From positions 23,263-87,262 of the forward strand of contig NAVB01000875.1 in NCBI GenBank assembly GCA_002179805.1: 64,000 nucleotides of DNA. Direction: 5' to 3'. Shown here in pieces: positions 1-64,000 of this stretch. The stretch's first letter is position 1, and the number at the start of each line of letters is the position of its first letter. The stretch is from Acanthamoeba lenticulata (taxonomy: Eukaryota; Discosea; Longamoebia; Acanthamoebidae). Below the pieces are notes generated by a model that was not told where the DNA came from, ran no database searches, and was given only the letters and a program-made list of their open reading frames with translations. The position numbers and the translations under genes were made by a program.

Positions 1-540
1 GTCTTCTATCTTCGAAGTCTAGTGTGGCAGGCGTGGTAGGCAGAGCTGCAGGTGAGCCGGATACAGCAGCATGGTCCTCTTCATCTGCGCGTTCAGCTTC
101 ATCAGAGAGCCTGGCGTTGGGGCTCGATGCAAGTTGCCCGCTGGTGTCAAGAGCGAGCACTTGCGAGCCCCGCAGGCCACGGCGCTGAGCCAAAAGAGGC
201 TCATCTTTCTCAAAGGTCTCTGCGGTGGTTGACCGGCCCACCTGCGGGGAAGCTTCTGGTGAAGCGCTCTCCGTCACGCTTGCACTCGAGGTGAAATCTG
301 TCGTTTGGGAGAGGGAGCTGGCAATAGCGAGCCTCTCCTGCTTCATCTACCTCAAGAACGTGCTCGTCGCCGTCGTTAGCGGAGCCATGGCGAGAACGCG
401 CGAGGGCAGAAACGCACCCATAACACCGCCAGCTGGCTCCACAGGAACAAGCACGCACAGAGCACCATGCAGACCTCCATAATACGCTTCAAACCGCCGT
501 TGCCCCCTGCTCGCGCATTCCTCAGGCGCTGGAACTGCAT
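1..540 (-). CDS. Partial signal-anchor/secreted protein, Ser/Thr/Ala-rich (3' end outside window)
   Basis: Not recognised. Exon 1 (540-418) encodes 41 residues starting MQFQRLRNARAGG, with a hydrophobic segment MVLCACLFLWSQLAVLW that looks like a signal peptide or signal anchor. A 71-bp intron (417-347) has donor GTGCGT and acceptor TAG, both at codon boundaries. Exon 2 (346 to the window edge) stays open and encodes a polar stretch rich in Ser, Thr, Ala and Glu (for example TTDFTSSASVTESASPEAS and LSDEAERADEEDHAA). The exon join and the uninterrupted second exon support a real gene. The function and C terminus cannot be seen. The start at 540 is the first ATG that gives a short positively charged N-region before the hydrophobic segment; an upstream in-frame ATG at 717 is possible but less likely. 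Confidence 0.5.
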
Positions 541-749
541 GTCAGTCCCAAGCTGGGCTGGTGGCCGCTCTCTTTTTGTTCTTTGTTGCTGGAGCAGACG
601 CTGGTCCCTCTGGCTAATAACCGGGAAGGATGAAAAGGAAGAAAAGAGGAACGAAGAGAAAGGCCGGAAAGAAAATCGACTCGATCGGGATTGAATCGCC
701 TGTATCCGATTAATCACTTCTCCGGTCTTGCTTGTTTGTGAGCGTAAGA

Positions 750-3700
750 ATGGGTCGCAGCAAGAGGAAGTCCAAGCAGTCTAAAGCGGATCAGATGGAG
801 CAGGAGGAAGAAGTCAACCACGAGGAGAGCGCCACCGTGACGACAGATTCCGCCGATGCTGATGAACAAGAGAAGAGCATCATGGACGAGGAGGGCCAGG
901 ATAACGGCGAAAGCGCCGGTGAAGGAGCGAAAGAAGATGACGTCGAAGAGAAAGAGGACGAGGACGAAGACGAAGATGAAGAGACTAAGTGGGAAGATCT
1001 CGGCCTTGAAGAGCGCCTTGTGGCCGCAGTTAAGCGGCAGGGCTGGGAAGCACCTTCACCTGTGCAAGAGGCAGCCATCCCGCTTGCCCTGGCTGGGCGT
1101 GATTTGCTCGTTCGCGCGCGCACGGGTTCGGGCAAGACTGCTGCCTACTCGCTGCCCCTTATCCACAGTGCTCTCATGGCCAAGGAGGTGCGCTATCCAT
1201 TTGACTTTACCATTTTTACGATTTAATTCTGTCCATCTAAATGAGCGATTAATTTTATGTGGAACGGACGATTTTGGTGATGATTTACGAATGCAGCTGC
1301 CCGATTACGAGCGCGGCGTGCGCGCCGTGGTGCTGGTGCCCACGCGCGAGCTGTGCCAGCAGGTGCGGGACCACTTCGTGGCCCTCACCCACAAGTACTG
1401 TCCCGAGGTCACCTCGCTCGCCCTCTCAGCCGATGCGCCCTTTGCCACGCTCAAGTGCGTCTATCCGCGGATTCTTCCTCGCCGTTCATCTTTGCATCTT
1501 CTTCTTCTTCTTCTTGCCTGACCTTCTGCTCCGATCGGCAGGGCGCGGTTGTCGGAGCTGCCGGACGTTCTCGTGGCTACGCCCAAGGTCTTGCTGGACC
1601 ACCTCAAGAAAGGGGTACATGTCCCGCCACCCCACGACAACTCGCTCCCCTCGAGGCCTGGCTTGGTTGTTGACGCGCGAAATCCGCGCACGCGCACGCA
1701 CACGACACCAGACGGTGGTGCTCAAGGAGAGCGTGCAATCGGTAGTGGTGGACGAAGCCGACTTTATGCTGTCGTATGGCTTCGAGGACGACATGAAGCA
1801 GATCGTGCAGCGGTTGCCCACCATCTTCCAGGGCTTCCTCATGTCGGCCACGCTCTCCACCGTACAGCCTTTCTCTTCACAACATAATTCAATTAATATT
1901 CCTTTAAATAGAAATTCAATTTTTAATATTATTTGTTATTTTAAAAAATGAATAAAATGCTAACTAGCGTCTGTCGTTGTTGCAAATGGCCGGTGCAGGA
2001 CGTGGAGAACTTGAAGCAGCTGATCCTGCACTCGCCCGCCGTGCTGAAGCTGGAGGACGTGGAGGAGGCTCAAGAGACCAAGCTCGTCCAGCATTCGATC
2101 GAGTGCTCCGAGAACGACAAGTTCTTGCTGGCCTACTTCATGGTCAAGATGGGCCTGCTCGGAGGCAAGGGCATCTTCTTCGTCAACGACATCGACCGCT
2201 GCTTCAAGCTCAAGCTCTTCTTCGAGCGATTCTTCATCAAGGCCGCCCTCCTCAACTCGGAGCTGCCGCAGAACTCGAGGTACCACATCCTGCAGCAGTT
2301 CAACAAGGGCGTCTTCGACTACCTCATCGCCACCGACGAGCATGAGGCCACCGCCGAGCAAGAAGACGACAAGAAGAAGAAGAACAAGAGCAAGAAGGAA
2401 AAGCCCAGCAAGGACGAGGACGACAAGGAGGACGATGACGACAAGGAAGAAGAAGAAGAAGAAGAAGAAGACAAGGAGGAGGAAGAGGAGGGAGAGAATG
2501 AGGAGGACGAGGAGGAGGACGAGGAAGAGGAGGGCAAGGCAAAGAGCACGAAGAGGGGCAGGCGGCGGAGCGCAAAGGGCGTCAAGGCCCCGCGCAAGGG
2601 CGAGGAGTATGGCGTGTCGCGAGGTGTCGACTTCAAGAACGTGTCGGCGGTGGTCAACTTTGACTTCCCGCGCACGGTCAAGGCCTACGTGCACCGAGTC
2701 GGCCGCACGGCCCGCGGCTCGGCCTCGGGCATGGCCCTTTCCTTCGTCACCCCCGACGACACCACTCTTCTCGAGCAGGTGGCTGCCCACCTCGAAGGTA
2801 CTTTATCTTCTACTTCTTTTTTTGTCTTGTTTTGTTTTGTTTTGTTTTCTTATTCTTTTTCTTCCTATGTTCATTATTAATAACAATAATAATGTGCAGC
2901 GGAGGGCAAGAGCGTGACCCCGTACAGCTTCAAGAGGAGCATGGTCGATGGTTTCCGCTACCGTGTTGAGGATACGCTCAGGAGCGTGACGCGGGCGGCG
3001 ATCAAGGAGGCGCGCGTGAAGGAGCTCAAGGCTGAGATCCTCAACTCGCAACAGCTCAAGGAGCACTTTAGCGAGAACCAGGTGCGTGGCGTCTCCTTTT
3101 CGACGGCATTGCATAAAAAATGCTCAACGCTGCTTGATCGGCTGACCGATCGGACGGACGCAGGCGGACTTGAAAGTGTTGATGGAGCACGACCGCACGC
3201 TGTTGGCGAATCACGTGAAGCCGCACCTCAAGTACATCCCGTCGTACCTCATGCCCAATGCCGACAGCATCAACGCCCAGGCCGACCTGGCGGCCGCCAA
3301 ACCACAGCCCCGCAAGCGCAAGCGGCCCACCCACGGCAAGGTGCGTTCCGCTCCTCACGTGTTTTTGGAGATTCGACTATTTACCGATTACTTGTACTCT
3401 CGCGCAGGAGAAGAAGGGAGCCGACCCGTTGAAGTCTCTTAAGGCGCCCCACAAGAAGAGCAAGACTTTGAGCAACAAGGAAGAGGCCATGGCGGACAAG
3501 CGCAACCCTAGCCTCAACCCGAGCCTCGAGCCCGGCGAAAGAAACCGCGCCCGAAGCGTGCGGAAGGCCTTTTCGGTACAGTCATCGATCACTCCATCCC
3601 ACGTGAAGATGATGCTGACTAGTTATAATTGCGTTTACAGCGACCTGGCAAACATCACAAGGGTAAGTGGAAGGGTGTCACTCGCAAGCCCAAGAACTAG
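750..3700 (+). CDS. DDX56: DEAD-box RNA helicase, DDX56/Dbp9 type (ribosome biogenesis)
   Basis: ATP-dependent RNA helicase of the nucleolar DDX56/Dbp9 family, expected to act in 60S pre-rRNA processing. Motifs in order: Q-motif region WEDLGLEERLVAAVKRQGW, motif I ARTGSGKT, Ia PTRELCQQV, Ib ATPKVL, II VVDEADFMLSYGFE, III SAT, IV KGIFFVN, V around SRGVDF, VI HRVGRTARG. The family-specific C-terminal block is present: YRYRVEDTLRSVT-like and VKPHLKYIPSYL, ending in a basic tail GKHHKGKWKGVTRKPKN. The N terminus is acidic. A long Lys then Asp/Glu insert (about 2341-2600) lies between motifs IV and V, where family members also carry insertions. There are at least seven short introns; the last joins TTTTCG to CGACCTGG and places the stop at 3698-3700. 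The ATG at 750 follows an intergenic stretch and gives the expected basic start MGRSKRK. Confidence 0.95.
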
Positions 3701-3847
3701 ACATTGTTGGCTCTTGTCTCTTCTTCTTTCAAACATCTTGTTCAGCTTCACTGTTATGGCCAGCAATATAAATGTTTATTCCCTGAGGTTGTATCGGAAC
3801 GTCAAGTTATTGGAAGATGACAAGCAGCTTTATTTGAGCAAATCGCT

Positions 3848-5323
<1,476 letters not shown>

Positions 5324-5449
5324 CTTAAAAGTAGCGGAGCGGAGGATGAACGGTCGGGCGAGCACGGCAAAGACAAGAAAAAAAACCCTCAAAATGATTT
5401 TAAAAATAAATAATGAGTTTTATCCCGGATTCTTCCGGGCACAGAACGG

Positions 5450-7371
5450 TCACGTCTGCTTGACGGGACGGCGCGTGGGAATCGTAAGGCCCTGCGGCGA
5501 GGCCGTTGGTGCGGATGACGACGATGCCTTGGCTCGTTTGGACTTACGGCCTGTGGGCGATGAAGGTGTAGATGAGAAGAGCAGGTTCTTGAGCGGCCCG
5601 ACGCTCAGACCGAGGACGAAGCCCGTGGCCAGCATGATGTATTCCAGACCGCCGATCCGGCGCGCTCCATCTCCTTCCCCGACGTGGCTCTCATCATGCT
5701 TGACCTTCTTGGGTGGCTGTTCAGTGTCGGCCGAGATCTGAGGCGCTGAGTTTTGTTCGGCTTGCTTGCTCTTCTTGGCGCTTTTGTCCTTCTTCTTGTC
5801 GCCGGCGTCTTTCTCGAAGCAGATCTCGGCGCCGCAGGCCTCGTACCAGTTTAGCGACGTGCTCTCCGCGAGCACCTTCTCGAACTCTGTGAAGGTGCAG
5901 TTGCCTTCGGTCTGGCCGCTGCAGCCTGGCAGGCGCAGCGGCTCACCGTTGTAGACCAGCTGCACAAAGGCCCGCTTGCCATCGTGATCGTCCTGCCACG
6001 TGTACAGCTCAAAGGCCACGTAGGCCGCAAAGGGCGGCACGTCTGCATACAGCCGCCGAGTCAACGTCAGCAGAAAGCTCAATCAGGGGTACGAGAGGTG
6101 CAAGTACGAAAGTTGGGGATGTTGAGGGCGGTCAAGAGGGCCAGGAGGGTGCCGTCGTGGGCCGACAGCAGCATGAACTTGGGCGAGTCAGTAGCGGCCG
6201 TGGCCGGGCCGAGGTGCGGCCGCAAGGTGCCGAGGATCTCCGTGAAGATCCTTCCGCTGCCCAGCTTGCCCATCTCGCGCGTCGCATACTTTTGCTTCAG
6301 CTGCAGGAGGAGGTTTCAGCTTCGATTAACATCATCATTGTTGTCGTCATCATCGTAGCTTGTAGGACACGGACCACCCACTCGCCGACCGACTTGATGG
6401 TGTCAAGGTGCTCCAAGGGGAAGCCGTCGATCATGGTCTTGTTATGAACGATCTCCTGCTTGAGGAGCGTGGCCACGCTCGTGAAGTGCTTCAGCCCGAG
6501 CTCGGTCCCAAGAAGCTGCGATAGGTGGGCCCGCAAATCTGCCGTCTTTTCCTCCATCGCTCGCCACTCGCTCCTGTTCATTCGAATGTCGTCCGAGCCC
6601 AAGGGTGAGCCGCAAGTTTCACAATGCGCGAGACGCCGGACGCGCACCCCTGTTTCACGAGTTCCTGCATCTCCTTGATCCGCGGGCAGTTCTTGTAGGC
6701 GTAGAGCACGTTGTCATGGTGCTTGGCAAAGGCGTGGATGGGCACAGGCTGCAGACCTCCCGGGAGCCGCTTCGCCTCTTGTGTGGGCGGATAAAAGCCG
6801 TGCATGAAGCTCTGCAGTGAGCGGCCAGAGGTTGAGCTTTAGACACCATGTGAAGAGAAGCTGATGGGAGACATGCCTGCGCGCTCATCAAAGTGCGCTC
6901 TTTGCTGGTCGAGCGCACGTAAACTTCGTTGCCTCGGTATTCAGGGCTGACGAGACCGTGCTCCTCGACATACCGCTTCCTGAACATCTGGCCCAGTTCG
7001 TAGTGTTGCTCCATTCCCTACGGTGGGTGAGGTGAGAACAGGGCGATAGTGCAATTCGATGCCTGCAAACGTACGAGCCATGTGAGTTGGCCCAACCCTT
7101 CAGGCCAGTGGCTCTTTGTGTTGGGAAACGTCTTGATGGGAGTCCTGATGCATGCAGATGTGAGAAACTTTGCCGGCGTCAAAGAGAGGGATAGTCACCT
7201 GTCGCCATGGCGTGTGATTACCAAGGCTGCTCGTAGCACAGGGCCAACGGCAGCGGGTGGAATAGGGTGCGGATGTGCAAGCTCATCGATCAGTTGAGAA
7301 GATGGGGATGATAGAGCAGAATGAAAGAGCAAGAGCACGACTATGAACGAGAAGAGCCGAGAGGAGAGCAT
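5450..7371 (-). CDS. Histidine acid phosphatase (clade 2), secreted or lysosomal, with C-terminal membrane anchor
   Basis: Histidine-phosphatase superfamily, branch 2 (prostatic/lysosomal acid phosphatase). A signal peptide [20 protein letters not shown] starts at 7371. The catalytic motif RHGDR occurs in LVITRHGDR. Further matches are the family's [11 protein letters not shown] and [16 protein letters not shown] segments and the C-terminal proton donor in [16 protein letters not shown]. After the catalytic domain there is a Lys-rich linker and a hydrophobic segment [17 protein letters not shown] near the end, followed by a basic cytosolic tail. This suggests a type I membrane enzyme like the lysosomal LAP precursor. 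Start choice: the same frame is open further upstream (an ATG at 7494), but 7371 gives a clean signal peptide. Several introns are present. Amoebae use such enzymes in lysosomes and phagosomes; that role here is inferred. Confidence 0.9.
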
Positions 7372-7828
7372 CGCAATGGAGACGTTGTGTTCAGGAGGAT
7401 GGTAGCAGTGCCGGATGCACAGAGAACCAACCGCCTTGTCGTTTGTGCATCCGTGGCCCACGGACTGGCGTTTTCTCTTTTCATTTCTTTTCACTCCTCA
7501 GCGAACGCGTTACACGTTCCTGCAAAGCGTTCACTACCGTCCCTTCCGCGGCCAACTGGCTCGATTAATGAGCGTGGTGAGTAGTTAGGATCCTTGGCAC
7601 AGAGCAGATAAAGGCGTGCGTGTGACCACGGCCTCTGAAGCCACTTGTCAAGAGACAGAGTAGACCCAAGTCGCAGTGAAGTCTTTACGTTTACGTTGCA
7701 CGACTTGGTGCACAATGGCGCTAAACAAATCAAAAAGGGGGGTGCGGCGCAGGAAGGCCACTGGTTCTCTCTGCAGGGATCGATGTGGTCGCGTTGCTTT
7801 CTCTCTTTCTCTCTCTCTCTCTCTATGA
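7372..7828. other. Intergenic region with CT microsatellite
   Basis: No gene was recognised between the acid phosphatase start (7371) and the LRR protein stop (7829). A pure CT repeat at about 7798-7824 lies immediately beyond the stop codon of the upstream minus-strand LRR gene and is probably in its 3' UTR. The remainder should hold that gene's polyadenylation region and the acid phosphatase promoter. Minus-strand open frames here lack recognisable domains. Confidence 0.5.
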
Positions 7829-8841
7829 TTACAAGTCCTCGTTGAGGATGAATCGGTTGCCCTCAGACTGCCGTCCGACATAGACCTGGACAAGGTGAAC
7901 CGGTCAGTAAGGTCTTTATCATCCTTCTTGACACGCAGAAGGAGAGATGAAGCACGCACGTATTTTGTCTTGGTGAAGGAAGCGCCGCCGGTCTTCTCGA
8001 GGGGACGAAGATCCTCTGGGAGGGCCTTGATGTTGTCGGCCTCTGCGTCAGGCTCGGGAGTCTGCTTGTAGGCCTCCTCCTTAGGCCGGACGACGATGCC
8101 CGTGAGGTGACCCACCCGCTTGGCCTCGTTCCTTTCCCAATCCGTGACCGGCGACGAGTCGAGGAACTTGAGGGTGGGAAGGCGGAACACCACAAAGATC
8201 CTGGCGGTACATGATTGTCAATATTGCACCACCCCTCATAAAGTACACCGACGACGGCGCCATCACGAGGCAGAAGGGGTCGCGATAGATACCGGTAGCG
8301 TCGGTAATCGTCTTGGTCCTTGCCCGTGAGCTCGTTGGGGCAGGCGGGGTTCTTCAGCAGGCTGAGAAAAGTAAGGCTGGGGAATGCCTTGGACACCAGC
8401 GGCAGAAACACCTCGAGGTTTTCGATCTGCAACAAGAAGCGCAATGCGTGCACGTCTTTAAGAGGTCTTCGGAATGGAGCGGCGACAGATCCAACGGGTG
8501 CGTACGTTGTTGCTGTTAAGGCTGAGGGTACGGAGACTGGGGATGGAGGGAAGAGCAGGACTATCGTCTATGCTGTTGTAGTCGAGCACCAACGAATCCA
8601 AAATAGAGAAGCTGGCAAGCGCAGAGAGGTCTCTGCCGGCACAACATAAAATAAATAACAAAGAATAAATAAATCAATAGGGAGAACGGAATTGCAATTT
8701 GGCGCACCTGATGCGATTATAGCTGAGATCGAGCCGCTTGGCCTTGTCTCCGTATTGCTGAGCAAGACTGACCGGCATTTCCTCAAGGTCCTGTCCCACA
8801 ATTGACAAGTGTTGCTCGCTCTCCGTGTAGCACGCCTCCAT
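7829..8841 (-). CDS. Leucine-rich repeat protein (LRMDA/SDS22-like, LRRcap)
   Basis: Small LRR protein. The N terminus MEACYTESEQHLSIVGQDLE is followed by repeats with consensus L.L..N, such as KRLDLSYNRI, LDSLVLDYNSIDD and LRTLSLNSNNV. A capping segment resembles the LRRcap of LRMDA (C10orf11)-type proteins: LTFLSLLKNPACPNELTG, DDYRRYR, then RLPTLKFLDSSPVTDWERNEA. The last exon joins TKTKY to VYVGRQSEGNRFILNEDL and ends at 7829. LRRs of this type mediate protein binding; the partner is unknown. The 8841 ATG is the first in-frame Met. The frame upstream is open through a possible 5' exon (donor near 8924, acceptor near 8857), so an N-terminal extension cannot be excluded. Confidence 0.8.
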
Positions 8842-9114
8842 TTTCAATTTAAACTCAGGAACTGCCAGGATAGAACGCCGTTATTAGCAGTTAAACGAAA
8901 GGCATACGGTCGCAAGAGGGACGTACGGTCAGGGTGGGCAGCCAGGCAGAAGTGACACACAACAATTATTATTTCTGTTTGCAATTTCTTTCGCGGCGAG
9001 AAGAATGACGGCTACGAACAACTGGCCGCGGGGTGCGACGGTCACCTTTGAACCTTTGATGTCAGCTTCCGCAGTCTTAGGTGCGGCTTGGGGGTACATT
9101 CTTTTGTTTATTGA

Positions 9115-11039
9115 CTAGAACATATGGTGGCCCACCTCGAGCATCATCTCTGCGTTGATGCCATCTGGCCCTCCAAAGGGATCCTCTACGTACTCTTGGA
9201 TCTTGTAAAGCGTGAGGAGAAGAGCGCTGCAACGACGACACAAGAAGAAAGGAGAGAAAGAAAAGGTCATCAGGCGTGTCAGACAACACGAGCAAAAGAT
9301 GGCAGCTTGCCTACCTCGAAAAGACCGAGATGAAGACGCCGGCCCACAGGCCGTAGGTGTCGCCGAAGTAGGCGAACTGCGTGATCAAGAAGAAGTCAAA
9401 ATATGAACGCAACGGAGAAGAACGAGCGAGACGTACGTAGGGGCCGAGGAGCACGGGGGCAATGGTGAGGAATACAAAGCCGTAGCCGCGGAGGGTGGAC
9501 GCCGTGCGGAAGTCGTGAATGAGCTTGAGGTTCTCAAAGTCATTCATCATGTACCGGTGGTACTGGGCCGGTCGGCTGATCACGCTCCTCACCCATTCGT
9601 GCCGTTTCCGAAGGTCCTCTTGCTTCACCCTGCCCCCTCGTCCCACCGGAGCACGTCACTTTTTCCAATCCACTTTGCTCTCTTCCTTGCAGGTTAAGCG
9701 TACCAGAGTTCATCAAACAGAGTGTAGATTCGGAAGAGCGACTCGAGACCGCCTTTGTGCGTGAGATAGAGCTTGATCTCTTTGAACAGCCGGATGATGT
9801 CTTCCTTCACCTCGACCGCCTGGTACCGAAGACGTGCGTGTGAGTTGGGTGCGTGTGCGTGTGGGCAAAAAAATATCTCGTGAGCGGGGACCGCTGCCGT
9901 ACCATCCTACGCTCTTCTCGCTGTCGTCGGTCGATGGTGGAAGGCCTGGTGTCACTTCCCGAAGGCTCGTCCTCGTCCTCTAATCACCGCGTTCAGGTGT
10001 CATACGTCAGTCGGACTCACACATGAAGTCACAGTGCTACTCACCTTTCCTCTCCACCAGCTCGTGCCCTCCTTCCTGCTCTTCGCCACCTTCTTGAGGA
10101 ACTGTATAATCGGGCTCGCGCCCTCGTGCGTCGGTCTCCTGGCGCGCCATCTCCTCACGGCTCCGCCGCTCCTCCTGCCATGTGGCCTCCGAATCCCATT
10201 CCCTGTCTCATGCTCCCGCACGAGCGCGTGTGAGAGGAGGCCTCAGCCATCATGATGGATTTGTCAGGCGCACCGGTGGCACTGGTACAGTGCGACAGCA
10301 GAGGATTTGAGCGACGCCATCGTCATGAAGCACCGCTCACGTCTTTGAAACGCGTAGTTGATGCTGTGGTGCGTCCGAGCCCTCGCTCGGCAGAGTGAGT
10401 GCCGCCAACCCAGTGGAGAAGGCGATGGGAGATGGGGCAAGAAGATGATACCCGAAGGAAATAGGGAAGATGATGGCGGAGGCGAGGAGGGATATGGGCA
10501 TGTCGGTGGTCAAGTCGAGGTAGTGGCACATGAGAGTAGAACCTACGGCAAGGCAGGTGACCAGCACCGTGTGAAACGTGATCAGCCGCAGGAACGATCG
10601 GAGGAGGCTGATCATCATGGCTCCGGTGAACAACCACGAATCGAGAGCCTGTGCAAAATGTGATGAGCGCCCAGCTAAACACTCATGAATGAACAAGCAA
10701 GAACTACGGGCACTCACCGGGAAGGGCGTCGCCCCACTCCACTCCTCTCGTCGCGGCTCGTGTCGGCGCGCATACCTGCCGTACCAGGTGCGTCAGTGCC
10801 AACACACTGAAGGTTTTTCACAGGACCTGAGGATTCCCGTGTGGGGGCGAGTGAACATACCGGTGCGGGTATTTGAGGCGGAGGTGCTCCAGACGTTCCT
10901 CGTGCGTTGGTGGTGCTCCACGGCGGAACAGGGCCGCAGTTGGCGCGTGCTCCGGGGGCAGGGCAGAGTGTTGCACTGGGAATGCGGGTGTGGGTGTGGG
11001 CTCTGCCTGGAGCTCTTCCATCTCAGCCTCACCTTCCAT
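9115..11039 (-). CDS. Bestrophin-like multi-pass membrane protein
   Basis: Reconstructed over about nine exons. A polar N-terminal tail (MEGEAEMEELQAEPTPTP, then EERLEHLRLKYPHRYARR) leads into hydrophobic segments: WLFTGAMMISLLRSF, TFHTVLVTCLAVGSTLMC, then PISLLASAIIFPISFGINYA followed by FQRR. That last block resembles the 'LP.SLL...L...R.N.SY.R..EAR' region of bestrophin/UPF0187 anion channels. A charged cytosolic linker follows (EEMARQETDARG, DRRQREERRM), then an amphipathic helix region (VEVKEDIIRLFKEIKLYL), two more membrane segments (GYGFVFLTIAPVLLGPY and YFGDTYGLWAGVFISVFS), and the end motif KIQEYVEDPFGGPDGINAE, which recalls the bestrophin acidic 'PFG.D..D' stretch. It is probably an ion channel of the plasma or organelle membrane. 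Family assignment is by motif resemblance only. The exon join near 10215 is the least certain. Confidence 0.65.
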
Positions 11040-11520
11040 TTGATCTCTTTGTTTAAGAATTCAATTCAAAACTGGGCGTAGTTGCAGTAGGCCTTGGGCC
11101 AAGGGCACATGGATAAAGCGGGATAGACGAGCAGCAGCAGCATGAGCAGTACACACTCAGCCCTGCTTCGGGCGACGGGTGGGACATTCAGGACGCTTTC
11201 CGTGTGAAAGAAACAGAAAGAAGGAAGGCAGCCTGGCTTGCCTGCGAAAAAAGACAAGAGGCGCCTGCCCTGCCTCCCTTAGCCTGTCAGGCAGGCCAAA
11301 ACAGTGTTGTGGCCTAGAGATCGGAGAGGGTCAGACATCAGTCTGATCACCACAAACAATCGGGGGGCCTGGAGGAGTTATGTCTCTTTTAAATTATGAT
11401 ACAGACTCGCTGCCCATCACTGACAGTGCTGGGCGCCTCTTCCTTGCTCGCCAGGCGCCGTTTCCACGTGGACCGCATGCAACAGCACTACGAGGGGTTC
11501 TCCTCCCGCAGTGGACGGTT
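11040..11520. other. Intergenic region, no gene recognised
   Basis: This lies between the bestrophin-like start and the LRR protein stop. A short minus-strand open frame (11066-11257) ends with a hydrophobic, Leu-rich peptide and CPWPKAYCNYAQF but has no supporting exons. A small perfect inverted repeat (TCAGAC, four-base loop, GTCTGA) sits near 11333-11348. A plus-strand frame from 11380 overlaps the next gene's 3' end and looks like chance. Confidence 0.4.
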
Positions 11521-13574
11521 TCATTCAAACGAAGGGGTATGTGGATGAAACGACGTCAGGAAAGCGATTCGAACATGCACCATTCGCGATCCATTTGCAC
11601 GCACATGACCGAAGCCTTGGGAAGGTTCTGTTGCAAACCACTACCGTAAGCGAAGAGAAATACGTAGAGAGCAAAGGCGACGTGGTTCCAAGAAAGAAAA
11701 GAAGAAGCGTACCTGAGCCATGGTGTAGATCGAGTTGCGGGACATCTTCACACAACCAAATATCTTGATCTCCTCGATGAAGTAGCAACCCTTCCAAAGG
11801 TACTCTACGATGACAGTAGCGGTGTGAGCCAGAGTAGATGAAGAAGGGGGAGTGCTCCAGAAAGAAGTAGTACCTAGCGCGGTATCAGTAAGGTTGACAC
11901 ACCAGCTGAGATCAATCACGTTGAGGAGAGCGCAGTTGAGGGCGATAGTCTGAATGGCTGCGTCGGTGATAAGGGGACATCGACTCAAGTTGATATCATT
12001 CAACTGTTCGCAGCCGTCCGTGAGCCGCTCTGTGACATTGCACAACGTCAGTCTCCTGCGTGGGAGCTACGAGCAGGAGTGTGGTGGGTAATATTACCGA
12101 GACAACTATCATCCACCGTGGGGCAACTCCGGAGATCGAGAGTAGTGAGCATTGGGCAGCCCTTGCCCAGCTTTGCGAAGAGCTCCTCCTTGAGATTGGA
12201 GCAGCTGTTGAGATGGAGATTGCGAAGAGTCGGAGAGATGAGGCAAGAGGTGGAGATGCTGCTGCACGAGAGGTCCAGTGACTCCAAGTTGTGGAACGTT
12301 GTCGATATCCGGCCGACGGCTCTGTCTGTAGCCAAGGAGGGAGAAGCAGTTAATAAAGAGTAATTGGAACGACGAGAGTGCTGAACGGGTCAGGGCTCAC
12401 CAGTTAGCCGCTTGCAGCCGGACAGGTTGAGGGCGACAAGAGAAGGACAGTAAATGTGCATCAGAGATTCTTCCGAGAGCCGCTCACATCGTGCAAAGTT
12501 GAGAACTCGAAGGCTCATAGACACTGAAGTACACAGCACGCGCCGAAAGCCCGGTTAGACACAATGGAGGGAACCAGAGCGAGCAGTGAAGGAGAGAAGG
12601 GGTATGCCAACCTATTTCACAATGCTCCAACTTCTGACATGTTCGGAAGGTCAGAGACTCCAGCTGTGTACAACTGGAGAAAAGAGAAGCCAGGTGAGCA
12701 GCGAGGTCAACGAGGCCAAGACACAGGACGTCAGAGCGCGCACTTGAGCGATAGCTCCTTGATGCCTTTGCCAGTAAGCAGGCGCAGATTGCTGCAGTTG
12801 AGATGCCGAAGCTTAGGACAATTCTTGGCGATCTGGAGTATGCTCCGGTCTGTGAGCTTGTCGCACCACGAGAGGTCGAGGTCCTCTAGCAGCGGGCAAG
12901 CCTAGAGTGGCAGACCCACAGCAACGGTCGCCCAACGAGAAGTTAGTGACTTCGTGTCTTCCTCCTCCATTACTCCATTACTACTCCGGTCCATGGCAAC
13001 TCCGAAGGATAAGTATTACCGGTGTGAAGGGGTGGAAGAGAAGGCTGAGGAGGGATGGGTGCGTGTGGGGATGAGCACCTGCGTAATGTTTTTTATGCCG
13101 AGGTCGGAGATCTTTTTGTTGAAGGAGAGGTTGAGGTGCTTGAGCATGGGGGAGGTGCGGGCCAGCTCGAGCACGCCCGTGTCGTTCACCACTAGGCAGC
13201 CCCGCAGCGAGAGTGTGGTCAAGTTGGGGCAGGACCTCGCAATCTTTCTCAGGTTTATGTACTGACACCCACTGCGTACGGCCACGGACATAAGTTCAAT
13301 TGGCAAAGACAAGACGAGAGTGGAAGGAAACAAATTGAGAATCGAACCTAAGGTTGAGATTGCGAAGGCTGGAATGGAGGAAGGGCAGTAGGGTTGTCTC
13401 ATTGAGGCGCTTGGCTTCAATAAGCATGCCCATGAGTCGAACAGTGAGTTCCTCGGGCAAGACAATCTTGCTGTAGCATTCGACATTATTGAGCACTGAC
13501 AAGGTGCATAGATCAATCAAAGCCTTGGGCATCCAACGCCCATTCGGAGCTGGGAGTTGGAGATTGCCTGTCAT
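11521..13574 (-). CDS. RNI-type leucine-rich repeat protein (FBXL/AMN1-like)
   Basis: The first exon begins MTGNLQLPAPNGRWMPKALI and contains LPEELTVRLMGMLIEAKRLN, which could be a divergent F-box-like helix pair. The rest is a run of cysteine-containing LRRs of the AMN1/FBXL class. Examples are CPNLTTLSLRGCLVVNDTG, SPMLKHLNLSFNKKISDLG, then NLESLDLSCSSISTSCL, CPMLTTLDLRSCPTVDD and LLNVIDLSWCVNLTDTAL, and finally CYFIEEIKIFGCVKMSRNS. These form a curved solenoid that usually binds a substrate or partner; in FBXL proteins it recruits ubiquitination targets. At least seven introns are present, most falling within repeats. The last exon (joined after MAQ) encodes a short non-repeat tail ending HPHTPSFE. 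The 3' boundary is less certain than the start at 13574. Confidence 0.75.
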
Positions 13575-14073
13575 CGTCGTTAACTTTTCTGTGCGCTTTG
13601 TTCCCAGTTGCGTGCGGTCCAACTCCCTGCGTCCGCCAGCAGGTTTCCACCACTACTTGCTGTTTTAACAGGGTGGGTCGTTCTTGCCGGGGAAAAAGAA
13701 CGTAGCAAACCAGGAGTTCAGTGAAGCAAGCACAGTTTAGAGCTCCCTCTAAAGTTTGGCCAAACAATGTGAAACGTTTCACTAGTCATTTCTCTCGATT
13801 TTTACTTTTTGGGCTACGCGCAACATCACCGGCCGTGAAAGGTACAACATCTTTTCTAAGCATTATAACCGTTGGAAGACGCTGCAAGGTGCCAATGTGC
13901 CCAAAATTCTTAATGCGAATCGCAAAATGGCTTCCCCAATTTGTTATGTGTTTACAAAAGAAAATCTTGGCCGATGCCGCTTGTTGTGCATGTGATCAAT
14001 GGGCAGTTCGTGTTCGTGCACACGTGCAATGCTGTTGCATCTAACATAACACTTCTCCAGGCAGCTCTAGCAA
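13575..14073. other. Divergent intergenic region
   Basis: About 500 bp separate the minus-strand LRR gene from the plus-strand PX protein. It is more AT-rich than the flanking genes and holds no supported ORF, RNA gene or repeat. It presumably contains both promoters. Confidence 0.5.
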
Positions 14074-14713
14074 ATGATCAGGAACGAGAGGGACGATGCT
14101 CCTCGTAAGAACCGCGTAGAAGGTGATTACCAGGAGCCTGAGTACATAACTATCACGGTTTCCGATCCTGTGCGTTCTTCCTTTTCCTCAATTGATGAAA
14201 GAGATTTGCCTTTGTTCACACTATTGCCACAGATCACTCACGAAGTGAACGGCAAGAAGTCACATACGACCTATCTCATCACCACCGACGTACCTTGCCC
14301 CCACCACCTTCGTCTCACGGTTTCCTATTGGGCAGGCCGAGCAGCGATCTCATAACTGGTGGTGGGCGGTCGTGTGCACATGCCAGACCTCGTTCCCCGA
14401 GTACAGCGGCACAAACTTGCAGGTCAGAAGGAGGTACAGCGACTTTGTATGGCTGAGGAATCACCTCAAGAAGAAGATGGAGGAGAGCCCCAAGAGCAGG
14501 AAGAAGGGCGGCACCATCCCCAATCTCCCGGGCGACAACTTTGGTTCGCTCTTTGGCGCGGGCCGCTTTGACGATGCCTTTGTCGAGGAGAGGCGGAAGG
14601 GCCTCGAACTCTTCCTCAACAGCGTCGCCAACCACGTCATCTGCAGGTTCGAGTCTGCTCTTCACTACTTCCTCCAGGACCCTTCGGAGGATCGGTTCAA
14701 GCAGTGCTCTTGA
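14074..14713 (+). CDS. PX-domain sorting nexin, SNX3/Grd19-like
   Basis: Short protein made almost entirely of a PX domain, about the size of SNX3/SNX12/Grd19. The domain starts ITVSDPITHEV after an intron and continues with TTYLITTDTSFPEYSG, then the phosphoinositide-binding signature VRRRYSDFVWLRNHL, a Pro-containing loop (GTIPNLPGDNFGSLF), FVEERRKGLELFLNSV and LHYFLQDPSEDRF. PX domains of this type bind PI3P on early endosomes, and SNX3 family members act with retromer in cargo recycling. Two introns are visible (after SDP and after LITTD). The Arg of RRYSDF contacts the 3-phosphate in the family and is present. It lies upstream of ELP4 on the same strand, separated by 263 bp. Confidence 0.88.
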
Positions 14714-14976
14714 ACAATCTCCTTTTCTCTCTCTTCTTTCTCTCTGCGCTAAAATAAAAAAAACCATCCACATAATCGCCGTCCTTGAGTACGAGAGTAC
14801 ATCCCGCCCACGCCGGTGAGCATGAGAGGAAGGAGACAGTCTTGGGAGAACACCTGACCATCAGCTTCACACCAGCAGATGACAGGATAAGGAGGAGAAC
14901 AAAAGAGAAAGTAGAAAAGAAAGCCAACGCAAAAAAACAAAAACCAAAACCAAAACAAAAACAAGAACGGGTAGAG

Positions 14977-17269
14977 ATGGAGTCAGCCGGGAGGGGAGGA
15001 CCTGCTGGCACACGAGGTGCCGCGACAAGCTTCACACGAATGACTCGCGGGGGTCGCGGCGGCGCAGCCGCCACCACGTCGGCAGGTGCGCCCCTGCTTC
15101 TCCCGCTACAGCTTAAGATCTTGCAGCACGCCAAACTGACGCGCCTCCTACCCTTTCACCCCGGCCCATCGCAGCCATGCCCAGCGTTCCTGGAACACGG
15201 CCATCTGTGCACAACGGACAGCTCCTCGCCTCCACTGGCCTGCACGACCTCGACGGTTTGCTCTTCTTTTTCTGTTTTCTTCGTCGCCTTTTTTATGGCC
15301 GCTCACACCAGCAAGCGCGCAGAGGTGCTGGGCGGTGGCGTGGGTGTGGGCACGCTTCTCTTGATCGAGGAGGACCTGCGCACGACGCATGCCCGCACCC
15401 TTCTCAAGTACTTTGCGGCCGAGGGACTTGCCTGTGCTCACCACGTACGTCTCCTTTAGCGACCCACATCCCCATCACCGCAGCCACTCGCACTAACAGC
15501 AATAGGGGATGCGCCGCGTCGCTCTTCTTCCCGCCACGATCTCCAAAGGTGTTCGTGGCGTCGGGCGACCCATCCGCTCAGGCGCTGGCCGAGAGCCTGC
15601 CGTCGCGCGTGGACGCTCTGCCCGTCGAAGACGACGCCGAGAAGCAGCACGAAGAGGACCTGAAGATCGCTTGGCAGTACCAGAAGTACCTCAAGGAGGG
15701 CGACGCCGGCGTTCCCCAGCCACGCGCTGCCAAGCCTCCCTCTGTACTGCCCCACCTTGGTGTTCATGATCTTGAGCGGCAGCCACATGACTGACGATCG
15801 TCGTTGGTGTTGTCGCCATTCGTTGATGCGGGCCCGTCTTCTTCCCGCCAGGCCACGCTCACGCGCACGTCATGTACGTCGCCGCTCTTGCCCGCATGCG
15901 CCCTCTATCTTGGCCTCACCCGCGACGTCTCTCCGTTCTCCTCTGTGTTGCCACCACAGCACGCAAACTGAGGCCTTTTTGCCACACGTTCGACCTCTCG
16001 CGTCCGATGCAGCCCGAAGCGGTCGACGAACTCCTCACTAAGGCATGCGCTCGTCTCATGGGCCCGACTTGTGCCTCTCGCGAGAGCGACTCGGATGCTG
16101 ACGCGGATCATCCTCCTTCTCCTGCAGGAGAAGCTCGAGGTCTGCGACGTCACCCAGCTGCGTCCGTCAGAGGGCTTCGTGCCGGGCGCCAAGTACCGCC
16201 ACTTCTTCCACACACTCCGTCAGTCGCTGGTCAAGAGGCATGGCGCTCCCTCCTTCTCATTCCCTGCTCCTTGTCCACCTCCATCTGACACACGAGCACG
16301 TCACCGACGACAGTGGTGGCCTCTCGGGAGGCGAGAAGAAGAAGGAGCTCAACGTGACACGCGTGGCGATTCACTCGCTGGGCTCGCCCTCATGGGTCTC
16401 GAGCGACCAGCCCGATGATGTACGGCCGGCGCCCATCTCGTCCGTGTCGAGCTTTTGCCTCAACGTTGTGGGTCGCCTAACGGCCGCTTTTCCAGGAGGC
16501 GCGCCACTTGGTACAGTTCCTCCACGCGCTGAAAGGTCTGCTCCGCTCTTCCCTCGCCGTGTGCGCCGTCACCGTACCGACAGCCCCTCCCGTTCTCGAG
16601 AGACAGTGAACGGCAAACGAGCTTATCAGCTAATGCCGTTTACGCGCAGGTCCCACCGCACCTCCTCAGCCCCTCGCTCATGGCGAAACTGCGCCACTTG
16701 GCCGACACCGTCGTGGCGCTACACTCGTTCAAAGGCACACGCCCTCACGCTCGTGCTACGCACGCGAGAGAGAGCACAAGCCCACTCACCTCTCGCGTTT
16801 GTCGGGCCCTCAGGCAGTGGCGATGTGGCGGGTGAGGCGTTCAAGGACTACAGTGGCCTGTTCTACCTGCGCAAGCTGCCTCGGCTAAACTCGCTCGTCT
16901 GGGGCCATGTGCCCGACGCGTTGACCTATCTCTTCCAGATGCGGTGCGTGCCCTCTCGACGCAGAAGGAGCCATGGTGAGGCTCACTCGCTTGAGTGGGT
17001 CGCGCTGCTGTGCTCCACGCAGGAGGCGCACATTCAGGATCGAGGAGATCCATCTACCGCCCGAGACGGACCGGTCAGGCGCCACGGGCGACGCCAAGCC
17101 CGCAGGCAAGCCCAAGCGTACGTCTCTCTTCCCGCATGCGAGAGAGGAAGCCCTCAATTTAGGGCTTACACGTTCGCGCGTGTTTGCGCCCAACAACGGA
17201 CCAGCTTCTGTGCAGAGCGCAGGCCTTCTGTGCGCACCAGGCAAACAGGCCAGCCCGCTAGACTTCTGA
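14977..17269 (+). CDS. ELP4: Elongator complex subunit 4
   Basis: PAXNEB/ELP4 family: a RecA-like subunit of the Elp4-5-6 hexamer of Elongator, needed for tRNA wobble uridine modification. The N terminus is Gly/Arg-rich. The core reads VPGTRPSVHNGQLLASTG, LGGGVGVGTLLLIEEDLRTT, LLKYFAAEGLACAHH, EDLKIAWQYQKYL, CHTFDLSRPMQ, VTRVAIHSLGSPSW, LVQFLHALKGLLRSSLAVC, LADTVVALHSF, KDYSGLFYLRKLPRLNSL and FRIEEIHLPPE. The extreme C terminus is recovered through a last intron with acceptor GAGCGCAG and reads RLLCAPGKQASPLDF, matching the family's 'LDF' ending. About ten introns are present. The ATG at 14977 follows an AC-rich leader. Confidence 0.93.
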
Positions 17270-17559
17270 TGGTGGAAGGAAGCTTCCCAGACCATGGCAT
17301 CAAACGCAAAAACAAGAGAAACGGTTCGGGTTGGTCGGTGCTTGTTGTTCCAATGTGGTGTGCGGCGTGGTATGTACATCCTGCCACGCGCGAGACTGCG
17401 GGGCAGAAGGAGGGTGGGCGGGAGGCAAACGGCCAACGTGTGGGGTAGAGAGAGAGAGAGAGAGGCCTGGACGAAAAAGATGAAGAACCAAGGGGCGGGC
17501 GTGAGTGTGAAACTTGATTTGTTGGCCTGCTCGGTCGGGCCTTCAGGCGGATTGAGCTC
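17270..17559. other. Convergent intergenic region with GA repeat
   Basis: Shared 3' region of ELP4 (plus) and Rab5 (minus). It contains a GA dinucleotide run at about 17446-17462. No gene is supported. Confidence 0.5.
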
Positions 17560-18568
17560 TTAAGAGCAGCAGCCGCCCTTCTTGACGGGCTTAGGGTCAT
17601 CCTTCACCACGAATCCGTTGTCCTGCGTACAAGGTTAACACAAAAACATGAGCACAGCAAACAGAGCGGACGCGCGTCTTTGGCAAGAGCGCAAACGTAC
17701 AGGACGAGACGGTTCCTTGGCTGGCTTCTTGGGCAGCGTGTTGGCTGTCGAGGGAGCGGAGAGAGAGGTGAGCAAAAGACACCCAAAGAAACAATGGTGG
17801 ACGGGAACAAAGGCTCAGAGCCGCGACGCTATCAGCATACCAATGGCCTCAAAGATCTCGCTCACGTTCTGGGCAGTCTTGGCCGAGGTCTCCATGAAAA
17901 GCACGCCGTTCTCCTCAGCGTAGGTCCGGGCCTCCTCGGTCCTGATCCGCCTGCCGTCCTCGAGATCGTTCTTGTTGCCCACAAGGGCGATGATCATCTT
18001 GGCGGCGCCCTGCGTCTGGAGCTCCTTGACCCAGGCCTTGGCCCGCGCGAATGAGCTCTGAAGCGAGTGCAATTGAGTGAACTCTGTGAGTAACGACAGA
18101 TGGGGCGGCAGCAAAGGAGGTCTCAACATACGTCGTTGGTGATATCGTAGACGACGAGGGCTGCCTGGGCGCCACGGTAGTACATGGGCGCCAACGAGTT
18201 GAACCTCTCCTGGCCAGCTGCAGGATTGATTGTGGAAATGAGCGATGCTTTTCTGCAGGCAAATGACGAAAGGGGGGAGGGGGAAGCGATTGTCGGTACC
18301 AGTATCCCAAATCTCAAACTTGACCATGGTGCCATCACTCAAGGCCACCGTCTGCGTCAAAAATGCGGCTGCATTGATAGAGGCAGGAGAAGTGAGTGGG
18401 CGCTGCCCAAAATGCAGTACTTTAAAGGTACGCCCACGTCGTACCACCGATGGTGCTTTCGTTGTTTTCATGGAACTCGCCCTTGACGAATCGCAGCACA
18501 AGGTTGGATTTGCCCACGCCAGCCTGGCCAAGCAGAACCAACTTGAACTGGAAGATCTTGTTGTTCAT
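17560..18568 (-). CDS. RAB5: Rab5-family small GTPase
   Basis: Ras-superfamily GTPase controlling early endosome fusion. G1 is [10 protein letters not shown]. The switch I/effector segment [12 protein letters not shown] is characteristic of Rab5. G3 is [20 protein letters not shown]4 is GNKNDL and G5 is [15 protein letters not shown]. The hypervariable tail is short and ends KKGGCCS, a double-cysteine prenylation site followed by Ser as in Rab5 proteins. [14 protein letters not shown] between G3 and G4 is also Rab5-like. Introns interrupt codons for Gly in TIGAA and Ala in DTAGQ; joining them restores the motifs. The start at 18568 gives [18 protein letters not shown]9-domain exchange factor, the class that activates Rab5, lies at 57458-62488. 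Confidence 0.93.
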
Positions 18569-19029
18569 TTCTCTATCGTTATCTGTCGTTTAAAAGGGGG
18601 GAGGATGGAATCAAACGATAGTCTCCTTTGGGTGTTCGATTGCGCTGTCTCTGTCTGCACTGTATCCAAAAGCGTACCCTGGTTGAGTTGTCAAAGGCTG
18701 CAGCAACCGCGCTATTTCGATTGCGTTTCGTTGTGTCTGGCCCGTTTGGCGTGGCGTGCCCTTCGGTTTTGCCGATACTCCGTGGAGCGAAGCTTCAGAG
18801 AAAATGGCCGCACGCACCCTTTTCTTTTAAAGCCAAAAAGAAATACGGAAATGAAATCGATACCTAAAAGAAAAGGAAGCAAAAATCAATTGTTTATTAA
18901 TAATCGCCTCCTCATCTCTACGTTCTAAGAAAAGACGTGCTTTTGTGCAATCACAAGTACACACGGCACTACTGCCCAGTACAACCGGCACGCAGGAGTT
19001 GCCGGATCGCTCGGTGAATTAAATCTACA
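18569..19029. other. Divergent intergenic region
   Basis: Contains the promoters of Rab5 (minus) and COQ7 (plus). It is AT-rich near 18830-18950. No supported ORF, RNA gene or repeat was seen. Confidence 0.5.
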
Positions 19030-20003
19030 ATGCTGTCCCGTGCACCTTTGCTCCGGGCCTCTGCTATTGCTGGGCGGGGTTCCCCCTTTGTTGTGAGCCA
19101 CTTGACCTCGTCTCGTGGGCCGGTGCGTATGCTGAGCACCACCCGGGCGGATGACACCGGTGTCAACGGAGCAGACACCTCTGCTCCCACTTCCGATGAG
19201 GTCTCCACCACATCCCCAGAGCAGGAGCGGCTACGGCATAGCCTCTATGACCAGATTATACGAGTCAATCAAGCTGGAGAGCTGGGTGCGCAGCAGATCT
19301 ACGCTGGCCAGCTCTTCGTCTTGCGTGGCACCGCCGACGAGCCCGTCCTGCGGGTACGTTCCCAGTGCTCGTGCTGTTTTGGTTCCTCTTGTTGTGACGC
19401 GTGCCAACCGGCATCGGCGGGAGCAGCACATGGCCGAACAGGAGAAGGAGCACTTGAAGAAGTTCGACGAGTTGATGGAGCGCCATCGGGTGCGGCCAAC
19501 GGTGCTGACGCCGCTCTGGCGCGTCGCCGGTTTCGCGCTCGGGGCCAGCACGGCGCTCCTGGGCCGCGAGGCCGCCATGGCCTGCACCGTGGCCGTCGAG
19601 ACCACCGTCGGCGAGCACTACAACGACCAGCTCCGCGCCCTCCACGAGCACAATCTCAACTCGCCCTCCGACCAGGAGCTGCGCCAGGTAAACAACGCTC
19701 CTCCGCCCTTCTACGTCCTGTTTTGGCTTCCGGTTCGTTTATTGCTGACTCCCCGCTCCTCGGTCTTTACACGACGACAAGACGATACGCAAGTTCCGCG
19801 ATGACGAGCTGGACCACCTGGACATCGGCCTCAAGAACGACGCCGAGAAGGTACAGGAGAATGAAGAGCGCTTTCCTTTCCTTGTTCTTATCAATCTTAC
19901 GTCGCTACACTCGTGACGAGCGCAGGCGCCACTGTACAGAGTGCTTTGCAAGACCATCGAGCTCGGCTCCAAGGCCGCGATCTGGCTCTCCACACGCATC
20001 TAA
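19030..20003 (+). CDS. COQ7: COQ7, 5-demethoxyubiquinone hydroxylase (mitochondrial)
   Basis: Di-iron monooxygenase of ubiquinone biosynthesis. The N terminus (MLSRAPLLRASAIAGRGSP and on to MLSTTRADD) is a mitochondrial presequence rich in Arg and Ser. The first half of the ferritin-like bundle reads IIRVNQAGELGAQQIYAGQL; the Glu in AGELGA is an iron ligand. After an intron comes MAEQEKEHLKKFDELM, containing the ExxH pair, followed by ACTVAVETTVGEHYNDQL (third Glu plus ExxH) and the final FRDDELDHLDIGLKN (ExxH). All six family ligands can therefore be placed. The protein ends AAIWLSTRI. Three introns with GTACGT- or GTAAAC-like donors are present. Confidence 0.95.
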
Positions 20004-20288
20004 CGCTGCTTTTCAGAATGTTGCTCTTCCCTCCACAAACATCTTGTGTCGCGAACGGTCGAGATTGGCAAAAAGGAACGGCTTTTCTTCTTGTACATAA
20101 CAACAAACACCAAAAACACGAGCCTGCTTCGATGTCACATGTGGGCTACACAGCCACGCAGCGATAGGGCGGGTGAGCTCGCTGGCGGGCGCTGCGCCAT
20201 CGACCAAGACAGCCGAAAAACATAAAAAAACGTAAAATCACATCACCTCCTCACGCGCGGAGTCGCGCCACCGCCGCGGAAGGAAGTC
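20004..20288. other. Convergent intergenic region
   Basis: 3' regions of COQ7 and the M28 peptidase. Nothing else was recognised. Confidence 0.5.
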
Positions 20289-22447
20289 TCACAGGGGCTG
20301 GGCAAAGGTGGCCAGCGCTGCCGCAGCGGCCTTGGTGATGAGGCCCATCTGCTCAAAGTCCAGGTACTCGGGCAGGTCCGTCGACTTGTGGTAGTGCGGG
20401 TACACCACCGCCGAGCCCGACGTCTCAAAGTAGCTGCGTGTCCCAGGGACGTGTCCTTTCGTCAGGCGCGGCCTCACGCCGAGATTGGCGGGGGAGAGAG
20501 GAATGAAGGGCGGAAGGGGGCAGCGTACCTCATGGCCGGGAAGCCGTTCTCCACGAAGCTCTGCTGGTCGGAGCAGCAGCCGCTCGTGTAGGCGATGGCG
20601 AGCTCGGGCACGTAGGCGCGCGCCAGCTTCTCGGTGGCCTCAGTGAGCCACACCGTCGTGTAGCGGTTCACCAACGCCAGCGTCACTCCCGTGGTGGGGC
20701 GCTTGTAGCCTTGGGGCCAGACGGAGGAGTGAGCGCAGCCAGCAAGAGAGGCCACAACACACACACACACACATCAACACATAAACACACACGTACCGAT
20801 CATGTCGGCGTTGAGCGCGGCGACGATGTTCTGGCCGGTGGCCTTCATCTGGTCAGCGTAGTAGCGCGAGCCGTAGAGGCCCATCTCCTCGCCCGACCAC
20901 GACGCGAAGCGGAGGGTGTAGTTAAACCTGTCGTCGCCGTGTTTGGAAATGTTCATGTTGCTGTTCATGTTGTCGGCCAAGAAGAGAAGAGAAGCGCAAG
21001 GCGACGGTACTTGGCGCCGCTTTGGGCAAAGGCACGGGCCAGCTCGAGCACGGCCGCCGACCCGGAGCCGTTGTCGTCCGCGCCGGGTGCGCGCTGGCTC
21101 GGGTTCTGCCGGGCACGCCCCACCCCACAAGACGCCGTTGGTTCGCGGCCTGTGGCTCACAATCCACAGCTGCTCCGTACAGAGAGGGACGTGGCGCGAG
21201 AGTCGTAGTGGGCGCCGATGATGACGATCTTGGTGGGGTCGCCCGCGCCCGGCAGCTCGGCGATCACGTTCTTCGAATACCCATCCCTGAAGCTCTGGGT
21301 CGTAACGGCCAGACCTGCGCGAGTTCATTGGGTTGGTGGGCGCTCGTTGTTGCCCAGCGGTGTGTGGGACGTACCGAGCGAGGCATAGTACTGGGCGATC
21401 CACTCCTGGGCCTCAACGGCTGCAAATAAATAAATGAATAAATATTCATAAATAAATAAATAAAACAATAAAGCCGCTTCACTTTCAGGCGGATGAACCT
21501 CCGGAAGACGTGGCGAGGCGGGTGAAGTAGTTGCTCAGGTGGTAGTCGTGCTTCTTGACCAGCTCCGGCTCGACTGACTCCACGAGCCGGGCGATGATCG
21601 GCTCGGCCTGGACGGCGTTCATGGCCGCCAGGCGGGCGCGCAGCGGGTTGTTTGCAAAGTCGGGCAGGGCCTGCCGCCGCGGCTCAGTGAGCGGGACAAG
21701 AGTAAAAGAGAGATATTAGAGGATGAAGTGGCGGTGCGGGAGTACCACGGCCTTGGGGGGCACGGGGACGAAGGTGGCCACGTTGCGGAACGGCTCGAGG
21801 GCATCGAGGTCGGACTTCTGGACCACGAAGCTGGCGCTGCCGTCAGGCGCGAGGAAGGACATGACCCGCGACGAGAGCGCGTCGGCGATGTCCTGCACCG
21901 CCAGCTGGTTGGAGCACTCCACCACCCTGGCGTGGTCCACGAGAGATGGCCGTGAAGTGAGCGCTTGGCAAGGGAGCGCGCGAATGAAGGGGAAGAGAGA
22001 AAGGCCACCAGAGCTCGTCGCTGGGCTTGTAGGGCGCGAAGGGCAACACACGGCAAGTGGGGCAGCACTTGTCCATCAGTTCGTCTTCAGCGGAGGCGTC
22101 GGCCACCACGAGCCCGAAGAAGCCAAACCTGTCGACGAAGAGAGCGGGTCCCGATACGCAACGATTGAGGGACCGAGAACGAGACATTCAAGTGAGAGAC
22201 AGTGTACCTGCCACGATAGTCATAGCCGAGTTCGAGAAGACGCTGTTCGTTGAGGGCCTCGATCACATCAGGCTGCAGGAAAATCCACGAAGGACCATCC
22301 TCCTGAGCTGCTCGATTCGAAAAATGGGACGGATTAGAAGTGTGCGCAACGCATCCAAGGGAGGAGTGAAAAAAGCGAACCAGCAACCACAGCAACAGCA
22401 GCAAGGATTAGTGCCAAGCCAAGGGCCCACCTCTTCATCACCATCAT
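20289..22447 (-). CDS. M28-family zinc aminopeptidase, secreted or membrane-anchored
   Basis: The N-terminal hydrophobic segment MKRWALGLALILAAVAVVAG is a signal peptide or anchor; the first ATG is at 22447 and another in frame is at 22438. A long N-terminal region (VIEALNEQRLLELGYDYRGRY, CCPTCRVLPFAPYKP) precedes the peptidase. The catalytic domain carries the M28 motifs: VIIGAHYDSR (first Zn ligand His and neighbouring Asp), GADDNGSGSAAVLELAR (bridging Asp), RFASWSGEEMGLYGSRYYA (catalytic Glu plus ligand Glu), ALNADMIG (Asp ligand), and a late His in VYPHYHKSTD. This domain layout matches secreted leucine aminopeptidases. About nine introns are present; one holds a CA repeat and another an AATA-type repeat. 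It probably works in the endolysosome or extracellularly. Confidence 0.9.
20755..20773. repeat. CA microsatellite in intron
   Basis: Short (CA)n tract inside an intron of the M28 peptidase gene, followed by related CA-rich sequence up to the splice donor near 20793. Confidence 0.7.
21424..21473. repeat. AATA-type low-complexity repeat in intron
   Basis: An imperfect run of AAATA/AATA units forms most of one intron of the M28 peptidase gene. It contrasts sharply with the GC-rich flanking exons. Confidence 0.7.
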
Positions 22448-23186
22448 GTATGCACAGAGCAAGAAGTGCGAGTTTGTTGCTGTGCTGCCAACGCGCCCGA
22501 AATTTGGGATATCGGCGTGCGCGGCAAAGAAAAAGAAAACGCCTTTCGAGAGAAGGCCTCTTGTGTTGGGTTGGGTGGTTTTTGTCGTGTTGGGTGGTTG
22601 GTTGAGCACGTACGTCACGCCTCGCTCCTGGTGGTGGGCCTCACCAGTGCTGACCTCTTTGCGCGTGGGCTGCAGCAAAACCTGCGTGATGCGCGTGGAA
22701 TGCTTCGTCGCTTCGCGCGTGTGGCCGGCGCCAACGTCTACGGTTACAAGGCCCGCGCCATCACGCCCGGTTCACCGTACCGCCCGCCAAGATGGAGGAG
22801 AGGACATACACGATCCGGACGTCTACGGAGTAGACCTCTTCCGACGTCATGCTGGTCGCGATGGCCCTAACGCAATGAAGCGGTTTCTTTTGAAACAAAA
22901 ACACAAGAGCAGGATGATCTTTTTGGGTAAACCTAAACACAACGCCAGGCTGGCGAGGTCGTGCGGTCACAGCAAAGGACAGCACGCCTTGCGCCGTCCA
23001 CCCTTTTCTTCTGTTTTTGCTGTTTTCTTCTGAGGCGCGAGTTCCTCTCCTCACCTTCATGGTCTCCTCCTCCTCCTCTTCCAACTCTACACCGTTCGTA
23101 CGCCTCACGTCCTCGGTGCGCGGAGTCTCTCTTCTTTCAGCCTCCACCGTTTGCCCTCCTGGGTTTCATCAGCCGTGGTCGCGCGC
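22448..23186. other. Intergenic region containing repeat copy 1
   Basis: Lies upstream of the M28 peptidase and downstream of the TFIIA gene. The only structured element is the 61-bp sequence at 22532-22592, which recurs at 24581-24640. Open frames across it on both strands lack recognisable domains. Confidence 0.5.
22532..22592 (-). repeat. Dispersed 61-bp near-identical repeat, copy 1
   Basis: This 61-bp block matches 24581-24640 with a single one-base difference (an extra G here in a GTTGGGTGG stretch). It lies 85 bp upstream of the M28 peptidase start codon. It includes an imperfect hairpin, GCCTT and AAGGC arms around a TCGAGAG loop, and a purine/pyrimidine-skewed flank. The strand is given as minus because both copies have the same orientation relative to the minus-strand gene each precedes. 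Confidence 0.85.
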
Positions 23187-24253
23187 TCACCACTCAAACT
23201 CGCCATTGGCCCGGTTGAACAGGTAATCTCGCCCGTTGAGGTGCATCACGCCGGCCTTGAGGTTGCACTTCCTCTTGTTCTTGATGCGCGTCACCTTCTC
23301 GAATTGGCACAGCACGATGTTGTCCGTGTCGGGCTCACCGCCTTCTTCGTCGTCCAGGTCCGAGCCAAGGTCCTCATCCTCCCCCGTTTCCTTCTTCACC
23401 CCGACGCCGTCGTCATCATCGTCGTCGTCATCGTCCTCACCGTCGAGCTGTGGGATGTTGCCCCCAGGGTGGTGGTGCGGGGCCGCCGCAGCGGGACGTG
23501 GCCGCGCCTGGTGGTGCGGGGCCGGCGCGTGCCTCGCGTACGGCGCTAGTGGCGAGTTCCAGTCCGGTGGAGGCTGCCAACGCACAAGAGATCAAGCACA
23601 CCGTGCCTTGTGAGCCACAATTTTCGAGAACCAAGGGGCTGGACTGTCGCCTGTACCATGTAGGGCTGAGGCCGGCCGTACTGCGGGGGCTCGGCCGAGG
23701 GCTCCTGAGGCTGTGGGTGGGCTGCGGCGGGGGTGTAGGTGCGCGCCAGCTGGTTGAAGGCCGGGTTCGTGAAAAGGGAGTTCTCAGGCGCGACGCCGAG
23801 GCCCGCCGCTGCGGCGTCGGAGCCGTAGTGACCGTGCTGTGGCTGTTGGAAGTATGGCAGCTGATACATGTCGGCCACCGATTCGACGGTCGTTGCCGAG
23901 ACGCCCGCCGACCCGAGCGCTGCCGTGTCGGACTGCGCCAGCTTGGCTTCCCATATCTGCCCAAAGAACGAAAAGAAAATGAAAGATGAGAAGAATGCAA
24001 ACGAAAAGTACAAAATCACAGCCACGATGACCATGAGAACATTTTTACAGCGAATTGAAGCAAGTTAAAGATTGATTATCACCACTCCATGTGCAGCGCT
24101 TTTTAATCAGCTCTCATTGCATCCCTCCTGCGTACGCACCTGCTGCAGCTCGGCCAGAACAGTCTCGGGAATGCCCTCACTGAGAAACTCGTGCTTGATG
24201 TTTTTAATTACATCCTCGATCACGTGTTTGTAGACGGCGCTCGTGGATGTCAT
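23187..24253 (-). CDS. GTF2A1: Transcription initiation factor IIA large (alpha/beta) subunit
   Basis: TFIIA-alpha/beta (TOA1), which stabilises TBP on the TATA element. The N-terminal helical bundle reads VYKHVIEDVIKNIKHEFLS then VLAELQQIWEAKLAQS across an intron. The middle is a low-complexity Gln/Pro/Ala/His linker. An acidic run (DGEDDDDDDDDDG and on to DLGSDLDDEEGGEPD) precedes the C-terminal beta-barrel, NIVLCQFEKVTRIKNKRKC, LKAGVMHLNGRDYLFNRA and NGEFEW. The final Trp is the conserved end of the family. The start at 24253 gives MTSTSAVYKHV; an AG directly before the ATG suggests a 5' UTR intron, so the longer in-frame start at 24355 is less likely. Confidence 0.93.
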
Positions 24254-24989
24254 CTGCGTAGTCGTGTTGCTCCCCGACAGGAGGCCACAAGAAAAAAGGC
24301 TTTCTCTCCACGAGACGCAGTCCCAACGAAACTGAGCGTAAATAAAAATCGACATTGTTTTTTTTTAATGGTCGCCCTTGGGCATGCCTGGCATTCCTTT
24401 GCGGCGCAGCATCCCACTTGATGGTTTGGAAGTGGCCATCAGGGACTCTGTACCTGTGCTGTCTCCCTCCACACGGCGATGTCGCAGTCGCTGAGCAGCA
24501 CGGGTGGACACTTGACGCGGCCTCAGGCTCCATTGCTCCCCGCCCATTGTGCCCGAGACGAGGCAGGGCGCGGTGTGAGGAAAGAAAACGCCTTTCGAGA
24601 GAAGGCCTCTTGTGTTGGGTTGGTGGTTTTTGTCGTGTTGTGCAGCAGATGGTGACGTCTGCCCGGGCCCTCGCGCCGCGAGCTGACGCTACTACAAAAC
24701 TGTGGGTTTTACCTTTCCTCTTGCCTCCTCTTCTTCCTCCGCCTTGCGTGTGTCCGCCTTGACGTCGTCCCCGCGTGTGCAGCCTCTTCCTCCCGTTCGT
24801 GCGCTCTCCACTCCTCTCTCTCTCTCTCTCTTTTTGTTTGTTGTTGTCCTCGTGTCTCTCCTCAACGCACATCTTCCTCGTCCTCTCGAATGCCAACCGT
24901 CCGATCCTCATCTGAAGACCAGGGGCCCTGATCAGCCCTGTTTTGCTCGCTGTTCCTCACCGGTGTTGTGATCGGCCGCGTCCTCCTCC
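24254..24989. other. Intergenic region with repeat copy 2 and a possible small minus-strand ORF
   Basis: Upstream region of TFIIA. It contains the 60-bp repeat copy 2 (24581-24640), a CT run at about 24811-24833 and an open 60-codon minus-strand frame at 24365-24547 that starts MGGEQWSLRPRQVSTR and ends MLRRKGMPGMPKGDH. A second frame in the same place reads CPPVLLSDCDIAVWRETAQ just before a GTACAG donor-like site. Neither is supported by a recognised domain. Confidence 0.4.
24581..24640 (-). repeat. Dispersed 60-bp near-identical repeat, copy 2
   Basis: Matches 22532-22592 at all positions except one missing G. It lies about 330 bp upstream of the TFIIA start codon and about 225 bp upstream of the alternative ATG at 24355, in the same relative orientation as copy 1 has to the M28 peptidase gene. 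Confidence 0.85.
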
Positions 24990-27708
24990 TCAGCGAGGCA
25001 GCCGCCCGCTGGCCATGGTCTCCATTTCGTACTCGCCCTCGTTGTCCTTGACCGTCGCCGCCTCTTGAACGATCGGGTCGTGGTGCTGTTGGGGTTGTTG
25101 CTGTTGCTGCTGAAGCTGCAGCTGTTGCTCTTGTGGCGAGGCGAGTGGGTTGTGCTGGTCGTCAGAGGCGAGGTGCATGCTGCATTCGCTCTCGTCCTCG
25201 TCGCCGTCGGCGTCCACTTGGAGCTCGTCGGGCTGGTCCTCCTGCTCCTCGCCTTCGTCGCCGGGCTTGCTGGTACCGGTCGCCTTTCGTCGCTTGAGGC
25301 CGTCGACGTCGAGCAGATCGTCCTCGAGCTCGTCGTCATCGTCTTCCGACGACGAGTTACCGTCACGCTCGGCGCTGCCGCACTCGGAGAGCTCGGAGCC
25401 GTCGCCCTGCGGCTTGAAGATCCGCAGCATCTCGAGCGTCTGGAGGGCGTCGATGGGGATGTCCTCCTCGTCACAATCTGACGTCTTGCGGTGGCGCATG
25501 ACCGGCGACAGGCGGTCGTAGGAAGTGATGCGGATCTTGACCGGACGCAGACACTCCTCGCGCTCCTTGTGCAGGCGCGTGAGCTTGTCCCGGTCCTCTT
25601 CCGACATCCCATCCCCGTCGGCCTTGTGCAGGTTGAGCATGTTGATGATCTTGTCAATCTTGCGCAAGTAGCGATACGGCCACTTGCGGCGCGTGCATTC
25701 CTTGAAGCGCTTGCAGAGCATGGACTCAGAGATGCCCAACTTCTTGGCGGCCTCCTTCTGCGGCAGCGTGAGGAGGTCCGTGATGTCGATGTAGTTGCCC
25801 TCGGCCGAGGCGGCCGAGGCCGAGTCCTTGGCGCTCGCGTCGTCGGCACCGCCGTCCGCCGCGCCGCCGGCCCCGCCATCGTTACTCCGCTTCAGCTTCT
25901 TGTCCTTGCCGTTGGGGCTCTTCTTCTGGGCGCAGCCGCCAGCCGCGGCTCCGTTGGGCGAGCCCATGTCGGGTCCCGCCTCGCCTTCTCGGCCATTGAA
26001 GGCGCCGGCGCCCTCCTCCTCACCAGGTTCGCGCTTCCGCTTGGCTGGGCGGGACTGGACGTGGAAGGGCGTGGACTTGGCGTTGGTGATGGTGCGCTTG
26101 AGGCCCTGAGCTGAGTACTCCTCGAGAACGAACTCGAGGCAGAAGGACTGGTGTCGATGCTTGGAGGAGACCTCCATGATCTTGAGCTTGTTGAAGATGG
26201 CGCGCCCGAGCTTGTCGACGGTCACCTGACGGATGCCCTGCAAAATCTCCTGCTTGCCGTGGATCGTGGTGGTTACCTCCTTGCCCGAGGCGTGGTAGAG
26301 CAGCTTGACGCTCACGATCAGCGTCCCGGTCTCGCTCTTGGGCAGCTGGTTGAGCGCCACAGTGATGACCGGTCCGGGCATGAGGTATCGGTTGGCCACG
26401 GCGATCTCGGCCGGTTGCGACGTGATGGACATCAGTCGCTCGGTCGGCGGCAGCGGCGGCGGGAGTGCCACCATCGGCTTGGGCGCTTGTTCCTTTATCA
26501 CCGGCCTGCACGAAGAGCACAAGTGTTGGAAATTAGTAAGGTTGTGATTATTACATTTCTTGTTATTACTGCCTGTTGTTGCAAACAGGTCAGGAATGAG
26601 ACAACGTACTCGGCGTTGTCCACCAGAGAGGGCATCAAGGCAGACAGCACTGTTGTCGGGGAGGCACGCAGACAAGCAGTGGCAAGCCGTGAGTGATGGA
26701 CATGTGACGTGACTGAGGCGAGGGAGAAGCTCGGAGAGGTTTCATGAAGTAGATGAAAGAAGTGAGAAGGGGCTTTTATCGCGTACCGATCTTCTTGCTT
26801 TCAAGGATGGTCCTGAGCTCTTGGGCTACTCGCTTGGATTGCTGCTCGCTGGTGAGCAGCGGAAGTTCGTTAATGAGGTCCTGATTGTGCGGATTGGCCG
26901 ACAGTTGAGGACTGAGGGTCGCCGGATGATGGCCGGTTTTGAACTGGAGCTTGAGCTGGTCGAGCAATTGGGTCTCGCGAGCCAGCAAATGTTCGAATTC
27001 GGCCAATTCCTTGGGCAAACCAGAAGGCATGGCCGGCATTTCCGGCTCATTCGTCTCGATGTAGGCACGCTGAGAGCCGGCCTGCTGTATCCGCTTGGAA
27101 ATGATCAGTGGTTCTCCGTCATTCGAAGCCCCAGAAGCGAAAGGGCCCTGCTGGAAGTGTGTAGCAGAAAATGGGAGACTGCCCGAAGTTCGCTTGGGCA
27201 CGATGTTGACTTTCATCACTGGCGACGCTGGGGAAGCGGCCAAATGGTGAGTCGGCGTCGAAGAAGAGGCCTGTTGACCCATCACCGGTGAAGGCGGTTG
27301 TTGAACATGACCAGAACGCGGGTGCAAAGCAGATGAAAGCGACTGCGCTGGCAGTGTCGGCTGAGTGGGAGGCAGTGTCGATACTGGTAGGGACTGAAGA
27401 ACAGGGTTCGGATTAGAAGGTAATTTTTGGGTCACCGCCTGATCGCGCGGGGCCCATAGTGACACACCTCCTCCTCCTGAACCCAGTGCCGCTGAGATAG
27501 TTGCGGGAGACCGAGGGGAAGCAGAGGGAGCGAGTGAAGCAGTTGGGGCCGGACTGCCATTCGCGCTGGTTGCGCCAGTCGCATTTAAAGCCGACGTGGC
27601 TGAGGGCGAAGTGGAAATGGCGGGAGAGGGATTGGGGGCGTAGAAAGAGTTGAGCAGAGCAGGGAATCCGCGCGCACCCAGAGGCGGCGATTGGATTGTC
27701 GTCGTCAT
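24990..27708 (-). CDS. RWP-RK transcription factor with N-terminal Ig-fold-like domain
   Basis: The N-terminal third (MTTTIQSPPLGARGFPALL onward) is Ser/Pro/Ala/Gln-rich, then becomes helical and charged (LPKELAEFEHLLARETQLL; LTSEQQSKRVAQEL). Two introns join it to a compact domain: PGPVITVALNQLPKSETG, LIVSVKLLYHASGKEV, LGRAIFNKLKIMEVSSKHRH and FCLEFVLEEYSAQG, ending STPFHVQSRPAKRKRE. This looks like a beta-rich Rel/STAT/CudA-type DNA-binding fold closed by a basic nuclear localisation sequence; that assignment is tentative. The RWP-RK domain follows: LLTLPQKEAAKKLGISESML, then CKRFKECTRRKWPYRYLRKI, with RKWPYRYLRK as the signature. The C terminus is acidic and then Gln-rich. RWP-RK proteins are best known from plants and amoebozoans. 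Confidence 0.88.
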
Positions 27709-28243
27709 CGATTGAATTCTCGAAATCGATAGAAAAGATGCAGGAACAGAGAGAGGAAGCTGCTCCAAGAAAGGAGACGAGAACGAAGAGAAGGAAGGAG
27801 AGGGGAGAGGAATCGAAGAAGAGATTCAACGACGCCGACCGACGAAGGGAAGGGGAGGAAGGCCAAGAAGACCCAGCTGCTCAAGCAGGCCCCATTTTGC
27901 GTCGCCAGAATTTCCGCTCACCAATTTGCGCAACCTCGCCCTCCAATTGGCTTTCAATTCCAGCTGCCTTCCCGCCGTCAAATTTCCATCAGCCCTCCGC
28001 TTCTCTGCGTTCTGTTTTCCCTCCTCCAAGAAGAAGGGGTGGGGGTGGGGGGTGGAGGAAGCGTCGTCGGCTGAACGCAAATCTCGCTCTCTTGATGATC
28101 AAAACTGAAATCAAATGTATGGGGGTTATCTACATCTCTCGCAGCGCGCTGAGCAACGTGCTCGACAAGGGGAAGAGGGGCTTGCGGGTGCGAGGCATTG
28201 GGCGGAAAAAAAAACATCTCCAGAACAGGCGCCTAGCCGGAGA
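27709..28243. other. Intergenic region
   Basis: Promoter and 5' UTR of the RWP-RK gene and 3' flank of the ceramidase gene. It is purine-rich near 27730-27870. The long plus-strand frame crossing it is Lys/Arg-biased without a domain and is regarded as noise. Confidence 0.5.
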
Positions 28244-29462
28244 TCAGGCCGTTCGGATCTTGTCGCGTGGCCGGACGTAGGGAAGGATGGGGAGCGAGCC
28301 CTTGGTCGAGTAGCAGGGGTTTCGGCCCAGAGTTTCCGCGCGGAGGAAGGAGAAGAAGAGGAACGCGCAGTAGCAATGGATCGCCATGAAGATGTGCCAG
28401 TAGCCGTGGAGCGAACCCACGTAGAGGTAGATCGGGTTGAGCGAAATGGCCGCCGAAGACTTAATCGTGGAGCACAGCCAGTTGTCAAGGAGCCAGCATG
28501 ACGCGGCTGTTGAGAAATGGAAGTGGTTTTGTGAGTAGAGAAAGTTACATGGTGCTGGCAGCAGAAGGCGGTGCAAGTACCAATGGCGAAAGTCCCGGCA
28601 AAGCCCACGAAGAAGAGGAGCTTCGTAGTGCGGCTCTTAGTGCTGCGGATCATGGGCATAACCAGGTAGGCGCAGCAGCCCTCAAGCGTGATAAAGGTGA
28701 CCTCAAAGGCCAGCGGGTAGTGCCGGTGCGACCACGGCGCCAGGACGGTCCTGCACGAGGGCGCCAGTTGGTTATCAGTGAGCTGAGGGATCACTCAAGA
28801 AAGCATGCGTTCCGTCGAAAAGTACCACAGAGTGCCAAAGGCGGTCATCGCGTAAGGGAGCCAGGGGTACTGGATGTGGGGCTTGCTCTCGATGAGGGAG
28901 TAGAGGGTGACGAGGACCGCCCAGAGCATGGGCAGTTCGTCACCGAGCTGACAGGAGAAGAGCAGCGTTCCATGGAACAGAGCTGTACCCGAGCATGAGA
29001 CGCCACTGTGAGCCGCCAGCAGCCAAAAGGCGCCAAGGCGCCACTTGCAAGCGAGTCGTGTGGCGGAGGTGCGTACCGGAACCGAGACCCACCATAAGGG
29101 TGGTTACGCAGCCAAGGATCATGCGAGTTTCGAATCGATGGCGCACGGCGTGGTAGAGGCTGAACAGAGGAAGCAAGATGAGACCCAAGTTGGAGATGGT
29201 GTTCCAGAACTCAGCGATGTACGGCGACACCCTGTGGAGGATAATGGTCCGTTGACGGGTGAGCACATGGGCACAAAATAACTCAAAAAAAGGAGGGAGG
29301 ACGCACACATAGTTCGGCTCACACCAATCGATGCTGCACAAATTAAGGCGAGTTAGATGTGAACGTTTGTGCAAAAAACTGCTGTAGGAAGTGCTGCCAG
29401 TACCTGGCAGTCACTGGGCCCCAGTAGCCGGGTTGGTCAAAGATGACAGGAGTGGAGGTCAT
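28244..29462 (-). CDS. Alkaline ceramidase (ACER/YPC1 family)
   Basis: Seven-TM zinc hydrolase that splits ceramide into sphingosine and fatty acid in the ER/Golgi. The start at 29462 reads MTSTPVIFDQPGYWGPVTA, followed by SIDWCEPNYVVSPYIAEFWN and TISNLGLILLPLFSLY, the family's N-terminal block including the calcium-binding D.CE..Y region. FHGTLLFSCQLGDELPMLW carries the conserved His and Asp of the zinc site. Further membrane segments follow (WLPYAMTAFGTLWYF; FEVTFITLEGCCAYLVM; LLFFVGFAGTFAIGT; CWLLDNWLC). The C-terminal histidine block is LNPIYLYVGSLHGYWHIFMA. The end RPRDKIRTA is a short basic tail. About seven introns are present. Confidence 0.93.
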
Positions 29463-29955
29463 GATGATGCAGGTGATGTTTTTCAATTGCAAAGTCCAAC
29501 AAACTGGCTCGTTACTGGCGTAGTGCGAGATGCAACAATAGATGGTGTTGTATAGGAGGCGTTTCGTTAGGTGCTGCTCGCCCTTCGTGAGTATGAGGCG
29601 CAGAGGTTAACGAAACAAAGGGCAGGAAGCTGGTAAATAAGACTGGAATCCAAGAGTGTAACCCTCAGGACAAACGAAGAAAGCCGAGCCGGAACGGCTT
29701 CGGACAGGCCAAGCTCCGCCTCAACCACAACCCGTTTTTGGGACTTCGCGAAACAGGCCCCAGATGTGTTTTGAAAGGATTTGGTAAAGTTTGTTTGCTT
29801 CTCACAATTTTACGAACGCTAGAAATTTTGTTTGCCCGGCAATTTCCGGGTTTGCTGAAGCAAGGATGGTTTTCTCCTTCCGTCCGCCTTGAATCGCTCT
29901 TTCTCTTTTTCCCTCTCTCCCCTCGTTCGTTGTCAGCTTTCTCAGGCGGACCAAC
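29463..29955. other. Divergent intergenic region (ceramidase/RPS6)
   Basis: Contains both promoters. No ORF or RNA gene is supported. The stretch next to RPS6 is pyrimidine-rich (listed separately). Confidence 0.5.
29896..29945 (+). promoter_or_regulatory. Pyrimidine-rich leader upstream of RPS6 (TOP-like)
   Basis: Nearly continuous C/T sequence ends a few bases before the RPS6 start codon. Ribosomal protein genes commonly have polypyrimidine starts that couple translation to growth signals. Whether the transcription start lies inside this tract is not visible, so the role is inferred from position and composition. Confidence 0.4.
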
Positions 29956-31156
29956 ATGAAGGTAAGGAAGCTCTTCTTTATGTTGGGGAGGTCAACTAGT
30001 GTGTGCAAGGGTGAAGTGGTGGGGGAACTGTACCCAAATCAGCACTGATTAATCTCTCGTTTTTCTCCGCACACAGCTCAACATCGCCAACCCTGCCACG
30101 GGTCAACAGAAGCTCATCGATATTGAAGATGAGAGGAAGGTCCGCGCCTTCTACGACAAGCGCATCTCGGACGAAGTCTCGGCCGAGTCCCTCGGCGACG
30201 AGTGGAAGGGTTACGTCGTCAGGATTACTGGCGGTAACGACGAGCAGGGTTTCCCCATGATGCAGGGTGTCCTCAGCTCTGGCCGAGTCCGCCTTCTCCT
30301 CGATGACCGTACGTCCGCCTCACCAGATTTATTTTCCTGGTCCGAGGCTAATTTCTGTGGATAATCAGGTCACCCTTGCTACCGACCCCGCCGCGCTGGT
30401 GAGCGCAGGAGGAAGTCCGTTCGCGGCTGCATCGTCGCTGGCGATCTGTCGGTGCTCAACCTTGTGATCGTCAAGCAGGGTGAGGCTGACGTTCCCGGCC
30501 TTACCGATCAGAGCCTGGCCCAGCGCCTCGGTCCCAAGAGGGCCTCGAAGATCAGGAAGCTCTTCAACCTCGAGAAGGAGGATGATGTCCGCAAGTACGT
30601 CGTCCGCCGCGAGATCAAGAAGGAGGGCAAGAAGGACCGCTCGAAGGCCCCCAAGATCCAGAGGCTCGTCACCCCCGTCGTCCTCCAGCGCAAGAGGAGG
30701 AGGGCCGCCCTCAAGGCCAAGTGGGCCAAGAAGTCCAAGGAGGAGGCTGCCGGCTACGCCAAGCTTCTCGCCCAGAAGAGGAAGGAGGCTAAGGCCAAGC
30801 GTCACGCTGCCCACTCCTCGCGCCGTGCGTCGTCGCTCCGCAAGGAGGGTTCGACTCCCGCCGACGCCCCTGAGACCAAGCCTGTCGCTTCCGCCGTGAA
30901 GAAGGGCACCACGCAGGTGGACAAGTCCGCCAGGACCACCAAGCCCGCTGCTGCCCCCGCCAAGGCCCTCAAGGCTGCCCCCAAGGCTGACAAGAAGGCC
31001 GCCCCCGCCAAGGCCGCTGCCCCCGCCAAGACCGCCGAGAAGAAGGCTGCCCCTGCCAAGGCCGCTGCTGCCCCCGCCAAGGCCGCCACCCCGAAGAAGG
31101 GAGCTGCCGCCAAGAAGCCCGCCGCCGCCAAGAAGGGAGGCGACAAGAAGCAGTAA
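29956..31156 (+). CDS. RPS6: 40S ribosomal protein S6 (eS6) with long C-terminal extension
   Basis: Small-subunit ribosomal protein. Exon 1 is only ATGAAG. Exon 2 (30077-30308) and exon 3 (30369-31156) complete a 341-residue protein. Conserved blocks are [94 protein letters not shown] and [20 protein letters not shown]. The regulatory tail that is phosphorylated by S6 kinase in other eukaryotes is represented by [11 protein letters not shown]. The protein then continues for about 95 residues of Ala/Lys/Pro repeats ([20 protein letters not shown] style), unlike the usual roughly 240-250-residue length. Base composition remains typical of the locus. Confidence 0.97.
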
Positions 31157-31360
31157 ATCAAAAAACTAAAAATCTTCCTTGTTATACACACTTCTGCCTC
31201 TGTCCCCTTCATGTCCTGTCCGTCTGAGAAATAAACCCCTCGTCCCGCCGAACAACAGAGCCCTCCTGCTCCCCTCAAGTTGTGTAGCGATCGATCTTCG
31301 ATCCTTTCCCTGCTTCGTAAATTGTTGTTTTCTTTTTCGGTTTCTTTTCTGGTAAGCAAG

Positions 31361-33924
31361 ATGCAAGGCAGCCGGGCTGGTGCGCCTGCAAACACGGGGC
31401 GCCTCCGTGCAGTGCTGTTGATGGCAACGGCAGTCAAGCTCCTGCTCTTCCCGTCCTAGTGCTGCTTCCTCCTTCTTGATCGATTCCTGCTCTCAAATCT
31501 CAGCAGTTGGTCTGACTATCGCTGGCTCGCGCACAGCCGAAGCACAGACTTCGAAGTGCACCGCAACTGGCTTGCCATCACCCACACTCTGCCTCTGTCC
31601 AACTGGTACTATGAGGTGCGGTCGACTTTGCTGCTCTCCATCACCCCTTGTCCCACCGGGGAACGAGGAACCAGCGCGTCTGACACGGCGTGTGCAGTCG
31701 ACCTCAGAGTGGACGCTGGACTACCCACCCCTGTTTGCATGGTTTGAATGGTTGCTTGCTCACGCGGCCGTCTGGTTCGACCCGGCCATGGTCGAGTTGC
31801 ACAACCTCAACTACGCCTCGCCCGCCACCGTCCTCTTCCAGCGCCTCACCGTCGTCCTCTCCGATCTCGTCCTCTTCTGGGGTGTCCTCCGGTTCGATTC
31901 TCTTCTCGTGGTTGCACCCCCAATGGCTCATCTTCTCGTTTGGCTTGACATTCTTCATGCGCAGACTGTGCCGAACGCTGTTTCCGCTGGACGAGACCAA
32001 GCAAGTCGTGTGCGGCGCCCTCCTGGTCTTCAACCCGGGCCTCCTCCTCGTCGACCGTACGGCCGTCCCTCTTCTGCTTTTCTCTTCTTGTCTCTCTCTC
32101 CCTTCTATCTCCAACTCGCCGGCGCGCAGACGTGCACTTTCAGTACAACGGGCTGCTCATGGGCATCCTGCTCCTCTCCATCGACGCCATCCTCCGTTCG
32201 CGCGTACGTGCTGAGCTCTCGGCCCTTCTCGCCTGGCCTGGCCCGCGGACCCGCCAACAACTTCTGTGTATGAGCAGGTGTTGGTCGGGGCGGCCCTGTT
32301 CATGGTGGTGGTCAACATGAAGCACATCTTCGTGTACATGGCGCCGGCCTACTTTGTCTACATCCTCAAGAACCACTGCTTCTACGTCCCCGCCGAGGCG
32401 GCCTCGCCGTCGCCCGCCGGCACGCCCGAGGTCCCGCCACGACAGCAGCGTCGACCGCAGCGGCCAGTGGCGAGCGGCAGCGACACGGAGAGCAGTGACG
32501 GCGGTGGCACCGACAGCGACTGGGACGACGATGACGGCCACCACCACAGGGCGGCTCGAGACGACTTTGCGCCTCGCTTCAGCGTCGTCCGCTTCGTGCA
32601 GGTGGGCCTTGTGGTCATCGCCGTCGCCGTCGCCTCCCTCGGGCCATTCGTCTATCTTTCCCAGGTCCTCGCTTCCCTCTTGATCGTCGCGCGTGTGTCG
32701 TCTCGTGTCGGGTCGTGCGGTGGACTCACGAGCGCGAGGACAGATCCGACAAGTGCTGTCGCGGCTGTTCCCGTTTGGGCGCGGCCTGTGCAACGCCTAC
32801 TGGGCGCCCAACTTCTGGGCCCTCTACAACGTGGCCGACAAGATCGTCGCTCATGTGCTGCGTCGGTTCGGGCTGGCGACCAGCGCGAGCGTGGGCGTGA
32901 TGACCGGCGGCCTCGTGGGCGAGTTCGAGCACGCCGTGCTGCCGGCCATCAAACCCCTCCACACTTTTGTGCTCACTCTGGCCGCCACCACCGTACGGCG
33001 ACCTTTACTTCTCCTCTGTACATACGTATATATATATGACCAACACACCTGCGAACACAGCCGCTGCTGTGGAAGCTGTTGGACGGTGGGCGTGGTGGGC
33101 GCGTGTTCATCGCTGCGCTAGTACAGTGCTCGCTCTGCTTCTTTATGTTTTCGTGGCACGTCCACGAGAAGGCGGTCCTCATGCCCCTTCTTCTCCTCAC
33201 GTACTCCCTCCCCTCGCCGCTCTTGACCCGTAAGCCTTTTTAATTTTTTTAATTTTTTTCACATACATAAACACAAAACGCGAGCGCAGGCTGCTGGCGG
33301 GGGTGGACATGAAGTATGCGCGCATCTTCTTCTTTGCGTCGACCGTGGCGCACTACTCGCTCTTTCCGCTCCTCTTCACACCGCGCGGTGCGACCTGGCC
33401 CTTCCCGTGCTCAGCGCGGCGACCCACGAGCGTGCTAATGCTCCAATGCATACGTAGAGTACGGGACCAAACTGTTGCTCGTGGGCACTTACACCCTGGC
33501 CGCATGGGTCCTGCTGCCGCTCATGCACGCCCCGCCGCGTTCCATGTCCGACAAGTACCGTCTCTCACTCACCTTTCCTTACACACCAAGCGCCTCACAT
33601 ACGCCGGGGCTCTCACCCGTTCCTCATGAACGCAGGCGCGGACGTGGCCACGGCGGCGCGGCGGCGGCCGTGATCGAGCCGCTGGTGGGTCGAGGCGAGG
33701 GCGCCTACCTGGCGGGGCTGGTTGTGGTCGAGCTCTACGGGTCGTGGCTGCACGCACGCGTATGGGGCCCCGAGCGCATGGCTTTCCTGCCATTGCTGCT
33801 CACTTCCCTCTACTGCGCGCTCGGGCTCCTTTACGTCTTCGTTTGGCTCTACCGAGACTTCCTCGCCACCCCTTCTCCCTCTTCGTGTCGGTCCTCCCCC
33901 GCGCCCCTCAAGCGCACGACTTGA
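31361..33924 (+). CDS. ALG8: ALG8, dolichyl-P-Glc:Glc1Man9GlcNAc2-PP-dolichol alpha-1,3-glucosyltransferase
   Basis: ER multi-pass glycosyltransferase (GT-C, ALG6/ALG8 family) that adds the second glucose to the N-glycan precursor. The start [13 protein letters not shown] is followed by a TM segment and then, across an intron, [47 protein letters not shown] and [20 protein letters not shown]; this catalytic loop region is nearly diagnostic. Later [20 protein letters not shown] and [15 protein letters not shown] match ALG8 rather than ALG6. The C terminus is [21 protein letters not shown] non-conserved insert rich in Pro, Ser, Asp and His (about 32391-32565) sits in a loop before [19 protein letters not shown]. 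Around nine introns are present, including a GTGCTG donor after TTCCCGTCCTA. Confidence 0.93.
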
Positions 33925-33994
33925 TCCCAAAAGAAGAATACGAGAAAGAAGGGGGCGAGCGATTTTATGCAGGTTTGGGGAGTGCTTCTTCTGC

Positions 33995-34629
33995 TCAGTA
34001 GTCCTCATCGTCGCCGAAGAGACCCATGCCCTCACCATCTCCGCCAAGAGCGTCGTCTTCCTCCTCCTCTTCCTTCTTCTTGTCCTCCTTCTTCTCCTCG
34101 GCAGCCGGGGCAGCGCCTGCAGGCGTGGGCGCAAGCAAGGAAAGGCGGTCAGCCGCAGCAACTACGCCAGAGCTCGGGAGGCGAATGGAGAGGAGGGGGC
34201 TTAGAAGGATCACGAACCTCCAGCGGGGGCAGCGGCGGCAGCAGAAGAACCACCAGCAGACGGAGCGACGGCGACCGTGGACATGAGCAGGTCATCCAGG
34301 TTGCGGTTGCCAAGCACGCGCACGTACAGCCTACAGAGTTGGAGATGTAAGTTGTTGGTCATCAGCAACCAATTCACACCACTAAGAAGATGGTATCTAA
34401 GTACTTGGTGTAGAAGGGAGGGACATCGATGCCAGCAACCGACAGAAGCGCGGTCAGCTTGTCGGCCTGAGGATCGAGAGCAGCTGTGAGATATTGGGTC
34501 TCTTTTCTTTTTCAGAAAAAACTACTGAAGACGTACGTTGATGCTGACACCAGCATCGTGAAGAAGAAGGGCAGCGTATGTGACGGCAAGGTCGTGCTTT
34601 TCAGTGATGAGTGCGGGAGTGGTGGCCAT
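33995..34629 (-). CDS. RPLP1: 60S acidic ribosomal protein P1
   Basis: Stalk protein that recruits GTPase translation factors. The N-terminal helical domain is MATTPALITEKHDLAVTYAA, LLLHDAGVSI, then LTALLSVAGIDVPPFYTKY across an intron. The hinge is Ala/Gly-rich (AAAPAGGAPTPAGAAPAAEE) and the acidic end is MGLFGDDEDY, close to the eukaryotic P-protein signature D[ED]MGFGLFD. The C terminus here is GLFGDDEDY rather than the more common GFGLFD, but the layout is standard. Three to four introns are present. Convergent with ALG8, 70 bp between stops. Confidence 0.95.
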
Positions 34630-34938
34630 CTACAATCAAAAGATGGGCATAAGTTAATGAGATCCAATCACTTTCATGGTGCAAGGCAGCTGCCTACTGT
34701 GCTGAGTTTTGAAGTCTCGTGGGATGCGACTTAGCCTTCGAAGGAAAGGGACCACAAAGCTCGCAGCAACTGGGTGGCTAGGACAGAAGGGGGAGAGGAA
34801 AGCCGATACAGACGGGAGAAGCAGAGCTTCACCCTTGTCGACCCAACAGACGTCGGCCACCATTGGTCAATGTTTTTCGTTTTCCCAAACGTTTCCGAAA
34901 CATTTTTACACGAGACGAAGCAGAACAAGAGGGAGATC
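34630..34938. other. Intergenic region
   Basis: Upstream of RPLP1 and downstream of the coiled-coil membrane protein. No supported gene or repeat. Confidence 0.5.
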
Positions 34939-35793
34939 CTACTGCGCCCTGTGGAGCGAGTCGATGTGCTGCCGAAGCGCAGAGATGGTTTGTTGTGGCC
35001 AGTGGTAGTTGATGAGGGCTCGGAGGTGGGCATGATAGAAGTCCGATAGGAAGTTGTCGAGTCCAAGGTACCACACGGTCACTTCGCACAACAGAAGGAT
35101 AGCGACAAAGTAGAAGACTAGTCGCATCAAGAAGCCGCACGCGCTCATGCTGTCCTCGTATCGGGTGCGATTGAAGTGCTCGGCGTAGAGCTTCGCCTCT
35201 TGCTTGTAGGCCATGACTGCAGCGCACACTTCTCAATCAGACACTCGAACCCGGGTGGAGATGAGCAAGAGGAAAAGGGGAGTGGGCAAGTTACTCTCAT
35301 GGTCGACCTCACGAAGCTGAAGGTCAAGCTGATTGCTCTCTTCTGTGACCGCTTTGTATTCCTTGTCCAGTGCTTCAAGCTCGGCCTACAGCATTTCATG
35401 ATGGTCAGCAAGAAGGCCAGGGTTGCTGGTGGCCAAAACGTACGCGAGCTTGGCGGGTGCGCCTTTCGAGGATGTCGAGGTCGTCAGGTCCGTTCTGCTG
35501 CTGCGCAAGCCGCTGAGCCTCTCTGAGGGAAGGTGTTGTTAAGCCGACAGCACCCCCCCCCCCCAAACACTTCCTCAAGCACGCGCAAGGGCACAGCAGT
35601 GCGCACTCTTCCTTCTTGGCAATCTTGCCAAGCATCCCTTCAACTTCGCTCAGCTCCTCATTCAAGTCCTCTGGCTTTGCGGGACTCTGCCGGGGGTGTG
35701 AATCTTTGCTCTTCGAGTGTTGGGTGAACAACGTACGGTTGCGAGGCGGAAGAGTTGCTTGGAATTGTGGACCGTGGGCGTCCGAGAGGCCAT
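34939..35793 (-). CDS. Uncharacterised coiled-coil protein with C-terminal membrane segment
   Basis: Not recognised. Five exons join to give MASRTPTVHNSKQLFRLAT, then PEDLNEELSEVEGMLGKIAK, REAQRLAQQQNGPDDLDILE, AELEALDKEYKAVTEESNQL and DLQLREVDHE. This is a heptad-like alpha-helical region of about 100 residues. After AYKQEAKLYAEHFNRTRYED comes a single strong hydrophobic segment, MRLVFYFVAILLLCEVTVWY. A lumenal or cytosolic tail of about 45 residues follows, containing HLRALINYHWPQQTISAL. The layout recalls SNARE-like or tether proteins, but the tail after the TM is longer than in tail-anchored SNAREs. One intron contains a 12-base G/C homopolymer (35553-35564). Confidence 0.6.
35553..35564. 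repeat. Homopolymer C12 tract in intron
   Basis: A run of twelve C on the plus strand (G on the coding strand) lies inside an intron of the coiled-coil membrane protein gene. Its length may be a sequencing artefact or polymorphic. Confidence 0.6.
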
Positions 35794-36225
35794 CTTATGC
35801 AATCGCACACTGGTGTTTTGGCGCGAATCGGCCCAGCAACTCGGCAAACCACAATAAATTAAATTGAGGAACGCAGCCAAGAGGACGAGGAGAAGCTGAG
35901 TCGCTATTCCTCACGTCCTTTATGAACCGTCGGTAGCAGGGCCTGATCATCTTTTGTCTCTTCGGGGACATGGTGAGGCTGGTGGCTGCCGACGTTTGCA
36001 CTTGGACGGAGACCCAAGCCAGGTACCTTCAAGGGAAGGTGTGCGCTCCACCTTCGGGCGGGATGAGCCACTTTCTTGGGACACGGTGCCTACATCTTCA
36101 CCAACTTGTTCAGAAAGAAAAAGATGCTTTAATTGCAGTAGAATAAGAGTCAAAACAGCGACGAAGAATCTAATCCTCCGCCACGATGATGAATGCCCGA
36201 AGCTATGGATACAACTGGAGCGGAA
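35794..36225. other. Intergenic region
   Basis: Between the coiled-coil protein start and the histone-fold gene stop (both minus). Includes a purine-rich stretch. The plus-strand frame at 35954-36241 shows no domain and is not called. Confidence 0.5.
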
Positions 36226-37442
36226 TTACCACTTCTGCTGAGTCATGAGCTGAGCGAAGCGGACATCCTCCTCGGTCACCTCCTTGCGGCCGACGAAGTG
36301 AGAGCTCCTGCTCGACGCCTGGATAAGGGAGACGAGGAAGTCCTCGGTGGTGGCCTGCATGACAGCGTAGCTCTCGGCGGAAAGCTCAATGCCGTCCCAC
36401 CTGTTGACGACGTCAACCAGCCTCTTGAAGGCGGCAACGTTGAGGCAGTTGGTCTCCTCCTCAGCCTCCTCGGCGCCCATGTCGATCTCCTCATCTTCCT
36501 CGTCGGAGAACTCCTCTTCGGCGTCTTCCTCCTCCTCCTCCATGCCGTCCTCCTCCATGGCCTCGCCATCGACGGACTGCTCGCAGGTCTCGGCAGCAGA
36601 CTCCTCAGTAGGACCCTTCCAGTAGAGGGGGCGACCCATAATGTTGAGGACTGCGAAGAGAGCAACTAAGCGAGAGATCACACCAGTACTAAGATGAACA
36701 AGGATGCCGTACCGTTCAAAACGTCGCTGACGACGACCTGAGCAGACTCCCTGTACTCGGCGTGAACAACCGACCTCTCAAGAATGTAGCGCAGGTACTG
36801 CTCCATAAGGGTGCGGACAACCTCTGCAATTGATTCTCGATTAGCTTATTGAGCACAGCTCGCGGCTGGTTCAAAAGACGTCGTACCAACAGCACCGGGG
36901 TGCATCTGGATCTGACCATCAGAGGCGACCTTCCTGATGCCATCGTCAATCGAGGCACGGAGGTTATTGATCTCAGTAGTAAGGCCATCGTAGAGCTGAG
37001 CCACCTCCTGCTCGGCGTTGGAGATCATCTCGGCATACTTGGAGATGGTGGAGGTGACGCGCTTCTCCTGCTGACCCAGGTGGGAAAGGGCAGAGTCGGT
37101 CTCCATGCCCAAAGCCTTGGCAAGCTCGGCAGCCTCCTTGGCCTCGACGTCGAGGGCAAAGGGAGCGTCCACTTCAAGCGAGAGCTCGTCCTCGGGGTAA
37201 ATCTCCTCGCCCTCCTCATCGAGATCCTCGTCCTCCTCATCTTCATCTTCCTCATCTTCATACTCGGCGTCTTCCTCCTCCTCTTCCTCCTCCTCGGCCT
37301 CCTCAACGTTCTCGACCTGCTCTTCGGGCTTGGTAGCGGGAGCAAGGGTCTCGGTCGGCTTCAGGGAGATCTCTGCAGCGAGCTGCGGGATGTTCTCCTG
37401 GGGCTTGATGTTCTCAATGTCGAAATGCGAAACGGCGGCCAT
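36226..37442 (-). CDS. Fused H4-like and H3-like histone-fold protein with acidic arms
   Basis: 363 residues from three exons (37442-36887, 36823-36713, 36650-36226); total coding length 1092 bases, in frame. Residues about 1-165: short start MAAVSHFDIENIKPQENIPQ, a long Asp/Glu run (about 45-90), then a coiled coil. Residues about 169-232 form an H4-like histone fold: IRKVASDG aligns with H4 IRRLARRG, and residues 189-232 align without gaps to H4 R55-Y98 with 12 identities, ending MGRPLYWKG against H4 QGRTLYGFG. An acidic Glu-rich linker (about 233-290) follows. Residues 297-363 form an H3-like fold: FKRLV matches H3 FQRLV, and residues 320-358 align without gaps to H3 L92-I130 with 8 identities. 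There are no basic tails. The protein may be a nuclear histone-like, chaperone-like or TFIID-like factor; its role is unknown. Confidence 0.85.
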
Positions 37443-37714
37443 TGTGGAAAGGGCTTCGAGTACCAAGCGTCTGTTATGCGGTGGGTTGAAAGAAACTGAG
37501 CAACCAGCCGTCTGTTGGTTTTGTGCTTGCCTTGCCGGCTCCTTGAACGTTTGGGCGGTTTGGCGCCAACGAGCAACGGCCACGTTTCGCGCCAACGCAC
37601 CAACGGATTCTGTGTTTTGCTTTTGAATTATGCTTTCGTATCTCTTTTATTTTGAAAAAGAAAAAGAAAAAGATTTAAAATTGTAAATAGCAGCTGTACA
37701 GCCCAACCGATCCA

Positions 37715-40700
37715 CTACTTCTTACGGAAGCCCTTCTTGGCGGATTTCTGCATGACCTGACCCTCGTAAAGGCTATTGATCATCGCCTCCAGAGTCTCTG
37801 GGGTGTATTTTATAAACTTGCCGGCGTTCGCGGTGAAGGTGCTCGCGTCATGTCTATTTGGCGCACCGAGTCAGTGCACTGACTCACTTAAGTGGTGCAA
37901 AGGCGCAATGGTGGCCGTACGCTGCAAGAAACTTCTTGTAGGGGCCCAGCACTAGCGCTCGGATATCGCTTCGCAACTGCTCGCACAGCTCCTCGTCGTG
38001 AATGGAGAACCTATGTAAAGAGTAGAGGTGCCACGTTACACACGAGTACGATTTTGAGTTTGGTGGGGAGCTCTGCCACACCTCTTTTGTGACGCGATGA
38101 CCTCCTCCACTTCCGCATTGAAGCCCTGATGTACAAAGGCGGAGAAGGGGCAAGTGAGAAATGCAGCACAACACGCATGGACACCTCAGCCATTCTTAAC
38201 ATACCGAGTACTTGGCCTTGAGCTTCTTCTTGAGCTTAGAGCTAAGCGGCTTCTTCGCATAGTCCTCGTCGTCCTCCTCCTTCAGGTTGGCCATCACATT
38301 CAACCAACTGTGTGTTGTTGCAACGGTGAGAGGTGTTATCTTTGGGTGAACTTCGAGAAAGAACGGTGGGCGCTTTACCTCTCCTTGTAGGTGTTACGCT
38401 CGGCTGTAAGCACATCCTGGAGGTACCGCGTGAACTTGGGCTCGACATGGGCGGAAAGGTCCGAGTTGTTGACGTTGGAGGATATGTAGTATGCGTTGTT
38501 GAGGACAAACACGTTGGCCAGCGCCTGCAATTACACAGCCAGACCACGAATAAGTCAGGCTCTCAACCTCCTCGCAGAGCGCGAAGCACAGCGTGGCCAC
38601 CCACCTTCTCTTTCTTCTTTGTTTTGTCGGCCTTGTCCTCAAGATTGGAGAGCAGTGCCTTCAGGATTCGCGCTGTGATGCATCAACCGTCGTGAGCACA
38701 TGCAGCACAAAGGGCAAATGACGTTAACGCATGACGGCGTACTGATGAGCTCGGTGAACGGGGAGACCGTCTGCTTCTGGGAACCCGTGTTTCCAGTGGG
38801 CGGCGGCAACACGGACTCGACCACGGTCTGGTACTCGCGCAGTCGCTTCAAGTAGTGGAGAGCCTGTCGTTTACGAAGCACCTCAAACGCGATGAGTGCA
38901 CGGCACTTCAGAGTCCGATAAGCAGGAGAGTCGTAGGTCGCACGTTGGACGTCAGCTCAGAGACGGTGCCGTCCGCGGGCACGCCCTTGAGGGCGTCGTG
39001 CGTAATGTCCTCCTCGAACTCTGGCGAAGAGGATGAAGATAAGTAACTTATCCTCATGGGCAGGTTCCTAGTCTGGTTCTGAAGGTGGAGGCATGTACCA
39101 AGGAACGATCTCCGAAGTGAAGCCGAGAGTTGAGCGGCAAAGTCGTTCAGGTCTTCGTTGGCTTTGCTGCCCACCTGCGTCGTCCCCACAACACCCAAAC
39201 ACATCTCGCAGGCTCAGCTCTCCACATTCCTCAGCCCAGAGCAGGGCGTGAGCCGCGCGTGCCTTGAGAGCAGCCTGGAACTCGTCCAGCGTGGCCGACA
39301 GTTGCTCCCAAATGTCAAAGAGCGGAAACACGCCAAACACACGATCTGAAGTCTTCTGGTGCTTGATGATGCTCTCGCCTATGCGCGGAGCACGGAGCCC
39401 AACGTCAGGCGTCAGCAGAGGGAAAAGGGAGTCAAACTAACCAAGGTACGGCGCACCTGTGGTGATGAAGAGGTCGAGGCCGTTTTCGAAGATGCTCGGG
39501 TAGATTGAAGCAAAGTAGGTCGGATCGATGAAATCAGTGCCCAATTTGCGCTCATACTGCGAAGCCAACGTCAACCCTTGGGATCGAAACCGGAAAGGGC
39601 GGGGAGGTGCACCTTGAGCAAGATGAGGAAGACTTGCAGGAAATAGAGGTACTTGTGCGACCCGCGCACGTAGTCGCGCCCACTGGTCTGGGGGAGGGCC
39701 ACCTGGCCCGCCGACGCCTTCCTGCAGCGTGCATAAGGATTAATTGCCCTCCTATCTTTTGGTATACGACAAGAAGTGAGGGACGTGCATCTCGTCGAGA
39801 TTGCGCGAGGGACGGCCGGCGTAGATGATCTGGTCCAGGTTGAGCGACTGCAGCGTCAGCGTGAGGAACTGCGATCGACACTCCTGTCATGCGGCGAGCA
39901 GCAAGGACAACCACCGCAAGTAAGTCTCGGCCCGCGAGCGAGGAGAGGGTCGACCAACCCGACCTTGTAGATCTTTTGATAGTTGTACTGCTTCTGATGC
40001 TGAAGTTCGAGCGTCATCTTGCGCATGTTTGTGATCATATCCGCCGGCCACGGTGCTGTATGCGATGCCGCGTCGTGCGGTCAGTAAGTGACCATAGCGC
40101 GAGCAGGTGCGGGTGGATGTATTAAATTATACCGTAAACTTGCGTGCCGCGCACGATGGTCTCAACCTTGGCCTCGGGCAGGGCATCCATGAGGTCGAGC
40201 GGCCGGCTGTGCTCGCCAATGAGGAAGGACAGGGCGTCCTCCGTCTTGGCCACCGCTAAACGTTGCAGGTGTTGCTGTCCCCGTCACGTACATGCACAAT
40301 TAATTGCCGAATCATGTGAGAGCACCATCACTGCAGAGCCTTTTCTCACCAGTTTGGACAACGCTGACTCCGCGCTCTTGAAGTTGACGTTGGCTTGGAG
40401 GAAGACGATGCCCTCGCCCACCTGAGGTACGCGTAGTGTACATCCAATGAGCGGTTAAAGGTGGTTAATCGTCTTCGGGACGACTCTTGAAAATGCATGG
40501 ACGGGTGGATGGAGAGGGGGAAGAGCACCTCATGCATGTACTTGACGTACATGTTGATTCGGTCCTGCCGAAGGATGGGCACCAGGAGCTTTGTGGGAAG
40601 CCTGTAGGTGTTTGACGTCACACAAACACACATGAGATCCTGCAGAAAGGCTAAGACTAGGCTTCCGGCAGAGGAGCAAGAGGAAACACAAGACCCCTGT

Positions 40701-41490
40701 TGGATGACGCCCTCGACTCGTCGGGCCGTGCCCAAGATATCGAGCATGTGTTGCATCGAGGCGATGGTCTCGTCCACGTCTGAAGCACAAATCAATGAAG
40801 ACCCGATAGATTCGAGTTGTCAGTCGCATCACAAGTCCAGCGTATGTCGGAGTGTCGTACTTGTGAAGATGGTCTTAAGCTGGTTGGTGCGGTTGTTGAT
40901 GGAAGCCATGCCCTCCTCGAGCGACGACAACCGGCCCTCGAACGACGTCATGATACCGACCTGGCTCCCAGCCTTGTATCAGCCAGCAAAGACGAACGAA
41001 TGGTTGGGAAGAAGAGAGGGGGGGGGGAGGCACCAGCTTGTCAGTGAGCTCCTGCGACTGCTGGAGGCTCTGCTGCAGCTCATTGACCTTGTTCTTGTCC
41101 AGCTGCAGGCTCTCCAAGTCTGCTCAGCACAACGTTTAGCGGTTTGGCCTCTAAGTGGTGCAAGAAGGAGAGGGTTGTACCTTGTCGCTTGGTGGCCCAC
41201 GCGGCTTGTCCGCTCATGATGACGCTCCCGCCAGCTGGCGGCGAGGATCCTAGTAGGTTGGTCCCCGAACCGGCCCGCGTGAGCATGGGCGACACCTTGA
41301 TTCGTGTTCCTGGGGCGGGCGAGGGAGGTTCAAGCCGCCCGCCACTGCGGGTGCCGCTGCTGAGAGACCTCGCAGAGCTCACATGCGTCAGTTTGGAGCC
41401 GGTCTCGGCGCCCGCTGACCGCCGAGGCTTCTTGCCCGTGTCGCTCATCTTCGCCTTCGTCTTTATGTTGGTCTTCTTTTCCTTGTCCAT
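37715..41490 (-). CDS. EXOC7: Exocyst complex subunit EXO70
   Basis: Exocyst subunit that binds PI(4,5)P2 and tethers secretory vesicles at the plasma membrane. The N terminus is Ser/Gly/Pro-rich (RSAGAETGSKLTHVSSARSL). A coiled-coil pair follows (LESLQLDKNKVNELQQSLQQ and MTSFEGRLSSLEEGMASIN), then helices such as DVDETIASMQHMLDILGTAR, LPTKLLVPILRQDRINMYVK and FLQANVNFKSAESALSKLV. The C-terminal Exo70 domain ends with HDEELCEQLRSDIRALVLGP YKKFLAAYG-type sequence and KFIKYTPETLEAMINSLYEG, the conserved 'KYIKYTPE.LE..L..LFEG' end. More than twelve introns are present. The start at 41490 gives MDKEKKTNIK; an in-frame Met at 41448 is an alternative. It diverges from the importin gene, with only 80 bp between start codons. 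Confidence 0.9.
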
Positions 41491-41570
41491 TTCCTTCAAC
41501 CTGGCCGTTTAAACCAACAACTTCACCCCATTTGATTCTGCACGGCAGTTGTTGTGTCAGTGCCTCTGCC
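41491..41570. promoter_or_regulatory. Very short bidirectional promoter region (EXO70/importin)
   Basis: Only 80 bp lie between the divergent start codons of EXO70 (41490, minus) and the importin-13-like gene (41571, plus). Both promoters and both 5' UTRs must share or overlap this stretch, unless transcription starts inside the neighbouring coding region. Confidence 0.5.
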
Positions 41571-44500
41571 ATGGAAGAGCAAATCAAAGCAATCGAGAGG
41601 GTCCGTGCTATCGATCTGTCCACTCATTGTCAATCGTGATTTGCTCCCCCCCCTTCCCATTTTGACACTGCTGTCCTGCTCAGGTAGTGCAACAAGCCTA
41701 TGGGGCTGCAGGAGGCGCCCGGGACGAAGCCAATCAGTACGACAACCCTTCTCGGCTCACCTTGCCCAATCTTCCCTCACTGGTTGCGGGACTTGGGCAC
41801 ACAGGGCTTTGCTCACGTTCCAGTCGTCCAAGGAGGCCTGGCAGCTCACTCCCCACCTCTTTGCTTCCTCCGTACGGCTCCTCCTTCTTCCTTGTCTTGG
41901 TGGTGAGCTGATCGTCGTCTGCTATTCGCGCCTGCTTGCTGCTGCAGTCGATGGAGGTGCAGTTCTTCGCCGCCCACACGCTCTACTCCAAGATTCGGCG
42001 AGAGTGGTACGCCCGTTCACCACCCGCTCGCTGCCGCTGCACCGCCTACGCGGGCTTGGAGCTTGGTCCCCGAGCTCACGCGACGTGCGTGCAGGGAGCA
42101 GTTGAACGACGAAGAAAAGGTCTCAGTGCGCGGCGTCGTGCTGCAGCTGCTGCGCCACCTTCTGTCCCAGGTTTGCCCACTCTACCCGCCGCTCTTTGCC
42201 ACTCCTTTCTGATGCAGTCGCGCTTTGCAGGGACATCAACTGGTCGTCTCTCGATTGGCCCTCGCTCTGTCCGCCATCGGTGCGCAGCTTCTCTCATGGC
42301 CTCGTGTGTTATTTCCATGCGGCATCGCTGACATATCATAACCTTCCTCTCCACGACCATCGCCGACGTAAAGCTCTGCGATCGGTGCTGCGCGGACACT
42401 GGCCAAACGTGGTGACCGACATCATCTCGCTCAACTCCCTCGACGCCACGTACGTGCACGACGCCATTGGGCTCACCTGGTGCCGCGTTGTTTGTTTGGG
42501 ACTTACACTGGCGGACGTCCATGGGCGGGTCACGCCGACGCACTGCTGGGCGCAGCGGCCAGCTTGCCTCGGACATACTAGCGCAGATACCCGACGAGCT
42601 GGACTCCATCGCCATCTCCGAGACCAAAAAGTGTGCTCTTCTCTTCCCCGCCGTAAGCCTCACGTTTCGCCTCAAAGCGATCTTCCTCTGCCATCAGGGA
42701 GGATTTGTGTGCGAAGCTGCGGGAGGATGCCGAAAAGGTGGTCGGTCATGTACAGTGGGTCCTTCAACAGCCGCAGGTCCGTCTCCTCCCCACCTTCTCC
42801 CCTTTCAACTAGCGCCAGAGAGGAGCTCATGCATGCCTCCCCCTTGTGCGACTCTTCGAGCATAGGGCGCCAAGACCAAGGCTCTGAATGCCCTTCGCTC
42901 GTGGATCCGACTCAGTTTGCCGCCAGCGTACCGCCATCTTCGTCACTCTTATGCTGGTGTTGATGACAATCATCGCCCCTTTGTCTCCGATGCTCAGCTT
43001 CTTTGTCCCCCTTCCTCTGCATCTCGTCCATCATGTCGGCGGTCTCGAATGCAGGCTGGTGTTCAGCAATTCGGTGTTTGGGATGCTCTTTGGCAGCCTG
43101 GCCAGTCCCGACCTGTTCGGAGCCACCGTGGGCGTCCTCTTGGAGCTCCTCGCGAGGCCGGTACGTGGTTACCCCACGCTTGCTTGTGCTCCTCTCTGCC
43201 TGCTTGTTGCGACAACCGTGACGGCCACTCGCTGATCCCTCCTCGGCGTGCCTTCTCTCCGCCAGCTGGATGCCGCGGTGCTGCGCGGGGCGCTCCAGGC
43301 CGTGTTGCAGCTCAGGTCGATGTACGACCAGGCGGCCCAGAGCGGCGCGGTCTCTGTGTGCGAGGGCCTCGCGCGGCTGGTGGCCTCTGTGGGCGAGCAC
43401 AACGCCGACCTCATCATCGCCATGCCGGAGCAGGAGGGCCGGGCCCTCGTCGCCTTTATCCTCGAGTGCGACAGGCACCCGGAGCGCCACGCCGTCGCCC
43501 GCAACGCCCTCAACTTCTGGGAGCAGCTCGAGCGCGTATGCCCTTTCTGTCCCCCAGCCCAGCCCTGACCCTCATTTGACGCTCACGCTCGCCCTTCTCT
43601 CGCGCAGGACCTGACGGGCGCGCCGGCGGCGCAGGTGGCTGCCTTTGCGCCGGCCTACGGAGCGCTTCTCCAGAGTAAGAAGAAGTCCCTCGCGCGCCCG
43701 CAGCTTAGAGTTCCTTCCTCCCTGACGGCCTTTTTGTTGGTGGAAAATGCGTCCAGTCCTCGTGGAGCAATGCCGCTGTGTGCCCCATGGGGCCGATGAC
43801 AGCGACCACACCCTCTTGGCCGAGTTCCGAAGCGATGGTGCGTTGGCCTCCCAGTTGTGCGATGATGGGGATGTGGCTGACTTTGGAGATTTGTGGGGGT
43901 GAGCAGCGATGGGTCCCGTGCAAAGCTGCTACCGGCTGCTGGGCGTGAAATTCTTTGAATTCCTGGTCCAGTCGCTCCAGGCGAGCCCGGCCTCAGGGGA
44001 CCCCGTCCTGCTCGAATCGGTTCATCGTCCCTCCTCCTCTCCCGGCGGCCCTCCCGGTCCGGGTCGACGTTATGACCCGTCTCGCTTACGCCGTCATAAA
44101 AACAACAACGACGACAGGTCTTGTTCATCACGCGGGCCGCGGCGCCCGCCATCAACGTGCAGCTGAAGCGCGGCGGGTTCGACGCCCAGGCACGTTTCAG
44201 ACTCGACTAGAGGGGTCCCTTTCCCCCGGTGTGTCGGCTGGCTCGCTCACACACAGCCTGGTGGTGCGCGCATCGCGGCAGGTCTCGCCGCTGGTGAAGC
44301 AGCTCGTGACCCACTTCCTCCGATTTGCAAGCGAGCGCCAGAGCGACCCCGCCGGCGACACTCTTCGCGAGACCGGTCTCACCATGCTCGGTAACGTACT
44401 CCTCCTCGCCACGGCCTGCGATGTGATGTCCAGCAAGGCAATGTTGGGGGGCATGCGCGCTCATGGGAAGCCGCCTCGCGCGCGTTCACAACAACAGGCG

Positions 44501-46844
44501 AATACGCGGCGTGGCTCAAGGCCGACCCGGAGCTGCTGCGCGCCGGGCTGCAGTGCCTGTGCTTCTACCTGGCCCGCGACCCGCCAGGACGCCCTGCGCG
44601 CGCCGCCGGTACGTACCATTGACCACTTGCCGCCACCGCCACAAGCTCAATGACGTGGTCGGGGGGTTGGTGTTGGTCGGCAGCTCGCGCGCTGAAGCAG
44701 GTGTGCAGCGAGGGCAAGGAGGCGGTGCTGCCGCAGCTGGCTGACCTCGTCGCCCTCTGGTCCGCCCAGTCGGGCCTTCAGCGGCTCAAGGTCCGCGTGC
44801 GCCCACCATTGACTTCAAACATTGTTTGAATACCAACGCGGGGCGGGAGCTCTGCAGGAGAAGGACCGGGTGCTCGTGGTGGAGGGCATCATGGCGGTCG
44901 GCCAGGTCGTGCCCGCGGGGCAGATCGGCGCACTGCTCGTGGCGTTGGCCTCGCCCGTGTCGACGAGCCTCAAGACCCTGGCCCAGGGCGCTTCCTCTTC
45001 TTCCTCGTCCTTCCTTCCGGCCGCCATCTCGGAGCTCCACGTCCTAAACGCCCTTTTCAAGTGCGCATTCTTCAAATTCTTACGCCCCATACGCTCAATG
45101 TCCCTCTGACCGCCACCGACCCGCGCAGGTGCCTCATCAACACCAAGAGCGCGCCGAGCGACGCCGCTTTGCCCGTCGTGCGGTACGTCGGCTTCCTTTC
45201 TCTCAACGAAAACAAAGACGACCACCCTGACGACTACGAGGATGGCGAATCCGCAAATGCAGCGACGTGTGGCCCTGCCTCGAGATGCTGGCCCAGTCCG
45301 GCCTTGTCCACGACGAGGACGCCACGCGGGTGCTCTACTCTTCTCTTCCATCTACCCCTTCGCCCCATTGTTTCAAGGACCATGCACTCATCATGGGGCG
45401 GGGTGAGGGCAGGCCTTGTGCGACAGCCTCGTGTCGCTCCTCATGACGGCCAAGCTCGGCAGCGCCGAAGTGCTCTCGCCTCTCATCACCCTGGTGCGGC
45501 CGCGCCCTCGCGTTCTGGCCTCTCATTTGGACGGACTGGCTTACACATGATCCCGCGTGCCATGTGTATCTGCGTCGTGGGCGGCTATAGGCGGTGAACG
45601 GGTTCGCGCGGACGCATCACAGCTGCTTCCTCGACGTGATGGCCACCACCATCCGTGCGTGTCCCTCTCCGCAATTTGGACGTCTTGAGCGCATTCGAGC
45701 AGCACCCTCAAAGCCCCCGCTCCCTTCTTCCCCCCCCCCCAACTGTCGATGTGCGCGCAGAGATCTTCGGGGCGACGAAGGAGTTTGCCGACACGCTGGC
45801 GAGCATCCTCCAGACTCTCGGCCAAACGGCCTTTGCCTTCCTCCAGCCGGGTACTTCACACAACCCGTTCCTCTCCTCTATCCGCCCTCACCACCCAACC
45901 CGTTGTACGTTGTTGGTACGCAGACCTCGGACGCCATCCGGATGTGGTGTGCGCCTACTTTGAAATGCTCAACCAGGTGCGCGCGTCATTGCTTCTCGCC
46001 CGCTCCTGCCATCATCGAGGCTCAGGCTTACTGTGCCTTTTTTTTTCTTTTTGGGTCATGGCGGATAGGCATTGCGATGTGCGCCACAAAGCGCGGTGGC
46101 GCTGCTCGGCCCGTCGTTCTCGCTGGCGCTCGTGTCGCTGGCCTTCCCCGGTACTCCCCCTGCCCGTCTCTCCACATTTTATGAAAACTGATGATGGTGG
46201 CGGTTGGCGTTGGGTTGGGGTAGACCGAGACACGTCGCGCGCAGTGGCGTCCTTCCTCAACAGCCTCGCCACCAGCGGGTACGACGTGCTTGCACGGTTC
46301 TCTTGCTTGGACGCGGGGCTGTAGTTGACGGGTCAACACCAACAATACCAACAACAGAACGGCGGACGCGCTGTTCAAGAGCTCGGCGGAAAAGCTGTTC
46401 CCGGCGCTGGTGGACTCAATTGTGAAGAACATCAACCACAGCCTGACGCAGTACCAGGGCGAGCTCCTCTTCCATCTCCGTACGCCGACACCACCTTTGT
46501 CGCCCTGTCCACCGCCGACGGCTTATTCGGGCGGCTGTGTGCACGTGGCCAGTGAACCGCGTGTACGCGGGGGACGAGGTGGCGCGGGCCTGCGTGGGTC
46601 AGTGCGTGGGAGCCATCGCGTCGCCCTTCCTCTCCGACGAAGACAAGAAGCGCCTCCTGGGCCTCCTGTGGAGGTACGTGCCCTTGACCTTCCTTCTCTC
46701 TCGCTCGTGCTCACCGCACGCCTGTACTTGCCGCTGCGCTAAAGGGTGCGGACGAAGCGACGATTCACGGCGATGATCGCCGATCTGGGCCACGTGTTGG
46801 CGGGCGAGATGACCGCCGACGTCCTGCTCTCCTACGAGATGTAG
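41571..46844 (+). CDS. Importin-beta family receptor, importin-13/transportin-3 type
   Basis: HEAT-repeat karyopherin for nuclear transport. The start MEEQIKAIERVVQQAYGAAG corresponds to the first HEAT helix, then QSSKEAWQLTPHLFA and SMEVQFFAAHTLYSKIRRE, the importin-13/TNPO3 N-terminal block. Later segments include LRGHWPNVVTDIISLNSLDA, VCEGLARLVASVGEHNADLI, FYLARDPPGRP, LEMLAQSGLVHDEDATR and MWCAYFEMLNQ. The C terminus LLWRVRTKRRFTAMIADLG resembles the importin-13 'RVNKRRVKEMV' end. Cargo of this subfamily includes SR proteins (TNPO3) or Mago-Y14 and UBC9 (IPO13); which applies here cannot be told. About thirty small exons could be followed, many under 100 bp, with GT.CGT donors. Individual exon joins in the middle are less certain. 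Confidence 0.88.
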
Positions 46845-46918
46845 ACCAGCGCTCGCGCTTGGCGCGCAACACGATCTTGACTCTCTCTTCAAAAATAAAC
46901 ACATAAACGCCAGCACGC

Positions 46919-48637
46919 TCACTGCTGCTTGGCCTTGCCGTGGGCCGAGTGGGATTGAGCCTCGAGGATGTTGAGGGTGGCGTCGGCCGCGCCAAACTGC
47001 GCCTTGTGCGTGTCGAACAGCTTCTGCAGTTCGTTCACGTAGCGCTCATGCACGCTCTCCACCAACTGTCTCGTACAACCAAGTTGATCCACTTTAGCCA
47101 TCCAGCCAGCAAACGGCATCACGCGAGGTAAGTGGGAGGGAGAGCGACGGACCTCGTCCGACGGCTCGGCGATCTTGTCCGTCGGGATGGGCTGGCCGAC
47201 GACCACCGTGATGGGCTTGCGGAAGGGCATTGGAGTCATCCACCGCCCGTAGAAGATGGGCATCACCACCCGGAACTGCGGATGGATGGATAGATCCATG
47301 AGCTCCCCTTGATGGGCCAGCGCTCACCCGGGAGTGGGGGAAGAAACGGCCGCACCTTGCGCGCGGTCCAGCGGAGGAAGGCCTTGGCGCCCGCGAACTG
47401 CCCGTAGGTGTCATTCGCGCCGAACGCATAGACCGGCACCAGACTCGCGCCACTGCAACACAACGCGTGCGTCAGTCGATGGTCTTTGACAAGAATGCGA
47501 TGGGCTGGGCGCGGCGCCGTACTTCTGGATGGCCAAGCGGACGAAGCCGAGGCGGTTCTTGAGGACCACGCTGTGGTCGCCCGGCTCGGCCAGGATCATC
47601 TCCTGCTCGCCGCCCGGCAGCACAATCAGGCTGTACTCTGTCGTACGTGAGCGCCGCCGCATGCAGAGGTGAGTCTCAGGGCTTTTGAGAAATTGTTATG
47701 TATTTATTAATTGACGGGGCCGTACTCTTGTTGAGGGCCTTCTGGGCCACGTGCCTCGAGGCGTCGATGTAGCCCAGCCAGAGGTAGATGTCCCTGATCA
47801 GGGTGGGTCACATTGGGGTTGGTGTGCAGTGAGCTTTGGTGTTGAGGATGGTGTTGGCAACACTGGATGCACGAGGAAAGCGCACCGCCAGAGGGGCACC
47901 CAGAAGTTGGAGGAGGCGGCGAGGCCACGACGCTCGATGCCCGGGAAGAGCTGGTCCCACTCGCAGCCCTGGGTCATCATCGACACTGTCACAAAGGTCG
48001 GGATGACGCCGTGCGGGTGAACCCCGAAGATGTACTGTCTGTCCTCCCGAATGGACCCCGCGTCAGTTCATGTGACGCACAAGCCGGGTCGAGGACGACG
48101 AGGTACTGCTGGTTGTCGAGGGGCACCGTGCGGGCCAGGCGGATGGGGAAGTACTCGGCAGTGTACTTGTAGAGGGCCGAGCGGCGCAGGGCCGGCCTGG
48201 CGTAATAGGTTGGCGAAGTTGTAGAAGTATTGGTAAGTGCTCTGCCAAGGGGAGGGGTGGCGTGAGTGCGCGAGAGGAGGGTACCAGATGTAGCCCTCGC
48301 CGTTGAGGTGGTGTGGAGTGCCGTAGGAGCGGGGCACATACCAGGCCAGGAAGAGGGACAAGCCCACCAAGAACAGCCAGTTGCCGTTGAAGAGGGCTGG
48401 GCGTGATTAATCGTTTAGTCGATTTGATCAGGAAGATTTCAAACTAATTGAACGCGTCGGCATACCATTGATGGCAACGAAGAAGAGAATCGTGGGCAAG
48501 AACACGAAGATGAGGGCTATGACGTAGTTGAAGGCTGTCGCGGACACAACCTTGACCTCGCGCAGCAAGGTTGCTGGTGGCTTCGGCTCTACGGGCGGCG
48601 ACAGCACGAGGGCGGCACTCGACGACGATGCTGACAT
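46919..48637 (-). CDS. DGAT2: Diacylglycerol/monoacylglycerol acyltransferase (DGAT2/MOGAT family)
   Basis: ER membrane acyl-CoA acyltransferase forming triacylglycerol. N-terminal hydrophobic hairpin: YVIALIFVFLPTILFFVAIN, then WLFLVGLSLFLAWYV across an intron. YKYTAEYFPIRLARTVPLD precedes the catalytic YIFGVHPHGVIPTF, which contains the family HPHG motif. Later blocks are FPGIERRGLAASSNFWVPLW, YSLIVLPGGEQEMILAEPGD (the GG-E segment), VVLKNRLGFVRLAIQKGASL, VPVYAFGANDTYGQF and PITVVVGQPIPTDKIAEPSD. The C-terminal part LVESVHERYVNELQKLFDTH is the usual last helix. About eight introns are present. Convergent with the importin gene (74 bp apart). Confidence 0.93.
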
Positions 48638-48836
48638 GCCTTGCGTGGTACGGTGCAGTGTCTGTGTTGTATTGGCACCGACCCAGGTCCCTTGGGAAAG
48701 GAGGCTTCACCAGAAGAGACTGTTTAATTTCCACCAACAGGAAAGTTTGGTTTCGAAAAGCATTTGTACAGATAGAGTTTCATGTAATGAACAACACACG
48801 AGGACGTCATCATGCCGGCGCTCTCGCAGAAGAGCT

Positions 48837-51800
48837 TCAGCTGGCCTTTCCGACAGGGAGTGAAGGAACAGCAGGATGGCCGTCGTTGGTTTTGTTCGCC
48901 TTGGCCGCTCGCTCTCCCTGGGCGGCAGCCGTGGCCTCGGCGGGCAGTCGCTTGCGCTTCTTGTCGCCGAGCCCCAGGCGCGACTGCGCCTCCTCCTCCT
49001 GCTTGTCGTCCTCCTCATCGTCTTCAGCGATGCACAGCTCGGATTCGTCTTCGTCCACATCGTCATCCTCTTCGCCGTGTTTCCCACTTCTGGGCTGCGT
49101 CACCGACTCGCCTTGCAGCAGAGGCCCATCCGTGTTGTCAGGCTCGTCCTGATCGTCTTCAACCTGTCGCCCCGCTGGCGTGGGGACCACAGCCGCCTCG
49201 GGCTTGGCGCCGCAGCCGAGCGAGAGCAGGAGCTGCGCCGTGTCGTACTCGTCGACGCTCCGCCTGGCCGGCGCCGCCGCTGTGGGCGCTGTCCCTGTGG
49301 GTGAGGACGCTCGCGGGACAGCCGCAGCCGCGGCCTTGGGCGGCTCGAGCTTGACCGGGGCTGGCCGGAGCGGCAGCGGCGCAGACGGGGCAGCCGTCGG
49401 GGTCGGTGGCCGTCGCGAGGCCGCGGCGCTCTCGCCGCTGCGGCGCAGGCCGTCGCGACCTCGGGAAGCGCGGCCACCGCGCGCTCGGCCGGTGCCGCCG
49501 CGCGGGGGACTCGTGGGCTCCTCCTTGGGCACGACGATGACGTCGACGCTGAGGTAGTCCAGCGAGGCCGGCTGCTGCGCCTGCTGCTGTTGTTGCCGCT
49601 GCGCGGCGTCGCCGTCATCTAGGGCCTCGATCGTGGGGAAGGGGGCGCCATAGTAGTATCGGCTGCCATTGTGGCCGCTCTCGGTGGCGATCAGGTCGAC
49701 ATCGGTCGCCGACGCCGGCGGCGGAGAGGCGGCGTCCTTGGTCGCGAAGAGCGAGTTGCCCAGAGCCGACAGCCCGGTGCTGCCGCTGCCGCCGCCGGCA
49801 GAGGGAATCACGGTCGAGGCACAGCTCGACGGCGAGACGAAGAGCGGCGAGAACGGAGAGAAAGGGCCCTGCGCCGCGCTGCTGCCAAAGGGGCTGGCCG
49901 AGGGCGACCCGCTCGTTGTCGACATGCTCGACGAGCAAAAGGGCATGTCAAAGGATGACGGCGGAGGTGGGAGCGAGTTGAGCGACGCCAATGCCGACGT
50001 GAAGCTCTGCACAGAGGGCATCGCGGCTGCCGTCGACGCCGACACGCTCTTTGCCATAGGCAATGACGAGGACGACGCCGATAACGGTGGTGGCACCGGG
50101 AACTGAGCGATATCCGGAAGGGGCAGCGTGGGCTTGAGCTCGCGCAGCGCAGTCCCCGTCGTCGTGGTGGTTGTTGTTGTTGTTGACGATGACGACGGGC
50201 CAGCAGCCTTGCCCCGCACGGGCGCCGTGCGCGAGAGCGGCCTTCTCTTCTCTGCTCTCCCACATTGTGAGCGAGAACACTTTTTAAAAAACCAAACAAC
50301 GAAGATGGCGAACGGACCCTCCTCGACTTCCGCGTGGGCGGCCTTGCGCTTGGGCGTGGCGATGGACGGCGCTGACGATGAGAGGTGCTGCGGGATGCTG
50401 GACGGCCCGTTGCTGCCCGCCGGGAACGGCAAAATGGGCGGCAGCGGCAGAATGTGGGGGTAGCCCGTCGAGGTCCCCAGCTTGGGCTGAAGAGGCGTCG
50501 GGGTCGGGGCCGGAGCCGGGGCCGGGGCCGGGCGCAGGGCGGTGGCCTGCGGGAGCGACGGCACCGGGGGCGCCGAGTAGAGGAGCGGCCCGAGGCTGGC
50601 CAGCGAGGCCAGAACCTGCGGGGTGAGCTGCGTCGGGTGAAGGCCCGAGGCGGCGGCGGCCAGATAGAGCGGATGGATCGAGGCCGAGCCAAAGGGCGAG
50701 GGCAGCGGCGCAAATGCGCCCGAGGCGGTTGGTTCGGGCACTGTCGATGATGCGGGGGCAGAGGCTGCGGGTCGCGACACGGAGGAGGCAGGACCAGGCG
50801 GACGAGCCGACAAGGGCCGCTTGAGGCTCTGTCGGCCGGTCAACGTCGAGCGCGCGGGTGCGCTAGAGCAGCTGTCGCCGCCTTCGCGCTTGGGCTCGAT
50901 GGTCCCGCCCATCGCCAAGGCGGCGGGCTGGTTGTCCTCTTCGCGGGGCTCCTGCTTGACGGTGATAAAGCCGGTGCCAGCCGTGATGCTTGGTTCGGAC
51001 AAAGACTTCGGAGGCGATGAAGACGAAGCTGTTGTGGGAGATGGCCGAGGAGGCGAGGAGGACGAGGAGGAAGCGGGAAGAAGAGCAGTCGGAGAGAGCA
51101 GCAGAAGAGGCACAGCCTCGGCCGTGGATGCGGCGGTGTTAAGCGCAAACTGGTTCGAGTATCCAAAATGCGGGGACGAGGGGGAAAAGATGAAGGCATG
51201 GAGGAAGCCCGTGACGACTTGTTCCCGCGTGGACCTGCATGTGCATCGAAAAACGTCAGCACGTCCAATCGTCTCTACCTCCAGAAGCTCATAAGACGCC
51301 ACACGTACGTGGAGGGGAAGCCTAGGTAGTGGCAGAGGGTCGACAGATGCTCGGGCGTGAAGTGGGGTCCCCGACACCATTCCACGATCCTGCGGTAACT
51401 GGTGGACGGATCTCTGGTCACCAGACTGAACGCCGTGGCAGCAGACGGGCTAAATAGGAGACACGTACGTGATGCCCAGCTCCCGGCGCTGATCCTTCTT
51501 GGTGGCGGTAGCCAGGGACGGCTGGAGGTGGCTAAGGCGACGCCCTATATCGGACTCATCGAGACGGTCGAAGAGGGGCTTGAGGAAGGCGAAAGGGAGG
51601 AGCACCCCCTCGAGCAATTTCCTGCACCATCAGCCAAGGAGGAGAGTAAGTGGCCACGATCGAGAATAAAAGAATTGAGCTGCAAGCAGTCCATCCTACC
51701 CTTCCTTGGGCGGCGTTTTGACATTGATCCCAAGCAGAGTGCAAAAGTCGAGTTTGGCGGCGACGTCGGATTCGGCGAGCCACCGCTGACCTGCACGAAC

Positions 51801-52113
51801 GTAGGTCTCCATGACCTAAGGATGGTGTGACATCCCCGACAAGAGAGCCAATACCGACAACGGAGTTAGTTAGAACAGTTGGGCGAAAGGGTCCGAAAAA
51901 ATTAGGTGGAAGGCTTTGGGTGGCCACAACGGATCTTCGCGCATCAGATGAACGCAAAGTATTACTGGCAACAAGCGAGCGAGCGGGTACCTGGAGTCCA
52001 CTTTGCAGCGCCGGATGAAGATGGGTCTGTGCAGTAGACAGCTGCGGCTGGTCCGACCCTTGAAAGTTCACGAGGCTTCCTAGCTCACTGGATGATGATG
52101 TGACAGTGCCCAT
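48837..52113 (-). CDS. Large Ser/Pro/Ala-rich protein with a conserved-looking N-terminal helical region
   Basis: Not recognised. First exons: MGTVTSSSSELGSLVNFQGS, then METYVRAGQRWLAESDVAAK, LDFCTLLGINVKTPPKEG, KLLEGVLLPFAFLKPLFDRL and DESDIGRRLSHLQPSLATAT, a mixed hydrophobic and charged helical region. It continues through IVEWCRGPHFTPEHLSTLCH YLGFPL and TREQVVTGFLHAFIF. More than 700 residues of low complexity follow (Ser, Pro, Ala, Thr, short acidic clusters such as EEDDDVDEDESEL). These contain several Lys/Arg clusters, for example GDKKRKRLPAE near the end, a plausible nuclear localisation signal. A 70-bp GTCCGT-donor intron may interrupt the middle near 50230-50310; the reading frame is open with or without it. 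It may be a nuclear regulator, but this is inferred from composition only. Confidence 0.6.
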
Positions 52114-52865
52114 AGCGGCTAGGAACTTCCACGAAGCCGTGTAAGGCCACGATGAATAATCTTCAACGAGATTTGTTGAAATTCTGTGAAAAAGAGGAGT
52201 TATTCAGTTCAGAGCAGAACATCAAAAGACAAGAAGGACCCGTACCGGGCTAGTAGAAAAACGAGAGACTCCTTCGAGCCCAAGAGTTCCTCAATCCCTC
52301 AGTGCTTGGTCTTGAGAAAAATAAGGGCCGTGGGCCGCGATAGTAGAACGCGCTTCCCCGCAAGCACGGCCGAGTGAGCTCACAGATAGCCAACCGGGGT
52401 CTTACGTTCGCGCTCTTCTTAGAAAATGGCTAAAATTTAGCCGGTGAAGGAGAGATACGAGGGTTTTAGGCTCGAAGGAGGGAAGTGGCGAGGCGACCCA
52501 CGCACAGGCCCGAAGCCAAGGACGTGAAGCCGCTGTATGCTCCCCTTGTTACGCTCCCTCGAGACCGGAGCAAGAGAACGTCGGGTGCGGATACGCTCAT
52601 TCCAAGAAACGACGCCAATTTTTTCGGCCCGCCAAGCGTTTTAGACGTGCTAGGAAAAAACAGCGCAGCAAAAAAGACATGGCATAACACACAAGAAGAA
52701 ATTTGGGCGACTCACAGAAGAAGAGCGACACACCCCTCACGCTTGCGTCTTTTGTCGTAGGCCCGCTTGACCGCTTGCCTGAAGCCCAAACAACAACGAA
52801 GCAACGCAACCTTTGCAACATTCGCCACCGCAATCGACCTACTCCAAGTCGAAAATCGAAGAGAG
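52114..52865. other. Divergent intergenic region, possibly with 5' exons of the RING gene
   Basis: About 750 bp without a recognised gene. An open plus-strand frame (52485-52760) lacks an ATG start. The sequence before the called RING start stays in frame back to an AG acceptor-like site near 52760, so untracked 5' exons are possible. No repeats seen. Confidence 0.4.
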
Positions 52866-53804
52866 ATGCTTCTGAAATCGTGGAACGAGCTCGAACTGCT
52901 GGCACAAAGACGCAGGAGCAAGGGTGCTTGTGCTTCATTGATCGCCAAGATGAAGTCGGCGAGGGAGGAGGAGGTCCAGAGGCAAGAGGGGAAGGAACAG
53001 GAACACAAGGCAGAGGGGCAAGAAATGGAGGAAACCAAACGCGAGGATCTGGCTGGCAAGAAAGAGAGTGAAACAGCGGGAATGGCCAGTGAAGAGGAAG
53101 AGGATCCCATGCAGCAAGAGGGGGCAACGATGCCCAGCGCTGCCGCGTTGACACAAGAGTGGACATGTGGCCTGTGTACGCTCGTCAATACCATCCACGA
53201 ACCGCGCTGCGTCCTGTGCAACAGTTTGCGCGAGACGAAAGAAGGAGGCCTTGTGGCTTGCAACGAAGAGGGGAAGGCCAAGCGACGCGCCTGTGACGGA
53301 GCCTGCTGTCCGGGGATGGCCCAGCTTGAAGCGCTGAAACAGAGAAACGAACAGCTCCTGCAGCAGCTAAAGAAGCTCAAGGACAGCGCAGAACAGGACA
53401 AAGAGCAGAAGGAACGATTCGCCTCGTACGAGAACCTGATGCTTGCAGCGCTGACGGACGAGGAGCTACAAGAGGTGGAGCGCGAGCTTGAGACCAAGCT
53501 GCGTCTTGTGCGACAAGTGAGACGAGACCAAGCTCGCGCACAAACGCAAGCCCTGGAACAAGAAAACAGAGAGATGCGTGCTGCGGCGGTCTGCCTTATT
53601 TGCGCCGATGCGCCAAGGTACGGTGCTTGTGAGGTGCATTCTTGGCTTCAGATCCTCACTCTTCCCTCCCTCTTCCCTCCCAGAGCCATCACGTTCGCTC
53701 CGTGTGGTCACTTTGTCTCGTGTGCTGACTGCTGCGAGGAGGTTGAACACTGTCCAGTGTGCCGCAAGTGGATATCGTTACGCCTGAAGACGTTTACGAG
53801 CTGA
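52866..53804 (+). CDS. RanBP2-type zinc finger, coiled-coil and C-terminal RING protein (probable E3 ubiquitin ligase)
   Basis: From MLLKSWNELELLAQRRRSKG the protein has a Glu/Lys-rich helical N-terminal part. It then has one RanBP2-type zinc finger EWTCGLCTLVNTIHEPRCVL CNS (C-x2-C-x10-C-x2-C), the class that often binds ubiquitin or RNA. A long coiled coil follows (LEALKQRNEQLLQQLKKLKD; LQEVERELETKLRLVRQVRR). The C-terminal RING reads CLICADAPRAITFAPCGHFV and SCADCCEEVEHCPVCRKWI, similar in spacing to IAP/MIB-type C3HC4 RINGs. One intron (donor GTACGG near 53618) splits the RING, and joining it restores the Cys/His spacing. The start is uncertain: 52866 is the first in-frame ATG, but the frame is open upstream and 5' exons may exist. 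Confidence 0.8.
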   Translation: MLLKSWNELELLAQRRRSKGACASLIAKMKSAREEEVQRQEGKEQEHKAEGQEMEETKREDLAGKKESETAGMASEEEEDPMQQEGATMPSAAALTQEWTCGLCTLVNTIHEPRCVLCNSLRETKEGGLVACNEEGKAKRRACDGACCPGMAQLEALKQRNEQLLQQLKKLKDSAEQDKEQKERFASYENLMLAALTDEELQEVERELETKLRLVRQVRRDQARAQTQALEQENREMRAAAVCLICADAPRYGACEVHSWLQILTLPSLFPPRAITFAPCGHFVSCADCCEEVEHCPVCRKWISLRLKTFTS

Positions 53805-53909
53805 ATGCAGCCCTTTCTCCAACACTTTTTTTTTCTTTTTCGTGTTTCTTTTTTTTTTTTGTCGGGGGAAAGCAGCAAAAGAATCGATTGTTGGAAGACC
53901 GGGTAAAGG

Positions 53910-54435
53910 ATGGCGACTGTGTGTGTGCTTAGTGGAGCTGCCCTTGGCCTCAGCAGCACTTTGTATGCTAACGCTATTCGTAAGACCTACTTGCTGCGAG
54001 GTACGGATAAACCAAGTGAATAGTAACCACAACTTTAATTCAATATTGATTTGTGTGCCGCCCATGGATAGCTCCCTGGCGGCACCTCGCTGGTATCGTT
54101 GGTGGCGGCCTTGCCGGCTACTACTACCACAAGCTCGACCAGGTATTCCTCCCCCCTCTTCCGAATTTTGCTTTGCAAAAGCCCAGAGTAATGCGATTCT
54201 TGCCTCCCAAAGCGTGAAGATGAGAAGATGAGGGCCATTCGCATCAAGTATTATCAAATGTACGGACGCAACCTTAGCAATGACGTGATCGTCCAGGAGC
54301 CCTTCTTGGTGCGTCTCTAGTCCTCCCGTGCCTCCCACTTTGTTCGTTTGTCTTATTTTTGCATTGCCCATTGCGTACTCTCAGCAGGCGACAACGCAGC
54401 AGCAGCAGCAGAAGAAGGAGGAGAGTGTCCAGTAA
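53910..54435 (+). CDS. Small single-pass inner-membrane-like protein (possible complex I NDUFC2/B14.5b-type subunit)
   Basis: Too fragmented for a long ORF. Four exons join in frame to give about 105 residues. Exon 1 is MATVCVLSGAALGLSSTLYA NAIRKTYLLR. Exon 2 is APWRHLAGIVGGGLAGYYYH KLDQ. Exon 3 is REDEKMRAIRIKYYQMYGRN and LSNDVIVQEPFL. Exon 4 is a Gln/Lys tail (QATTQQQQQKKEESVQ). Intron boundaries are GTACGG...TAG, GTATTC...AAG and GTGCGT...CAG. Two hydrophobic stretches separated by a short basic loop, a glycine-rich second segment and a charged matrix-like tail resemble NDUFC2/B14.5b-type accessory subunits of respiratory complex I. That assignment is by pattern only. Confidence 0.6.
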
Positions 54436-54678
54436 CGCGGAGCGCAATGTTCAGCTTAGGGAGAACACGAACGGCTTTGTGTTTTGGATGCCGCCGAACG
54501 AAGAGGGGATGAGGCAGTGGAGGGGTAGTGGGGCATCTAGTGAGATGGTCAGTGGCTAGAAGCTAGCTGACGCAGAAAAGGGGCAACAAAGCCTTGACTC
54601 AAGCCTCTACTCTCATCAGGTATCGCCTTTACATGAGTGGCCGGATGGAAAGCAGGCCGAGTGGCGTGTGACGTCCTT

Positions 54679-56097
54679 TCAGCGGCGGCCAAAGCGGTAG
54701 CGTAGGAAAAGCGCGTAGAGGAGGCCGTAGCCGACGCCGCCCAGGTGCCCGGCGTGGGAGACGCTTGAGTTGGGAGCCGTCAGCGCAAAGAAAGTATCGG
54801 TCAGAATGTAGAGCGCCACGAGAGTCGGCGCTCGCATGGGCAACACGCCGAACTGCACGCCGCATTAAAAGAAGTTGAGCCATAATCACGCGGTGGCGTG
54901 CAGGTGCAGGTACCAACAAAAGGACGGACTGAGGGAAGAACATGGCGTAGAGAACAGAAATGCCCATCACTGAGCCCGACATACCAAGGGCGCTATGCTC
55001 CCGCCCCATCCTGCGTAGCCATCAACCATCCTAGTCAGCTGGACCGACAACACCTGTGATGGAGGGGAGAGCAGAAGAACGCACATCTTGTACACCCGGT
55101 ACTCGGAGGGGTTCTTCGCCATAATGCGCGGTTTGATCTCATTGACGTAGACCAAGTGACACAGGGATGATGCCAGGCCTGGTCACAAGTCCTTAGACCG
55201 AGAGAGGAGGGGAGGGGTGTGCAGATACGGTAGCTCAGTAAACTGCATCGTACCGGCGGCCAGGTAGAGGACCAGGGTGCGTCGGGGTCCCAGAGCGAAC
55301 ATGACGTCCTTCCCCAGCACAGACAGTGCCATTCTGGTGTGGAGTGAGGTCTATGAGGCAGCGCAAGTAGGCCCCGATCCTGCCGCGTTGGCGTACCCGT
55401 TGAAGAGGAAGTGGAAAAGGTCTTGGTGGCTGAACGCCGCCGTTATCAACGTCCAGGGGCGACCCTGAACCAACCAAGTGAGTCCTTTACGCTTAAACAG
55501 AGACAAGCTCATACAAGTGAGGGATTGGGGCTGCACCTCCTGAATGTTGCGCAGGCTGCACGTGAAGTTGTCACGCATGAAGCGGGGCGGGGCCATCCAC
55601 CAGCCAACAAACACGAGGCCATTGATGCCCAGCAGTATGTTCACCACGTCTAAGCCCCTATACTCGTACTGGACAGTACGCGTGATGCTCGCGTTGGTGC
55701 GCCATGGCTAACGTGGAGAAGGCAAAACAAGGGATACCTGATCCCTAGACCACATGTTGAAGCTTCGTTTCAGCACCCCCGAGGGCGTCGAGTGACCAGC
55801 ATTAAGCGAGACGGTTTTGGTGGCGCGCAGGGAGAGCCAAGGCAGCCTTTTGCAGGTTGTCTTCGCTCCCGCAGATGAAGAAGATGAGGAAGTGGAAGAA
55901 TGCACATCTCGCCAGCCGTAAATCTTCCTCGATGGGAAGCGAGGTGCCATTTTGGCCACGGCCCAAGGTGTGCATCTCCGCGATGCGTGTAGTGATCCGA
56001 GCATGGGTTGGAGGGAAAGAGTGGGCGTGAGCCCGTGCACGTTGCGCATTGCCAAGGTGGCAGAGCCTGCCAGCCGCGCTGACGTGAACCTGTGCAT
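54679..56097 (-). CDS. PARL: Mitochondrial rhomboid intramembrane protease (PARL/Pcp1 type)
   Basis: Rhomboid serine protease. The start at 56097 gives MHRFTSARLAGSATLAMRNV, an Arg/Ser-rich presequence consistent with mitochondrial import, followed by a Ser-rich linker. Membrane segments: VVNILLGINGLVFVGWWM, then WTLITAAFSHQDLFHFLFNG with the conserved HxxxN (HFLFN). The catalytic serine motif is GALGMSGSVMGISVLYAMFF (G-x-S-G). The catalytic His is in VSHAGHLGGVGYGLLYALFL RYRFGRR at the end. The extra N-terminal region and the order HxxxN, GxSG, H fit the PARL subclass, which processes PINK1/OPA1-type substrates in the inner membrane. About five introns are present. Confidence 0.88.
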
Positions 56098-56319
56098 GTT
56101 TAATCTTGGTGTGTCTGGTGCGCCGCCGCTGGACTTACGCACGACCGCAGAAATTGGCCGAGCCCGCCGCACGCGAACTCTGAAGGGATCCCTTCCTGTT
56201 CGCTTTCGTCTGCTGCTACAACACTCTTTAGCTGCTGGAGCGAGTGTGAACACTTTGTCACCGCCATTGACTCACAACATCAATGGTTCCTTTATTATTG
56301 ACGACGCTCCCGTGCCAGC

Positions 56320-57276
56320 TTATCTGCTGACGGTGAAGCGATGCTCCAAGTTGTAGACGCCCACCTGGAGACAAAAGGCCGGATGAAACAGTTACTGCGC
56401 TGGCTCCAGCACGTCTCACGGTGAAGGTGCCGCGTACCGACTCGCTCTGGCGTTCATCGAACTCGCACCAGTCGTCGGACAAGTCAATGTTCTTCCACCT
56501 GGTTCCGCTCTCCGCGCCCTCCGCCACGAATCCATCCTGCGAATGAAGGTGTCACCATTCGCAGTCAACACATACATCTCGCGCAAGACTTGACGTACAT
56601 GAGGCACGTAGTCGATGGGCTCCATGCCACGGCAGTCAAAGTAAGCGAGTGGCTTCCACTTGCCAGTGTCCTCCTGTTGATAGGTGCCCGCCGCGGGCTG
56701 ATTCACTATGAATGACCCACAAGTAGTAGGTGCAGGGGAAGAACATTCATTCAGCTCAAGCTCGCGCAGTTGCACAAACAAGTGGAAGGAGCAGCAAGAC
56801 ATACAGACTTGCATGGAGTTCTCTCGCCTACAGCCCTTGCACTGATGGAGAGAGAGAGAGAGCGTGGTATCAACAACATGCTGTAATATTGGGCTGCCAG
56901 AAAGGGCTACCTTCATGGCCAGGTTGGCCGTCCCTCGGCTTCCGGTCAGTTCGGCTTCTTCCTGTGGTAGTGTTGGTTGAGGGAATGCTCCCTAAGAAGT
57001 TTAGAGGGACGCACGCGCGGGTCAATGTAGATCCAGCTTCCTTCTGGTGTTTCTTCGCCACAGTTGCTGCACTTTATCTGAACGCGCGAGCAGGTTAAGA
57101 CAGCCACAGTCTGCAAACACGATTAACGTACTCTGATGAAATACTTGGTGTCTGATTTGATTGAAACACTCTCGAGATCTGTTGTATGGTTAGAACAGCG
57201 CCACATGCATGCAACCACCAGACCACGTACGCTCAAGATCCATCTTCCACTCAAGCACGAACTTCGGCTGCATCAT
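56320..57276 (-). CDS. CZIB: DUF866 CXXC zinc-binding protein
   Basis: Eukaryote-wide small protein (human C1orf123/CZIB) with two CxxC pairs forming a zinc site; its cellular role is poorly known. The start MMQPKFVLEWKMDLE leads to SVSIKSDTKYFIR and KCSNCGEETPEGSWIYID, the first CxxC. Then comes CKGCRRENSMQVCMSCCSFH, the second CxxC with the family's RENS motif. YFDCRGMEPIDYVPH, DGFVAEGAESGTRWKNIDLS, DDWCEFDERQSES and VGVYNLEHRFTVSR match the family end. Length is about 170 residues, as expected. Five introns were placed. The gene ends 222 bp before the rhomboid start on the same strand. Confidence 0.9.
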
Positions 57277-57457
57277 CCTTGTAAGATGCCATGCGTCTAG
57301 GAAGCATAACCGCAGGAGGAACGTACCATCTTGAAATAAACCCCACGCGGTGGCCACAAAAAGAAACTAGAAAAGATAGAAAAATAACAATAAAAATCTA
57401 CTTTGCCAAACGAATACTCGCCCGCGCTCAGACTGAGCGGCGTGTGGGCGGCGCGAG

Positions 57458-60400
57458 ATGAGGCGCATGAAGGCAGTACGAACTTTTCTTTCAGCGCACG
57501 CTTGGCTGCAGGCAAACTGGCAGTAACGTTCTTTGGATGTGCAGCCGGGCCATCTGCAGGGGTGGTTGAAAAAACAGGGCGAAAAGGGCTGGGGCTGGAA
57601 GCGGCGCTGGTTTGTGCTGAAAGACAACAAACTCTTCTACTACGCGTACGCTCACGGACCCCTTCCCCATCTTCGTTTTCGTTCTTTTTCTTTCGTGCTT
57701 CTGCTGAACTGGTGGTGTGCAGGGAGGAGTTCGATCCGCACTCACTCGCGGCTTCTACCATCAAACCGTTGGGCGCCATCCCCCTCCAAGACGCGTTAGT
57801 GCAGCCCTACGAGAGGGAGAAACCCGATGCCCTGCCTTTGCCCCCATCCCTCCTCTCCCTCGCCTCGCCCCTTACCCCTACTTCGTCGCTTCTCTTGCCC
57901 TCCTCCTCTTCATCATCTTCGTCTGCTGCGGCGTCCCCCAATGCTCCCCTCCTCGCGGCTGCCTCGCCGCTTCTGGCGCCATCGGCCTCCAGCCCGTCGC
58001 CGGCTGTGGCGCCCTCCCCGCCCGCGGCCACCTTCTCGCCATCAGCGAGCATGTACGCCGGAGCCGGCCGGCTTTCCTCGCTCCTCCTCCCCTCCATTTC
58101 GTCCTCGCTCTCCTCGCTCGGTACACGACTCCTCCTCCTCCCTTTTCTTCTTCTTTTTCTTCTTCCTCTGGTCCCGCCTGCGCTCATCGTGCCACTTCGT
58201 AGCGGCCTTGGGCGGGTGGGACAGCAGCCGCTATTTCATCATCCAGCTCCCGCCGCAAAGCACTGGGAGCGAGGAGGACGGCGACGAGGGCGGGCAGACC
58301 CGGGCCGGGAGGATCTACTGGCTGTGGGCCGAGAACAAGCACGAGGTCGAGGCCTGGGTCGAGGCCCTGCGCTACTCCCAGAAGTACTACCGACACGAGC
58401 AAGTCGACGAGCAGCACATGAAGCAGCACATGGAGCTCGGTGCGGCCTCCTCGACCTCCTCCATGGGGTCACCTCACGCGGCATGGCTCACCGTGGGTGG
58501 CGGAGGGCAGGGTTCAGCTGGACCAGCCCCTTTGGCGGACGCGGCCAGCGACCCGAGGGCCGGTCTGGCCACACGCTCGCCTGTATCGGTATTGTAGCGC
58601 GCCCTCCATCGCCGCGCGCACGCCGCCGCGGCTGCTAACCCGTCGTCGCTGGCGGTGTGCAGGAAAACGCGTCTTTCTCTTCGGCGGCTACTCCAAGGCC
58701 AAGGAGGCCCTCCTCAACGACTTTTACTCACTCTCTATCGGTACGTTGGCGAGCAGGAGAACTCCCCAAAAATACATAAATAATGATTATAAGAATGGAG
58801 GTCATGTCGGCTCATCTCACATACCCGCGCCTCAGAGTCGGCCATGTGGAAGCAGATCGTGCCTGCCGCCGGCTCGCCGCCCTCTCCCAGGTACAGCACC
58901 GCCCGCAAGGACATCACCTTTGGGCACGATGGACTGATGATGATGATCGGCGATTGGGGTTGTGAACAAGACACGGCCACTCGTGCACGGTCGTGGAGAA
59001 TCGGTTCCTGTTCGTGTTTGGCGGGCTTGGCCGGTCAGGCTACCTCAACGACCTCCACATCTTCGACACCGGTGCGCCACTCCGCCTTGTGCAGGCCTCT
59101 ATTGGGCTCGCTAGATTACGACTCTGCGCTCACTTTTCACCACGCACGCAGCCACGAACGAGTGGCGACAGGCCGAGACGATCGGAGAGGCACCGCCACC
59201 ACGCGCGCTTCACACGGCCACCCTGGTTGCCGGCGACCGACTGGTCATCCTCGGTTCGCGCCTGGCCTGTGGCCGTCCTACGCTTCATGAAAGAGACTGA
59301 TGTATGCGACACACCAGGCGGCTCGGGCGAGGCCGCGCCCGGCCCGGCGGCAACGACGACGAAGCTCAGCGTGCCGGGCGCGCCGCCCGCCGCCGAGGGC
59401 GGAGGCGTCTACATCCTCCACATCAAGCAGGGGCGATGGTCCAGGCACACCATACGGGTCCCAACGCTCCACAAGATCCGGTCTCCGCTGCTGGCCACGG
59501 AGCTGCGCAATCAGGAGATCAGGACCATGATGCAGCGGGCCGGGGCCGCCGGGAGCATCAGCGACTTCACCCTCATCGGGGTACGTTCGCCACGCAGGAC
59601 CTGAAGCCGCCAGCCTGGCCCGGTAGTTGACTGACGTGCGCGCGATCGCGCTTCTGCGCAGAAGCCGGATTCAGAGCCCGGGCAGTCACAAACGCAGCCG
59701 CCTCCGCCAGCGGCGAAGGAAGAGGAGGAAGTCGTCGCGCCGGCGCGCCAGGGGAGCACAAATCTGTTTGATGACGAGGATGAGGATGACGAAGTGACGC
59801 AGCGCAGGCGAAGTCTTTTCGACAGTGAAGACGAGAACGAGGGGGAAGGGGAGGAAAATGACAACTGCGACGGCGACAGTGTGGGCGGGGAGGCCGTGGT
59901 GCCGAAGAGCTCGACCGCGGCGGTCCCGAGGCCGGCGAGAAGAAGGTTTCTATTCGAGGACGATGACGACGATGATGAGGGTGGTGATCAAGCGGAAAAC
60001 GGCGATTCGACGGCCAACGGCCACCGCCGGCACCACCACGAAAGCAATCCAGAGCGGCTTCGGAGTCACTCGGCAATCCGCGTCAGCGACAACAAGGTAC
60101 TTCCCATTCGCTCGCTGCGTTCTCGGGTCAAGAGCCCAGCACTCACATGCAGCCGCTACCAGATTCTGGTGTTCGGGGGCTATGACGGAGTCAAGTCATC
60201 GCGGGACCTGTGGGTGCTCTACACGACGCCCGGCAAGATGAAGTGGAAGCGGCCCCTCACCTCCGGCCCGGGCCCCGGACCTCTTGATTCCCACGTGGCC
60301 GTACGGCGACCAGCCTTCCCCATCGGAACAAACGGTTGTGTGCTTCGCCTCACGAGCGTGATGGCCACCAGGTGCTGCTGGGGACGCGCATGCTGGTGAT

Positions 60401-62488
60401 CGGCGGCTGGGACCACCGCGCGCCCTCCAATGATCTCTACTTCCTCGACACCAGTGCGGCATTCTCCAACCGCTTTTTTCATTTTATTCGTTTAATTGAT
60501 TTGGTTGGCCAACGGCGCAGACACACTGGTATGGTATCGACCGTCTGCGTCGGGCGAGGCGCCGGCGCCGCGCTGGTCGCACGCCGTGGCGCTGGCCTCC
60601 AAGAACCGCATCTATCTGTTCGGCGGCTGGAACGGCCGCGCCGACTTTGACGCCGTCCACGTCCTCGTGCGTGCCCCTTCGCCCTCCGCCCCTTGCTCCT
60701 GTGACCGCACCGCTAAACCTCTTCTTTCCCGCGCCAGACGTGCCGGCATCTCGAGGCCGAGTGGCAGCTCTTCTTCAACACGGCCACCAACAACGCGTGC
60801 GCCGAGTGCGGGAAGGACTCGAGCAGCGACTCCATCATTGCGCTGCTTTCCGGCAAGGGTGCGCTTCCTTCCTTGCCCTCTGCCTTCAGCGGCTTGACTG
60901 CTCACGATGGTCACGCGCGCAGTCCTGCACGCGCAGTGCATCAGTCCCTACCTGCACCGGGCCGACGACGCCAGCAACTGGGACCTGGTCCGCCTTCACG
61001 ATCCGCACAGGTGTCAGCCCCTTTCCCCACAGGCGAGGCCATGGCCCTCGTCTCACGCGCGTCTCTTGTTCGCGGTGGGCAATCCGCAGGCAAGTGACGG
61101 AGCCGCGGATGCTGCTGGACTACATCACCACGATTCTCCAGTCGCCGACGCACCCGCTGGGCAAGAACCTCAACGGCTTTGTTGACCAGTTCACGTGCGT
61201 GCTTCCCGGACCTCCTCAGCGGCATTTACTCACTCACCTGAGGCTCATGCATGGCGCCAAACACGTGCTTAGGCTGCTGTACGCGGTGGAGTCGCCCGAC
61301 GTGCGCACGCTCTCAGAGGCCTCGTCTCAGAAGCGGCTGACGGAGGAGACCCTCCAGAAGGCGGTCAAGGAGGTCCAAGCCTACGTCAGTACGGGCCCGT
61401 CCCCGTCACAACAAGCAGTCTGACTCTCGTGTTTACCCTTTTTTGTTCTGTTTGTCTTCTCACGCAGACCACCTGTGCGGACTGATCTTGGCCAAGTTCC
61501 TGCTCCTGGACACGTCTACTGGACGCGAGGAGTGTCACGTCACCGTCAACCGCATCATACTGCCGCGCCTCTACCGCCCGCTCTTGAATCTCTACGCCGG
61601 CTTTGTACGTGTTCCTCTTTGCCCTGTTCCCTTTGAATTCAGAGGTCTGACTCGTCCTCTGGCAAACGACAGAACGCGACGCGGGAGGACCTGCTTCGAC
61701 AACGGCTTCGACTCCTGCGGCGCCTGACGCCCGCCGACTTCCAGATCAAGTCTGCCTTCTGGCTCAAGCCCGAGGCGAGGCCGACGGACGCCGAGGAGCC
61801 GCCGGCGATCCAGCCCTACCGCATGGCCTCCTCCTTCCTGCGGTCCGTGCGGGCCTCTCGCGCCTCTCATGTCGCTCCACACGCCACTCACGCGGATCGC
61901 GTGGGCGCGCGATGACGCCAGCAGACATCTGCATACGTACAACACGCCGTACGACAAGCTGGACTGCCTGACCTTCCTGCGCCACTCGATCAACCACGAC
62001 GTGGCGGCCTACTGGAACAAGAAACGGAAGGAGGGCGCTGCCGACCTGCCCAAGGAGTCCGACCTCATCATGTACGTGTGCAACGCCTGATGAAGATGAG
62101 GCGTGGCTCTAACGACAACTTTGCACGCGGGCCGGCGAGCAGCACGGCGGACGACCTGGTGGCCCTGTTCGCGTGGCTCATCGTGCAGAGCGAGGGCGCT
62201 GGCCACCTCTACTCGGAGCTCGACTTCATCAGCGCCTTCATGGAGGAGAGTCTCTGCACCGGCGACGGCGCCTACTCGCTCACCACCGTCCAGGTGTGTA
62301 GTGTTGCTTCGACGTGTTGCGCTGCATGGAATGATCACGTCCTCAACGGAATGGTTCTGGTTTCGTTGGTGCAGGTGGCGCTGGGCATGATCGAGCGCCT
62401 GGCCGATTCGCCGGAGCTGAACAGCAAGTTCAAGCAGGAGATCGGGTACACTCTCGACATGGGCTGGCTCTCCTCCGCCAGCGGTTAA
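57458..62488 (+). CDS. PH - kelch-repeat - VPS9 domain protein (probable Rab5-class GEF)
   Basis: Multi-domain signalling protein. A PH domain starts GHLQGWLKKQGEKGWGWKRR WFVL and is interrupted by a Ser/Pro/Ala-rich insert (about 57780-58115). It resumes with GGWDSSRYFIIQLP and IYWLWAENKHEVEAWVEALR. Kelch-type blades follow: KRVFLFGGYSKAKEALLNDF, RFLFVFGGLGRSGYLNDLHI, YQILVFGGYDGVKSSRDLWV, MLVIGGWDHRAPSNDLYFLD and RIYLFGGWNGRADFDAVHVL, with an acidic linker in the middle. A Cys/His pair pattern occurs in ACAECGKDSSSD and VLHAQC. The C-terminal VPS9 domain reads VNRIILPRLYRPLLNLYAGF, TPYDKLDCLTFLRHSI, TADDLVALFAWLIVQSEGAG and GDGAYSLTTVQVALGMIERL, with the catalytic Asp (ADD) and Tyr of the family. 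About eighteen exons. The first exon (MRRMKA) is tentative. Confidence 0.85.
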
Positions 62489-62582
62489 GGCCTTGGCCTT
62501 GTGAAGATTGTGGTGGTGGGCATGGTGATCATGTTGACTGCTCATCCAGAAAATAGCAAAACAAAACGAAGCGGCAGAAGAC

Positions 62583-63608
62583 TCAATGGCGCAGCAGCTG
62601 CTCTTCAAAATTTTCGGCGATGCGCTCCCTGCTCCCCCCAACAGCGAGGTGAGCCCCAGAACGCGGGGGACGTTTAAGGGGGGAGGGGAGGGCGATGCGC
62701 GTACTTCTTGGAGGCCACAAAGAAGAGGATGCTCGAGAGCAGCACGCACGCCGTGGCGACCACCGCAGCGGCCCATCCGACGTAGGGGCCCCATGAAAGA
62801 GAGCCGCTGGAGCCGATGAAGGAGCTGCAGAGGTCGTGGACCTGGCGGCACTGGGCGTTGCTCTCGTCCTGCGAGTAGGCGTTGTTCCTGCAACGAGCAT
62901 GAAGGAAGGTGTGAGTCCGCCGCGGCCGAGTCCATCTCTACACGGACAAGACCAGAACACACCAGAAGCTGTAGGTAGCGACGGCGGCGCAGAAGCAGAG
63001 CGTGGAGAGGGCGCCCGCCACCCAGGCGCTGCGCAGGAACGAGGTCGACAGCCTGTGATGTTACAGTGATGTGAGTGCGAGAGCGAGCAGGAGCTTAGAG
63101 ACAGCGTGGGAGAGACTCCACGTCATCAATCGCGATACGCACCTGATCGAGTGGAACACCTTGCCGGCCTGGTAGAAGAACTGGGCCACGTAAAGCCCAA
63201 ACGCCAAGACGAAACCAATGATGGTCAAGCCCAGCGTGGCCTGCACGGAGAGGAACCCAACAAAAGGCCACGCGGTGAGACTTAGCACAAAGGTTGCAGG
63301 AGGAGCTCGCAATACCTGCGTGAGGTGATACAGGTGCTCCAACCCCTGATCAAAGTAATCTTCGCTCTTCTTCACGCCAGCAGCATCACTCGCAACTACA
63401 GGTGCTGTAAGCAAGAAAGAATCATGACACCTCCCTCCCCAGGTGGAGGAGAACCTGTTTGCCATCGGTAGTAGGTGACCGTGTACCGCGAGGAGTCCTC
63501 CACACGGTACCACGCGGTGCCAAGCGCAATCGCGCCCAGAATCGAGGCAATGAGGGACAAGACCAAGGCGACCCAGTTGCACGTCTCGTACGTGCGTTCC
63601 CGGTGCAT
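62583..63608 (-). CDS. Four-TM (claudin/PMP22-like topology) membrane protein
   Basis: Not assigned to a named family. The start MHRERTYETCNWVALVLSLI begins TM1 (WVALVLSLIASILGAIALGT), followed by an extracellular-type loop WYRVEDSSRYTVTYYR. TM2 is LGLTIIGFVLAFGLYVAQFF, TM3 is SAWVAGALSTLCFCAAVATY and TM4 is GWAAAVVATACVLLSSILFF. The loop before TM4 holds two cysteines (SNAQCRQVHDLCSSF). The tail, joined through a last intron, is ASKKERIAENFEEQLLRH. W-containing loop 1 after a TM1 with small residues recalls claudin/PMP22 proteins, but the GLW-C-C signature is absent. Five or six introns. Convergent with the VPS9 gene (94 bp between stops). Confidence 0.75.
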
Positions 63609-63810
63609 CGTGCACAAATCCGATTTGATCAAAATTCGTGTGCTGGCGCCTTTCGACCACAAGTTCCAGCGCTGCCCGGTTTTAAATGGGTTCTTGAGCC
63701 AATTTTATCCCATTTCCTGTATCGCCTGAAGCGTTGGGGCAGCGAAAAGCAACTGTTGCTCAACGCTGCAACTTCGAGAAGAGCCTGTCATGAAGGGGTG
63801 GGAGGTCCAT

Positions 63811-64000
63811 ATGGATCGGTCTTCTACTTCTTCTCCTATTTCCCCTCGTGGGGGCTCTCGGTCCAGTGACGGTCTCTACGACAGCCAAACCCGATCTCCT
63901 CAGAGCCGCTCCTTCTCCTCTTCCGGTATGCAGCTCCTCTCCCTTTTCCTCTTTTTGCCAAGTGCCGCTATGTTCCCTCCCCCTTCGTTCTCTTTCATTT
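63811..64000 (+). CDS. First exon of a Ser-rich protein, truncated by window edge
   Basis: An in-frame ATG (63811; another at 63790) starts a Ser/Arg/Pro-rich reading frame MDRSSTSSPISPRGGSRSSD, and on to SPQSRSFSSS, which reaches a GTATGC donor-like site at 63926. Pyrimidine-rich sequence follows, as in local introns. Too little is visible to assign a family. Confidence 0.4.
   Translation, partial: MDRSSTSSPISPRGGSRSSDGLYDSQTRSPQSRSFSSSGMQLLSLFLFLPSAAMFPPPSFSFI

Follow-up and report, generated by a model that had tools for sequence, protein, structure and literature searches.

Whether a cellular eukaryote may keep an H4-like and an H3-like histone fold fused in one protein is the question raised by a spliced gene of Acanthamoeba lenticulata, located in a stretch of 64,000 nucleotides within contig C664 (hereafter the window). 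In the available portions of the literature, no confirmed eukaryotic histone doublets were recorded by Talbert in 2022 (PMC9145170), and histone fusions were described by Irwin and Richards in 2024 as unobserved in eukaryotes (PMC11222145). The excerpted text of a 2026 review lists Sos, ABTB2, SPT3 and the animal HSIH-DHF proteins as eukaryotic double histone folds and names none of the H4-H3 type (PMC13088155). Among the matches listed from open-licence papers, by title and start of abstract, an acidic H4-H3 doublet family was not described. The window is almost certainly host to a nuclear gene, held as two haplotype copies and common to Balamuthia and relatives, that encodes a single-chain H4-H3 pseudodimer, that is, a double histone fold. 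The coordinates, the strand and the three exons given in the initial annotation were found correct, with both introns bounded by GT...AG. The features of the gene and its protein are as follows.

36226-37442, minus strand: doublet gene, ATG at 37442, three exons, protein of 363 aa
36887..37442, minus strand: exon 1, running from the start codon over the N-terminal motif, the acidic arm and the helical extension into the opening part of the H4-like fold, from translation and GT donor
36824..36886, minus strand: intron 1, 63 bases, GT...AG
36713..36823, minus strand: exon 2, coding for alpha2 and the beginning of alpha3 in the H4-like fold, from translation
36651..36712, minus strand: intron 2, 62 bases, GT...AG
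36226..36650, minus strand: exon 3, which completes the H4-like fold (GRPLYW) and adds the acidic linker, the H3-like fold and the stop codon
37383..37415, minus strand: N-terminal motif ENIKPQENIPQ, aa 10-20
37182..37325, minus strand: acidic arm, aa 40-87 (D/E runs in the protein reach at most 12)
36948..37154, minus strand: conserved helical extension, aa 97-165, from the P0001 model
36613..36947, minus strand: H4-like histone fold, split by both introns, aa 166-235
36448..36612, minus strand: acidic linker, aa 236-290, 55 residues, 55% D/E, zero K/R
36229..36447, minus strand: H3-like histone fold closing the protein at its C terminus, aa 291-363

Word-based searches of 5.8 billion proteins, in part of which scoring was confined to the ~8,000 candidates that had the most words in common, found 23 family members: nine full-length doublets (P0001-P0004, P0011-P0014 and P0021) and 14 fragments, ten covering the N-terminal part and four the C-terminal part. 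Wider relatives were absent within reach of this word-based search. P0004 comes from Balamuthia mandrillaris (Amoebozoa, Discosea, Centramoebida), and its record name, putative transport and golgi organization protein 1, is perhaps due to its acidic and coiled parts; P0015 is labelled histone H3/H4 by its source. Two candidates, P0024 (E 2.7) and P0025 (E 4.4), were excluded as unrelated. P0024 is a JGI protein of 277 aa named histone H4, in which H4 continues into a long extension that ends in acidic sequence.

The relatives also bear on splicing. P0001 is continuous across both intron sites, and P0013 is one EukProt Trinity transcript carrying both folds. The fragments P0005-P0010 run into other sequence at the intron 1 site; P0007 among them equals P0001 for 190 residues before it diverges there. 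Conversely, P0015-P0017 begin in other sequence and enter at the intron 2 site, after which P0015 follows P0001 with two differences. Since the breakpoints of P0007 and P0015 fall at intron sites, the intron positions appear to be common to the relatives, and splicing of the window gene is supported indirectly by P0001, P0007, P0015 and the transcript P0013.

A search of the same genome (48.5 Mb in 1,825 contigs) placed the doublet gene at two sites, on C664 and C767. The latter, C767:1-10000 (L028), is the second haplotype of window positions 33265-43200, matched in one 10,036-base alignment at 97.4% identity, with three substitutions and a 2-base gap in intron 1. Between the two coding sequences 14 synonymous and five non-synonymous changes were counted, and the dN/dS of 0.09 fits purifying selection; the other coding differences are small length changes within acidic segments. 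The contig pairs C122/C420 and C296/C1164 also match near-equally, so both haplotypes may be present across much of the assembly. Four of six other open reading frames of the window match Pfam (ALG6/ALG8, RWP-RK, Ras, helicase), which is typical of cellular genes. A frame at 1948-2880 combines a helicase C-terminal domain with a long Lys/Asp/Glu-rich stretch.

The encoded protein is strongly acidic, with pI 4.05 and 25 K/R against 103 D/E, and it runs from an acidic arm through a helical extension and the H4-like fold to a 55-residue acidic linker and the H3-like fold. Across the family the linkers measure 48-70 residues and are 46-59% acidic, and the net charge lies between -62 and -79 (nine sequences, P0021 being outside the count). 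The loss of histone tails and the presence of acidic arms proposed initially were supported: the N-terminal arm is acidic and basic tails are absent. Acidic segments are, for their part, common in many proteins. In the model of P0001, the part matching the acidic arm has pLDDT below 50, and the extension, with pLDDT 65-70 where it starts, forms two helices, the first short and the second long and entering alpha1 of the H4-like fold (helices 102-115 and 120-180). An EN..P motif lies close to the N terminus in the window protein and in six of the nine full-length relatives; a second copy in P0001 reads KEN, resembling APC/C degrons, with a Lys that is not conserved. The basic pattern K[KR].[KR] is absent from the window protein and from 23/23 family proteins, so nuclear entry is without sequence support.

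The kinship of the two folds was settled by profiles. The first count for H4, 12 identical residues in 44, was reproduced against H4 of the same genome, and 21 of 20,000 segment shuffles do as well. The corresponding H3 count, 8 of 39, was reproduced too, but as evidence by identity alone it is at chance level, since 4,606 of 20,000 shuffles reach 8, and by itself it proves nothing. Half-profiles of nine sequences each, searched against PDB in the manner initially suggested, assigned the halves to H4 and H3. The H4 half matched H4 chains at E 1.5e-5, and its best 60 of 99 PDB rows were all H4 or two Cse4-Scm3-H4 constructs, of which one is labelled Scm3 alone and presumably also contains H4; the H3 half matched H3 chains at E 1.1e-6, and its best 60 of 345 rows were all H3, CENP-A or one Cse4-Scm3-H4 construct. 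With a full-length profile of four relatives, the best match was a single chain with Cse4, Scm3 and H4 (E 6.9e-6), and the best 60 of 276 rows were H3, H4 or a Cse4-Scm3-H4 construct.

The same assignment emerged within the genome after exclusion of the doublet loci: the H4 half scored 20.5-21.2 bits with H4 genes, followed by an H3 variant at 10.9, while the H3 half scored 27.0-30.4 bits with H3 genes, with an H2B (13.5) and a cenH3-like exon (12.4) next in rank. Both histone folds were aligned in all ten full-length sequences. The Pfam Histone model matched 8/8 relatives at E <= 0.1 (best 4.9e-8), with the window protein at 20.3 bits and P0001 at 24.4, both below the curated cut-off of 26.4; the TFIID-18kDa (TAF13) model matched three of the eight weakly (best E 0.0019). 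The CENP-T histone-fold model gave 18.6 bits for the H3 half, below its cut-off of 28.1, and is unspecific, as the genome's own H4 genes reach 33 bits and a separate CENP-T-like exon 30.4. A small tree supports the H4 kinship of the H4 half weakly and leaves the H3 kinship of the H3 half unsupported. Catalytic or signalling domains above the Pfam cut-off were absent from the window protein chain.

Canonical H3 (MARTKQTARKS...) and H4 are encoded by separate genes in the same genome, as are TAF6 and TAF9, and a CENP-T-like exon, labelled by eye since own H4 genes pass that model, lies at a separate locus. A cenH3-like H3 variant exon was also recognized by eye (L041, G000:C135:36493-36723; VPFVRLVRQYTHDLKEGVRWQ...) and is perhaps the centromeric histone. 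Given these separate canonical, TAF6, TAF9, CENP-T-like and cenH3-like loci, the doublet is an extra gene. An initial suggestion of a TFIID role was weakened, because TAF6 and TAF9 are genes of their own and score at most 3.2 bits with either half, against 20.5-30.4 for H4 and H3: the TAF9 exon gave 3.2 and 2.4 bits, where H4 gave ~21 and H3 27-30, and the TAF6 exons gave <= 2.0, a score lowered by the splitting of TAF6 into exons. Elsewhere in the genome, two divergent H2B-like genes lie ~3 kb apart on one contig (L007 and L044, G000:C927:24810-25133 and 21590-21943), one of them highly unusual (FSPFIWQVCQQVHPDLTMSKKAM...).

The residues at the surfaces of the folds set the protein apart from the histones it resembles. 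The DNA-contact and four-helix-bundle residues used here come from background lists and not from coordinates. Over 14 DNA-contact positions in ten sequences (140 cells), K or R is found in 24, mostly at H3 R69 (9/10) and H4 R36 (8/10); none of the ten is basic at H4 R39, R45, K77, R78 and K79 or at H3 R63, R72 and K115. H3 R116, Arg in 10/10, was counted as a clamp residue outside the 14, and its inclusion would give 34/150. The loss of the H4 R39/R40 and H3 R83 contacts noted at the outset is correct for the window protein, and the H3 R83 position is basic in one of the ten sequences, P0014. With most DNA-contact residues lost and the tails absent, the early view that the protein is unlikely to be a nucleosome histone is probably right, and a standard histone of nucleosomes is strongly disfavoured by the sequence.

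In the H3 half, both residues of the loop-2/alpha3 clamp (R116, D123) are retained in 10/10. In the H4 half D85 is retained in 10/10 and the aligned R78 in 0/10; an Arg two positions before R78 is invariant and may represent a displaced clamp instead of a contact for binding. On the H4 face toward H2B, all ten sequences carry Arg for D68, His for Y72, Glu at E74 and Tyr for H75, while Y88 and R92 vary or turn hydrophobic. On the H3-H3 face, H113 is replaced by Phe or Tyr and L126 by Phe, each in 10/10. An interface that is altered yet invariant suggests a specific protein partner. Since the conserved aromatic at the H113 position aligns with a Tyr of the genome's own H2B, an H4-facing contact is the first guess.

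The intramolecular pairing of the H4-like and H3-like folds, as initially proposed, was predicted by AlphaFold2 on the relative P0001. The single-sequence model of P0013 was poor, with a mean pLDDT of 40 and the pairing absent from it; the predicted fold thus relies on one small alignment. In a structural search with the P0001 model, the match to viral doublets was tied with single-chain H2A-H2B.

The protein probably acts on histones or on other proteins rather than packaging DNA. For the role of the doublet, the best guess is a histone chaperone or chromatin-assembly factor, a reading that is given nearly an even chance and is placed ahead of one in which it is a subunit within a larger complex of chromatin or transcription, like SAGA, TFIID, the kinetochore or a remodeller. 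In such a complex the pseudodimer would be a structural brick, as in SPT3, and its acidic arms would contact partners other than free histones. SPT3 of SAGA is also a eukaryotic double histone fold serving as a protein module, but its folds are presumably TAF13/TAF11-like, unlike the H4- and H3-like folds of the window protein, which score with H4 and H3 and not with the separate TAF6, TAF9 or CENP-T-like exons. No complex with an H4-H3 fusion was found among the literature matches listed. The subunit reading is a serious but doubtful contender. An interaction module outside chromatin, comparable to the Sos H domain with its histone pseudodimer for cytoplasmic protein contacts, is unlikely: the Sos domain is likewise a eukaryotic double histone fold, but in the available text it is H2B-H2A-like (PMC13088155), whereas the folds here are closest to H4 and H3, and no catalytic or signalling domain in the chain passes the Pfam cut-off. 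The HSIH-DHF proteins, also double histone folds, are animal proteins at least 60% identical to nucleosome histones, and the types named in the excerpted review are H2A/H2B ones (PMC13088155).

An origin by capture of a giant-virus H4-H3 doublet, domesticated by the amoeba and possibly used as a decoy to poison the assembly of viral or host nucleosomes, is considered quite improbable. The H4-then-H3 order is that of the Melbournevirus doublet (Marseilleviridae, 7n8n_A), histone-like proteins and named giant-virus doublets rank top in the viral fold search, and one paper, in its available text, reports that genes have moved between Acanthamoeba and medusavirus (PMC6450098). Against this, the gene has two introns, no viral doublet appears in the best 60 of 276 PDB rows even though a doublet could score on both halves, and IMG/VR scans, a weak test, found no relative. 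According to the excerpted review, the Melbournevirus doublet packages DNA in nucleosomes (PMC13088155), whereas the window protein is cellular, intron-bearing and strongly acidic and has lost most basic contacts. A further reading is a divergent nucleosomal pair that would replace H3-H4 in some chromatin. Both folds and their order are compatible with an H3-H4 dimer, and viral doublets are stated to form nucleosomes in vitro in the seen part of the Talbert paper (PMC9145170); but with a net charge of -62 to -79, no basic tails, 24/140 basic contact cells and ordinary H3 and H4 encoded elsewhere in the genome, such a pair is highly improbable. Canonical H3 and H4 are the closest sequence families of the halves, but they are separate, basic and tailed.

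The chaperone reading can be put as a mechanism. The pseudodimer would dock on core histones via the four-helix-bundle faces by which histone dimers normally stack, and the acidic arm and linker would mask the basic surface by which those histones contact DNA, so that they would stay soluble and off DNA until deposition; the fusion would ensure correct pairing without a separate partner. Core-histone binding through the altered faces is a guess. A functional parallel, not kin, is offered by POLE3-POLE4, a histone-fold dimer with H3-H4 chaperone activity; it differs in having two chains with H2B/H2A-like folds as part of DNA polymerase epsilon. In the portion of that paper available, the last helix of POLE3 alone pulled down H3-H4 with its histone fold dispensable, whereas for POLE4 it was the histone fold that mattered (PMC6179962). 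More speculative, and rather doubtful, is a version in which a true eukaryotic H4-H3 fusion arose or persisted and became a single-chain H3-H4 stand-in that caps or swaps real dimers via its rewired four-helix-bundle face; a giant-virus source would be a bolder sub-case of it.

In conclusion, the doublet is a genuine, conserved and unusual protein: a double histone fold of the H4-H3 type, with acidic arms, in a eukaryote. According to a proposal in the literature, in the part available, a pre-LECA ratchet such as dependency on tails fixed histones as separate proteins, and the excerpted 2026 review reports animal double histone folds near histones (PMC13088155). A conserved H4-H3 fusion outside animals, with tails and most DNA contacts lost, provides a test case for the ratchet idea and may represent a new class of proteins that handle histones; the lineage is related to organisms infected by giant viruses that carry histone doublets themselves. 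If the single-chain H3-H4 stand-in were true, histone fusion would be allowed in eukaryotes once tail and DNA duties are gone.
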